The notes under the pieces: generated by a model
The model's database searches: none
The model's input: only the letters and a program-made list of their open reading frames with translations
What the model was told of the DNA's origin: nothing
Part shown: in pieces, positions 1-64,000 of the stretch
How the letters are laid out: every line of letters begins with the position of its first letter
How positions within the stretch are numbered: position 1 is the stretch's first letter
Position numbers and translations under genes: made by a program
DNA from: Spinellus fusiger
Lineage: Eukaryota > Mucoromycota > Mucoromycetes > Mucorales > Phycomycetaceae
Length of the DNA: 64,000 nt
Reading direction: 5' to 3'
Assembly (NCBI GenBank): GCA_025094145.1
Contig: JALLLS010000002.1
Span: 930,001 to 994,000, forward strand

Positions 1-578
1 GTGTTCCAGATACCAAACACAAGCTGTTTTTTTAGGCTGGTGTAATCTTGGTAATCCTTCACTACATCATAGATAGCATCAATTATGGCTAGTGGATTGT
101 CAAACTAATAGATCCGTCGTCATTCAGAGGATGTCAAGAGAAATCGGATCTATTCATAATAAAATGAATGGATATGTACCTTAATATCGATGATCATAGT
201 GATATTCTTTACTACCACCTCAGGACGAATGAGGAGATCGATCACATCTCTCAAGCGAGGAATGGGTTGTGGTGGTGTTGTTTTCGTAGCGAGGTGTTCA
301 ATGTACCCTTTCCATGGGACACGATGGACTAAACCTATGCCTGTGGTTGTTCTGTGGAGTGTAAGATCATGCATAATAATGACTTCTCCATCTTTACTAA
401 GACGAACATCTATGACAGAGTATCCATAAGATAATGAGTAAAAGATGTAAATCATTTGTTGTTGGCATTTTACCTCCTTCTAATCCATCGACATTGGCAT
501 GGATGGCTTCTTCATAAGCAATCAGTGTATTCTCTGAGTATTTTCCCGAATAACCTCTGTGAGCAATAATACTGGGAA
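1..578 (-). CDS. Glycerophosphodiester phosphodiesterase (GDPD), partial
   Basis: GDPD-family enzyme that hydrolyses glycerophosphodiesters or phosphatidylglycerol-type lipids (YPL206C/PGC1-like fold). Three exons are visible on the minus strand: 578-474, 409-180 and 104-1, the last running off the window. The N-terminal exon reads PSIIAHRGYSGKYSENT, the catalytic HRG motif. The next joins as LEGDVRLSKDGEVIIMHD, the family's E-x-D metal site and the HD motif, followed by LTLHRTTTG. The C-terminal part (NPLAIIDAIYDVV) continues past base 1. The exon at 578 is preceded by a good branch site and a CAG acceptor, and no in-frame ATG lies nearby, so a short upstream first exon is missing from this model. 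The fold assignment is firm; substrate preference is not known. Confidence 0.85.
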
Positions 579-2039
579 CTGTCAATAAGAATAGCAGCTC
601 ATTAGAACGACATTCTGATGGACATGCTAATGAATATTACTCTTTCTTTCAATATTATTCATAATGCGATGTTTATTGTTGTATTGAGGACAATAAGTGG
701 AAGGAAAAAAAAAAAAATAATAATATTCGAGAACTATTTCTACTGTTCTTTTTAATCTCATGTTACACACAATGCCTATCAACCGGAACCTTGATTTCTC
801 TCTACATATTACCTATGCACCATGTTAAAAATCCACACTAAGGCTTATCTGATTGTGGAGGGGTTTAGTTTCTTTTTTTTTTGTCTTGAAAACATATACA
901 AATGCAGGGAGGTAACAATAGAAGTATCTTGGGTTCAATAACCTAAAAACTATCTTTTAGTATATCATTAAGTGTATTGGGTTAATAATCAGACCTATGT
1001 AACTCGTGAATTTTAGTGCTTTTCTACTAATAAACCGTATGCTTTGTTAGTATTAATATAGAATTCTTTGCTTAGTCTATTTCAAGAAAGGAGGTATTAT
1101 CTTTGGTGACAAGCAACAGGTAGAAATCGACAACTGTTTCCCAATCCACCCGCTGGATAATGTAATGTAATATAAATATTTATGAAAACATCGGATAAAT
1201 GTTATAAATGATACTCCTTCGGCCGCCTTATTTGATGTGAGTGGAATGAATATGAGTAATGTGCCCAACTCATAGCTATCTATTATCTCAGAATGAAAAT
1301 ACATCTTTACATGTGGCAGTTTTCTCATTCTTACCCCTTTCTATCTTCTGATATAATAAAAACAAAACAAAACAGTTCACGAGATGTCTAGTCTCTTTTC
1401 TACGACCTAAACTTAATTTAAAGATGATGTTTATTATGAGCAATAATACAATAACTTTATGAACCTTACTGTTATCTAGAAGCAACTAAAAAAAACAAGA
1501 AAAACAAGAAAAACACTTGCTCAAGGACAAATACTTCTTCCTCAATGATAGATGAATATTAGAATATTTCTTTATAAGAAGGCCCCTATTTAGGCCTGTG
1601 GTAATGGTGGTTGTGAAGTTGTACATGACTATTTTTCTTAGATCTTTGGTAAACAACTGACACTAAACACCGATTGGACACAGAATTCTTTGTCATTCTT
1701 ACTACACTCTTTATTGAAATACGAGTCCAACTCATTTATAGACTCACGAGAATAAAATCATTCAGCTTAAGAATTAAAGTTGAAATTGTTAAATTGATTT
1801 TTAATAATAACGAATGAATGTCCTACTGACAGGGTCCCATTGAAGCTTCAGGGTAAATACAGTCACACCCAATTGAATTTAATACTTTTGAAAATAAATT
1901 TCAGGACGAAATATTTAGGACATGTTCAACATTAGATAAAACACTCCACATTTGATATAGAAGCTTCAGATTTAAGCATACCAAAGCTTAACATCTTTAA
2001 TTATGGAAAATAAAATAATAATAATATAATTAATATTTT
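579..2039. other. AT-rich gap
   Basis: AT-rich sequence with scattered homopolymers. It may hold the missing first exon and promoter of the GDPD gene close to base 600. Beyond that I see no coding exon, RNA gene or clear repeat structure. Confidence 0.6.
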
Positions 2040-2640
2040 GTATGGCCTCTTTTGGCATCAATGACAACCTGGCATCTATCTGTCATACTCAGAACTAATC
2101 GTTGTACAAGTTCAATACCAACCCTCTCCCACTCATCTGCAAGTATAGTATTCAAGCTTTATACATTGGTAATAGATACTTCTCCTTATTTAATTCGTCT
2201 TTTCAAAGCACACTAGATGTATTCAATTGAGTTCAAGTCAGGGATTTGTGTGGGTCAGTAATCAAAATGCATAATCTGATGCGTCTCTTTCCATCATCTG
2301 GCATAGCCCCCATTATGACAGCTAGCACCATATTCTTGTAACAGAAACTCACTGTTCTCTTTATGATACAATTCCATGAACCAAGGATGAAAATCGCCAC
2401 CCAAAAATTTGATATATTCGTCTTGGTTTACAGTGCTATCAACAAAGACTCATGGGCCAAATCCATTAGTCTGAATTATATAACTAGCAGCCATACATCG
2501 GCCCACGACGGGAATTTTGCAACCTACGCTTTGCTTCGGGGCAAATTTGCCATTTGGGTGTGTACATCAAGCCAATGCTTATCAGAGCTGTGTGTTTTAC
2601 AGTGTTGATATCTAATTTGGTATCCAGATTCCAAAGAAGC
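2040..2640 (-). mobile_element. Tc1/mariner transposase relic (C-terminal half)
   Basis: Read on the minus strand this stretch gives pieces of a Tc1/mariner DDE transposase: a GWCTHPNGKFAPKQS segment, then VDSTVNQDEYIKFL, FLLQEYGASCHNGGYAR (counterpart of the family's QEDNAPCHT block) and NPxLNSIEYIW (counterpart of SPDLNPIENLW, which carries the last acidic residue). Stop codons and frame changes interrupt it, so it is dead. No matching pair of terminal repeats was found around it. Confidence 0.75.
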
Positions 2641-3251
2641 ATTGTATGGTATTCTATTTTTAGTCTCAGATGGTAATTAGAAAGTCCGTCTGTGTTGATG
2701 TCTTGGCTTTAACCAAAAGAAATCCGGACAGTTCAAAGAGTAAACAAAGTCTGATCTTTATTTACTCTTTTGCACTTCTTGTATACTTTTCTAATTGATA
2801 CTATCTACTAATTCTAGTAAAAATCTCTCTGTTGCTAAAGTATATTCTCCTAGATATCTATATTGATAACTATCCCTTCTTCTATTGTGTGGTCCCTTTT
2901 AAGTGGTCTATGTTTCTATTGACGGGAATGATTGATATTTCTATTATGGCAAGTGATAATATTATTATTATTATATTATGCAATGGTCTTTGAAATACAG
3001 ACTCAGAGATACAGTGTCTATAGCTTGACTAATTATTTCCTGCCAACATTACTCGCCAAAGTATCTCTTTTTGTTGTTCAATAATCATACTTATATTTCC
3101 AGGTTGGAGGTTTTTTCATACAAGAGCTGTTTTTTATTATTCTTATTCTTATTCTTATTCTTACTATGACTGTAGACATGACTATAAGAAAGTCCTTTTG
3201 CTATCAAAAAGACAGCTCGTCCCACCCTAATAAGCTCAACACTATCAAAAG
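2641..3251. other. AT-rich gap with short TTCTTA-type repeat
   Basis: No gene seen. A short run of TTCTTA-like units lies near 3138-3166. Poly(A/T) tracts and TAA/ATT triplets make up much of the rest. Confidence 0.5.
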
Positions 3252-3271
3252 TACACACCTAAAGATTTTTG
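3252..3271 (+). repeat. Terminal inverted repeat, low-coordinate end of element A
   Basis: TACACACCTAAAGATTTTTG; pairs with the inverted copy at 5318-5337 with about one mismatch in the first 18 bases. It starts with TA. Confidence 0.7.
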
Positions 3272-4014
3272 GGATATAAAAGTAAATACACGGACAATAA
3301 AATCACAATATTCTTATGATTGGCTAATGTGTTTAAAAAAGGGTATTTTTGCTGTCTAAATGAACTACTTCAAACTCTGTCTGCCTATTCTAGTAATAGC
3401 TACACTATCTTCATAAAGTATTGGTGCATTTTTGAGGAATAAAATAGTGTAGAAATGTAGTATGGTTCAAAAAAGACTTATGTGTATCTTAGTTTAGTGC
3501 AGTGATAACTACACCGGATTCTTTTTTTTTTATGTTTTGGTGGATTGGATACTACTAGCTAGTCATTTGTTTGATTGCTGTTGATTAATGAGAATCAAAG
3601 GCTTCATTCTACGAAATGAGATTAAGCTATTGACATTCTGGTTTTCCACAGCAGGAGTAACTTCATTTGAATAATTAGTTATGCAACACTGGGGTAACTC
3701 TGGCTCTCTCCTCGAGGTATCTTGAAAACCTTTCATAATTGACTATTGAAGATGTATGTCCTGACAGAGATAACCCGGTTTCCATCCAATACTAGTGATT
3801 GAGTCCTTCACTGCTGCAATCTTCAGAGCAGGTTCCATGAAGAAAAAGAAAGATGAGTTGACCTATTCTTTTTATACTATTTCTGTTTTATAATTGGTTT
3901 TCATATGCCATTGATTCAATCCGTGATTTGAAAACCAAGAAGTTGTGCTAAAGCATAATGTTTGTATTTCTATCAATGAAAATTGTGAATTCTACGGGTT
4001 TTCTATGCACATAT

Positions 4015-4640
4015 ACAGTCCCATACAATAAGTGAGTGGACAGAAATTCTTATTATTTTTATTTTTATTTTTCAAAATAAAGGTACATCTATCAGTCAAA
4101 GATGTTCATAATAAAAGGTTCATGGAATAACACGGGATTTGGAACAGTTGTTCTTTAATTGATTGTCTACATTCTTATTATAAAGAGATTGCTCAGTACT
4201 TTATAATAGTCTTTATTTTTAATCACTCTAGTCCCTTTATCATTGCCCATAACTGTCAAACAGGATTCGTCAGACCAAACAACCTTGTTTTTATATCATT
4301 CATATTTCTCAAATCATATGCAATTATTTGTATAGTGTTTCTGCAAATAGACAAGACGATAGCCAGTTTTAAAGTAGATGACACTTTTTCAGGTCTTCCT
4401 GTATGTATTTTAAGTTGAACTGTGCCTTTGTTTTTATACAATAGGACACTCTTGTCTATTGTACTCTTTGGGATGTCGACATTGTCAGCAATCTCTTGAT
4501 AAGTAGCATATCTTTTCTATTGTCCTATGATTTGACCTCTAATAAACATATTACTCTCTCTTCTTTTGATAGGACTATCTTCATGTTCTTGGCTAAGAGT
4601 TGGCTGATTTTCATTGTTTGAATAAACTGTAAAATAAAAA
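4015..4640 (-). mobile_element. Internally deleted Tc1 relic nested in element A
   Basis: Minus-strand pieces of a Tc1 transposase: a helix-turn-helix end (GTVQLKIHTGRPEKVS) followed by WSDESCLTVMGN, which matches the second catalytic Asp block (usually FSDESRF). The sequence then passes directly to a Tc1-like terminus, TACAGTCCCATACAATAAG, at 4015. The C-terminal half is absent, so this is a non-autonomous fragment. Confidence 0.65.
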
Positions 4641-5317
4641 TAGAAAATTGATTTGCCGTCTACTCATTTTTTGCATGGAACTGTTACCTCACCAGAATAA
4701 GAATATTTTTTATTCTTTGTTATTATTTTGTTATTTTTCACACTGCACATACAGCTTAACGCCCAAGTACTTGTCAAGATGAGCATAACTAATCAAGGTA
4801 ATGTGCTATTATTAACAAAGAGAAACAATAGAAAGAAATTGTAGACACCACTAGAGGGTATTCTGAAAGTAAAAAAGGTAAGCATTGTCTTCATCTGGGC
4901 TATGGCTTATTCTAATGTACAAGACACTCATTGTATTATTATTAGGCAAGTAAGGACTCCTTTCAACTCAGTCCCAGGTGGTCTTCTGTACTATCTAGGG
5001 TCTCTAGGGTGTACTACTGAACATAGTTATCTATCTTCCAAGAACAAAGAATTGGGTTTTTAGGGTATATGTTCTATTACTATGAGGGAATGCACTTGGG
5101 CAGTAGCTATAGTCATACCATAGTATTATCTACACTATTATAATAAACAATTTTATCCATAAACACTACATTCTATTGATAATACAATTTGATATTGAGG
5201 TATCCATAGAAGGAAACAATTATTTGGATATCCACAAACCTTTTGATTTTAAACAGTTCCATAAAAGGTGAGTTTTTCTTTTACATAAAAGGAAGGAGAT
5301 ATCACCGCTTAAAGGCC

Positions 5318-5337
5318 AGAAAATCTTTGGGTGTGTA
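5318..5337 (-). repeat. Terminal inverted repeat, high-coordinate end of element A
   Basis: On the minus strand it reads TACACACCCAAAGATTTTCT, the partner of the terminus at 3252. The same motif opens element B (twice) and, mutated, closes it. Confidence 0.7.
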
Positions 5338-5460
5338 GTAAAAATGGCTTTTACTGCGACTGTTTACTCGTTTCTACAGCCACTGCCCAATGTAAATAAA
5401 AGAAATAACAAACGAATTTTCACTCTATCAAATGACTGGTACCTTTCTAGTCATGAAATA

Positions 5461-5512
5461 GACGTGAATCTAGACGTGAATCTAGACGTGAATCTAGACG
5501 TAAATCTAGACA
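5461..5512. repeat. 12-bp tandem repeat (about 4.5 copies)
   Basis: Unit GACGTGAATCTA repeated about four and a half times with small changes, between element A and the eEF1B gene. An open frame across it (VNLDVNLD) is a by-product. Confidence 0.8.
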
Positions 5513-5784
5513 TGCATGGGACAATAGCATTCACACTATAGTTGAGTGATGGATAGACTCTTTCTGTCTCTTTTTACTTATGAATAAAGGTCTATATTTA
5601 CAGAGCTCATCATGTTATCACCATCATAAACAAAAGGCCATAAGAGACAAAGATCATTGCTACTCACTGGAAATAGTTTCACTTTTTGCGAGTTGTTTTA
5701 CTATGTTACTCTTTTATTTCATATGTAAAAGAGGTTATACTGCTTAGGATAGATATGATTTATTTTATTTTATTTTATTTTATT

Positions 5785-6384
5785 TTAGATCTTCTGCATA
5801 GCAGCAACATCCACGGATTGAACGTAGTCTTCGAATTCAGTGATCTTGTCAGACAAGTCGTCCAAAGAGACCTTGTCATCTTCCACGACACAGTTGATCT
5901 GGAGCTTCTTGATACCAAAGCCAATAGCCACCAATTGGTGACCACCCCAGATAAGACCGTCCATTTCGATGCTCTTGACGTTGTTGGTGAGCTCCTCCAT
6001 GCTGGTCTCATCATCCCAAGGCTTGACATCAAGAGTGACGGTGGTCTTGGCAATGGTCTTGGGCTTGTTGGCTTTCTTGGCCTGGTATTCAGCCAAACGC
6101 TGGGCCTTGACTTTCTCGGCTTCCTCATCCACCTCCTCATCATCAGAACCGAAAAGATCAATATCGTCTTCATCCTCCTCTTCAGCAGCAGCAGGAGTCT
6201 TGTTCTTCTTTACTTCAGAGTACCACTGGACAACATGGGTGAATTCAGCAGCAGGGGCAGAACTCAGGGCCTCGGCAACAACAGCATCAGTCTCGGAGGG
6301 CTTTCCATCCACAAGGTACTTGTTCTCAGCGAGGAAACCGTCGAGAATGTGGAGAGCAGTAGGAAGCTGGAAGGTGACAGACAT
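5785..6384 (-). CDS. EFB1: Translation elongation factor 1-beta (eEF1B-beta)
   Basis: Guanine-nucleotide exchange factor that recharges eEF1A with GTP during translation elongation in the cytosol. The gene is intronless and encodes 199 aa. Residues 1-60 form the GST-C-like N-terminal region. An acidic linker follows, with [18 protein letters not shown], the family signature and CK2 target block. The C-terminal EF-1 guanine exchange domain (about 110-199) contains VKPWDDET, the LIWGG strand and a C-terminal DVAAMQKI. Length is as usual for the family (about 200-225 aa). The ATG at 6384 starts the conserved N-terminus (MSVTFQLP). It is transcribed away from the PMC1 gene. Overlapping open frames on the other strand are shadows of this highly expressed gene. 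Confidence 0.97.
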
Positions 6385-7223
6385 TTTTTAACAATAGTAA
6401 AGAGAAAGAAGGAAAAGAAAAGGAAAAAAGTAGCAGTCACATAAATAATCTCATGAGTCTGATGTTTGGTAAAGTGACTTGTCTTATGGCTAAGAATTCT
6501 AGACTCAGATCTGCTGTTTGAAGTGTGCAGTCATTTCTGACTGTCATTGATATTCACATAAGATCGACAAGTCAAATGACAAGATATAAAAGACAATAGA
6601 ATAATAGAAAGATGTCTATTAAGTGAAGGTGTTTGTAAATTTGTTTAGGAAGGATGAGGTCATAGGATACGGTTAGGTCTCTGAGAAAAGAGGCTTGTAG
6701 ACAAGGTAGCAAGAGTACTGCCAAGACTTTTATTGCCCTATCAATGGCCTCTTATTGATGGTGATGGGCCTTTAGATGAGGGCTATAATGACTAGTCTTT
6801 GTATGTGTGTGTGTGTGTGTATTTATCTTCTTTATTTTTGTCTGTGTAGTTGAACTGTTTTATATCTCTATTCATTCTTATTTCAAAACATTACTTGTGG
6901 TGGCTATAAGGCCCAATGTGTGGATGATACAACAAAGATCCACAAAATAATATATTTATATTTTGGACTTTAATAAACATAATAACTTTATTATAGAGTG
7001 ATATTTTTAATTTTATTCTGCCGTTGAGTATCAGAGAGCCTTCTTTTTCTTTTTTGTAATATATGAAAAGTATACATGGGGTATTTATTACAAAATACAG
7101 TATCAACTCTAGAAACACATGAGATTCAACTCTTTTGCTAGTAAGTCATGGAACTGAATAGGTCACAGCAATGCTTTTATGTTGAACATTTCCCTCCCCT
7201 TCCTAGAGTATAAGTAAATCTTC
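6385..7223. other. Intergenic gap between eEF1B-beta 5' end and PMC1 3' end
   Basis: Promoter and 5' leader of the eEF1B-beta gene, purine-rich just upstream of its ATG, plus the 3' flank of PMC1. A TG microsatellite lies near 6805-6823. No coding exon seen. Confidence 0.5.
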
Positions 7224-10200
7224 TTATAACTCGTGTTTCTGCTGTGAAGGGTCTGTTGGGTCCATAGACCCTATATGCTGTGGAGTGGTAGCAGTAGAAG
7301 ACGTGGGTACTCTACACAACCCACTGAAAAGACTGTCTGGCACACATCGAATCAGAACACCAACAGGCAGACTTAAAAGGCCTATGCCAACCGCAATCGC
7401 CCAGTGGAGTCCATCCATAGGAGTTACCTGAAATGCTGCTCCTCCAAACTCCACAATAAGACACTGACCCACCACACATAGAATAAAGATAGCAATAAAG
7501 AACTTGTTTTTCGAGATATTATCAAAGATATTGAATCGATTGTCAATGCGACGACAACTATCAATAAGCAATGCGTTTTCTGAATGAGTTACTGGATTCC
7601 CCCACTTAACTTCTTTTCTAGCACTCCCATCTCTCTTATTTTTGACAAGAATAAAACAACACTTACTTGAGTTCATTGAATATCTGACAAAAGACAAATG
7701 CATTAAATACAAAAGTCTGAAGCATGTCTTCTTGCAAGACACCACTGAACAGACCACCATACAACAAAGCCAACATCACTGCTATTTGAAATAGGGCTTG
7801 ACCAATGATCATTTTCCACATCGTCAATGTAATCAATGGTGCTGATCGTGCTTCTGGTGCACGCTCCAAGAGCTGAGGCGTGGGTGGATCCGTAGCAAGA
7901 GCAAGAGCAGCAAATGTATCCATGATCAAATTGACCCACAGCAGCTGAACAGCCGTAAGCACTGATTTCTGAGAAGAACTTGCTACTGCAGAAACAAACG
8001 TAAGGATCACAGCCGTAATATTCACCGTCAATTGGAATTCCAGAAACTTCTTCACTGCATCGTTCACACAACGACCCCACAGAATAGCCTTGACAATACT
8101 GGAAAAGTTATCGTCCATCAGAATAATGCTGGAGGCTTCCTTGGCTACTTCTGTACCAGCAATGCCCATGGAAAAGCCAACATCCGCTGCCTTGAGTGCA
8201 GGACCATCGTTGGTCCCATCGCCTGTGACAGCCACAATCTCACCCAGTTCTTTCAGTTGGCACACAAGTACTTGTTTGTCGTGTGGGCTAGACCGGGCCA
8301 ACACCTGGAGCCGTGGTAAAAGGGCTTTTTTTTCGGAAGAGGACAAGGCAGAGAACTCGGGGCCTTCCATGGCAATTCCGTCTGGGGTGTAGATCCCACA
8401 CTCTTTGGCAATGCTTTTGGCAGTGTCGATGTTGTCTCCTGTCACCATACGAACAACCACACCTGCTTTTTGACATGTTTTGATTGCTTCTGTGACGCCG
8501 GGCCTTAGTGGGTCCTGAATGCCTACAATGCCTACAAAGGTGATGCCGTTGTTATGAGTGAGGTCTTTGAAGGTCACTTCATTGGTGGAAGCAGAGGTAG
8601 AAGCAGAAGAAACAGTCTCATGAGAAGGAGGTGGCCAAGTCTCGAAATCACAGTAGCCAATGCTGATGGTGCGTAGGCCAGAAGTTGTATAAGTTTGAAG
8701 TGTGGTTTGTATGTTTCGGTAATCCTCTGGTGTCATAGGTCGACTATAGACAACATTGGATGCCGATGGGGTAGGGGTGGATGGTATGGAGGAAAAAGAG
8801 GAAGAGGAGGAAGGTGAAGAGGGTACCGAGGCTGATGATGTAGTGGAGAATGAGTCAAGACATACTGTGGTAGAGCACCAACTAAGCAATGTCTCAGAGG
8901 CACCTTTGATATGAGCTCGGTAGATAGACTTGGATGGATAAGAAGGATGAGGCATACGAATAACTGTGGCCATGGCTTTAAGGTCAGAGCTAAAGGGGAA
9001 CGAGTGGTAGGCAGGCCATTCTGTACGCAGGATGTCGTAGGGTGCAGAGCATGTTTCTCGGCCCAACATCAACAAAGCAGATTCTGTCTTGTTCCCTACA
9101 AAAAAGGTCTTGTCATCTTTTGTCGACTCAAAGGCAGAAGAATTGACAGCAATGGATTGGTGGAGCAGAGACATAACAGGAGGAGGAACAGTGGAAGCCA
9201 TATGGCTCATTGATAATGCATAGGTAGCTCTTTCAGACTTGTGTGAAAAGTGGAGTGAAGGTCCCAAGAGACATTCCACTGCTGTCATTTTGTTTTGAGT
9301 AAGGGTGCCTGTCTTATCTGAACATACAGTAGTAGCATTGCCCATCGTTTCACATGCAGCCAGTACACGTACTAAATTATTGTCTTTCATCATGCGTTGA
9401 GTAGCATAAGCAAGTGCGAGAGTCACTGTCAACGGCAACCCTTCAGGAACAGCTACCACTACTACAGTGACTACAACAATAAGAATCTTCATTATTTCTG
9501 AGATAATAACTGTGGCCTGATCTGGTACTCCATCTTTCCATCCCACAAAATAACGAATCAATAAAACAGTTAACATTAAAAGACCAGCTGCTGACCCAAG
9601 ATTAGCAATCATATCTGCAAGTCGGTTCAATTTCATTTGTAAGGGGGTGGTTTGTGGTTCAGACCGTAAAGCCATCATGGTACGTCCATAGTAAGAATGG
9701 GCACCCACTGCTGTGACAATATACGTGCCATTGCCATCAATGATCTTGGATCCTGAGATGATAAAGGGATCCATGGTGTCCAGAGACATCGAGACTGAAG
9801 AGTACGAAGTAGAAGAAGGGTGGATAGGCTCTTTGTTTAGTTTCTCTTTCTGTTCAAGCCATAAACGTTCACATGTAGACCATTCTTGTTTCTTAACCGT
9901 ATCGGATTCACCTGTGGCAGCAGACTCATCACACTTCAGATTGCCTTTGATAAAGACGCCATCTGCAGCAACGATGTCGCCTGGTTCAAGATAAAGGACC
10001 TCACCTACTTGGACATCATAGACAGAAATGAGCACAGGAACGCCATTACGGGTTGCCTATCAACGAATGAGTCCAAACAGGGCCAGGCATGAGATATAAA
10101 TGTGTAAAAGTACCTTGACATATCTGTCTTGTTTTTTGGCGTTTAGCTTTTGAAATTGTTTTTCTTTTTGATAGTCATTGACACTTCCAATAATAACGAC

Positions 10201-10958
10201 AATTAAAATAGCAATGATAATAGCCACTCCTTCCACCCATTTAACACCTGGAATTTTATGGTGAAAAGCATCGTATTCAGGGATCTTGATATCTTCATAG
10301 ATACCTACTCCAAGAGATACAATAGCAGCAATTGATAATAATATCTTTCAAGGTATACAATGAATATTCGTTAGTGGATAGTAGACAATAAAGAGTAGAA
10401 GTTATATATTCTCTATCTATATACACTTACAAGTGTTTTGTCTTGTAATGCATCCCACATCAAAGACAGAATAGATTTGCATGGAAGAGAGGGTAAAATG
10501 TTGGTGCCAAAGACATTTTGTCGTTGCTCAAATCTCACTTTGGAGAAGTTGGGTTGATTTTGGATTCTTGAAGTACTTACAGATACCTCCATTGCAGTAA
10601 GCTGATCATCTGTAGTAGGATTACTGTCGACTGTTGTTTGGTCTATCTTAAGGCCAAATATTGGATCCACATGAAGACCTTTAGCAAGTCCTTCCAACCC
10701 ACCAAAGTTGGACAGTAGTTTTATATTTTTTGGATCAACAAGAAGGGATAATTGTTCGGGCGTGAAATCGAATGGATTGTTGGGATCCTTATGAGGTACA
10801 AAAGTGTCTTGCATATTAATACTTGTAGAATTACGATGCTTTACACTGTTATGTGTGCCAGTAATGGTGTAGGATGGCGCAAGTGTAGTATTATCTGAGG
10901 AGTGAGCATGACGCATGCCCTGTTTTACTTGTGGTATTGACAAGGTTGAGTTTTCCAT
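7224..10958 (-). CDS. PMC1: P-type Ca2+-ATPase, PMCA/PMC1 type
   Basis: Calcium pump that moves Ca2+ out of the cytosol into the vacuole or across the plasma membrane. Four exons: 10958-10431, 10344-10114, 10056-7667, 7557-7224; spliced length 1160 aa. Visible motifs: TGES actuator loop (ATGES), PEGLPL in M4 for Ca2+ binding, SDKTGTLTQNKM phosphorylation site, FVGNKTESALL in the nucleotide-binding domain, TGDGTNDGPALKAADVG hinge, and VQLLWVNLIMDTFAALALAT in M6. The nucleotide domain carries a Ser/Thr/Pro-rich insertion near genomic 8760-8850. The long N-terminal tail (about 170 aa) precedes M1; the tail after M10 is short (about 50 aa). Start is the first ATG (MENSTLS). It is divergent from the myosin light chain gene. 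Family is certain; membrane location is inferred. Confidence 0.95.
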
Positions 10959-12437
10959 TGTTTAACTACGGCCAAAATCAACAGTATGAATAGATCAAGA
11001 GAATTCAATGGAGCAAGAGATAGCACTATAGACAGGGCTATTTTATGGGATGAATGCAAAAGTCCAAGTCGCCTATTACTATTACTATTACTGTTATTAT
11101 TATGACTATTATTATTATTTCTTCCTGTTAATATAGCAAGAATAAAAAGAAAAGAAAGGTATTAATTTTGAGGGGGGAAATGCAAGTAGTGATCAGAGAT
11201 ATTAATATTAAAAGATAGAGAGAGAGGAGAACAGGAGGAGATGGGAGAGAAATAGAGAGAAATAGAGAGAAATAGAGAGCAAGAGATAGAGAGCAAGAGA
11301 TAGAGGAGAGGAGAGGAGGGAGAGGAGGGAGAGGAAGGAGAGAAGTGGTTGAGTAGTAAGACGGAGACATTGGAAGGAAGGGGTGGAATAGATAGATATG
11401 TTTTTATACTACAAGAGTGTCTTTACTAATGTGTCAACCAATGTCCCTTTTTCTTCTTTCTATTATTTATAATCATTCTACAGATGTATCTTGTATTGAG
11501 CCCTTTATTCATCTCCATTGACTGCAGGTAAGCATAATAAGATCAGACATAAATGCAAACTATAGACTATGATCCGTTGATCCAGACTATTCATTTTCCT
11601 GTTTTGTATTCTATAGTATTCATCTTTTAAAAAGAACATATGCACTTAGGTATAGATAAAATGTTAGTCATTGCTATTCAAAACTAACGAGAATAAAATA
11701 TGAAATTTAAAGTGTGCAGTATCTTTATAAAAGTTAAAGAATAGCCATCAGTCCGTAATGGTGATAAAAATAAGACTAGCACCATTGAATTGGTATGTAA
11801 GATATAATAATATCACTTGTTGAAGTTATAAATCTATATGTATATCACTATATATCTTTGTGGGCCTATTTCATCTATAAAATATTCCTCCTTCAGTTAG
11901 TCTATGGATGCCCCGGCCCACAAGCCGAAAGATACATAGACAAGATAATTGACTTGTCTGGTTAGGAATTTAACACGAGATATATAAATAATATATATCA
12001 ATATAATAATAATAATAATAAAAAGAAGAAATGCATTGCTATCAATGAGCATAATCTAAGGAGAACAAGAGCAGTATAAGAGGACGGATGTATATGTAGG
12101 TGACTATAAATATACAACTACAACTACATTATACTTTCTGTTTGTAATAAACTAAATGTAAAGAACAGTGACAATTTCAAACAATTTCTCAACACCATAC
12201 TTGAGCTACACAAATACGTCCATTCAATTCAAGCATAAAGATACAGTGTCACATAATTTCATCCTTTATTACTCTTTATGGTATAATCAAAGCATTCCCT
12301 TCAAAGGGGAAGAATCCTTTTTTTTTTCTCTTTCTCTGCTTCTTCTTTCTTGTCTGCCTTTTCTTCTTCTCTACAGTCTCCACCAGTCTCTATCTTTGTA
12401 CTTGTTTACAGATATACTATCATTATACATTGAAAGA
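10959..12437. promoter_or_regulatory. Divergent gap between PMC1 and the myosin light chain gene
   Basis: 1.5 kb that must hold both promoters. It contains a purine block of GAGA/AGAGAAAT units at about 11210-11345 and ATA/TAT triplet runs near 12000. A pyrimidine-rich stretch at 12310-12400 lies just upstream of the light chain ATG, as is common near fungal start sites. No exon or RNA gene was recognised, and no specific factor site is claimed. Confidence 0.4.
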
Positions 12438-13125
12438 ATGGCAGCACCAGTAAGTAACTACATGTATCCTCTGGCTTATCATAAATGATAGGTTTTAAAA
12501 AAGAGCAAACAACGTAACGCACGCCAAAACTCAAATGTGTTTGCAATGTTTGATAAACAACAAATCATGGAATTCAAAGAGGCATTTGGTATCATGGATA
12601 CAAATGAAGATGGTGTTGTAGACAGCAAGGATCTTGAGGTGACTTTCCAACGCCTAGGTAAAACATAAGAATAGGCAAAAAGCGTTCTGCCATTAGGGAG
12701 GGAAAAGAGAGAAATAGAATGAATAGTATGTATTTATTAGGTCAGCCTGCAAGTACTGAGCAATTGGAGAAGATGATGAGTGAAGCCTCTGGACCTATTA
12801 ATTTTACCGTCTTTCTTACTCTTATGGCTGATAAACTAACGGGGACGGATGCAGAAAACATTATTACCAATGCATTCTCTGCTTTTGATGACAGTGGTAA
12901 AGGTGTTATTAATGCTGATTATTTGAGAGAATGCATGACAACAATGGGTGACAGATTTACCCATGAAGAGGTAGTAATAGCACCTCATTCACCTTGAATA
13001 TCTACTTACTTACTTATGTGCACATGGCCTATTAGGTGGATATTATGTTCAAAGGAACAGCTGTGGATGATCAAGGCAACTTTAATTACAGAGACTTTGT
13101 GCGTGTTCTTAAGCATGGAGAGTAG
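12438..13125 (+). CDS. Myosin II regulatory light chain (EF-hand)
   Basis: Binds the neck of a class II myosin heavy chain and regulates actomyosin, for example at the cytokinetic ring (Rlc1/MYL9 family). Four exons: 12438-12449, 12492-12657, 12741-12970, 13036-13125; 165 aa. The first exon encodes only MAAP. The N-terminus has the basic region [18 protein letters not shown], in which the Ser before NVFAMF sits where animal light chains are phosphorylated (RATSNVFAMF). The first EF-hand ([13 protein letters not shown]) keeps the Ca2+-binding loop residues; the later hands ([13 protein letters not shown] and the C-terminal one) are degenerate, as is typical. It ends VLKHGE. Start is the only ATG that gives the family N-terminus. 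Confidence 0.92.
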
Positions 13126-13883
13126 CCTGCATTGAATAGTGTCCTTGTTACTGTATATAATCTTTCTCTTGTATCTATCATGACTAAACTCTTTCTATTT
13201 AAATGTAATAAAAAGCAGCACTATTGAAACCTGCTTGTTCAAAAACAAACACAAAAACAATGTTTATTGTTATATACACTTTCCATGTATGTGTATTTGT
13301 TGATTAAAGGAGTGTCTTTTGTAAAAGAAGAGTAAAAGATAAAGGATAAATAATCAATTCTAAATGCTTTATTCTAATCATTTTACTCGTCTCTTTCTAA
13401 ATATCCTTTTATCCTTCTCTCTTTTGGATCCTAACTGTAGCTAGGTAGTGCACCTAGTGCCTCCTCCGTGTCTGGAATAGAGCATAGAGAATACAAGTAT
13501 TTTTTAAACATTGTCGTGGCACAAGACTGTCCCTGTCTATTCTTACAATTCACCTGCCTTTATACTTGTTCTAAACTCTTTAATTTTCAGTCAACATAGC
13601 AATAGAACCATTGTACATACATGTGCTCATTCGCTCTATTATTTGTTTTTTGTTTTGTTTTGTTTATTCATTTCTCAAGGGTGATCCTATCCAGATTATA
13701 AAACAAAACAAACACAAAAAACAAAATAGGTAGCATAAAAAAAGAAAGGGTAAAACATCATCTTGCTTATTCCATACAGTCAGACAGAGAAAAGAAAGTC
13801 AAGAAAGTACCAAGAGATAGAGCAGTAGACACACACACACACATATATAGATATATAAAAGACAAAGGTTAAACATGTATAGA
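13126..13883. other. Tail-to-tail gap between light chain and Nup133-like gene
   Basis: AT-rich 3' flanks of both genes, with poly(A)-signal-like AATAAA/ATAAA sequences after 13200, an A-rich CAAAACA tract near 13700 and a short CA run near 13830. No gene seen. Confidence 0.5.
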
Positions 13884-16139
13884 TTACTGGTTCTTCAGTA
13901 GATCAAGGATCTCCCGGTAAACCCATAACAGATCGTCCTTTTGTTGGGACACAGACAGTCCACGCTCCACTTCCTCCATACCAAAACCAACTTGCTGTGG
14001 AGAGAGAATAAGTTGCTCACTGATATCTATTAATCCAAAATAAGACTCGTCTGTCTATAGGCAGATGCAACTTACCATTTGCATTGCAGAGTGCCAATAC
14101 CTTGAATAGAATAGTTTGTCTGAGACACACTTGTAGTTCTACCTTGGTGTATGTCTCAGCAGACGCACGTAAAAAAGTCCAACTAGTCATCATTGATCAG
14201 CAAAATGATAGTGTCACGCATAGGCTTACTTGTCTTTTGTGTAGATGCTCTTCCATATGTCATTAATTGTGTCTTTGGCCTGTGTGGGGTTTTCTGTCTG
14301 CTGCAAGTAGAGCATAAAAACATTAGCATAAAATGTACATTGACGGCATCTACCTCAATGATAAATGTAAGTCTAAGTGCAGTGATCAATCCTTTCTGAT
14401 CTTGACTGCTGGTGTTATCCATGAGAATAAGAACATCGATAAAGTCTCTACAAGAAAGTGCATTCCCAGCACAGAGAGATTCAACAAGAGAGTGGAAATG
14501 CTAAAAAGAAGAAAAGGAAAGGAAAAAGAGTCCAATGTTACTACATGTACAGATACTGCCTTTCTCTTTTGTTTGTTTGTATGGCTCTCTACCTACTGTA
14601 TACTTCTTGGTTTGGTCTTTTGCACTGAGTCTTTTTGCAACCTGAGATACAATATACCCAGTCTTGCTAGAAACATGTGTCTCTTTTACTCCATAGCGCC
14701 TCCATCGTGTATCAAAGCAAGATGCTAAGAATTCTTGTGCCTCCAACAATAGAAGATGGTATTTGATAAGAACTGCCTCAGACGAACCTAAGCAGACAAT
14801 AGATCAGTAATGAGACACCAGCCCAGTTGCTAATAAAACAATGACTTACTTAATACCTCGGGCAATGCCCTATGGGGTGGACATTCAGTTTGACTTGCAA
14901 TATAAGCCAACTTTGCATTGCTATAGAGCAGCTGTATAGAGATGAGTCAAATGAAATGACACACTTGATGGTATTCTATAAGCACCTTTTTCTTCTTTAA
15001 ATTTGTTTCCTTTGGAATGACTGTCTCTAAAGCACTGTACATCTTTGTATAATTTCCTAGCTTCATATAATACATCCACTCAATAGAAAGGTTTTTTCCC
15101 TTTAGGAATTCCTCCACGATATCGCCATACATAGCGTCTATCTTTAATATTTTTTCTTGCTGGTCTAATCATAATCCAGCCATTGATCAACAAACCAGAC
15201 ACTATAAAATAATACTTGCACGCATGTATCCATCATGCATCAACTTACCCTGTTCTGTATACCATTGGCAGAGATAGCAAGCAAACTCCTTTCCATAGGT
15301 ACTGAGATTCTGCTCTAGGAGGGTTTGAGCCACCTGTGCATTTTCACTCTGAATCACTTCCATAAAAGTATCAAAGTCCTTGTACTGTTCTGCCAACTGT
15401 AAGGCCTGTTCCTTGAATCCTGCCCTGAAAACAGATTTGATGGCAAATGCTTGGATTTTGGACAAGGGTTCAATGGAGACTTGGTCTGTCAAACTACCAA
15501 GCATGATTGAGTTTTCCTGTTTTATGTATGCCCTATCCATTCTTTCCAGCTTTGTTTCTTTGTTTCTTTGTTTCTTTACCTTTCTGATCCAGATAGACTC
15601 AATACTAATTTTGCCATGGCAAAGATCTGTTGACAAAGCACCTGCTCAAGATCATGATCATCCTCCAGTGCCTCTGTTTTTATGGACAAAATAACCGATG
15701 TTTCTAGTGGTCTCTTTTTGCTAATGATGCCTTGAGGAAGAAAAAAAAGTGTTTTTTCAATGGCATCTTTAAGCAATACACAATGTTTTGCTATAGACAG
15801 ATGGAAAAAAAGAAGTCAAGTTATTCTCAACACGTCTATTGAATAAAGCTCACCTGTTTTCTGTTCTTTCATTTCTGATAAATGATAATTCTCCAAACAA
15901 ATATCTCCAAAACTTGACATTTCATAAACTGCACTCTATCATCGTATGAAAAACCCCGTAGAAAAATGAGTCATACTACATGGATCCACACTAATGTACC
16001 AGCACTAAATGGTTTGCTCTACTGCGAATCCTATGTTTCTCCATGTTGGAATAAGGCAGTGTGTTTTGCAGTTCATCGAGGGTTGCTAAAAATGAATCGA
16101 CAGAAGATGTCTTTTTATGTTCATGTCAACAAGTCCCAT

Positions 16140-16177
<38 letters not shown>

Positions 16178-18914
16178 TGAGTTGGAGTGCTTTGACAAGG
16201 AAAGATGTGTAGGGAGAGATTACCTTGCTTGCTACAAAGTCATTGATAAGAGCGTCTGTGTCCAGCGTAGTGTGTGAGGTTATTTTCCCAAGGAGGGGTT
16301 CAACAACAATGGCAATGGCATGAGCATAGAGGTCCGAAGAATTGGCAGTGTCCTTTCTGTAGGCACATTTCCACATGTAATATAAATACCAACTGTTGGG
16401 TTCTCTTTGTGTATAGCAAAGGGACTGTTACCTTTGATCAAAGTGATGTTTCCATAAAATAAATATTTCAAGACTTGTTTCTGCATAGTGAAGCAGCTCC
16501 TTTCTAGCCTCCACACGAAGCTAATAAAAAACAAAGAATCAAATTCCTATGTCCTGTATCTTTTTGTTTTTTTTTGTTTCTTTTTTTTTTCAAAAAGTTC
16601 AGCTGTACCTCATCTATTAAATTGTACTTGTTCAATATTTTGGCAATGTTGACAATGTACTTGTATCGAGATAGTGGATACGGGTGAGTATCGGTTTCAG
16701 GTGTCATCAGAGAACTGCTCCCATGAAGAAGAGTACGGGCAAGAGACAAGGCAGCAGCCTGCAGATCGCCACGACCACATTCAATAGCGAGGGGGAAATA
16801 CAAAGGACTCTGCTCGTGTGAATGATAGATGTAAAGAAAAGACAGATCCTTACTTGTTTTTGATCCTCAAAGAAGACAGCCTGTTTTAATCTATCTTCAA
16901 GTAACGCTGTACTTCTGTCCTTCTATAGGGTTAGACAATAGGTAAGTAGTTGAATCAATAAACACATCCCATGGCAGCGGTTACCGTGGAAGATCCATTC
17001 ATAAGACTACAGATGTCATCCTAGATCAGCCTTCTTCTTCTCATCCATGTTCCTTCTTCTTACCTTTCTGATGCGGATAGGGCAGCAGGGGAGTTGATCT
17101 GAAGACTTAAAATACCACTTTGTGTTGTAAAGACAAGGGCTTCTGTAGAGGATAGGTCATTGCCTTGGATTGAAGTGGTAGGCTGAGCCAGTGCTGCTAA
17201 AAACACATTGCCAGTGGTTGGTTTCAAGTGAATGGATACCTCAAAGGTGGATCTTCTACTGAGGCCTACTGAGACTACAGTATCTTCAAAGGTAACAAAG
17301 GCAATGTCACTATCACCAGAAACACTGATTGTAGGTGTTCTTTTCATGCATTGCATTATCTTTTTTTTTTTAAAAAAAAACAAACAAATAAATAAACAAA
17401 CAAATAAAAATAACAAGAGAAATCTTACAGCTGAATAGGGCAAGGAGATGGCGTCTTGAATAATATACTCATGTTCTATGACTGAGTGGTCTTGTTGGGT
17501 AAAGACCTCATGGATTTGAAATACAAGTACGGCAAATTGACAGTATTCACCCATAGAAGGAATATAATAAGACACAACCATGACCAGTTGTCTTGCTCTG
17601 TCTTGTTAGTATAGAAACCATTAGACTCCATCCTTACTTGTAAGCACTCATATCAAAGGCACGTATTTGAACTTCATCTTCCAAATCCCCTGACAAGAGT
17701 TCTTTTGTGATGTATTTTTTAATGCAGGGCAGGAGATCCACACGAGAGATCAACTGCATTTCCAGATAGATACATAAAGTGGTTCTTCACTCACTCTTCT
17801 TTCTTCTTTTTTCTTCTTTCTTCTTTCTTCTTTTGATGGCTTACCTTTGGCATTGGCATAGATATCTCCCATAATTGCAATGTATCTCTTGTCAGAACAC
17901 CCATCCAAACACGACTCTGGCCATGTCTACTCAACTCAGTGTCTCTTTTATAGATATATATCCTTCTCCTCATACTCCACACTTACTGTTGCAATGGTAT
18001 TAACTTCAAAACAGAAGATTTCTCTTTCATAAAAACACCTGTTAGGCGTGTTAATGCAGCAGGAAGCCAAGGACTCAACCGATCAGAAAGAGTGTTGGAT
18101 CTGTCCATCGCTACACTTGAGAGTTCGATCCCATGTCTATTCGTATTCTTATTTTCATTTCCATGATCAATGACATTCAATAGAAACAAATGTCCTTTGC
18201 ATGTGCCCACGATGGCTTGTGTAGAGGACACATGGGTTACTGCTACTATCTGTTCATGCTGTTCCAAGGTAAGTGTGTGTGTCGTGTGTTGTGTGAGTTG
18301 GTGGGCAGCTGCTATTATGCTGGACCATACAAGCACAATGCCATGGCCAGTAACAAGAACCAGTGTTTGATCAAAAAGGCTTTCTTTGTCGGGTAATAGA
18401 ATGCAATAAGGTGCGTTCAGACACTCAACTGGCATAGGAAAGGTGATATCTGTTATTGCTGTTGCTGTTGGATACTGTACACACTTGTTAAGGCGGGTTT
18501 TTCCTTTTCTTTTTTTTTAATGGTAAATAAGAAAAGAAGACTTACGTCTCTATTGTAACAATGCAATTGTACCCTGTGTTTGTGGGTGATAAGGACCCAT
18601 GGTGTGTTGTTTGGCATAAAGACCCGCGTGTTCTCTGGTGAGTCTGTTTTAACACACCCGTCAGTGGAAATTGCCAATTGTGTATGCCTATGAGGAGTAT
18701 TCTTACCAAAAGAACTCATGAGCCTCGAGAAAGAGCAGGGCATAACACTTGGTCCTGTCACTTTGTAGATGTCTGTAGAACACAGGACATGGGAGAGAGA
18801 GGTGGGTGTGCTGTGGGTGCTGTTGGTGTGAGTGTGCAGAGTAGGGTAGGTAGACTGAATAGACTGTGGTTGAAGCACGCCTGCGGGTGGTGCGGCAGGA
18901 TTCTTCTCATTCAT
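13884..18914 (-). CDS. NUP133: Nup133-like nucleoporin (Y-complex)
   Basis: Scaffold nucleoporin of the Nup84/Nup107 (Y) complex. I place 22 exons, giving 1173 aa in one frame: 18914-18546, 18474-17987, 17926-17845, 17753-17638, 17597-17429, 17359-17064, 17006-16985, 16922-16854, 16809-16609, 16520-16432, 16356-16224, 16110-16000, 15935-15854, 15790-15580, 15493-15249, 15164-14986, 14931-14850, 14787-14642, 14500-14354, 14300-14230, 14182-14076, 13990-13884. The N-terminal half is beta-propeller-like (LTRDTLQLWEIS is a blade). The rest is helical, with RLKQAVFFEDQKQSPLYF and a C-terminal INDIWKSIYTKD..WTFLRAS, resembling the family's DIWRR..LRD.W block. Length fits Nup133/Nup132 (about 1150-1160 aa). 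One exon is only 22 bases. The last junction is ambiguous between two acceptors. Nup155 is the alternative but is larger. Confidence 0.8.
16139..16176. repeat. CA microsatellite in a Nup133-like intron
   Basis: A run of about 17 CA units inside the intron between exons 11 and 12 of the nucleoporin gene. Confidence 0.85.
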
Positions 18915-19390
18915 CTTTAGAGTGTGTCAATGAGGTTGCTGTAGTGACAAAAGAAAGAGAGCAAGACACTCTACGCGTCAGAAAGAAAGAAAGAAAAAAA
19001 AAGAACAAGTGACCGCCTTTTTGGTGGGTAAGGATGGAGAGGAGAAGGCTGCTTCTACTCTTATTAGAATGCCATTGGAGTTTATTCTTGGGATGTTTTC
19101 TATAAGGAAGCAGGATAGGTGGAGTGTTTATGCAGATAATAAAGGTTGAATAATGGTGTTTGTATGGGTAATATGTGGTATATGGAGTGGAATACCTATT
19201 CTAATGTAGATTCCAACTGTCTAATGAAGAGCTCTTTGACTCGGATTCTCTCATTGGAGCTGTTTTGTCTCTCTAATCTATACATGGGCTGGTTCTCTAT
19301 AGGGTTTGTCTGTCTATCTATCAATGCTGTATGAAGAAGAAAGGTGCGTCTCTTTTCCTCTTTGTCTTGTTTGGGATCAATCCTACTCCA
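18915..19390. other. Gap upstream of the Nup133-like gene
   Basis: 476 bases between two minus-strand genes. It must include the promoter of the nucleoporin gene and the 3' end of the methyltransferase gene. An AAAGAAAG purine run sits at about 18980-19005. No coding exon seen. Confidence 0.45.
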
Positions 19391-21177
19391 TCAAGGAGAA
19401 GTCGCTGAGGGTTCTGTGCTGATGAGAGGAGAAGTCTGTGCCAAGACAGTTCTAGAATTCGCATTTTCCTGTTCTAATTCCTGTAGTGTCTTTTTTTGGC
19501 AGTAAACATAAAAGACATTTGTCCAACTCTTGAAATCTCGACATTCCTTTGAGGCTGCCTTTGCTAGTTTATCGTACTTTGCTGTACTCATAGACCAATC
19601 CTCACATAATCTTGGTTTGACAGAATCAAACAATCGTTCATAGCATTCCAGGGCAGTATCTCCTAATTTACCAAGCCATCCTATAGGAAGGGAGCGATGA
19701 GAAGACTCAAGATCCTTTACTTTCTCCGTGGTCATGAGGAGCTGTGATAGTTGGTTTCCTAGTCTAGGATTGATTTTGCGTGTTTGTAAGGAGACGGTCC
19801 CTGTAACAGTGCAATGGGCATAAGCTGTGTGTATGTGTGTTGTGTGTATGTGTGTGTATGTGTGTGTATGTGTGTGTATGTGTGTGTATGTGTGTGTATG
19901 TGTGTGTATGTGTGTGTATGTGTGTGTATGTGTGTGTATGGTGTGTGTGTATGTGTGTGTATAGGTGTGTGTATGTGTGTGTATAGGTGTGTGTGTAGGT
20001 GTGTGTTTACTTATAGTTTATCCCACATACATCGCATCATCCATACTGACATGTTGGGTCCAATGTCATTCAAAACTCCACTGTTTTCCACTGCACAATA
20101 AGGAACAGAGACAGGCCATCAATGCAAGGACGGTCTTTTGTGCATCCACATTCCATTCTACTTACATAGTTCAATATAGCCATTGGGTTTTGTCACTCTG
20201 ATAATCTCACTCAGCACAGTATCCCAATCTTCTCGAGTATAATGGTACATGGAATCCCTTTGAACGACATAATCAAAGTAATTATCGGGAAAGGGGAGTC
20301 CTTTGGTAATATCTACAATGCGGTAATGTGTGTTGTTGGGAGGATTACTGTGCATAGAGGAGTTACATGAGGATTCATTTCTTATGTTGCTTACGTTGGA
20401 TAGAGCATGACTTCTACACCTGTAAAGTGTGAATTTGGGTATTCTGTTGCCTTTTCCTATACCATGGCATTAATATACACATGCTTACATGTCGCTGTGC
20501 ATTCTAATGTTTTACTGAAAATGGCATCAACTATGGCATGGGTGTATAACCTACGTGAATCCACCAGCCAGGACCAGCACTAGAAGAAAGCATTAAAAAG
20601 TGCTCCATCTACACTATCTATTCATACTGGAACTCACCCTGTCTCTAGTACTTGAATCCCCTTCCTAAGCTGTTCCTCAATAGGTGCAAAATGACTTCTG
20701 CTTCAACTTCATTAGTAAGTTCTCATTGTGTTGACTGACTTTCCAAAGAGCAATCTATTATAAACACACATGGCAAGATAAATGAGTCCTCTTAAGTACT
20801 TATACACAGATATATATACACTGTAGGACTTACTTGAAGAGAACGTGGGTCAGTTCAAGCCGCTCCACTTCTTCATCATCACATGGCATAAGTTGACTCG
20901 CAGGATTGCCAGCCTGTAGATAGTTGCGTCCTTCAATGTATTCATACTGTCCAAGATTGAACTTTGGCTCTAATACTGGCTCTTCCTCTGCTTGTGACGC
21001 ACTGCTGGCTTTTTCATGGACACTTTATTTTTTTTATTTATTTTTATTTATTTTTATTTTTTTGGTCACAGTTACTACTTGTCGTATGTCTGTTATCCAC
21101 TCTTACATTCTAGATGAGTTGGAAGAGGCTGTTTTTGGTTTGGGATAATATTTTGCACGTACAGTAAAGGGTAACAT
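19391..21177 (-). CDS. SAM-dependent methyltransferase (class I)
   Basis: Rossmann-fold methyltransferase using S-adenosylmethionine; the acceptor is unknown. Nine exons: 21177-21107, 21022-20834, 20754-20740, 20700-20638, 20579-20555, 20456-20395, 20347-20166, 20090-20031, 19800-19391; 358 aa. Motif I is ETGAGPGWWI, followed by TEYPNSHFTGVEV, then a motif II/post region LPFPDNYFDYVVQRD and a motif III region VTKPNGYIELLE. The upstream EEVERLELTH segment is typical of a large fungal family (UMTA/LaeA-like) expanded in Mucoromycota. Exon 3 is only 15 bases and exon 5 only 25. The last intron (19801-20030) is unusually long because of a GT repeat. The ATG at 21177 gives MLPFTVRAKYY; no better start was found. 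Confidence 0.85.
19826..20012. repeat. GTATGTGT minisatellite in a methyltransferase intron
   Basis: Tandem TGTGTGTA units (8 bp, about 20 copies, drifting at the high end) fill most of the 230-base last intron of the methyltransferase gene. Confidence 0.9.
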
Positions 21178-21618
21178 GGTGGAATGAAGAAGACAATAGG
21201 TGTGGTCTCCTGGCTCATGTCTACTTCTGGGGTTGAAATGAATGGAGAAGGGTGGTATATTACTATAATAAGAAGGAGTCATGGGAAAAAAGACAGTGAC
21301 AAAATCATCTCAGCCTTACACTCTTTGTGTGTGGAGAGTTGTACGAGGGACAGGGCAAAAGATAGACTGTCAGTGAGGAAACCCCTCTTTCTGGAGATGT
21401 ATTTTATGAGAAAAAGAGAGAGATAAAAAGAATAAAATAATCTGTTGTTTTCTCAATTGAAGCCTCAAGATAACCAGTCACTTATAACAGCATCAATAAC
21501 AGCAACAGCAACAGCAGGAAGAAGAGGGAAAGAGACACTGAAGACTGTTCTTGGGCGGATGAAGAATTCCCTGGAAATTAAAATGAAACCCATCGGATCT
21601 GAATTTGATTGGCTATAC
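21178..21618. other. Gap between the methyltransferase gene and element B
   Basis: Promoter side of the methyltransferase gene, with a CAGCAA run near 21488-21515. No exon or RNA gene seen. Confidence 0.45.
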
Positions 21619-21845
21619 TAGCACCAAGAGAATTTTCTGGTCTTTAAGCGGTGATACTTTTCTTTTTATATCCTCAAAAAAACGCACCTTCTATGGAGCT
21701 GTGTTTTAAATCAAAAGGTTTGTAAGTATCTACACACCAGGAGATTTTTCTGGCTTTTGGGCGGGGATATCTCCTTCCTTTTTAGACAAAAAACTTATTG
21801 CCTTTATGGAAAGATGTTTAAAATCAAGAGGTTTGTGTGTATCCA
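21619..21845. repeat. Tandemly duplicated left end of element B
   Basis: Two direct units of about 112 bp. Each starts with the TIR, continues through a CTGGYYTTTRRGCGG motif and a GATAT/GATACT stretch, and ends in TTAAATCAARAGGTTTGT followed by GTATC. Element A has one unit only. Confidence 0.75.
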
Positions 21846-22415
21846 AATTATTATTTCTTTTTGTAGTATACTTCACTATCAAATTGTATTATCAATAGAA
21901 TATAGTGTTGATGAATAGAGTTGTTTATTATAATAGTATAGCTAATAGTATAGCATGACTATAGCTACTGACAAAGTGAATTCCCTCATAACAATAGAAT
22001 CTATACCCTAAAGTCCTTGTGCTTTATATTTGGGAGATAGATAACCATGCTTGGGAATATACCCTAGAGACCCTAGACACCTTAGACAGTATAGAAGGAA
22101 GACCACCTGAGACTGAGTGAAGAAGAGTGTATTAGTAATAATTCAATCAAGAGAGATAGTATGCTTACCTTGTACTCCATATTTGTCTCGAGAATGATAA
22201 GCCATATATCATCTATTAAAATAAGTCAGTACTATATCCTGCCTGTAAGAACGATGAGCTTGATAAATTTAAGAAAGTGCAACACCCCAAGACCCTTCAG
22301 AAGAGAGAAGAATCCTACAGTGACATGTCATGGTCTTTAAAGTTAAAAAGCTTATAAATATGATAGTCAAAGAAAAGACCAATAAGTTTATTATTATTAT
22401 TATTATTTTATTTAG

Positions 22416-22679
22416 GTGCAAAAACCAACAATGTTTGAAGATCATGACCAAAACTGTTGGAGTTTCTTATGAGATGATTTCTCAATACTTTTGGAATCAG
22501 GACATGGCAGCAACATTGAAATTTCGTCATGTTCGTTTTTTGGGCTAAGAGAAGAAGGCAAACGACCCAAATGCTTTTGTCGATTCAAGACAGTACAGTC
22601 TGTTGGTACCAAAAGAAAGGAGTCACCTTTAGCTAGTGGTATCCAATCCACCAAAACATCAAAAAAGAATCCGGTGTAA
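22416..22679 (+). pseudogene. Fanzor (eukaryotic TnpB) 3' exon, truncated
   Basis: C-terminal part of a Fanzor nuclease. After an intron acceptor (TTATTTAG at 22415) the exon reads, after one base completing an Arg codon, CKNQQCLK, the second half of the zinc ribbon. Then comes FWNQDMAATLKFRH, the RuvC-III block with its catalytic Asp (NxD), and then LREEGKRPKCFCRF and a basic tail ending SKKNPV. The frame changes within a run of T at about 22532-22538. It aligns with the fuller copy at 41.2-41.4 kb (LWNRDLAATLYFRH, LRKHSTRPERFCR). There is no RuvC-I or RuvC-II here, so it cannot encode a nuclease. Confidence 0.75.
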
Positions 22680-22936
22680 TTATCACTGCACTAAACTAAG
22701 ATACATATAAGTCTTTTTTTGAACCATACTACATTTCTACACTCTATTTTATTCCTCAAAAATGCACCAATACTTTATGAAGATAGTGTAGCTATTACTA
22801 GAATAGGCAGACAGAGTTTGAAGTAGTTCATTTAGACAGCAAAAGGCCTTTTCAAACATATTAGCCAATCATAAGAATATTGTGATTTTATTGTCCGTGT
22901 ATTTACTTTTATATCCCAAAAATCTTTAGATATGTA
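22680..22936 (+). other. Conserved right-end noncoding block of element B (candidate guide-RNA region)
   Basis: About 255 bases between the Fanzor stop codon and the element's right terminus. Its inverted copy at 3252-3508 differs at only a modest number of positions, far fewer than the left ends of the two elements. In TnpB/Fanzor systems the guide (omega) RNA is encoded at and beyond the 3' end of the nuclease gene, reaching the element's right end. The placement matches; function is inference only. Confidence 0.4.
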
Positions 22937-23064
22937 TAGCACCAAAGACTGTGACTCCTCAGAGGAGGGTTTCCAATGACTGCTTTTCATTGTAAGTAAG
23001 CCACCTCCATCAAAAAATATGAGAAGCCCACGACGACACTTGCCAATGTAGCGTCCCTTAAAGA

Positions 23065-26000
23065 ATGAAAACATCGTTCAAGGCAAGAACATTCAGACAT
23101 GAACATAAAAAGGAGAAGAAACACCCCTCATTAACTTCCTCCATGTCTTTACTATTCTAGTTTTCAAACTTGTGTGGTACTGTCTATACAGGTGGAAATC
23201 TGATATTCACTCCGGATGGCCACTCTGTGCTTAGTGCAGTAGGCAACCGAGTCTCTGTATTTGACTTGGTCAAGTAAGCATCCCATGTCTTGTTTCTTGT
23301 TTCTTGTTTCCTGTTTTTTTGTACTGATTATGGAGACACTAATAGCAACAAGTCTTACACTCTGCCTATGGATATGCGCAAGAATATTGTTGCCATGGCA
23401 CTCTCACCTCAGGCGTCTCTTCTTATTACTGTAGACCAAGGTGATGATTAAGCAGGCACCTTTGCTCATTCACTCTCTCTCTCTCTAAAGAAGAAAAAGA
23501 ATCCTAAACTTACTCCTTTCTTTTTTATTATTATGACCATGACCATGACTCAACAGACGGACACGCTCTTCTCATCAACTTCCCTCGACGTGTTGTTCTT
23601 CACCACTTCAACTTCAAGGCAAAAGTACGAGCCATCCAATTCAGCCCTGATGGAAAGCATTTCGCCGTGACACATGGAAAACACACACAAGTATGGAAGA
23701 CACCTGGATTTACTCGTGAATTCTCGCCTTTTATTCTTCACAATACCTACACGGGCCACTACGATGATATTGTGAATATTACATGGAGTTCAGATTGCAA
23801 GTGAGTCTTTCTTTCTTGTGTAGGAGGGAGGGAGGCTGATATTGGGTGTATAGACATTTCATGACGAGTTCCAAGGACATGAGCATCCGTATCTACTCTG
23901 TTGATCCTCAGTCTAATTATACTCCTCCTGTGCTGACAGGACACAGAGATGCTGTTGTGGGTGCATGGTTCTCAAAGGATAAGAAAAGTGTAAGTGCAGT
24001 GACAAGCCTATAGAAAGAAAAGAACGGAGAAAGAACGGAGAAATAATGGGCTTTTTATATAGATTTACTCTGTGAGTAGAGACGGAGCACTGTTCCATTG
24101 GAAGTACAGCACCTACACTGATCTCAAAGGACTCACTCCTGAAGACATGGAAGTGGATGATGGAGAAGAGTGGGTGGATAAATTCAAATGGAGAGTGGCC
24201 AAGAAACACTTTTTCATGCAAGCACCAGCAAAAGTCAAATCATGCGAATTCTTTGCTCCAAGCCAATTGCTAGTGGTTGGTTTCTCCAGTGGTGTCTTTG
24301 GCTTGTATGAAGTCCCAAGCTTCAATGCAATTCATACACTGAGGTAACTTACTTTGCTGGATCTTACCTACCAACAGGAGTTCTACACACCAAAAAGAAA
24401 AAAGAAAAAAGTAACATCTATGTCTTTTTTTTATTTTTCGTTTAGTATCTCACAAAAGAACATTGACACTGTCACTATCAACCGCACAGGTGAATGGTTG
24501 GCGTTTGGTTCTTCCAAACTAGGCCAGTTGCTTGTATGGGAATGGCAGTCAGAAACTTATGTACTGAAGCAACAAGGACACTTTTACGATATGAACACTC
24601 TTTCTTATTCTTCTGACGGACAAACACTGGCTACGGGAGGGGATGATGGCAAAGTGAAAGTATGGAACACCACCTCCGGTTTTTGCTATGTTACCTTTAG
24701 TGATCATAAGAGTGGTGTAAGTGCAGTTGAATTCACTAAACAGGGCCAAGTCCTCTTTTCTGCCAGTTTGGATGGTACTGTGCGTGCCTTTGATCTTGTA
24801 CGCTATCGTAACTTCAGAACCTTCACCAGTCCCAACCCTGTTCAGTTCAGCTCTTTAGCCGTGGATCCTAGTGGTGATATTGTCTGTGCAGGCACATTGG
24901 ACACATTTGAGATTTACGTGTGGAGTGTACAGACTGGCAAATTGTTGGATATTCTTGCTGGTCATGAAGGACCTGTCAGTGCTCTTGCCTTTTCTCCTTC
25001 TGACATGCTACTTGCTAGTGCTAGCTGGGATCGTACAGCAAGAACATGGGATGTGTTTGGACGCACAAAGATTGTTGAGCCCTTGCCTCATCAGACAGAA
25101 GTATTGGCAGTGGCGTTCCGTCCTGATGGCAAACATCTTGCTACAGCCACCCTGGATGGTCAGATCAGTTTCTGGCATGCGGAGGATGCTAAACTCCTCT
25201 CCACCCTGGATGGTCGTAAAGATATTTCTGGCGGTCGTAAACAAAACGATCGTACAACAGCTGAAAATGCAGCCTCCGGAAAGGCCTTTCACTCTCTTTG
25301 CTACACTGCCGATGGATCCAGCATTATTGGTGGTGGTAGCAGCAAATATATTTGTATCTATGACATCGACACCAGTGTGCTTGTAAAGAAGTTTCAGATC
25401 TCTGAGAACCTTTGTTTGGACGGAACTCAAGAAATCCTCAACTCAAAGAAGATGACAGAGTATGGAAGTATAGAAGAGATGGAGTCGGAGGAAGAGTCTG
25501 ATCTGGAAGACCGATTGGACAATACATTGCCAGGCACACAATCTGGGGATTTGTCAGTGCGCCGTACACGCCCAGAGGCTAAATCCAAGGCAGTGCGCTT
25601 CTCACCCACAGGCTCTGCATGGGCAGCAGCTACTACAGACGGTCTTTTGATTTACTCATTGGATGATGCCATTATGTTTGATCCATTTGATTTAGAGATT
25701 GACATTACACCAGAGAGTGTGATGGAGACACTGGAAGAGAAAGAATATCTAAAGGCACTCTGCATGGCCTTCCGCCTCAATGAAAAGGCCATACTGCATA
25801 CTGTGTTTGAGGGCATTCCACCAGACTCTGTTGACTTAGTAGCCCGTGGAATGCCAGAAAAGTACCTACAGAAGTTGCTTCAATTTGTGGGTGTGCATAT
25901 GGAGACAAGTCCTCATATTGAGTTCCACTTGATATGGGTGACAAGTATTATGACAGCCCATGGTAGATATTTGAAGCAGCACCGTGGTGAATTCCAGTCT

Positions 26001-26201
26001 GTGTTTAGAACACTGCACAAGGGTGTAAATCGTGTGCGCGATGATATCTCCAGTCTGTAAGTGAATCTGTAAAAGAAAAGGGAGATACAGTTGCTTACAT
26101 CTTTTTGTTATGTTGATAGGTGCGATACAAACACTTATACACTCAAATATCTTCTCAGTCAACAACAATTAACTACAAAAGCAGATGTAATGGTAGAATA
26201 G
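23065..26201 (+). CDS. PWP2: PWP2, WD40 protein of the U3 snoRNP (UTP-B)
   Basis: Component of the small-subunit processome needed for 18S pre-rRNA processing in the nucleolus. Eight exons: 23065-23082, 23161-23273, 23346-23440, 23557-23800, 23854-23989, 24063-24343, 24446-26056, 26120-26201; 859 aa. The start MKTSFK|FSNLCGTVY matches the family N-terminus. Two WD40 propellers follow, for example GHYDDIVNITWSSD, TGHRDAVVGAWFS, AGHEGPVSALAFSPS, SASWDRTARTWD. An acidic stretch (SIEEMESEEESDLED) precedes the C-terminal Utp12 domain (KEYLKALCMAFRLNEK). It ends in LCDTNTYTLKYL, as in other PWP2 proteins. Intron 1 begins with GC (AAG|GCAAGA). Length is slightly below yeast PWP2 (923 aa). Element B ends 128 bases before the ATG. 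Confidence 0.95.
23083..23160 (+). other. GC-AG intron 1 of PWP2
   Basis: 78-base intron with donor AAG|GCAAGA and acceptor TTCTAG. It is needed to join MKTSFK to FSNL, the conserved PWP2 start. No GT donor is available at that position. Confidence 0.75.
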
Positions 26202-26367
26202 AAATGCCTTGTTTATCTGTTTTTTTTCTTTCTTTCTGTATAATAAACTATAACTACTTGACAAACGACATGTTTTTCTTTAAATAATATGATGATAATA
26301 ATAATAATAATAATAAATAAAAATAAAAATAAAAAAAGAATGGTATTCCTATAGCCAATGTGTTTGT

Positions 26368-27324
26368 TTATTCAGTATCCATGCTCTCGAATGTTGATGT
26401 ATTGTATTCTGACAAGGATCTCTCTGTGCTGTCTAATCCCATGGTGTGGTCTTCTGGCTGCTCAGTGTGCACTGGGTTGACTTCATCCGTGCCCTTGTCC
26501 TGTTCTACCAGTGCTAATTCCATGGGTATTGATGCCTATTCAATGTCAATACTAGTCTCTCACAGCCACCATTCCACTTTACTTGTACTAAATCATCATA
26601 GAGCTTATCAAATCTATCGAGTTTCTCCTGTGCCTTTCGATTCTCTTTAATGAGTTTGATACGTTCTGCCTGTAACTTCTCCTGCTGTTCTTTTAAACTA
26701 TAGAAATGAGCAAAAAGGGGGGTATCATTGGATCCATGTACTTTAACCGTGCTTCATGCTCAAACTTCAATCGATTGATCATCAACGCGTGTGGATTGTA
26801 ACTCTCTTTATAGTGAGAAGGTGCTGTTCTATCAAACTCCTCCAGTGATATCAAATCAACATTTTGATAAACAGAACTACAGGAACAAGACAGACACACT
26901 TGTAAATATATAGGAACGTGGGCTTATTGGATTGTCTGTCTTACCGGAAATCCCTGCACTTTACTATCTCCTCTAACAAGTGGCGTTTTTCATACATGAC
27001 ATTCTGAAGACCAATCTGTCGTTCATCCATGGCTGTTTTTGCTTCTGCTGTAGATTGTTTACTGATACGAGTCGATCCAAATGCACGGGTATGCAAGTCC
27101 ATGATTTTATCAATGGTTTTGAGCAGGACGAGGCCCTTTTCTCCTTCGAGCACATCTTCAGAGAGTGTTCCCTAGTACAGACATGAGTGTTTATTTCCAT
27201 GGCCAGAGAAGGAAAGAAACCCCCGTACTGTTATTCTGCATTTCAGTTGATCTACTATGAATGACTGGAGTTCTTCAGATGCCTCTATAATGGAGCGTAA
27301 TGGCGATATATCAAGAGCAGACAT
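26368..27324 (-). CDS. THO complex subunit 5-like protein (short)
   Basis: Probable subunit of the THO/TREX mRNA export complex. Five exons: 27324-27229, 27171-26945, 26876-26742, 26697-26583, 26535-26368; 246 aa. The core reads YEKRHLLEEIVKCRDFR then VDLISLEEFDRTAPSHY and HALMINRLKFEHEARL, matching THOC5 (YEKNHL..EI..C..F, I.LVSLEEF...AP, H.L...RL..EL..R). A coiled coil follows (LKEQQEKLQAERIKLIKEN), then a short acidic tail ending STFESMDTE. Animal THOC5 is nearly three times longer; only the N-terminal half is present here, a form seen in fungi. It lies tail-to-tail with PWP2, 166 bases apart, and is divergent from the SHO1-like gene. Confidence 0.85.
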
Positions 27325-28394
27325 GGTAGAATGAGAGAGGCAAGCAGGTGTGATTTTTATTTTCTCTTAGTATTAAAAAGAGAGAGAGAGAGAGAAATAG
27401 GCGGTGTGTGACATGAATTCCTTGTCACGCACTGTAGAGGGTGTTTCTGTGCTATTTTATAATGGACAGTGAATGCAAGTGGAGGGATTGACATTGGAGA
27501 ATAGATTTGGCAGGAGGAAATAAGACACTGAATCATAAAACAATAGTGTTAGTGATTGGTGGATGATTGTTTATTATTATAGAATAGGGTATAGATAAAG
27601 GGGGAGGGGATATTCCTATGAGTTCACTCTTATTGCACTAGAACTCATTCCGGTGGTGGCGGATCAAAACAGACTTGGGAACAGACTGCTCTCCTTCATG
27701 CCCTGAGATACTTTAACTTTGTAAAGACATTTGGATTTTTATTTTCCTTTCTTGCTATTGTTTTGTCTCCTATCTACTGGAGCACATTGGTACATCATTC
27801 TCTTGTTATTCTATTTTATTTTATTTTTTTAAAAAAAATAGTATTTATCAGTCAAATGTATAATCCATACATTTTCATATTTCTTTTTTTCTATCTGTTA
27901 CTATGGATACACTGCTAAAAAAAAAGAAAAGAAAAGAAAAGAAAAGAGAAAAGACCCTTGTGAATAAACAACTTTTTTCTTCTTTCTTTTTCTTATCTTC
28001 TTATTTTCTTATTTTTTTATTCTCGTATACACTGCTAATCACCCATTCCACTCCAATGGAACCCAAACAAACTTAGTTTGCTGCTGTTGTACTCCTATTC
28101 CCTGTGTTGGTTGTCATGTCAATGTATTTCTTGGAAATAGAACGGGGCTGCTTTTTATATATTATTTTAGCTTGTACGGAGGGTTGAATTATAGAATGCA
28201 CGTGGGAAAGACTACTTCACCTATTTGTGTTATGCTTAACAACATTGAATGGATGATTGGTTCCCTTTAGAGAGAATTAGAGAGAATATAAATGTAAGAA
28301 CATTTGGATTCTTTTCTTTTTTTTTTACTGGATTTGATTTCCAAACACTTTAAAAAAAAAACTCAACACCTCTTTACGTATCTTCAATTCTTCA
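27325..28394. promoter_or_regulatory. Divergent gap between THOC5-like and SHO1-like genes
   Basis: 1.07 kb carrying both promoters. Homopurine AGAGAG near 27380, A/T tracts at 27820-28020 and a poly(A/T) region just before the SHO1-like ATG are visible. No exon, RNA gene or mobile element recognised. Confidence 0.4.
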
Positions 28395-29698
28395 ATGAGC
28401 AATTACCGACTTTGCTCTCTCTCTGTGTTTAGCTGTACTCTTGCCTTTGTAAGTAGTGCCTAATTGAAATGAAGAAGATGAAGAAAAGGGAACACTATGT
28501 GTAGAGTGTGCATAGAATTTAAATATACACAATACATTCTCTTTTATCTATTTATCTTTATCTTTATTTATTTTTATTTTTGTCTTTATTTATTTTTATT
28601 TATTACAACCATAGATTGGGTGGTTAGTGACATTTACTGGTCTTTGTACTGTCAGTCACTCGATCCAGGCTCTGTCTTGGTGCACTGTTGTTTTTGAATT
28701 CATTCTTCTGCTGTTTGTCCTTACAGTCATCTTCTCAGAATCAACTGCCACTTACCATCTCACAGTAAGAAGAACATGTTGGGCTATTCTATCCATAAGA
28801 GTAACTCAATGCCTATGGGTGTGTATTCATTAGATCCTATCTCTGATTGTCCTCAGCTTTCCTTATGGCATTGATGAGATAAAGGCACGTATTCTTACAG
28901 GGCATCCTGCTTTGGTAACCTCCAGTGCAGGTTATATTGTATTGATGATAGCAAAGGTAGGCATGGCTCTTATAAAGAATAGGTGGATCCATACAGAGAA
29001 AGAGAAAGAAGAAAAAAAACTGACCCAAACACCATCCTTAAACAACAGTTTTCTTGGATCTTCTTGTTTGGAATCCAGAAAGACACTTCTTGCTTCTATC
29101 CTCTGAAGGAATATTCGCCCTACTCTCTTGATAACCATTCGTATGATACAGTTGTATTAAGTCTTCCCAATGCCACTACAACCACCACAGCATCAACGGT
29201 AGCAGTAGGAGCAGGACAGAAATCCCATTACTCGCATCCCATTTCTACTCAATTGTCTTATCCACATCCTGTAATGTCGAAGAATGGATGTCCTTCTTTG
29301 AATGCATATCCCAATGCCTCCTTCCATCCTGTAATGCAGAACAATCATAATGTTTGTCACAGAGAAGAGAACAGGATAATGTCTTCTTTTTGCTCAAGTT
29401 ATAACATTCCTGTTGTAGCTCTTCATGCATGTAAGTAGTATTCAGTGCCTCTGTAGAATTCTAATATCTCATCTCTATGCATAGACACTGCTAATCCAGA
29501 AGATCCTCATGAATTGTCTTTTGATAAGGGAGAACGCTTTAATGTACAAACACGGCAAGGCAATTGGTGGAAAGCACAAAAGGAAAATGGCAGTATTGGT
29601 ATGATTCCAAGTAACTATGTAAGTAGAGAGTGATGTTATTCTATAAAGATGTGTTTTATTTATTTATTATTTTATAGGTTGCCTTGTCTTGTAGTTAA
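28395..29698 (+). CDS. SHO1: SHO1-like membrane osmosensor with SH3 domain
   Basis: Plasma-membrane scaffold of the high-osmolarity (HOG) MAPK branch; its SH3 domain recruits the MAPKK in yeast. Six exons: 28395-28448, 28615-28764, 28834-28956, 29049-29430, 29485-29618, 29678-29698; 287 aa. Four hydrophobic helices come first: LSVFSCTLAF.IGWLVTFTGLC, WCTVVFEFILLLFVLTVIF, ILSLIVLSF and GYIVLMIAK.FSWIFLFGI. A linker rich in Thr, Ser, His and Asn follows, and then a C-terminal SH3: HAYTANPEDPHELSFDKGER, GNWWKAQKENGSIGMIPSNY, ending VALSCS. The domain order and the short C-terminal tail match Sho1. Start is the only ATG before the first helix. Confidence 0.92.
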
Positions 29699-29869
29699 TT
29701 TATAGTCCCTTGATGCTATTTATGTCAATACTAGGCAAAGACAGATGTCTGTCTTTATTTATATATTTATATATTTATAATGAATGATAGACACCATACA
29801 CTTATAGAGTGAAATGTATCTATTTTAATGTAGATAAACTCTCTTGTTCATTACTGTAATAAAGTAAAC

Positions 29870-29910
<41 letters not shown>

Positions 29911-30663
29911 GTGTTGTTGCTATGACTACGACTATGACTATGACTATTCTTTTATGCCTTGGAAACAGACTTCTTTTGGCAAGTAATGGATCATCAAAGA
30001 CTTGTTTCTACTTTCTTCTCATTGTTCGTATCTTATGGATACCGCTGTAGATACAATAGCCTACTTACTACTCCATACCATCAGACAAAAAGAGCACAGC
30101 TGTCTTTTCCACCTCTTTCTTGTTAAAGAGGAGCAATACTTGGAGGAGCTGTATTGAATTGAGCAACCAACCCACTCATCTCTTCATTGTATCTCAGCTG
30201 CAGTCTTCCATAGTGTCATGTCCTACCTCACTCTGTGACATTCTTCTTTAAGAGATTTATTTTTTTTAAAAAAAATATTTATATATTTATATTTTCTTAC
30301 AGTCATAGTATAAACACGTGATATATCTGGCAGGTGATAGAAGACACTGTTGATCCAAGCCCATACGGTATCTGGGTTTGAAATGGAAATAAGTTAGAAG
30401 TTACCGTTTTAGTGTTCGAGATAGTATTTTTTTTTACCCTACGACACAACAGCCTTTTGTGTAGTGTTTGTTTCTCTCACTTTCTAGTTAGAGAAGAGTT
30501 ATTAAGAAAACAAAACAAGAAAGTAAAATAAAATAAAATAAGAAAGAAGAGAAAGAGAAAGAAAAAGAGAGTAAAACACACACACACACACATAAGAATT
30601 CAGAAAGTACAGTCTTTTACTATCTTATTGCCTTTGCCCTAGACAGTGCCCTAGACTATTATC
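29699..30663. other. Gap with ATT triplet microsatellite
   Basis: Between two plus-strand genes. A TTA/ATT run of about 15 units lies at 29869-29911 followed by GACTAT repeats. Poly(T)/poly(A) at 30260 and a purine block with CA repeat at 30500-30592 precede the next gene. No exon seen. Confidence 0.5.
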
Positions 30664-32606
30664 ATGAGTTGGAAGGTAAGATGAATACACCTGGAGTGTC
30701 CTGTTAGGATGTTTATTTAAATGTCTATTGTTTAGGGATTTCAAAAGGTAGTGAGTCGTTTACCTCATCAAATTCTATCCAAAAAATCAGAAGGTTAGAA
30801 AGAAAGAACACATAGCTATGGAGAACAACAGAAGAGAAAAAGAGGATACAAGGGAGAGAAAGGGTTATTTCTCTTTGTATGGGTGGGTTGGAGTCAACAA
30901 AGGATTCACTTCTCTTTCTTGTAGTGACAAAAGACCCTGAGTTTGAGGAACTAGAGAAGAGGTTCTTGGAGAGCATCAAGGTGATAGAACGACTAGGAAA
31001 AGATGCTCAGCAATTCAGGGACAGTGTTGCAGGTACTGTAGATGCAACTATAGAAAAGAAGATCCTCTCTATGCACACTATGAAAAAAGAAAAGAAGGTC
31101 AGTGGATGAACTCACTCTGATCCTTTGGCTAGCTCTTGTGATGCATCAAAATGCCATGGCTTCTTTTGTTGCTATTATCTATGACAGTAATATTGGGAGA
31201 GAAGTAGCAGAAGGAACCATCCAAAAGAGATTCCAGCAGACATCCGGACTTGCTACTCAAGCTACACATGATGCTGAGGCTGCTATGGCTTATTGTAGAG
31301 ATGAGGTCCTTCCTGAGCTTGTAAGTGTGTCTAAAGCATGAAGCATTGGCATGACTTGAACTTCCACTAAAATACACACAACAATACATTAGGATACTGT
31401 AGATAGAGATGTGGTTCGACCTGCTCTTGAACTCCTGGAAATCTACAAGAAGATCCAAAAGACAATCATCAAACGACAGCATAAACTGATTGATTATGAT
31501 CGCTTCCGTCTAAGTCTTACAAAGTTAAAGGTCAAAGAAACAAGAACGTTCAGTGAAGAGAAAGAAGTGTTCAAGGTAAAAAAAACAAAAACAAAAAAAA
31601 CAAGGGTCAAATCCCTCCATCCAGTGTGATATCTCATGCTACAGACAAGTTGGAAGCAAAGTTAGAAACAGCCACAGAAGACTACAACTACCTGAACAAT
31701 ATGTTGAAGCAGGAATTGCCCCTACTATTCTACCACAAGAGTCAATTCATTCTTCCTGTATTTAACAACTTCTACAACATGCAGACAAAGATCTATGGGA
31801 TTATCTATGCTCGCTGCTATGAGTTGGTGAATGCCAACAGCCAACACCTTGTGACGCATGCCATGCCCCTCCTAGAAGGATTTGAATGGCGACGGACACA
31901 AAGGGACGTGCGCCATGAGATGGAGACAATGGATATATTAAAATCAGGAGGAAAGGTCTGGTTAGCAGGTAAACAGCAACAAAAGGACCAACAACAACAG
32001 TGAAGGAATTGACATGATTTCCTGTATGTGTGTGTGTGTGTGTGTGTGTTTTTTTTTTAGCTTCAGGGGGAAGCAACAGTTCAAAGTTGACATTGCAAGA
32101 ACGAGCTGCCCTGCGTGAAAAAGAAAAGGGCAATGAAGCGTCATTAGCAGCAGGGTACAGCTACCCATCACCTCCTCCTGCCTATGGTGCACCAGGAATG
32201 AACACTGAAAGGACATCTTTCCAGGCACCCAAAACATCGCTGCTCTCTTCTCATACACCTGCGGCCTCACCATTGCCAGGAGGATCAAGCGTATTGGCTC
32301 CACAGTCTCAAGGGTCTTTTGTATTGGCGTTGTATGATTATCAAGCACAGGCAGAGGGCGACTTAACATTCAGAAAGGATGACAAAATAGAACTCATTGA
32401 AAGAACAGCAGATACCAATGATTGGTGGACAGGTCGACTGAGAGGTGTGACGGGTGTGTTTCCTGGTAAGCTTTTCTTCTTTTGTTGGATGAGGGGAGGT
32501 GTATTTCCCACGTAAAGACACTATATTCATATCACCGTCTGTTTTCTATTGTGTTTTATTTTTATTTATTTATTTTAAAAAAGGTAATTATGTAAAGACC
32601 CTTTGA
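30664..32606 (+). CDS. BAR-SH3 protein, amphiphysin family (Hob1/Rvs167)
   Basis: Membrane-curving protein that links endocytic vesicle scission to actin. Eight exons: 30664-30675, 30736-30793, 30925-31032, 31133-31320, 31393-31575, 31650-31968, 32061-32465, 32584-32606; 431 aa. The first exon encodes MSWK, then GFQKVVSRLPHQ, the amphipathic helix region. The BAR domain covers about residues 20-250, with VMHQNAMASFVAIIYDSNIG, KLIDYDRFRLSLTKLKVK, LETATEDYNYLNNMLKQELP and FYNMQTKIYGIIYARCYE. A Pro/Ser/Ala-rich linker follows, then an SH3 domain: ALYDYQAQAEGDLTFRKDDK, NDWWTGRLRGVTGVFPGNYV. The intron after EEKEVFK ends with a distal AAG acceptor. It resembles Hob1/Rvs167 in order and size. Confidence 0.93.
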
Positions 32607-33083
32607 TGTATATAAATAAAAAGAAGGAAATCCACAATATCACTGGTATGCATGCATGACTATAGACGAGTATCCATGTGTATGTATGTTATAGAGAGGA
32701 GTCTATAGAGGAGAATAAAGATGCAGAATTAAGTTATGCACAACAACAGTACATTACATAATGGAAAATAGACATCCTACTGAATCACTACCATCATCAC
32801 TATCATAATAAAGCCATTGGAATTGTACAGTGCTATTTAAAACAAAGAACAGGTTACTGTGGGGTTTAATTGTAGACATAAAGCCCAGCACAGAAGAATC
32901 TTATTGGACTAGTCATCGGGTCTAGCATAAAGACATCCTACTGCATGATTGTACTAGGAATTCAGAAGAGTGGACTCTGTTCTGTGTATCCAAGACATAG
33001 AGTGGTGGGGGTTTTGCCTTAGTATTGACAGTTGTAAACTGAAAAGAATAGAATAGAATATCCTTTTTTTATTGTTATTATTA
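32607..33083. other. Tail-to-tail gap
   Basis: 3' flanks of the BAR gene and of the small minus-strand gene. AATAAA-like signals occur near 32615 and 32713. No coding exon seen. Confidence 0.5.
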
Positions 33084-33484
33084 TTAAATGTTTTGCATAT
33101 CTCTATGAACATAATTCTGTGGAGATGGGACAGCATGAAGTGTATGACCTAGTCTATAGTGCTTGCTCTGCTCTTCTTCTTTGGAATGAGACGAGTCTCC
33201 TAAAGGTACCTTGTGCTCACTATGAGTAGTAGGTATAGCAGTAGTGGTGGCATTCTCTGCTGAATATACTTCATTATCTTGCACATCAACAGTACCATGT
33301 CCCGTTGAACATGCTTCTGGATGAAGTTGTGCTTTTTTAGATCTGTCCCATTCATGCTGACCAAATGGAATGACTGGAGGTCTCCAAGGGGCTTAATGAT
33401 ACATGAACTTAGTGGATTATTACGCTTATTTGATTTACCTTCATTAACATTCAATGGATCCTTCGTTTGGTGATGATGTGTCAT
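33084..33484 (-). CDS. Small hypothetical protein, two exons
   Basis: I do not recognise this protein. Exons 33484-33439 and 33391-33084 join through a 47-base intron with GTAAAT and a TTAAG acceptor to give 117 aa. It begins MTHHHQTKDPLNVNE, continues APWRPPVIPFGQHEWDRSKK, and ends PQNYVHRDMQNI. It is rich in His, Ser and Thr and predicted disordered, with no membrane helix or signal peptide. Support comes from the continuous frame over 300 bases, reasonable splice sites and a conserved-looking Pro/Trp block. A 5' UTR reading frame or a decayed gene are alternatives. Confidence 0.5.
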
Positions 33485-34459
33485 AATATCAATAATAAGA
33501 ATATCAATAATAGGAAAAAAAAGGTAAATAACTACTATCGAGTGAATCGATGTGTGTTTATTACACACTCTATCCCAACCCATGATGTCATGGTATGTTC
33601 ATTCTGTCATAGTAAGGTACTATTCATTCACCTATACGCACACATCACCCAAACATTTGATCATTGGCTCTAGTCATTGGTAACAAAATGAATCTCCTTT
33701 GTATTTATGTAATGTTCCTAAACATTATAGAATTATAGAAATTAAGATCATTTTCAAGCAAGGTGTTTTTTTTTCTCTCTTCTAATTTCTTATGGATACT
33801 TTCTATTTGCAATCTTTGGTTTAGCAGCTTAACTTATTCTGAACACCATGTAGGGTTGTAGAATCAAACTCTGAATTGCACCAATAAGGCGCCTTTCCTT
33901 GCTTATAATCACAACAATTGAATGCATGAATGCAAAGTAAAATAACAATAATAATAGAGAATACACACCAGTTTCCAAAGACTACTCTTGAAGAATTCTA
34001 CTTCTCAAGTCTCTTGGTACATTGACTATATTTATACTTGACCAGTCATCTGTACCAAGAAAAGAACAACACTCCACTGTATAGGGCAAAAGATGTCTTT
34101 TAAGCTGTAGACTAATACAAGTGCATGGTCACTAAGATCAAAAATATAGTCAAGAATAAATCCAATTTTATCAAGTACAATGGTATGACAGAAAGAAGGA
34201 AAGAAAAGAGAGATCTTTTTTATCCTACATCTTTTGGAAATAGCCCTGTATATTGTGCTGTGGCTGAAGACATACTATTTTGTAATATTTCTTGTCCATT
34301 GATTATTATTAAAAGCAGTTGTACAATACATATATCTTGTGGTTTTATATTAGGGTTTCTGGAACATGTACATTTACTCTAATAGTAATGCAAATCACTA
34401 AAGAAGACAAATGCCTCTCATACCAGTGTGTGATTTGTAAGAAAGAAACAAGAAGGATT
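33485..34459. other. AT-rich gap
   Basis: Promoter of the small unknown gene and 3' flank of the MFS gene. Open frames here are short and show no family signature. No repeats of note. Confidence 0.5.
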
Positions 34460-36020
34460 TCATGTTTTTTTAGGAATACCCAAGGATTCTGGAGAGGGGA
34501 CAAAGTACCACATTATCTCCATACCTACCAACATGGCAAGACATACAGCTGGAATGGTTTGAATGCCAAACTTATCAGCAATGACACCAGCAAAGAAAGG
34601 AAGAACAGCTGCACCACTGGCACCAATGGCCGTGATAAACCCAATGGAGGTTGCATGCATGCTGCGTGGCAATACTTGTGATGCCAATGAGATAGAAGTA
34701 GGGAACATAGGTCCAATGAGGAATCCTAGGGTAACAAGGGCTAAAAAGAAAGAAGAATAGAGAGTAAAGGTGAATGCAAATCCCACCAAAAGACATTCAA
34801 TAGGCTGGAAAGCTAAAGGCGTGTCCTCCTTCATTGCTCAGCCATGCATACGATGAATACTTTACCAATGGAGTCCACCACCACAGATTCAGACAGACCA
34901 AAAACAATCACAGCCAACACAGAGGCAAGGGTAAGAGCACTGACAGTACGCTTCTCACCACAGCGACCTGCCAAATAGCCTAGTAACAAACGACCAATGG
35001 CCAGTCCAGCCCAATAACCAGCTGTGACATTGCCCATAATAGCCTTATCACCGTGACGTCCTTCTGTAAGGAAAGTGTAGCCCCATCCACCCAAGACAAT
35101 CTCAACACCAACATAGATGAGAATATAGAGAGCAATAAGAATAGTCACAGGGTTACGGATAGGATGGCTAGGGACGTAGAGTGTAGATTTGGGTGAATTC
35201 TCCTCCTGATCATCACTACCATGAGTTACATCCTCGAGATGATCCAATTCAACATTACGGAAACCAATAGTAATAGACACCAGGTTGAGAATGGCAACAC
35301 AGCCCAAGAAGACATACACTGCTTGCCATGTAATGCCACGCACCAAAAACATTGTACTAACAATTGGACTGATCATGGCACCTACACCATAACAGGCTAA
35401 TGAAAAGAAGAGAGACATATCAACACCATGAGACTTTCTTTTTTCAATTGTATGTGTGGATAGGTCCTGAATTCCCCTCACCAACATTAAAAGATAGATA
35501 GGTAGAGGGATAGATTACCATGCAGAATGTTAAGCATAAAAGTAGCCATAGGAAGCTTGGCTGTATACACATTGACAGCTGCATCTAAAAGAGCAATACT
35601 GCCTCCTTGGAACATCATCAAAAACAGCATGATATGAAAAGGCATTCCAGTGGCGGCAATAGAGTAAGTGAACAATAGTGAGAATCCAGCAACGTAAATA
35701 GTAGCGCGCTGTCCAATGGTCTTCACAATATATCCATTGGAAATACCACTGATAAAGAAGCCAATAGCATTGAACAGAAACAAAAGAGAAACTGTTCCAT
35801 TGGAGATATCGTAGTGATGCTTAAGACGTGGAATCATGACTCCAAAAGCACCATCATTGAGACCACCGAGAATATTCACAAAATTGGTCGTTAAAATGGG
35901 AAAGAGATAAGGTCGAAGGTCGCTCCATGACTCGGCTTTTGGCTTAGCTGTCCCACTTTCTGATGCCAAGAGATGTGTGCTTTCATCAACTACAGGCACT
36001 GTCTTGTGAGGACTGTCCAT
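34460..36020 (-). CDS. Major facilitator superfamily transporter
   Basis: Twelve-helix membrane transporter of the fungal FucP/Bsc6-like group; substrate unknown, sugar or drug transport possible. Three exons: 36020-35519, 35396-34866, 34812-34460; 461 aa. A cytosolic N-terminus (MDSPHKTVPVVDESTHLLAS) has a possible acidic/di-leucine sorting motif. Helix 1 has NFVNILGGLNDGAFGVMIPR, and the loop between helices 2 and 3 reads GYIVKTIGQRATIY. The central loop is acidic (LEDVTHGSDDQEENSP). The second half has GYWAGLAIGRLLLGYLAGR, the MFS repeat motif, and GFLIGPMFPTSISLASQV. It ends GIPKKT. The start MDSPH is preferred over an upstream frame extension because the latter has no ATG. Confidence 0.9.
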
Positions 36021-36330
36021 ATTCCTTGGGTAAAGAATAAAAGAAAGAAAAGAAGAGTATGGATAGGATGTCCCCAATTTGTCTTTTTATGTGACTGTTG
36101 ATTCTCTGGGTAAAAAGAACTACAATAGGATCAAACTCCGGTGCCACTGCATCCCTCATTTGTTAATTTAGAGATTGGAAATCTCCATATAAGATCGTTT
36201 GTGCCCTTTTAACATGAGTATCTTTAATGTTTTTATCTTTTGACGTGGGACATCATTAAATCCAACTTTCTGTCAATGAATCTTGCGTCAAACTAGTTCT
36301 CCCTCCCCTTTTTAAACTGTATGAAATAGG

Positions 36331-36612
36331 GTTTATTTATTTATTTATTCTTTATTGAATAGGCCGACACGCTATGATGTGCGGCACTTAAAAATAGTAA
36401 AGGCCACATAGACAGAAAAGGAAGAAAGGAAGAAAGGAAGAAAAACACTTAAGCCACCATCGACTGCAGAGCCACCATCGAAGAAGAAGTCTTACTTGCC
36501 AGAACACCAGAAAGAATAGGAGCAGAGTCAAAGATAAAAGCCTAGTGGGCACGCCAAATTGCCTGCACTGTAGCAGCCACTACCAGAACACCAAGGTCGG
36601 CGTCTGGCAGAG
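36331..36612 (-). mobile_element. 5'-truncated LINE fragment with A-rich tail
   Basis: On the minus strand the stretch reads LPDADLGVLVVAATVQAIWR, then (after one stop) AFIFDSAPILSGVLA, a pattern like the extreme C-terminus of fungal LINE reverse-transcriptase polyproteins (..W..HW..VF...P....V). About 80 bases later it ends in AATAAAG and TAAA repeats, as expected for a 3' end. Only the 3' 280 bases remain. The family call is by pattern only. Confidence 0.45.
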
Positions 36613-38207
36613 AGGGAGGACAGCAAGAAGAGAACAAAGACTGACTGTATGAAATAAGATCAGGAAATTAAGCATTTTATTTGGTATGTTTTACACCAGC
36701 TACTTATGGGGCTTATTGCTTAGCCCATACTATCAAGTGCTTAATCACTATTTTAGCGTTTAACTTTATTTTTATTTCTTATGAACTGTTTAGCATTATA
36801 ATACTAAAATATGTCACATTGTTTGAGTTGAGTCATTAAACTGTTCTTGTACTGGTAGCTGTTTTTTTTAAAAAAAAATATTGAAAGGTACCAGTATAAA
36901 TGTAGTGTTAGAAAAGAAAAAAAAGGGGGATGAGGAACATACCCTCTGGTTTCATAAGATTTGTTATTATAAAAAGTAATCAATATAACTTGGAATAAAG
37001 TATATAAGCCTGCTCAATAGATAGCAGAAGCAAATTAAGAAATATATTTATTGCATTCCTAAAACACACCTTTTGTCTTTGGGTTTTTTAATAGTATTTT
37101 TCTTTTCTTTTTTTTTACATATGAGAATGGAAATAGGTGTTGTAATAATGAACAAAACATTGAGTTTCTAGATCAAGATTTATGTTTTAAATGGCAAAAA
37201 ATTATAACTGGCCAATGACTCATTTACTGTAACTCAATCAATAATAAAAATAAAAATAAAAAAGACTATAGTAACACTCAAGGTGTAGCTTAGCAGGAGA
37301 AGGATACGCAGAGGATTTTTATTGGGAATTTTGAGAGAAATAGAATAGAAACAATAGTGAATTGGGGTAGGTGTCCATCAACATATACATAGTTGTGTGT
37401 ATTTGAATATAGATTCTCTTTTTATTATTTATCTTCAAGGAAAAGGTACCGATAAAAAGGGGAAATTAGCTTCCTCTTTTTGTGTTTCCAAACAAATAGC
37501 AAAATGCATAATCTCGAATAATTCCTTAAACTCCTATTCCATGAAGTGACAAACTGAAATGCACGTCATATTCATTCTTTATCATTTTAGACGATTTATA
37601 ACTCATTAATCATTGAACATCGATGGTTGTTGCTATCAGCATAGCAGAGAGTTAAAGATGACATACCATATTTACTATAGATGAAGGTCTTGATAAACAA
37701 TTATTAATACATTAAACTGATAATATTCTTTTAACTTTCAGCCTCCAGGTTGAGATTTTAATTGAAAGGTATTTAGCTACTACTACTTTTGTTTTTATTA
37801 TTATAAAACGCCTTTAATATTGGTCTTATCTTCTACTTATGAATCCACTAGAAATTTCATCTTTAAATTAAAATAATAGTGTCTTCATAGAGTACTTCTT
37901 TGTTGTCTGCGAATATTTTGAGAAGAATCCACTAGAGATGAGCACTTTGTTGGATCACAAAAATAGGAATTTCCCATTGATTATTAAATTAAATCACCGC
38001 ACCGAGACAGACTTTGCTGCCATTATTTCAACCGTTAATGAAGAAGAAAAAAGCAGAAAAAAAGGGGAGAAGGGGCAAGACATTAGAATATGAATAAATA
38101 AGCCTAAAAAATAATATTCAAAATCAAAAATAATTTTTAAAACTAATGAGTAGATGTATTTAAAGGTAATAAGATGCTCGCTCACTCAAACTCAGTGAAA
38201 ATCTTAT
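36613..38207. other. AT-rich gap
   Basis: Very AT-rich with poly(T)/poly(A) palindromic tracts (for example at 36860-36880). I see no gene, RNA gene or second element end. Confidence 0.5.
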
Positions 38208-39576
38208 ACAGTGTCAGGCAAAAAAATAATAATTTATTTTATTTTCTGATATAATTCTTGTTTGGAGAAATACTTATTACTTTTAATAAAAACACACATT
38301 AAACACACAGTAGAGACTTGAAAATTGGATGAAGTATAAAGAAGATCAACAGGATAATATATACAGATTTATTGGGTGGAAACCTTTAATATTTGGTGCT
38401 TCCACCCTTGGCCTCTATTACAGCCTTGCATTGAAGATGCATGCTGTTAATGAGGTTGTTGGTAGTCTCTTTGAGAATATTTTCCCATTCTTGGACTATG
38501 AGAACCTTCAGATCCTGGAGAGTGCTTGCTGGGGTCATCCTCTTCCGAACTGCTCTGTCAAGTTCCTCTCAAAGATGCTCAATTGGGTTCAGGTCAGGGC
38601 TTTGAGAGAACCACCCCTCCATTGTGACTATGCCTCTCTCATCCTTCCATTTCCTGGTCTCCTTACTAGTATGGCAACTGGCATTGTCCTCTTGAAGAAC
38701 ACAGCCTACCACTGAATTCATTGCCGAAAAGACAAGACAGCTCGGGGCAATAGGCTGTTTCTAAAATACTGGTGTATTTGGCACTATTTATGGACCCCTT
38801 CACCGTAACAAGTCTACCAACACCTTCACCAGAGAAGGGAACCCCAACCCACCACCACCAAAACTCCTTTTATTTTTTTGGATAAATGTTCTTTGGGAGT
38901 AGCTTCCCTTCTTTCTGCGCACCACTCTGTTGTAGTGGTTGTTGCTCATTAGCTGGAACTTCGACTCATCGGACCAGATGACTGTCTTCCAGTCTTTATC
39001 TATCCAATGAAGGTAGGTCCTAGTTCAAGTAAGCCTCAACTTCTTGTGTTTAATGCTGAGAGAGGGTTTCTTAACAACCCTGAAAGAAGAAAGTCCAATC
39101 TTCTTTATCATTTCTCTAAAAGTGCTCATGCACACTTTGGTGGTCATCTGCTTGCAAAGTTGATATATTGTCTGGAATGAATCTCTTTTCATCTCGTATA
39201 CAAACTCTCTCTAGTCGTTCTACATCAGAATAGGCTTGAGCCCAGAGCTCTTCTTTGCTTTGAAGCAGCCAGTTTCCCTGTACTTCTTCACGATAAGGCT
39301 GACAGCAGAATGACTGATGCCAAGCATGGCTGCAATCTCCACTTGGTTGGAGCCATGTTGAGTGGCCTTGTGAACAATGAGTTGATGACTTCACTCGTCT
39401 ATATTTTTCTTCTTGCTTCCAATAGTCTTGGTGGTTTTTTTGGTAGTGTTAGACATATCAGATGTTATAGCGGAAAAAGAAGAAATGAGGAATAAGCAAA
39501 AAAAAAGAATATTTTTTGAGCAAAAAGAAAAGGTCAGAAAATGAAAAAGGTTATAGAGTTTACACTGGACACTGTA
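38208..39576 (-). mobile_element. Dead Tc1/mariner element with TIRs
   Basis: Starts with TACAGTGTCAGGCAAAAA at 38207 and ends with an imperfect inverted partner, CACTGGACACTGTA, near 39575; about 1.37 kb, the usual Tc1 size. The minus strand encodes a transposase from MSNTTKKTTKTIGSKKK (about 39460). A helix-turn-helix region follows (VEIAAMLGISHSAVSLIVKK), and further down FKRTMPVAILV (family: QDNAPCH), then TQLSIFERNL (family: PDLNPIE..W). There is a stop at codon 22 and many more stops and frameshifts after that. Confidence 0.8.
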
Positions 39577-41161
39577 TTTTGCTTTTTTGGTAGCTTTCTC
39601 ATTGAGGCTACTGATCGATGTGTTGAGCGGTAACACTAATACTGTCATAGAGTGCAAAGACTCCTTCAGCAACAGACGCTGTATCCTCACTTCTCCTCCG
39701 ATCTCTCCTCTACCACCCATTCTTAGCCCATTTAGCAAAGCCAGAAGCTGCTAGTGTAATTGCTACATATATTCTCAGGATTGGGGAACATTTCTCGCAT
39801 ACCTTTAATGGTAATTTACACGCTCTAGTACTTCGGCGTAGAACCAGATAGTGAAAACTGTCGGCACTTTTTTTGACCTCCATACATAGTATATGGATAT
39901 TCTCAAATACCAACCCTCTATCATGGTATTGATTTTAGTTACATAAAATTAACATCAATGATAATAAAATGAGAAATATTCTATTTTCATCATTCATGTC
40001 AAACCTAGTAATGTGACGCCTTGACTTAACTCGGCCATCTCTCCACTATGTCAAACTCCGTAATACAGAAATGTTCAAAAATCTTAGGTATATTTCAGAT
40101 CTAGACTATAGTTTTACCCTTGAATATGTATTTTTTTGTACCATAATATTTATCTCATATAATAACTCTGAACAAACCAAAAGAAAAATTGGAAACAAGA
40201 AGAGAAATACTGATGAATTTAATTGTCTTCTCATTGCTCGCTAGGCTACTGTCAACAGTGACACGTGGGAGAATGATCTTCCAGCAAAACACCAAATCAA
40301 CATCTATCTTCCGCTACGGATAATTTTTCTTATTTAGACACCTTTTATCTTTTTACATTTTCACTTATTAATTTATCTGAGTCAAGTTACTATTACCATT
40401 GTTCTCTTTTCATTTCCCTTTCCCCATCAAACTCCTTATCGTCGGCTTTTTTTTTTTGCTTTTATTATTATTCATCTTCTTTGTCGACAACTTCGTTGTC
40501 ATTTTATCTTTATCTTCCTTTCTTCTGTCTTCTCGGAAATAATTGTCTAGACTGATGGTCTTTGACAATTATTAGTCATTCAATTGATAAGAAAAACATA
40601 TAAATATCTAGAATACTTCAATGAAATAAACATTATCTTTACTTGTCTAAAAACATCCTTCTTTTGTTCTTATTCTATTTGTATTTTGATTCGTCTTCGA
40701 GCTCAGTGTTCTGTGATATTGTCCTGAGTGAAATATCAAACTTACTGCCTGCTATCGTTAATTATTTATTTGTTTTTCTTGTTCTTATTATTGTTCTTTA
40801 GTTTGACTCTTTGATCAAGCTAGTTTTTGTTGTATATGTATCCCTTTCTCTCAGATCTTTGATCATATTTTGTTCTTATTATATAGCTTTAACTTGATTC
40901 ATCGATCAAGTCATTGTTATTGTTATTGTTTTATTCTTTCTATTCTTATTATCTTCTGAACGTGTGTGCTACACAGCCAAGCTCACTAAATATCAACAGC
41001 ACCTGTCAAATTACCATGTGTGTTAGATTTGGAGTTAGTACATAGTCCATTTCCCGTATTGTATACTAGAAATTATGAGTCTTTTTGCATGAAAAAATCG
41101 AATAAGACACACTTCATTATCAATTTTAAGATAGTTTACCTGTATCATGTGTTTCCGCCAG
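39577..41161. other. AT-rich gap downstream of the Fanzor gene
   Basis: No gene seen. If the Fanzor copy at 41.2-43.5 kb has a guide-RNA region it should lie at the high end of this gap (about 40900-41160), but that sequence shows no clear similarity to the conserved right ends of elements A and B, and I could not find terminal repeats. Confidence 0.5.
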
Positions 41162-43480
41162 TTAGTCAACCGAGGCTCTATCGATAACTGGGAAGGAGAG
41201 GGATGGAGATGAACCAGAAGGCTTGGACTTTTTCTTGGTTCTAGGTGTATCTTTGGAATCATTCTTTCTTTTGTTATATCTACAAAATCGCTCTGGGCGG
41301 GTACTATGTTTCCTTAGAGACATTAGACTATGTCTAAAGTATAATGTAGCAGCGAGATCACGATTCCAAAGCTTCAATGTCTTGTCTTTTATACAATTTT
41401 GGTTTGAACACTTATTTGAAAGGAGAAAGATGAGTCTTATTTTGATATAAAATTAAGAAGAAATGACCTGAGAAGACCATGATATTTAACTTTGGGCATT
41501 TTTGTTCGTTGGTAGGGCCTGGGGTTCTTGACATGTTTAAATGTTTCCAAAGGTGAGTACTTGCACTCAGGACACAGACTCGATGTTTTGAATTCATTGA
41601 TAAGATAGAGTTTGAATCCTTCTTTCTTCAACATCCTCCGCATGCCTTTTCCCTTTATTAGTTCATGGAACTTCATATTTGTGGCTGACCAGTCACCCAA
41701 TATCAACACCGGATCTTCTCCAAACCTGGCTCTCAGGTTTCGGGATAGTCGTTTATCAGACTGTAATCTATTGATATGACTTGATAGCTTCATCTTTCGA
41801 AACGGCAGTAGCGATTGTTTCATAATAAGAGAATTGGCACTTGAGGGACCTTTTTCTTTGACCCCACTGTCTTTTGTTTGCCTATTATCATCTTCCATTG
41901 TTTCATTGCCGTAATACAATATCAAGTCCTCCAATACACTTACTTTTGTATGTATGTATTTGATGAATTCCTGGAGTTTTACTGTTGAAGCAGGAACTTG
42001 ACCAAGTTTATCTTCTAGTCTTTAGATGGATGGAGGCTTGAGGTTCTGTCGAAGCTTCTTGAAATGGGTTGACTTTGTTTTTTTTGGCTCGTTGATTATG
42101 TGTATACCTGTAGGTGGATTTATTATCGGGTGTACTGTTTTCTTGCGTGAAGAATAATAGGTCTCGATGACCCGGATCGATGAGTACGCATTTGTCTTTT
42201 GTTTCTGCTAATGTAGCTTGAGATATCTCTTCAATCGATTCAATGTGGTCCTCGTCAATAAGTGCTTTGAGGCTACCACCCAAGGAACGTCTCGATATAA
42301 GGTTTTGCTTGATTACTGACACTGCCACACCATCGGTTTCTAGTGTACCTTGAAATCTCATTGACCTATCTATACCTTGACCTTTGAACACCTTTGATTT
42401 TAGATTGACGACTTGACCCCAAAGATCAAACTTTTCGCTCGAGTAGCTCTTGTTTTTTCAAGATAGGGTGGTTGAGTATCTTAGTATCTATCGTAATGTG
42501 AGAAGGAATAAAGCTTTTACGAAGTGAGAAACAACTAAAAGATCTGTTTCCATTCTCTTCGTATAGTTGGGCCAGTTTAGCAAATGTGTACATGTGCTTG
42601 GTTGGATTGGCTTTAACATCATAATAGATGGATTTTTTTTTGGCAAATCTATAACTGGGAGGATAGCAGGCTAGCAGTTCTTGTACTTGGCTAATGGCCT
42701 TTTTGTTCAAAAAATCTACGGGTGCATTGGGAACAGTTTTTGTCGAAATGTCTAGTTTGATTTGCGTACACACATCCAACACATTTAATCTAATAATATT
42801 TGCAATGGCCTCCTCAGAATAGTTTTTAGCTTTCATGGCATGGGTCAATGTGGTAATCCTTTCTTGTTGTCGTAGGATGATGTTGAAGAACATTCTAAGA
42901 TGATTTCGAAATTGAGACGCAATATTATTAACGTAGGATGTGTGTATCTTGGTGCTTTCATAAATAGATCTTTGTTGAGCATTGGTTATTTTAATTGGAG
43001 TGTAGGACACATATTGGCAGTAGTCATCTTTCAATGGGTTGGTCTTCTTTCTTATTTGACGCACTTTGGGTGTGAGGCATGTTTTACCGGAAGCACTACC
43101 TTCTCTGGTTTGCTTATTAATGAGGGACAAAAGCACCTCACGGAAGAAATCCTTAGTTATGCACTCATTCAACGCAGATTCATCTTCATTTTCGAGTATA
43201 TGGATCAATATATACTTGGAGAAAGCATAAGTATGAGAAACAATGGTATTGATGTTATGAACCAGACATTGTAAAACAAGTGAATATTCAGAACTCCAAG
43301 CAGTATCACGTAAAGATGTCTTGATTGTCATTATTCTGGCATGATTTGCACCCAAAGAACTTGCTATAGGCTCTTCATCAGTCTATTATAAAAATCAAAT
43401 ACATGTAAGAATCCTAGGTTGAATCTATAAGCATGTTGTATCTTCTTTACTTCATTAACATCTTGTTGGCTGAATAGCAT
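41162..43480 (-). pseudogene. Fanzor RNA-guided nuclease (eukaryotic TnpB homologue), nearly full length
   Basis: Homologue of TnpB; Fanzors are RNA-guided DNA endonucleases carried by eukaryotic transposons. Exon 1 (43480-43451, MLFSQQDVNE) joins through a 68-base intron to 43382. The long N-terminal region (about 320 aa) is helical. RuvC-I reads CVLIDPGHRDLLFF (Asp), followed by VLILGDWSATNMKFHE. The Fanzor-type displaced RuvC-II Glu lies in LYLINEFKTSSLCPEC, which also holds the first zinc-ribbon cysteine pair. After an intron (41467-41411) come CSNQNC and RuvC-III LWNRDLAATLYFRH (Asp), then a basic tail. Three lesions break it: an extra base in an A run (42432-42435), a frame change near 42015-42023, and a missing G after the last acceptor (the other copy has it). 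Otherwise about 730 aa with all catalytic residues. Confidence 0.85.
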
Positions 43481-43981
43481 CTTTAGTTCAGAAAGAATAG
43501 ATAGAAATACAATAAGAAAGAGGAAATAAATAGTTATTTTATTAGCAACACTGAATAGTGTCAGCTATTATTTATCATCCATTGATGTGATGGTGTCGTT
43601 AATGACTTCTTAGGTCCAAAGGTATTGGTTTAGTTAATGTACAATTAACTCTGCTCTTATTTATTCAACTTGTTTGTTATTCTTTTATACTTCTTTTATA
43701 CTTTAATGGTTATTACAAATAGAAGAACTTCAAGGAAATCACCACCAAAAGGCATACATTCTAATGCAGGCTGTTGTACTTTTATGTTATCTCTGAAAGA
43801 TTAATCCACTGTATTCAAGTATACTACAGCTTATCATAGATAGTTCATCACAAACCATTGATTGTGTGGCTGTTTTTTTTTACAACTTGCTAACTACTAT
43901 TTTTGTTTTTGTTTTTTTAATAAGATAAAATACAATACATTATTGCAATCATAATAAAACGTAGAATATTTTTATTTTTTG
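43481..43981. other. Gap between Fanzor 5' end and the CNNM gene
   Basis: AT-rich; promoter side of the Fanzor gene and 3' flank of the transporter gene, with AATAAAA near 43953. No element terminus recognised. Confidence 0.45.
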
Positions 43982-46134
43982 TTATTTGTCTTTGTCATTT
44001 AGAAGAGGTAGTGTTTCTGAGTCTACATCTTTTTTATCAGTAGTATGGGACAAAGCAGCATCTTTTAACACAGCATATGTCTTCATATGGGGCTCAACTA
44101 CATGTCCATTTTCATACGATCCATAAGTTGTATTCAGAGAGTTTCCTCTTGATGGTGGTGCCTTATCATTAGAACCAGGTCGACGTCTATGAGCTGACAA
44201 CATGCGCTGAAGACGACTGTCTTTTCTAACAGGGACCTGTCTGCTTACAACCCGAATCTTGTTTTGAACTGAACAGAGAAAAAAAATGCAATAATTGAGT
44301 AATGTGCTCTTATTTCTCTTTTCTATATCACTTTACCATCCACATAGACATCAGTCTCGTCAATAATTTCCTTTTTAAAAAATAAAAATAAAAATAAAAA
44401 GTATTAGAACACAATATTAAAAGTAAAAATAAAACAAGAACGCAGAACTCTTCTATTGTTATAGACTATATGTTTACCTCTCCAATTAGCTCTTCAATAA
44501 CATCCTCCAATGTAATAACACCTAAAGCACCGCTCTGGCCTCCAGGATCATTTGAAACTAAAGCCATATGACCTACAATCCAGAAGATTAGACTGGCAGA
44601 TCAAGGACAGCCATGCCAAACTTACTCTTTCCTTCCTGGAAGAAGTTCAAGATATCAAGACAGCTAGTATCAGGGCTTGTTTCAGGCAGTGTGCTCATGG
44701 GAAGATCTTTTACAGGCAGAGCATCTTCAGGATCGTATGTAATCAATCGTTTTGTTAACAGCATGCCAACAAAGTTGATCTTGTTATCGGGTGTGTAAAT
44801 AGGAATACGAGAATATCCAGCAGAGAGAATCTATGAATAAAAGAGACAGTGTGATAAGTATATGCTTCCTATAAGTGTAGAGTATACCTCATCCACAACT
44901 TTCTCGTCAAGAATATCTTCTGTTGACAAGGTGAATACGTTTTCAAGAGGTGTCATGATCTGGGAGACAGGTTTTGAGCGCAAGTCAAGGACTGCACCAA
45001 TAATAAGAACCTCATCCGATGTCAAGGCATCAACATCAGATGAATTGACAGCTTGATGGAGAGAAACGAGTGATTTGAGACCTGTTTTTATGAAGAAAAA
45101 GTAGTGAATAAGACAGTTCTCATCTCATCTCATTGTTGTTGTTGTTTTTCTTTTTCTTTTTCTTTTAGGGCGTGAGGTATCCATAAATGATAACTCACCC
45201 GCCTTTTTATACACTGTTCCATGAGATTCACCAAGGATGTAATCGAGGAGTTTTGCAGTGGGATAAGCAACAGGGAACATGATATACATAAGTCCAACAA
45301 CCATTCTAACAACCATCATTTGAGCAAGTGACTATTGTATATCTACACAAAGTTTATACATACCCTGAAGTTCTTGCACCAATGGCGAGTCCATAACGAA
45401 CACAGATGGCTACAGCAAGAATTGAAACAAATAGGTGGTATCAGTCATTAGAGTCAATCCTATAGTATAGCCTTTTTTTGTCTTATTATTATCTTACATT
45501 GAGGAATGACTCTTTAGATATACATGAGCATACACACAAAGCAAAAATAATAACAAATAGGTTAGTAAATAACATGTCTTTCTATTATATCGTATATCAA
45601 AGACACTTACTCGCCAAAAATGACAATCAATGCAGTAGAAATAACCACGGCCTGAAGTCCTCCTCCAGCAACCTCATGAAGAACAATAGGAAGTGTCTCA
45701 TTGACAATAACATTGGACAATAACAACGTCACCAACACCCAGTGCTTTCCACGGTCCAGCAATGCCAGTACCTTTTTTGCATTTGCACTTTCACTGGGAG
45801 TTCCAGACTCAATAAGAACATGGAGGTTTGTTTCATCCAAACCCATCAAACCGAGTGTTAAGCCTAATTCATTCTATAGATAAATATATCATCTTATGTA
45901 TATATTACTCCATCCTATTTAATGTCATGAAAACAGCCACTCACCAGCAAAGACACCACCAATGACAACCAAAATAAAGATGGCAATAAGCTTTTCCCAG
46001 TAGGAGGCAGAGGCATAGCTCTCGGGTGCATCAAGCACACTCAGAATAGGTTGTCCATATATGGGAGAGTTGAATGAAGCAGCTGATAGTATTAAAGACC
46101 TAAGGAAATAGAACCTAGATGTCATAAGCTTCAT
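43982..46134 (-). CDS. MAM3: CNNM/Mam3-type membrane protein (DUF21 + CBS)
   Basis: Metal or Mg2+ homeostasis protein of the cyclin M family, in the vacuolar or plasma membrane. Ten exons: 46134-45945, 45863-45611, 45511-45498, 45409-45360, 45331-45199, 45081-44888, 44830-44626, 44572-44478, 44370-44337, 44268-43982; 484 aa. After a hydrophobic leader comes the DUF21 transmembrane domain: [72 protein letters not shown]. Two CBS repeats follow: [55 protein letters not shown] disordered C-tail ends LLNDKDK. The 14-base third exon supplies the conserved VIPQ; without it the frame breaks. Start is ATG at 46134. Confidence 0.95.
45498..45511 (-). other. 14-base internal microexon of the CNNM/Mam3 gene
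   Basis: Minus-strand AGTCATTCCTCAAT, preceded by an AAAG acceptor and followed by GTAAGAT. With its neighbours it reads FGE-VIPQ-SICVRYG, which restores a motif invariant in this family and keeps the 484-codon frame. Confidence 0.85.
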
Positions 46135-48069
46135 GGAAGAAAGAGACAAGAAGCAATAATAACAGTAAAGAGTAAAATATCCAAAACATTTTTTGCATAG
46201 GCTTTAAAATTGAATATGAACTCCGCCCAATTCTTTCCTCTTGGAATCTAAGTGATAGTGACTTTGGATAGTATTTACTGTCACATTATTGTGCAACAAA
46301 AGTCATCTTTCCATGGCTTATATTTTGAACCCTTCTTTTATGATAAATGGGATAGTTTATTATTACAATTACAATTATTACTATGTATTCCTACTCTTTT
46401 TTTATTATTATATCAATAAAAAGAATACAAGTATTATTAGTGTTGTTGTTAGTGATGTTATTAGTGTTGTTATTATTAGTGTTATTATTAGTGTTATTAT
46501 TGGTGTTGTTTATTTATTTATTTCCTCTTCTTTTTCATGATAAGATTACTATTACTATTACCATTATCAGTGGGATTGTTATGATTTCATCCTTAGAATC
46601 GTCATTTGTCATTCTTTGTCACTGCCATTAGTCAATTCATGAATTCTGCCATATTCCACACCCGAAGATTAAAATAGAATACTTTGCCTTGTTGCCCCCA
46701 TACAGTCCAATAAAAACACTCTACTCTTTCTATGTTTTAGGCAAAGAAGTACCGATTGGTCAATTCTCTGGGCCATTTGCATGTACACTCTATCTTGAGC
46801 TGTTATTCTTTTATCATTATTATTACAGCCATAAGATGTCTTTTCTTTTTCTCTTTTTTCTCTTCTCCCTCTTTATGTCCATGGAATTATGCGAGTCCAA
46901 AAGATAAAACAAATAAAAGTGCTGTTTTTATTACCAAGACTCACACTTGACTTGCTCCTTTGAGATAAGTAGAGTAAGAAAAATGAACAAAGAGTTGTGT
47001 GACTGATAAAATGACTGATAAAAGGCGGGGTTGGCGAAGTCATGGACATTTATGAGTCAGAGTACCTATTTTCCATCAGGAACTCCTCGTTAAAGTAACA
47101 TACACACTATTGTGTAGAGTAGATATAGAGCATTAAAAATGGCCATGATTGTTTGTAATATGTTATTTTCTACTATTTATGATACCTACAATTACAATTC
47201 CATTGACAAGGAAAATGATAATAGCAAGCAATACTGGTATTGATATTAGAATCACGGTGAGATAGAAGTAGAGTCACGGAAGATTAGAATTACACAATAT
47301 CAATATCAAATTACAATATCAAATTACAATATCAAATTACAATTTCATCACATTCCAAGTCCATCATGGCTTAACAATCAACACTCACAGCAAATACCCA
47401 ACTCATAGTCCGCCAGTAAAACTAGGTTTGATATGTGGATGTCCCCGTTATGAGTGATTCTAGTAAGCTGTGTAATAGTACTATTACGGCAAATGCAACA
47501 GTCCAAAACAGAAGCGAAAGATAGACCAAAGCAAAATAGGATGCTGCACCTGTTACTCAACAGTGTGTTATGCATAGAATACTAACTGTTTTCTAAGGGC
47601 AGAAAAGTAGGCTATTTGTTAATATTAAGGTATATTTTCATCAAGTACTTTGCGCGGACCTTGCGTCTATGCAAGTAAACACTAGCAATACATAGCGCCT
47701 ACATTCGACATGACACAATGTCCAACAGAATTCCACATGAATTGATAATCTCCTGTATTCTCTCCTTATGGGTCCCCTGGTCTTTTGTTTCATCTACTCA
47801 TTGTCTACTTTCTACCTGCCCAACCATCAGCCTACTTGCCTACACATAAATATGCATACCTACATGCATCACTCTACTTCTTCTCCTAGCCTCCCACCAA
47901 CAGCAACAAAACAAGGGGAGGGTTTACCTGTCATTGAAATGGCATGCAATAACCCTCCTCATATAACTTCACTACCTTTTCTTATTGCCAAATGAATTGC
48001 TTTAGCTTGATAATAATAAAGAATGCAAATAAAGAATAAATCTCCTCATGTTAAAGGAATAGATCAATT
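46135..48069. other. Repeat-rich intergenic gap
   Basis: Promoter of the CNNM gene and 3' flank of the PSMD9 gene. It holds TTA/GTT triplet runs (46360-46520) and a 13-bp tandem repeat ATCAAATTACAAT (about 47290-47345). Open frames here (for example plus 46289-46540) are made by the triplet repeat. No gene recognised. Confidence 0.5.
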
Positions 48070-48774
48070 TCATTCAATAGGCAAAAGATGACAGCCTAAA
48101 GTTCCTCTTCCTCCCCAACCACGTCTGGGGATCAGTGTCAGCAAGACTATCTGTGAATCACGCATCACATTGAGGAGAATAGGCTGTCCTTCACTGGCTA
48201 CGACGACATCACTCACAGCCTGAAGATAATTTTGGCTGGGAGGAAGAGAGGTAGTTACTTTACCGAATCGAAAGATTTGATCGCCCTTGCACAATCCAGC
48301 ACTCTTGGCGGGGGAATCGGGTGCTACAGCATTGACCAGGGCAAAAGGTGTGGGTGCTGTGGGTGCTGTATTGCTGGTGTTTATGTTATGGTTGCTATTG
48401 CTGCTGGTAGATTGAACAGGACTGTTACTATTGGTACTGTCATTAGGACGAGGGGTGTTACTGGCCTCAGCTCGACTGACTTGATGAATGACATGCATTG
48501 CTTTCTCAATTTTGGACATGAGGGCTGTATGGTCATTGCGTAATTCATACACTCTGCTACGTGCCACGCGTGCTGCTGCTACATCAATATCGGAGCGTGG
48601 AAACCCTTCTCTATCTACTAGAGGCGTGTCCATGCCTACACCCTGAGAACGCAGTCCTTCTAAGAGAGTACGCAGTTCTTCTTCAAGGGCGTCTTTTTCA
48701 AGAATAAGCACCTGAGCCTCTTTAGCAAGGGCTTCTGTTCTGCTCGTAGGCTCATTTTGGGCGGAGTGTGACAT
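48070..48774 (-). CDS. NAS2: 26S proteasome assembly chaperone PSMD9/Nas2
   Basis: Chaperone that holds Rpt subunits during assembly of the proteasome base. Intronless, 234 aa. The N-terminal helical region (about 15-110) contains EELRTLLEGLRSQGVGMDTP, LVDREGFPRSDIDVAAARVA and RSRVYELRNDHTALMSKIE, the family signature. A linker rich in Asn, Ser and Thr follows. The C-terminal PDZ-like domain has FALVNAVAPDSPAKSAGLCK, GDQIFRFG and LTLIPRRGWGGRGTLGCHLL, which is diagnostic. It ends PIE. Start is the only in-frame ATG (MSHSAQNE). Length is close to yeast Nas2 (220 aa) and human PSMD9 (223 aa). Confidence 0.97.
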   Translation of the reverse strand: MSHSAQNEPTSRTEALAKEAQVLILEKDALEEELRTLLEGLRSQGVGMDTPLVDREGFPRSDIDVAAARVARSRVYELRNDHTALMSKIEKAMHVIHQVSRAEASNTPRPNDSTNSNSPVQSTSSNSNHNINTSNTAPTAPTPFALVNAVAPDSPAKSAGLCKGDQIFRFGKVTTSLPPSQNYLQAVSDVVVASEGQPILLNVMRDSQIVLLTLIPRRGWGGRGTLGCHLLPIE

Positions 48775-50291
48775 TGATTTGGCTGGACAGAGACTAAAGA
48801 AGAGCAAAAACTGGTATAAAAAGAGTATTGGGATTTTCTTATGAAACTCATCAGCTTAGAATATCAGTCATTTGCCAAAATAAATAAAAAATAAGCCAAT
48901 GATAAGGCAGTGTTTTTATTTTATTTTATTTTATTTTATTTTATTTAAAAAAAAAAATATTTCAACAGCAGCAAATAAAGAGGTAAAGACCAGTGGACAG
49001 TAGTTTACTCTAGAAAAGAGACAAATTGTAGATTGCAGTTGAGACAGACAAAAGAGAGCCTTTGGACAATTGACTAGTGTAGACCACAGTCAGTATAATT
49101 GATGTTGGTGTTATTTACTTTGGAATCTTGAACTACATCCATATCCACTTGTAATAGCTGTCTATTTTTATAGTGATTTCTTAAAATGTGGTATAATATG
49201 TTGGTCAATCCAATACACTCTCCTATGAATTTGCAGTATCTTCTTTCCTTTCCTTTCTGTACCCATAGCCATCATAGGTAGATGAGATGGGTTGTATTTG
49301 ATTCTTCTTCCAATACCGATGTACTTTTATAGTCTTACAATTAAATTTTATATAGCTGCACTGCATTGGATATAGCCTTCTTTCTTGGTTCTCTATCATT
49401 GTCTTTTCTCTTTTGTGACTATCATTAGACTTGTCCAAAATATAAGATAGGTCTTTGAACCCTCCTATGTTTTTGTCTCATATATTGCAATTGTCCTATT
49501 TTTAGGTATAGATACTATATCCTACAAAAGAAGAAAGTAGATGGCTGTCCTTTAAGTTGGACTTACTGGCAAATCCACAGAGCAAGAGGTAGGAACGACC
49601 CATCCTTGTATTGCAGACATCCAAATGACTCTTCCTTTTCATGGTACACCTGTTGTCCTTCATGTGAAATTCTAACACTGCTTCTGGGTGTAGAATGAGT
49701 GGATGAGACACGTGTTATATGAACAGCCACAAGTGATTTTCAGTTCACTGGTCCTACCCCACTGAATGGGCTCCTACACGCGTCATTACACAATAATGCA
49801 GACAACCACCAAGCCAGGAATAAGACCCCAGTCGTATTTCTGCTGCTTCCATGGACCAGGAGAATGGAACCCTCTTTTCTATAAACAGGACAGAGGGAAG
49901 AATATCAGTGGCTGTTCTGTCTATCATCCACAGTCCCGTGATCACTACAGACGAGAGATGGGTGGGGTGTTTATAAGCAGTACTGTACTTGCCCCATTTC
50001 CTTTGTCTTCTAACCCAAGACAGAGGCTCCAAGATAGAATGGGAACAGCCCTTGTTCTGCCAATCAGTGGGATGGCTGTGTTTAGATTCATATGTTCATT
50101 TGACTAAGCACAGAAAAGAGCAGTCATTATTTCCTAAAATGTACATATTCTTTAACAGTGCTGTACCTCTGGGGAAATGTCACGTACAAGACATTTGAGT
50201 ATTTAAAACACCATGATGGTACAAATACATTAGTCAAGTGCCTTGTTACTGTTGCTGTTGCTGTTGTTGATATCCAAGTTCTTATTCATTT
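48775..50291. other. Divergent gap between NAS2 and the paraoxonase-like gene
   Basis: A TTTTA run lies at 48915-48950. The stretch 49500-50040 is less AT-rich and has open frames on both strands (minus: RVPFSWSMEAAEIRLGSYSW; then RKSHLDVCNTRMGRSYLLL) with usable splice-like sites, but I recognise no family and could not build a full gene. The remainder shows nothing. Confidence 0.35.
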
Positions 50292-51903
50292 ATGCCTCGA
50301 AAAACATCCTCACTCACTTGGATTGGTGGAGGACTGGTGGCTCTTGCCGCATATCATTTATGTAATAAGTCAAATGGAGAAATGGGGCCCCCTTCTCTAA
50401 TGTCTCCTGTTGATGAAAAAAAGGATAGAAGACTAAAAATCAAATTGAATGAAATTGAATGTTATCTGTAGATCCCTTAATAGGACTGACGAGTGTAGGT
50501 GTTACTATTCAGTCTTATGGTATGGAGGGGTGCACTCGTATTCAAGGTAAGAATAAGGATATATCAAGCCATTGTCTCTTTTGAACACTCATTATTGTGC
50601 CTTTATCTTTACTGCTAATTGTTTATTATGGACATGCCCTTGTCATTAGGTCCTCCTGATTTCAAATTCTGTGAGGACATGGTACCCTCTACTACTGAAA
50701 AGAACATTGTCTATGTGGCCTGTGATCCCATGCGTGATAGAATCAACAAAGTGATGAATATCTATTTAACAGAGGATTTACTTGCAATAGAGACAGGCAG
50801 TGTGTGGAGAGTGAACTATACTGATGTGAGTTGATGGTTTTCTTTATTGTATGATATAGTATAGTATAGAGTGTATTCTATAGAATATACATATATATAC
50901 ATATATATATATGTATATATATATATATACTCTCTCTCTGGGCACAGGTGGAGGGGGTCCTTTGGCTTGCTTAGTTTATATTGACCTTACTGCTGACACG
51001 TTGACCGAATACTAGGGACAAATTGAGAAATTAAAGATAAAGGGATCCCCTAAAGTAGCCAATGATCTTCACACGCTTGGAATTGCCTTGGATGTGCATG
51101 GAGATCAACACACTACCCGGGCCTTTGTAGTTAATTTACCTGATCAAGCCCCTTCAGGTGTCGAGGTGTTTGGTGTCCAAGCAAGCACAGATGCTTCAGG
51201 CACAAAGGAACTTGTCCACTTGAAGACAATCACCCATCCACTGCTCGCTACTCCCAACAGTGTGCACCCCTTCCACGATAACCGATTCCGTGGTCCTGAT
51301 GGCACACCCTCTTTCTTTGTTAGTAATGACCACTACTTCTACAACCCTTTTCTCAAGATGTTTGAGAACTACTTGCTGCTGCCTATCACCAATGTGTTAT
51401 TTTATGATGCACGGGTTGGCACCTTTTATCCAGTGGCCAAGGGACTGGTCTTTGCTAATGGATTGGCAGGAGATGACTCTGTCTTGTTTGTGTCCGAGAC
51501 CAATCTACGCTCCGTTCGACAGTACACTATCCATGTGGTAGAAAACAAACAGGGGGATGGAAAGCCTGGTATTGTTTTGGAATATGTGAATAGCAAGGCA
51601 TTTCCTTTAGCTACTGATAATTTGAGATATGACAGCCAGACACAAGAGTTGCTTGTGTCTGGACATCCTCATGGTCTTCAACTGCTTGCCTATGTCAAGA
51701 GCAAGAACAAAAAGGGAATGAGACCCCCTCCCATGCGTGTTATGGCATGGGATCTACAAAAGGACAATGTCAATGAATTATTAACCGACACTGGTGCTAT
51801 CTATGGTGCCTCTACTACTGCCCTACGTGATGCTGCCCAACATCTTTTGGTAGTGACCAGTTTAGTAGATCATGGACTGTTGGTGTGTCCTGACAAACAC
51901 TAG
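50292..51903 (+). CDS. Paraoxonase/arylesterase-like protein (membrane anchored)
   Basis: Calcium-dependent six-bladed beta-propeller lactonase/arylesterase family. Four exons: 50292-50361, 50472-50546, 50650-50825, 51016-51903; 402 aa. The N-terminus MPRKTSSLTWIGGGLVALAA is a short basic stretch plus a hydrophobic segment, a likely uncleaved signal anchor as in PON proteins. Then come GCTRIQGPPDFKFCED (usual CxxI.G..D.E..), IVYVACDPMRDR, LHTLGIALDV, ATPNSVHPF, FFVSNDHYFYNP (the family's Ca2+-binding FYVTNDHYF), FANGLAGDDSVLFVSET, and SGHPHGLQL. The catalytic-site Asn and Asp positions of the NDHYF block are present. It ends VCPDKH. Exon phases close exactly. The third intron holds an AT-rich microsatellite (50884-50930). 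The natural substrate is unknown. Confidence 0.9.
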
Positions 51904-51945
51904 TCCATGAAGGTGTTCTTTGTAGAGGAGAGCAGTAAAGAGTAA

Positions 51946-52290
51946 AAATGAACAATGAACAATGAACAATGAACAATGAACAATGAACAATGAACAATGA
52001 ACAATGAACAATGAACAATGAACAATAAATAAAGAACAATGAATAAAGAACAATGAATAAAGAACAATGAATAAAGAACAATGAATAAAGAACAATGAAT
52101 AAAGAACAATAAATAAAGAACAATGAATAAAGAACAATGAATAAAGAACAATGAATAAAGAACAATAAATAAAGAACAATAAATAAAGAACAATAAATAA
52201 AGAACAACGAACAACGAACAATGAATAAAGAACAATGAATAAAGAACAATAAATAAAGAACAACGAACAACGAACAACGAACAACGAACA
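51946..52290. repeat. Minisatellite between PON-like and TDG genes
   Basis: About 345 bases of AATGAACA units (8 bp, about 10 copies) that change into AATGAATAAAGAAC-type units (14 bp, about 14 copies, with AATAAATAAAGAAC variants), ending in AACGAACA units. It lies between the PON-like stop and the TDG stop and is the only sequence there. Open frames on the minus strand across it are repeat artefacts. Confidence 0.9.
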
Positions 52291-52310
52291 TATAGCATAC
52301 ATACATTGCT

Positions 52311-53029
52311 TTATTTCATGTCACCTCTTTCTGTTATTGGCAAACCTCTTTCTTTTTCATAAACAAGTTGGCCCAGTCTTTTAAAGAAACTATCCATTCA
52401 ACATAAGCATGTCTTCTTCAACAGATAGATTTACCCTAATTTGTCCTGCCTGGAATAGGCAGCAACAATCCCACTTGTACTTGGCATCACAAATACATCA
52501 CACACTCCATGGTCTAGTGGGATAGGGTCGGGTTGCAATCCAAGAGAAGAACACTTTCCACCCTTATAGATTTCATAAATCCCCTTTCCTACAAAACACA
52601 CTACTTTGGGACGGCACTTTTGTATCTTTTCATTCAGCACAGGAATCCCTGCTCTTTGTTCAGTGAGGGTTAGATCTGAGGCTGAACGAGAAGGACGAGC
52701 TGTCAAATTGGTAAATCCCAAACGGTGCTTGTCAGGCAGCTCAATGTCCTGTCTCCAAGTCATTGGTTCATCTACAAGGCCTTGTCTGTGTATCAGCCTA
52801 GAAGAATAGACCCATTTACTTTTATACCACTCTGCGAAAGACATGGCCAAAAATGATTGGTAGGACCTGCATAGTGGTGGCCTCTTTCTGCACTTTTAAG
52901 ACCAGGATTAATCCCCACAAAGAGAACCTTCAAGTCCTTTCCCAACACGTCGTAACATCCCAGAGAAGGAATGTCTTTGTCCTTGGAAAAGTAGGGTGAA
53001 TAGCGAGGAGTGGTAGGAGAGAGAGGCAT
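52311..53029 (-). CDS. G/T(U)-mismatch DNA glycosylase, MUG/TDG family
   Basis: Removes uracil or thymine from G:U/G:T mismatches in base-excision repair. Three exons: 53029-52828, 52780-52435, 52389-52311; 208 aa. VLFVGINPGLKSAERGHHYA is the GINPG catalytic motif (Asn) with the family's GxHyaxPxNxFW block (NHFWPCLSQSG). Exon 2 begins LVDEPMTWRQDIELPDKHRL and continues GFTNLTARPSRSASDLT, VVCFVGKGIYEIYKGG and FVMPSTSGIVAAYSRQDK, which matches the C-terminal MPSSS.R.A.. motif. Intron 1 is only 47 bases, with a CTGAT branch and an AAG acceptor. Head-to-head with epsilon-COP, 460 bases apart. Confidence 0.93.
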
Positions 53030-53489
53030 CCGTCGGCCACACGTGCTGCGTCAATACGGACTTTGAATCACTCTCTGTACAACCAAGGAAGGGGACGCTT
53101 GGAAAATGGGTCGGTGGGTTGCTGACGGTAATGGGTGGCCGTCAAGTCATTTGTCAGTGGAGTGGGCTGTGATTCGCAAGTGGGGAGATTTCCTCCCTCC
53201 TCCCTCCCTCCTTTTTTCTTTTTTCTTTTTTCTTTCTTTTCTGAGTATTTCATTGGTCAGTTTTTCACGCCTCTGCACTTGCACGTCTACACTCCTACAC
53301 TCCTACGCCTATTGATATACTTGCACGTCTACACGTCTACACTTCTACACTTCTACACTTCTACACCTCCACACTTCCACACTTCCACACTTCCACGCTT
53401 AGTAACATACATACACATACATACACACACACACTCTCTCTCTTTCTGTCTTTCTCTCTTTTAATAATTCACACGCATTCCAACTCATC
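53030..53489. promoter_or_regulatory. Shared divergent promoter region TDG/COPE with CT-rich minisatellite
   Basis: 460 bases between divergent start codons. The COPE side has a pyrimidine tract (53185-53245), then a CTACACTTC/CTACACGTC-type 9-bp tandem array (about 53280-53400), a CA run and a CTCTCT run ending about 30 bases before the COPE ATG. Fungal core promoters often carry CT-rich initiator regions; the array is likely in the COPE 5' leader. Confidence 0.5.
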
Positions 53490-54818
53490 ATGGACGAAGA
53501 ATCTATTCTCTTTGGTCTCCGAAACTTGTTTACTCTCGGCAACTACCAAGCCGTGATAAATGAAGTGAGCTCACAACGAGGCCTGTATTCTCCTGAAGCC
53601 AAAGTGGAAGCACAGACCTACCTGCATCGCTCCTACGTTGCTCAGGCCAAATACAACCTTGTTATTAATGATGTGGCTTCTGACGCTGAACCTCCTCTCA
53701 GGGCAGTGAAACTGTTAGCCAGTTACCTGCAGGCTAAAAAGGGATTGGCTGCCACTGATAGCTATGTTCAGGAAGCACAGGCCTTGTTGGAGGAAGGTGC
53801 CAATCGATTGAATGCACTTGTACAGGTGTTGGTGGCTACTGTGTATATCAACGACCATCAATTAGAAGAGGCTCTCAAAGTGTTGCATTCTCGAGAAAAG
53901 AAATTGGAGTGGTAAGCATAGAACAGAAAAATAGAACAGAAGAAAGAAAGAAACACACACACACACACACACACCTACAGTAGACAGGAGAAAGAGAAAA
54001 GAGTGCATGGACTGATCTGTCTATGGATGGGTGGGGATTAGCACTGCATTGGCAGTTCAGGTGTATTTGGAAATGGATCGTCTGGACTTGGCTAGAAATG
54101 AAGTGAGTCAGTGCAAGATATGGGGAGAAGATGCTCTTCTTTTACAAATCATGGAAGCATGGGTCAATTTACGTGTGGTAAGAGACGGGGGCATATGTGT
54201 ATTAAAGGCATATAAAAGGTGTAAATATGTCTTTTTTCTCATTCTATTGGCCCAAGGGAGGAGAGAAATACCAAGAAGGATTCTACATCTTTGAAGAGTT
54301 GAGTCAGTCAGGGTCTGCTCAGACAGTCAAAGTGTTGAATGGTCAAGCAGCCACTCAGTTGAGCTTAGGCCGTTATCCTGAAGCAGAGGCCTTATTAATG
54401 GAAGCATTGGCCAAGGTACAGCCATACTCTAGATGTAGACACATAGCCACACTCCAGATATAGCCATCAGCAGCAGAATCTAATACATGCTATTGGGTGG
54501 GGATGTGTATAGAACAGTGATGATGCAGACACATTAGTGAACATGATTGTGTGTGCCACTCTGACATCCAAGACACAGGACGTTATCCGCCGCTATGTCA
54601 GGTATGGACTAGTGTAGGGCAACAGAATCTATCTTTTCCTTCTTTCCCCCCCTTTTCTTTTTTTTGCTGTGGTATCTGTCCATGTTCTTTTACTAATGGA
54701 ATGACATAGTCAACTGAGAGAAGTAGCACCTCTTCATCCTTTCTTGCAGGAGCTTGATCTGAAATCAAGTCTTTTTGACCGTGCTGCCTCTCGTTATGCT
54801 TTGGTAGAGTCTTCTTGA
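53490..54818 (+). CDS. SEC28: Coatomer subunit epsilon (epsilon-COP)
   Basis: Subunit of the COPI coat for retrograde Golgi-to-ER transport; forms a TPR solenoid clasping alpha-COP. Five exons: 53490-53911, 54042-54177, 54257-54415, 54513-54601, 54710-54818; 304 aa. It starts MDEESILFGLRNLFTLGNYQ, typical of the family, followed by TYLHRSYVAQAKYNLV, LVATVYINDHQLEEALKVL, LAVQVYLEMDRLDLARNEV, the KYQEGFYIFEEL block and AATQLSLGRYPEAEALL, a clear TPR. The last exon is QLREVAPLHPFLQELDLKSS and FDRAASRY. Length is close to yeast Sec28 (296 aa) and human COPE (308 aa). A CA repeat (53952-53973) lies in intron 1. Confidence 0.97.
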
Positions 54819-54876
54819 ACTCACTCAATGAAATAATAAATCATCACAGCAATGGCATGGGTGGCTTTAATTCCTT

Positions 54877-54907
<31 letters not shown>

Positions 54908-55331
54908 TTCTCTTTTGTACTGTGCATATGCAAGTGGCAAATCTTGAGTTTCCTCTCATTCTCTTCTACCCCTGTTTTCCTTTGTAAGATATGAGGGTAG
55001 GAATACATGTCCTCACTTGATTCTTTTGGTTATTTTTAGGTTGAGAACTTTAAATACATTTATGTATGTAAAAGAAACAAGGTTGTGTCTATTGTAAAAA
55101 TAGTAGCTACTTGCCTGTTATGAGAAGATGCAACCCATGTCTTATACACTGGTGCCTGTCAAATGTGTTTTGTGGTGCTGTGTCATGCAATAAGAGGGTC
55201 TTTTGACTCGTACTGTCATTGAGGCACTTATTTAATATAGCAATAGATAAACCAAACATTGAGACAAACAGGAAGACAGATATTTAAAGTAGTTGTCATG
55301 GTAAGTAGTTGTTATATAGAATAATAGTTAA

Positions 55332-55437
55332 ATCAGTCTATAAATCAGTCTATAAATCAGTCTATAAATCAGTCTATAAATCAGTCTATAAAACAACTCA
55401 TTAAAACACCCATTAAAACACCCATTAAAACACCCAT
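55332..55437. repeat. Tandem arrays TCAGTCTATAA and ATTAAAACACCC
   Basis: Five copies of an 11-bp unit run straight into three to four copies of a 12-bp unit. Confidence 0.85.
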
Positions 55438-56085
55438 AGTGTCAACAGGAATAGAGTGCTACTGTTATTGTTACCCATAAAAGCATATCTATTTACAGCC
55501 ATTGTGCCATAAAGTATAACTTTTATTTATTTTAAAGAAAAGAGAAAAACACACACACAAATGTCAACACAAAGTTATGCTAAATGTGTTCAGCGTACAG
55601 GAAAATTCTATTTTTAAGTAGAATATCAACACAAAGACACCACAAACACCACCCTCTTTTTTTTTTTGAATAGCTAAATATACATCTGAGAAAAGTCTAA
55701 ATACAAAAACATAAACTATATGAACTACATCAACCACAAATATCAACAAATATCAACAAACATCAACAAACATCAACAAACATCAACAAACATCAGGCAC
55801 ATCTAATTTTAGGGCCTTCACTGATTTCTGTGTCCAGGGATAATCAAAGATAAACTTTCTTCTGCAAAAGAGGGGGGTGAGCGCCTTCTCTATTTTATGA
55901 CTATCGCTTGCACCTGCTGTCCTGTTCTCAGCAAGCTGTCACATCCAACAGTGCAAGGAGTTCCCTCGTTGAAAGGAAATCCGACCCTCAACCACCTCAC
56001 CACAAGAGCAGACCATCTCACATCTTGTTTAGGATGTTTCCTTTTTTTCCTTTTTTTCCTTTTTTCCTTTTTTCTTTTTCATTTA

Positions 56086-56094
56086 CTATAAAAG
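56086..56094 (+). promoter_or_regulatory. TATA box of the chitin deacetylase gene
   Basis: TATAAAAGA about 115 bases before the ATG, just after a long pyrimidine tract and before CA/CT-rich sequence suited to transcription initiation. Confidence 0.5.
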
Positions 56095-56205
56095 AGGGAG
56101 ATACTTTGTGTGTTTTTACAAGCATCCACCCATTGTAGTGTCTTTATCTCTTTCTCCAAATAAGCAGTCTTATTTCCACACTCTATTCTCTATCTTATTC
56201 TCAGT

Positions 56206-57477
56206 ATGCGTTCTTTTCTCTTGACAGCAATGACTCTTATTGCCGCTGTGGCTGCTGCTCCCATCCAGAAGCGCTCAGCTGCTCCTGTCTATACCAAATG
56301 CACAGTCCCTGGCACATTTGCATTGACATTTGATGATGGTCCTTACCAATTCTCATGGGATTTGGCCAAATCACTCCATGCTCAGGGTATTTCTGCCACC
56401 TTCTTTGTCAATGGCAAGAACTGGATGTAAGTAGAGGCTCCAATGTCAAAAGAGCAGCGTTCTCTAAATCCCATGGTCTTCTACAGTGATGTGACTACTG
56501 ATTCTGTGGAGACATCGGACGGTACCAAGTCCTACTTGCAAGTCCTCCAGAACTTTATTGCCTTGGGTCATGAAGTGGCCAGTCACACTTATGAGCACAA
56601 GCAATTGGGCGGACTATCTTCTGAGGAAGTGAGCTACCAGATGAATACGAATGCTGATATCATCCAGCAAGCCATTGGTAAAAGGTAAAGAAAAGCAGGA
56701 GGTCTTGGAATAAGGAGAATGAGGAGGCAGGATGACTCGTAGGGTAGAATAGTAGTACCACAGTAGTACCACAGTAGTACTATAATAGTACTATAATAGT
56801 ACTATTATCATTCTACTACTACTCTCCCTCTGTCAGTGGATTCTCCTTATCCCGTGAGAGATGGAGCACAATGGACTCACTGCTCTTTCTCTTTTAATCT
56901 CTTTTAATCTCTTTTAATCTATTCTTGGCGGCTGTTCTTTCTGCTTCTTCCTGATTCTTTCTGCTTCTTCCTCTCCCTTGGTCTATGCTTTGATGGGCTA
57001 TTTTTATCTGTCCGATTAGACCTGCACGTGAGTTGAGTCCTAGGACCCTTTTTCTTTCTGCCTTTTTAGACTCCTAAATGACGGATATAAACTGATGAAC
57101 TGACTTTATGTTGGCATAGTGATGCGTCCCCCTGCTGGTGATTATGACAGCAACACACTTCAGGTCTTGGGCAACTTGGGATACAGGTAAATCACACCCT
57201 CTGTCTGCTTCTGACTCACACCCATGTTAGTGTGATTATGTGGGACATTGATTCCCTTGATTGGGTCACCCACAGTCTTGCCAGTGAACAAGATAACTTT
57301 AGCAGTGTGCTTGGTGGTGAATCAGGCACACCTTCTGGTGGTCACATTGCCCTTGAACATGAAGTCTACCAACAGACCGTTACTGAACTTGTTCCTTGGG
57401 CCATTGAGTATGTGAATTCCAAGCAGTACCGATTTACCACTGTTTCCGAGTGTCTTGGTATTAATGCCTATGCTTGA
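56206..57477 (+). CDS. Secreted chitin deacetylase (polysaccharide deacetylase, CE4)
   Basis: Metal-dependent deacetylase converting cell-wall chitin to chitosan, abundant in Mucoromycota. Five exons: 56206-56426, 56487-56684, 57020-57027, 57120-57186, 57231-57477; 246 aa. A signal peptide (MRSFLLTAMTLIAAVAAAPI) ends in a KR site. The NodB domain shows motif 1 FALTFDDGPY (catalytic Asp pair), motif 2 HEVASHTYEHKQL (metal-binding H-x3-H), motif 3 KRPALMRPPAGDYD (Arg), motif 4 WDIDSLDW and motif 5 IALEHEV, where the conserved His is kept. No chitin-binding domain or GPI signal, so it is a small secreted form. The 8-base third exon supplies the Arg-Pro-Ala codons before LMRPP. Confidence 0.95.
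57020..57027 (+). other. 8-base internal microexon of the chitin deacetylase gene
   Basis: ACCTGCAC between GATTAG and GTGAGT. It joins AAA AG / A CCT GCA C / TG ATG, giving GK-RPAL-MRPP. Skipping it breaks the frame; a direct join using another donor would lose the conserved Arg-Pro. Confidence 0.8.
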
Positions 57478-59738
57478 AGAAAGCACCAAGAGACTGGGGC
57501 TGTTTCTTTTCTATTGTTTTACTCCTGTATAAGTAATTCTTTTTTTTATTAGTATTCTTCTTTTTCATATTATAAAGTGTTCTATTTCTATATTTCTATA
57601 TTTTTGTGTTTTGTTTTTTGTGTTTTTATAGATGTAAAAACAGATATAGATGCAGATATAGATACGAGAAAAGAAAAAAAGTCTAAAGAAAAGTCTAAAG
57701 AAAAGTGACATGTGTAGAATAGACCTAGGGTGAAAAGCGCGAAATGATAGTCTCCCAAGGTGACACCAACAGTGCTTATTTCTCTCCCAAGCAGAGTGTT
57801 GTGTGATGGACTTGTAGATGGGGGAGGGTGGACAAAACACCAGATATATTCATGAATGTGGAGTGAGAAGAAGAAAGACAGAAAAGATAGGCACTTTTGT
57901 TTTCTGTAGGTGATGCTGGTAGTGGTGTTTTATTAGGATGATCTGTGTTATACAGTGCAAATATTGCAAGACATATGTTATAGGATTTTATCCCAAGATT
58001 AGACAATTAGACAATTAGACATTTAGACATTTAGCTTGAAACAATAAGAAAAGAAAGGCATATAAAAATCATATAGTATTGTCTTTTCTTCTTCTTGAAA
58101 AACAGTAAGTCAGCCTTGACTGTTCCATAAGGATGTGGTAATAGGCTGAAGATGATATCGAGAGTAGGTAAATGTTTGGCATACAATAAACATCTCTACT
58201 CCAGAGTTAATAGACTAACGAGGCATATATATTTATAAATAAAGAACAGAGATGATTCACTGATTCTACAACAAGGCATACCCATACCCATACAGTAGTA
58301 TTTCAATTCATTATATGTACAACATACTATTGTCTTTGATTCCAACGGCCAAGTCTTTCACAGGCTTATCCATTGATGTAAACCAAGCACATTTATAGGG
58401 TATTTAATCATGTACTATATACTTTGATTTCTTAATACGACATGGGTGTTTGGGAATGATTGACGAGCAAACATATATAATAACATATAACCAAGAAGAA
58501 AGGAAAATGACAGAACAACATCTTCAGACTGTATTCTTTCTTATATAGCATAAAAGACACTACACAATTCTGATGTTTTTATCAGGGATGTCTTCCGTAG
58601 CATTTATTTATTTTTATTAACTAAAAGAGAGAGAGAGAGAGAGAGAGAATTCAATCCATCAACAATAGTGGATGTGTCTGATATATTCTCTTTCTCATAT
58701 GTAATGTTCATATTCGGATTGTCCCATTTAATTTCCAATTGTCTAATTTTAGGATAAAATGCTGTAATTAAGACAAGTAGAGCCAACTCCAGTGCTTAGA
58801 GATATGAGAGCAGGAGAACCAGTGTCAATAGAGCCTATGGAGTTGGACTGTCCTTTTTCTGCCTCCTGCCTTTCCTCACATTTGTACCTTACCCTTGTAC
58901 TCTACTTTTTGCACTTTGCTTCTCCAAAGCTGTGTACATCTGTGCAGCTGGGTTTCTTTTTTTTCTTTTTTCTTTTTCTCCTTAGTTGCTTTTTTTTTAT
59001 TAGGACCGTGGTGGTTGGCCCAGGTCAAAGATTTTTTATTACAAGTATTTATGCTGGCGATACAAAGATCATTATTAGCTATACAGGCAGAATCCCACAG
59101 GAAAGCTTATTTTGTTCGTCTGTGAACACAGACCTAAAGAACCAGACATATGAACAAATAGCGTTAAAACCTGCAGGCAGGACACAGGAAGACAAGGGAC
59201 ACAGAGAAAGCCACACAAGGAAGGGAGAAGGACAGGACTCAAGGTCGAAACCGCCAACCAAGCACGCAGCAACCAAAGATGGGCCAAGCATCTGACAGAA
59301 GATGGTAGGGGCTGTCATGCCCTTTTGGTGGTTGGCCCAACCGGAAGAACGTCTGTTTGCCAGGTAGAATGGTCGCTGGTTCGAATCATGGTGTGGAAGA
59401 GACATTTGTTGATATCTCTGTGTTGTACTGTATTTCTTATTTTAGGCTACCTTGCCTACTCAAATACTCTCTGTATGCTATTTAGCTTACCCTGGTTGGC
59501 TCATGGTGCCTATTTCTTATAGGATAGAAACATATCTCAACCTCATTCACTTATCTCATATCTTCTTTCCCCTCTCATGCCCACTTGATTGACTTCACAG
59601 CCATCTTCAAAAAGAGGGACACTGTGCTTTCTACGCGTTAAGTAGGAGTTTAGAAACATTTTGTCAAGCGTTAAAAAAATATATTTCGGTGCCAACTACG
59701 GCATTGCACATTTTCCTTAGTTGCCTTTTCTGTTCACC
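57478..59738. other. Long gap with a possible tRNA-derived repeat
   Basis: The first 1.2 kb is AT-rich 3' flank with small arrays (ATTAGACA near 58005-58035; GA microsatellite 58623-58650). 58780-59520 is less AT-rich, with poly(T) tracts, an open frame without recognisable domains and the tRNA-like segment listed separately. The last 200 bases precede CK2-alpha. Confidence 0.45.
59295..59410 (+). repeat. tRNA-like A box/B box segment (possible SINE head)
   Basis: TGGCCCAACCGG resembles a tRNA A box, and GGTTCGAATCA, about 40 bases later, matches a B box (GGTTCGANTCC). The T-stem pairs poorly, so it is not an intact tRNA. The 13 bases GGTGGTTGGCCCA also occur about 310 bases upstream near 59010. 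A degenerate tRNA or a SINE head are possible. Confidence 0.35.
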
Positions 59739-59872
59739 ATGACTTCCAGAATGCCCTATCAGAGTGTAGCCAGGTGCTATGCTGATGCCAACACAAAGGT
59801 ACAGAGCAGCTACTGGGACTATTGCAATCTGCAGGTAGAATGGGGGTAAGTCCGTCCAACCAACTCCAACTC

Positions 59873-59903
<31 letters not shown>

Positions 59904-61260
59904 AACAACAATAACAACAACAAAGAACAACAAAGAACACATCTGCTCACTTGCTCATGTGTTCCTTTTGCCCCTTACTATAGTGCTCAGGACAACTACG
60001 AAGTCATACGTAAAGTGGGCCGTGGAAAGTACTCTGAAGTGTTTGAAGGCATCACTACATCCAGCAGTGAGAAGTGTGTTATCAAAGTACTGAAGCCAGT
60101 CAAGAAGAAGAAGATCAAGCGAGAAATCAAAATTCTCCAGAACTTGGCAGGAGGTCCTAATGTCGTGTGTTTGCTTGATGTTGTGCGAGATCCACAGGTA
60201 GAGCATCTTTTTTGTTTGTTTGTTTGTTTGTTTGTATGTAGAATAACACTTCTCTATGACTCACTCGGCCCTAGTCAAAAACACCCGCTCTTATCTTTGA
60301 GTACGTCAACAACATGGACTTCAAAGTACTTTACCCAAAGTTCACTGATTATGATATTCGATACTATATGCTGGAGTTGCTCAAGGTAATGCCACTTCTC
60401 TTGTGTGTGGGAGTGACTGTTGTGACTGAAGAAGACAGGCCTTGGACTACTGCCACTCCAAAGGCATTATGCACCGTGATGTGAAGCCCCACAATGTGAT
60501 GATAGACCACGATAAGCGACAGGTAACTCATAGATAGGTAAATCCATAGATAAGGACGACGCTTTCAAGTAGTAGGACTGATAAAAAAGGGGGTGGGGTG
60601 GGGGGGAACACTTGGTATATATATAGCTACGTCTGATTGACTGGGGATTAGCAGAATTCTATCATCCAGGCACAGAGTACAATGTGAGGGTGGCCTCTCG
60701 CTACTTCAAGGGTCCTGAGCTGCTGGTGGATTTCCAGGAGTACGACTACAGTCTGGATCTGTGGAGTTATGGGTGCATGTTTGCCAGTATGGTAAGCAGG
60801 TGGCAAAGAACAGCTGCTGATAAGAGATAGATCTTCCGCAAAGAACCCTTTTTCCATGGACATGATAACTATGATCAACTGGTGAAGATTGCCCGTGTGT
60901 TGGGGACAGATGAGCTGTTTGTGTACTTGGATAAGTATGATATTGAACTGGACCAGCAATACCACGACATTCTTGGAAGGTAGAGAAGAGGATATCAAAG
61001 GGGGAGACTGATATGTTCTCTTGTTTAGATACCCATGCAAGCCCTGGTCTAAGTTTGTGAATAATGAGAATCACCGCTTTGTATCGGAAGAGGCTATTGA
61101 CTTTCTTGATAAACTGTTGCGTTATGACCACCAAGAGCGACTGACTGCGCAGGAAGCAATGCATCATCCTTATTTTGGTAGGTGGCTATCTATAAGACTA
61201 CATTTGGAAAAAGACTGATGGGTGTGTCTGTTAGATGGTATCAGGGAGACGTTTCCTTAA
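59739..61260 (+). CDS. CKA1: Casein kinase 2 catalytic subunit alpha
   Basis: Constitutive Ser/Thr kinase acting on acidic sites in nucleus and cytosol. Eight exons: 59739-59845, 59984-60197, 60275-60385, 60439-60522, 60627-60791, 60831-60979, 61029-61177, 61235-61260; 334 aa. After [20 protein letters not shown] comes the P-loop [33 protein letters not shown] (the lysine-rich cluster unique to CK2 alpha), [19 protein letters not shown], catalytic loop [16 protein letters not shown] instead of DFG ([13 protein letters not shown]), [14 protein letters not shown], and [15 protein letters not shown]. It ends [14 protein letters not shown]. The length is typical (about 330-390 aa). Intron 1 holds a CAA repeat (59876-59932). 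Confidence 0.98.
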
Positions 61261-61287
61261 TAAAAGAAATAAATAAACTCCATATGC

Positions 61288-61382
61288 CTAAGGATAGAGA
61301 TGTATAGAGATGTATAGAGATGTATAGAGATGTATAGAGATGTATAGAGGTGTATAGAGGTGTATAGAGGTGTATAGAGATT
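61288..61382. repeat. GTATAGAGAT tandem array
   Basis: About nine copies of a 10-bp unit (AGAGATGTAT, drifting to AGAGGTGTAT) in the short gap between CK2-alpha and MOB4. Confidence 0.9.
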
Positions 61383-61511
61383 GATAAAGGTAGAGATATC
61401 CTTCTGCTCTCATTATATCACGTGAGCAGGAGGTGCCATACAAGTCTCTTCTTCTTCCTTTCCTCTTCTCTTTTGCAAGTCACTTTTACTTATCTGTGTG
61501 TGCGTGCCTTG

Positions 61512-62433
61512 ATGACTGACCTGGAAACACCCCCACAGCGCCACACACTAAGAAGACTCTATCCAGGAACTCGCTTGGAGGTAATGAGAAAACACACCTA
61601 GACTACCTGACATGAGCAGAATACGTTTGCATGGCCAGTGGAGTCTTTGGATGCACTGGACTCTTCCTTCAATGTTCAGGAATACCTCCAACAGACTATC
61701 CGCACTCATAGAAACCAAGTAGATATGCTTGTTGAACTCCCCAAGGGCATTGACGATGATGTGTGGCAGTATGAACACCTAAGGTAGAAGGAGGAATACC
61801 CTTATATTCTTACAGTCAAGACAAATATGCCTAGAGTTGGGGCTGCTAGTGGTTGCATTGGCTCCAGAGTGCACAGTTGAGCACTGCCCAGATATGAAGG
61901 CAGATGGGTGGCAGTATCTGTGTGCTGCTCATCCTGCCACCCAGTCAGTAAGTCGGGTCTTGTTATATTTACTCAAGCAGCCAGTGTCCTGCCTTTGATT
62001 ACATCATTCATACCTTGGATGGAGCTACTGTCCTCCTCAACAATACAAAGTATTTCCCCAGTCGGTAAGGCATGGGCTATGGAACAAGGATATTCATGCT
62101 ATAGGATATAGTATTTCTGTGCCTGAACCCTCTCTGAAGCACTTTCAATCCATTGCCCGTCGTATTTACCGTATTTTTGCTCATGCCTATGGTCATCATA
62201 GAGAAGTATACGAATTCTTTGAGGTAAAGACAGTAAGCATAGGAATAAGTGGGTCATTGAAGCTTTCTTTCTTTTTTATTTCCCTTTAGAATGAGACTTT
62301 TCTCTATGCAAGATTTAGTCTTTTATTTCGCAAATATGAACTTGTTCCTCCTAGTTTAGTGACAATTCCAGAGAACGAAGAACCTCAACAAGATGAATAT
62401 TCACGCAGACCCACTACAGCCTCTCTTTTCTAA
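61512..62433 (+). CDS. MOB4/phocein-like protein (STRIPAK subunit)
   Basis: MOB-family adaptor; phocein-type members belong to the striatin (STRIPAK) phosphatase-kinase complex. Six exons: 61512-61580, 61620-61783, 61821-61947, 61985-62064, 62112-62223, 62290-62433; 231 aa. It starts [20 protein letters not shown], resembling MOB4's LRRNRPGT. Then [54 protein letters not shown] (the MOB zinc-site and AAH block), [44 protein letters not shown] (the second His pair of the zinc site) and [20 protein letters not shown]. The intron before QICLEL uses an AAG acceptor five bases past a CAG. Tandem with CK2-alpha. Confidence 0.95.
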
Positions 62434-62655
62434 TAGAAATGAGGTGAACCCTAATAAAGACAAATACCATTGGATCTGCTGTTGATTCTTCTCTATTCTA
62501 TTGACATAAAAGCTGTCCCTTTCTCCATCGTTACCTGTGTAACTTTAGTCTTTTTCACGTGGACTCACCCCGCAACTATCGCACCTCTCCAACTCCCCCA
62601 AGTTTCTTATTTCTTATTTCTACTGTGTTGCAAAAAAAAAAAAAACTTTATTGTC

Positions 62656-63695
62656 ATGCCAACAGAACTGCCAGCCCTCACTGCCATGGATGCCCACCGA
62701 ACCTCATCTACCCTCAACACCACTGCCATTGCCAATGCTGTTGCTAATGAACGACAACATAACTTGTTTACAGAGGCAGAACAGAAGCAGCTGCAATTGT
62801 TTTTGGATGGACTGGACGAAAGAGACGATCTTGCCACAACACTTCCTCATGCCTCGTGTAAGTATCTAAACACACATGTATACATGTGTACAAAAAAGAA
62901 GAATGACTGAACAAGGGAGCAGCTTCTTCCTTACCTCAGCACCAGCACCAACAGCACCAACAGCACCAACAGCCAATAGCAACAGGCTCTAAATTACAAA
63001 GACAGCCTAAACCACAACAGACCTCTACCCCACGTAAACGCCCCTTTTCCGACACACCAGAACCTGTCAACAAGATAGAAAAGAGAAGAGTCAATGACCA
63101 GCAGAAGGTGGGGTCGCCTAAAAGAGAGGCTTCTTTATCACCTTCCTTATCTGAGAGCGACAGTGGATCCCATCTTCCCTGCTTGGATGGCCTTGGGTCA
63201 GATAAAAAACCAGCACCACGAGCGAGAGGAGGAGGAAGAGGAAGAAAACCAACCCATGAATTACTGACAGAAGATCAGAAAAAGGCGAATCATATTGCAT
63301 CTGAGCAGAAAAGACGGGCCAACATTCGTATTGGATTTGATCAATTGGTGGACAGTGTGCCTACATTGAGTCACTGCCAAAGAAGCGAATCGTTGATCCT
63401 TCAGAAATGTAATGTGTAGTTGTAGATGGAGAAGAAATAAGAACCTCATCTTTTGGAGGGTGTTTGTAGCTGCAGATTATATACGACAACTGCTCAAAGT
63501 AAAGAATGAACTCAGGGAACGGTCAAGAGAACTCCAGACAGTATTAGGAGAAACGTAAGTGGTGTTGTTGATGCTTCTACTAATTCATACACTTATAGTC
63601 CTGATGAAGATGTAAGGGCAAGGATAGACCATGGCATGGATTAATGTTATTGTTTATTGTAGAGTTCTGATGAAGAAGCAGACTATACATTCTAA
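62656..63695 (+). CDS. bHLH transcription factor, INO4-like
   Basis: DNA-binding regulator; the closest pattern is Ino4-type bHLH, which in yeast controls phospholipid synthesis genes as a heterodimer. Five exons: 62656-62857, 62923-63408, 63470-63554, 63599-63611, 63663-63695; 272 aa. The N-terminal third is followed by a Gln/His tract (QHQHQQHQQHQQ) and a basic, low-complexity region with RARGGGRGRKP. The bHLH is at about residues 195-255: HIASEQKRRANIRIGFDQLV (basic region with His, Glu and Arg for E-box contact), loop, then RSESLILQKSADYIRQLLKV and NELRERSRELQTVL, a short coiled extension. Acidic end SSDEEADYTF. The fourth exon has only 13 bases. Confidence 0.9.
63599..63611 (+). other. 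13-base internal microexon of the INO4-like gene
   Basis: TCCTGATGAAGAT between ACTTATAG and GTAAGG; it encodes PDED plus one completing base. Including it leaves the acidic C-terminus in frame (ETPDEDSSDEEADYTF). Confidence 0.7.
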
Positions 63696-64000
63696 GGCCT
63701 GGTCATTTATCATATCCTGTAGTATATAAGCATTTATCTATTCATCCATCTCATACTCTTACCTTCTGCACTCTACACACTCTACACACTCTACACACTC
63801 TACACACTCTATACACTATAGGATGTCTTTATAGACAAGGTCACAATCTTCCTTATTACCATATCACTCTTTTCTGGGTATGTATCAGATCCTTGGCAAG
63901 ATGGACAAGAACAAAGAAAAAGAATATCTGCTAGGGAGAGGGGAAAAAAGTAGTCATCAACAGAAAAAGGGTAAATACTTATATACCATGGATTATTTAT
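63696..64000. other. 3' flank with CACTCTACA array
   Basis: Downstream of the bHLH gene. A 9-bp array CTCTACACA (about 5-6 copies) lies at 63769-63823. No further exon recognised before the window ends. Confidence 0.55.

Follow-up and report, generated by a model that had tools for sequence, protein, structure and literature searches.

Does the stretch of Spinellus fusiger DNA analysed here (64,000 nucleotides, hereafter the window) host a gene for an RNA-guided nuclease, what condition is that gene in, and what has carried it there? Fanzor, the eukaryotic relative of TnpB to which the original prediction assigned this locus, is absent from the titles and available abstract parts of the Spinellus fusiger papers found. 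The neighbours of the locus in the window are the following.

7663-10056, minus strand: cation P-type ATPase
24348-26060, plus strand: PWP2 (100% identical to a Spinellus fusiger protein across the 95% covered; Phycomyces PWP2 is 90% identical)
48070-48855, minus strand: Nas2/PSMD9-like
51016-51903, plus strand: arylesterase domain

Phycomyces, like Spinellus, belongs to the family Phycomycetaceae. An Rfam scan and a tRNA scan of the window were both empty.

Identity of the gene

A Fanzor1 gene lies on the minus strand at 43480-41162, with its start codon at 43480 and its stop at about 41162, so the coordinates proposed for it are exact. Its set of catalytic residues is complete: the RuvC-I Asp, the displaced RuvC-II Glu, the RuvC-III Asp and both of the two zinc cysteine pairs are retained, as had been claimed. 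The motifs, read on the minus strand, are VLIDPGHRDLLFF, LINEFKTSSLCPEC, CSNQNC and LWNRDLAATLYFRH, and the stop-to-stop frames that bear Fanzor motifs run from 43382-42426, 42457-42008, 42021-41437 and 41452-41162.

Every piece of the window was searched separately against the sequences of solved structures (PDB). The 318-residue piece matches chain residues 514-805 of the Parasitella parasitica Fanzor1 (PpFz1, 9cf0; E-value 1.7e-65), the second piece matches residues 806-928 (E-value 1.1e-28) and the third matches residues 954-987 and 1082-1207 (E-value 5.6e-42). These three pieces also match SpuFz1 (8gkh). The last piece, residues 14-59 of the ORF at 41162-41452, matches PpFz1 1206-1255 with an E-value of 0.0017, in a search where eight repetitive WD40 chains outrank PpFz1 via a short LWNR-like repeat. 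The piece at 43564-43364, which contains exon 1, had no match in the solved-structure search. The four matching pieces follow PpFz1 in unbroken order, well above what chance would give, and therefore form one gene. The claim of a Fanzor with all catalytic residues is supported.

The available text of Bao and Jurka (2013, PMC3627910) gives the Fanzor1 motif as D-X(125,275)-[TS][TS]-X-X-[C4 zinc finger]-X(5,50)-RD. The window gene has the Asp near 42177 and TSS-LC from ~41586, at a spacing of ~196 residues by coordinates, followed by two cysteine pairs and NRD near 41358. The accessible parts of PMC10711439 define Fanzor1 by DPG, an alternative RuvC-II glutamate and TDG; the window pieces contain DPG, the E of LINEF (the displaced RuvC-II Glu) and the WED TDG motif. 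With Pfam and NCBIfam, TnpB/Cas12f zinc-ribbon matches appear in the window below threshold, none exceeds it, and the rest are at chance level. At an E-value of 0.01 Pfam has zero matches for the S. fusiger paralogue L034, for the Mucor flavus protein P0028 and for the Pilaira anomala protein P0001, although PF26935 is annotated in the protein database for most relatives. Judged by its sequence, the window locus is a real Fanzor1 gene, a decayed copy of a known kind of RNA-guided nuclease gene.

Exon structure and damage

The element copy and its gene can be divided as follows.

41064..43904, minus strand: surviving part of the element copy (blastn against 20 paralogous loci)
43451..43480, minus strand: exon 1, start codon and 10 codons (found in the six copies read, with a GT donor next to it)
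43383..43450, minus strand: intron 1, 68 nt, GTAAAG...AATAG (GT/AG ends in the copies read; exon 1 in frame with exon 2 by eye)
41468..43382, minus strand: exon 2, with REC, WED (TDG), RuvC-I, RuvC-II and the first zinc pair (matches to 9cf0)
41412..41467, minus strand: intron 2, between 'LLR' and 'CSNQNC' (an intron in paralogues; PpFz1 is uninterrupted at 1206-1207)
41162..41411, minus strand: exon 3, with the second zinc pair, the RuvC-III Asp (NRD near 41358), the C-terminal tail and the stop (PpFz1 1206-1255, E-value 0.0017)
41064..41161, minus strand: right end, which closes with a hairpin and CTAGTA and is a candidate omega RNA scaffold (placed by analogy with other Fanzors)
41034..41063, minus strand: host DNA past the right end, which would be the guide if an RNA is made (from Fanzor/TnpB biology)

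Within exon 2 the RuvC-I Asp lies near 42177, the alternative Glu near 41594 and the first zinc cysteine pair at 41574-41563. Both introns, near 43383 and between 'LLR' and 'CSNQNC', are common to the paralogues. Over the main exon, identity to L034 is 91%. In this copy the exon is interrupted by two frameshifts, near 42458 and near 42085, and by an in-frame stop (42024-42022); the acceptor of intron 2 (~41412) is altered too.

The original prediction had this copy intact recently and in need of just three one-base-type repairs. The repair count is wrong and the recent intactness is not supported: two of the breaks are introns, four other lesions are present (the two frameshifts, the stop and the altered acceptor), and not one of the 20 long copies tested, the window included, is free of lesions. 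Aligned to L045, in which exon 2 is frameshifted close to its end, every copy shows one or more defects of its own: a stop, a frameshift, a large deletion or an altered splice site. The splice donor and acceptor checks were string matches, in which a miss does not prove a dead site, and no copy was counted as damaged solely for a missed intron-1 donor. The usual intron-2 acceptor string is missing in five of the 20 copies (the window, L037, L039, L042 and L049).

Could the gene nevertheless be intact, with all of its apparent breaks being introns and a protein still possible? This is almost certainly wrong. Two of the breaks are indeed introns with GT/AG boundaries in the paralogues, but the two frameshifts and the in-frame stop fall inside an exon that is fully open in L034, and the intron-2 acceptor of this copy differs from that of the five paralogues compared.

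Paralogues, fold and the FRI insertion

The S. fusiger assembly (38.08 Mb, 197 contigs) was searched with the C-terminal piece; 150 of the 267 candidates were scored and all 150 were matches. A search for paralogues had been proposed, and a long open main exon does occur elsewhere in the genome: that of L034 is open over 641 residues and matches PpFz1 with an E-value of 2.8e-164. Gene-sense positions 1-2600 of L034 hold two Fanzor element 5′ parts head-to-head, with a short spacer between them. Further Fanzor1 copies in the genome are more divergent, e.g. C110:204782-206398, C114:459701-461167 and C160:192276-194077, on the minus strand. For such copies identity is ~35-45% over the REC and RuvC-I pieces and 56-63% over the C-terminal piece, and some keep long open frames of up to 559 residues.

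We modelled exon 2 of L034 with 35 of the 81 relatives found as input (mean pLDDT 82). In a Foldseek search with this model the top seven PDB matches are all Fanzors, from Parasitella, Spizellomyces and Guillardia, with E-values of 4e-48 for PpFz (40% identity), 3.1e-27 for SpuFz and 3.1e-14 for GtFz. The best Cas12, Cas12h1 (E-value 4.4e-4), is ranked after these seven. The model thus predicts for the paralogue the RuvC fold, of the Fanzor type, that had been expected of the conceptual protein. Among the 36 aligned proteins (L034 and 35 relatives) the TDG Asp, the RuvC-I Asp and the alternative Glu are invariant.

PpFz1 (PDB 9cf0-9cf3) is collinear with the S. fusiger gene through the REC, WED, RuvC and zinc regions and has the same catalytic residues. 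Two differences stand out. The window copy, unlike PpFz1, is a pseudogene, and where PpFz1 has the FRI insertion of ~100 residues L034 has a linker of 36 residues, from which PQP is absent. The spacing at eight divergent S. fusiger loci, read by hand from coordinates, is also too short for FRI.

In the accessible text of PMC11423790 the FRI insertion of PpFz1 binds cyclophilin, and the insertion is reported from Parasitella and Rhizopus only. Neither the available parts of that paper nor those of the literature on Fanzor with cyclophilin contain a prior report of FRI beyond these two genera. We find that the insertion in the Mucor flavus protein P0028 aligns with FRI, PQP loop included, and that proteins of M. 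mucedo, M. saturninus and Gilbertella have similar PQP-bearing insertions. The PQP-bearing insertions in Mucor and Gilbertella resemble FRI in sequence and are candidates for cyclophilin binding. The proteins with PQP are P0028, P0031, P0038, P0019, P0013, P0015 and P0016, in Mucor, Gilbertella and Rhizopus Fanzor1. Two Rhizopus microsporus proteins, P0002 and P0011, have unrelated-looking insertions at the FRI site.

In a quick tree of 35 rows, built with no bootstrap and with P0024 dropped as it lacks the FRI stretch, PQP occurs in seven rows, all within one 14-row clade (SH-aLRT 99). In the clade's other seven rows the insertion is long and lacks PQP; in two of these it is shortened, to 57 and 60 residues, by gene model or truncation. 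Spinellus falls outside the PQP clade, beside two Rhizopus microsporus proteins.

A large family with a fixed right end

How large is the family to which the window copy belongs? Allowing up to three mismatches, the genome contains 218 matches to a 34-nt core pattern from immediately within the right end, and 0 to the reversed pattern. Alignments of the window to 20 paralogous loci (blastn) mostly end at 41056-41064 on the right and at 43880 on the left. The left limit of 43904 comes from the sister copy L042 (96% identical), the left part being truncated or diverged near 43880-43904.

We aligned 41 copies, picked via their 3′ parts and thus unable to show a right end in every copy, to L033. 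All 41 reach the last or last-but-one reference base, and 38 are aligned, with small gaps, across the full 600-nt 3′ stretch or miss a single base of it; the exceptions are L042, with a large internal gap, L050, which begins at position 221, and L058, with a degenerate terminus. The terminus is exactly CTAGTA in 35 of the 41 copies and ends in TA in 39. With many dispersed copies, one fixed right end and right flanks that differ from each other in all 41 sampled copies, the Fanzor1 gene is carried on a eukaryotic transposable element, in agreement with the fungal mobile element that had been claimed.

Many copies are ghosts that lack most of the protein and keep the right end. A single deletion, corresponding to window positions 43320 to 41659, was found in all eight short copies examined over 1.6 kb and in all 12 others examined. 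Its junction occurs 96 times in the genome at up to three mismatches (reversed control 0), which is a lower bound, since two of 20 checked copies have four mismatches and go uncounted. By comparison, a hand count gave 23 matches to the RuvC-I piece (window included) at ≥70% identity over ≥105 residues, out of 149 in total, many of them short or divergent. The remaining right ends among the 218 belong to copies with other deletions or to copies whose decay prevents sorting. We also considered a strong loss of 5′ parts. The far-5′ pattern was counted 144 times, the exon-1 pattern 49 times and the RuvC-II pattern 96 times, against 218 for the right end, in counts that depend on the mutation rate of each stretch; the 5′ loss is modest only. 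The Fanzor1 family is large and largely decayed in the S. fusiger genome.

A comparable family is Spu-1 of Spizellomyces punctatus, for which the accessible parts of Saito et al. (2023, PMC10432273) give 42 Fanzor loci and 134 ghost loci. There, as here, ghosts outnumber the Fanzor loci, and the Spu-1 ghosts keep the guide-RNA end. As far as that text describes them, Spu-1 elements have 30-nt inverted repeats, ghosts without an ORF and strongly conserved omega-RNA regions, whereas the S. fusiger ghosts share one internal deletion, retain coding remnants and have a right end that is not specially conserved.

The carrier element

The right end is made up of a hairpin followed by CTAG, and in most copies a T comes next; the A after it is also near-constant. 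The left limits vary among copies. A search for terminal inverted repeats in 40900-44100 gave six short pairs, none linking the element ends, and upstream no clear match to the reverse-complemented right end was seen (best local scores 17-29). Tests for target duplications, at lengths from 9 to 14 nt, gave nothing above control; for 9 bp there were 5 matches against 0-8 in shifted controls, in a test where the left end of the element is unplaced. Hallmarks of Helitrons are a 3′ hairpin followed by CTRR, insertion before T and a 5′ TC end.

Just upstream of many long copies, and in the same orientation, lie Tc1-type remains with WSDES and LNPIEHVWWVLER, which we take to be Tc1-type transposase motifs. 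A Tc1-type element with terminal repeats CAGTCACACCC...GGGTGTGACTG is nested in or beside Fanzor copies, at L037 1487-2840, L038 344-1705 and L033 upstream of ~1597 (gene-sense coordinates; the L033 record itself runs in the opposite orientation). In L038 it is, by eye, apparently inside the Fanzor copy. A single Tc1-Fanzor fusion junction occurs at 14 places. The Tc1-type element looks nested and separate from the carrier.

The host DNA beyond the right end is not random. Flank positions 4-14 hold more information than all 5000 simulations. In the discovery half (21 flanks, of longer copies) TACT and ACTA tie at offsets 5-10, with 7/21 each; in the test half (20 ghost flanks) TACT is found in eight against 0.67 expected (p below 1/5000), in a test that was not fully blind as all 41 flanks (L031-L070 and window 41063-41034) were viewed before the split. 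ACTA, present in 3/20 of the test half (p 0.05), was not clearly replicated and was dropped as a flank motif. Reverse-complemented, TACT reads AGTA, the last four bases of the element.

What, then, is the carrier? A Tc1/mariner element that, like PGv-1, encodes a transposase of its own alongside Fanzor1 is unlikely. The transposase remains upstream of many long copies, the fusion junction at 14 places and the TA at 39 of 41 right ends all speak for it, but the Tc1-type element is closed by a right terminal repeat of its own ahead of the Fanzor part, it lies elsewhere in L037, L038 and L044 and so looks separate and nested, and its repeat and the Fanzor right end do not match. Tc1/mariner elements have matching terminal inverted repeats and a TA duplication; such repeats were not found. 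A carrier with one defined end, either rolling-circle (Helitron-like) or recombinase-based (Crypton- or MCi-2-like), has somewhat less than an even chance of being correct. It would account for the fixed right end with its hairpin and CTAG, the varying left limits and the internal deletions, and TACT 5-10 nt into 8/20 test flanks is consistent with it; on the other side are the modest 5′ loss (144 far-5′ matches against 218 right ends) and the target duplication that was looked for and not found.

The same traits are described in the available text of PMC3627910 for CRe-1,2,3 of Chlamydomonas, whose copies Bao and Jurka found to be 3′-biased, and for MCi-2 of Mucor circinelloides. In both, the 3′ end is fixed and the 5′ end is fuzzy or truncated; CRe elements have internal deletions, and the terminal inverted repeats of MCi-2 are not recognisable. 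That text gives target duplications of 11-12 bp for MCi-2 and of variable length for CRe, and none was found in the S. fusiger copies. It also places Fanzor1 in MuDr-like elements of Rhizopus (ROr-4), Phycomyces (PBl-3) and Mucor (MCi-4), which are Mucorales like the host of the window. These have MuDr-type repeats and 9-bp duplications; the 9-bp test in S. fusiger was not above control.

Selection and a candidate guide RNA

Are any of these copies, or the RNAs they might encode, under selection? Over the last ~440 coding bases variability at third codon positions does not exceed that at the other positions, either in long copies (n=19; p 0.18 and 0.68) or in ghosts (n=20; p 0.81 and 0.74). 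Selection on the ghost reading frame, which would leave a third-position excess, was therefore rejected. Without codon-position bias, the copies sampled show no sign of present selection. The sampled copies decay neutrally, a pattern expected of dead copies of a once active family.

By analogy with other Fanzors, the right end may encode the guide-RNA scaffold, with the host DNA beyond it as the guide. No guide-RNA signal was seen as excess fold stability (in L033) or as conservation of the right end (in 20 ghosts and 19 long copies). The fold of the final 110 nt of L033 is no more stable than that of shuffled sequences (z -0.17). For the 99 nt that follow the stop codon, mean per-site diversity is 0.142 in ghosts, against 0.094 for the exons, and 0.093 against 0.077 in long copies; the right end is more diverse than the adjoining coding parts, and special conservation of it was rejected. 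The terminal hairpin helix is 95.5% paired, against 92.6% in shuffles, mainly through one covarying pair, a difference to be read with the caution that kinship alone can lift related sequences above shuffles without structure.

The ghosts might still be functional, as a guide-RNA repertoire serving Fanzor proteins that are produced elsewhere, and persist or spread via RNA-guided cutting in trans. In favour are the at least 96 one-deletion copies, about four times the 23 that retain the RuvC-I piece, the right end in 20/20 sampled ghosts (selected by 3′ parts), the covarying pair of the terminal hairpin and, in the available parts of PMC10432273, the finding that SpuFz1 works with ghost omega RNAs. 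We nevertheless consider such a repertoire improbable, as in ghosts the right end has diverged more than the adjoining remnant of dead coding sequence, and nonautonomous transposons in general retain their ends for the transposase alone.

Discussion

The locus is very probably a decayed copy of a Fanzor1-carrying mobile element, whose intact three-exon gene would have encoded an RNA-guided RuvC-type endonuclease close to PpFz1, without FRI. We propose the following history. The intact gene would have produced the RNA-guided RuvC-type DNA endonuclease, and the right end would have served as the guide-RNA scaffold with a guide taken from the adjoining host DNA. Cutting of the empty site may then have led to the element being copied back in. 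A large share of the family would afterwards have spread as internally deleted ghosts, which kept the right end and lost the protein.

A bolder version, which we regard as a long shot, is that a single deleted Fanzor1, having retained no more than its ends and guide-RNA region, rose to be the most frequent of the recognised forms (at least 96 copies), moved or retained by proteins and Fanzor made elsewhere. The carrier would then be of a new type without terminal repeats, its AGTA right end lying a few nucleotides from a target TACT as a dyad like that of a recombination site.

Spinellus parasitises Mycena mushrooms. A special link between FRI and parasitism of the Parasitella type, which has been suggested in print, becomes weaker, because the insertion is found in Mucor and Gilbertella and is missing from the family in this mushroom-parasitic host.

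For the question of why eukaryotes keep Fanzors, the S. fusiger genome, with its two dozen or so long copies and roughly a hundred one-deletion ghosts, offers a further natural setting, beside Spizellomyces, for asking whether the guide RNAs of protein-less copies matter.
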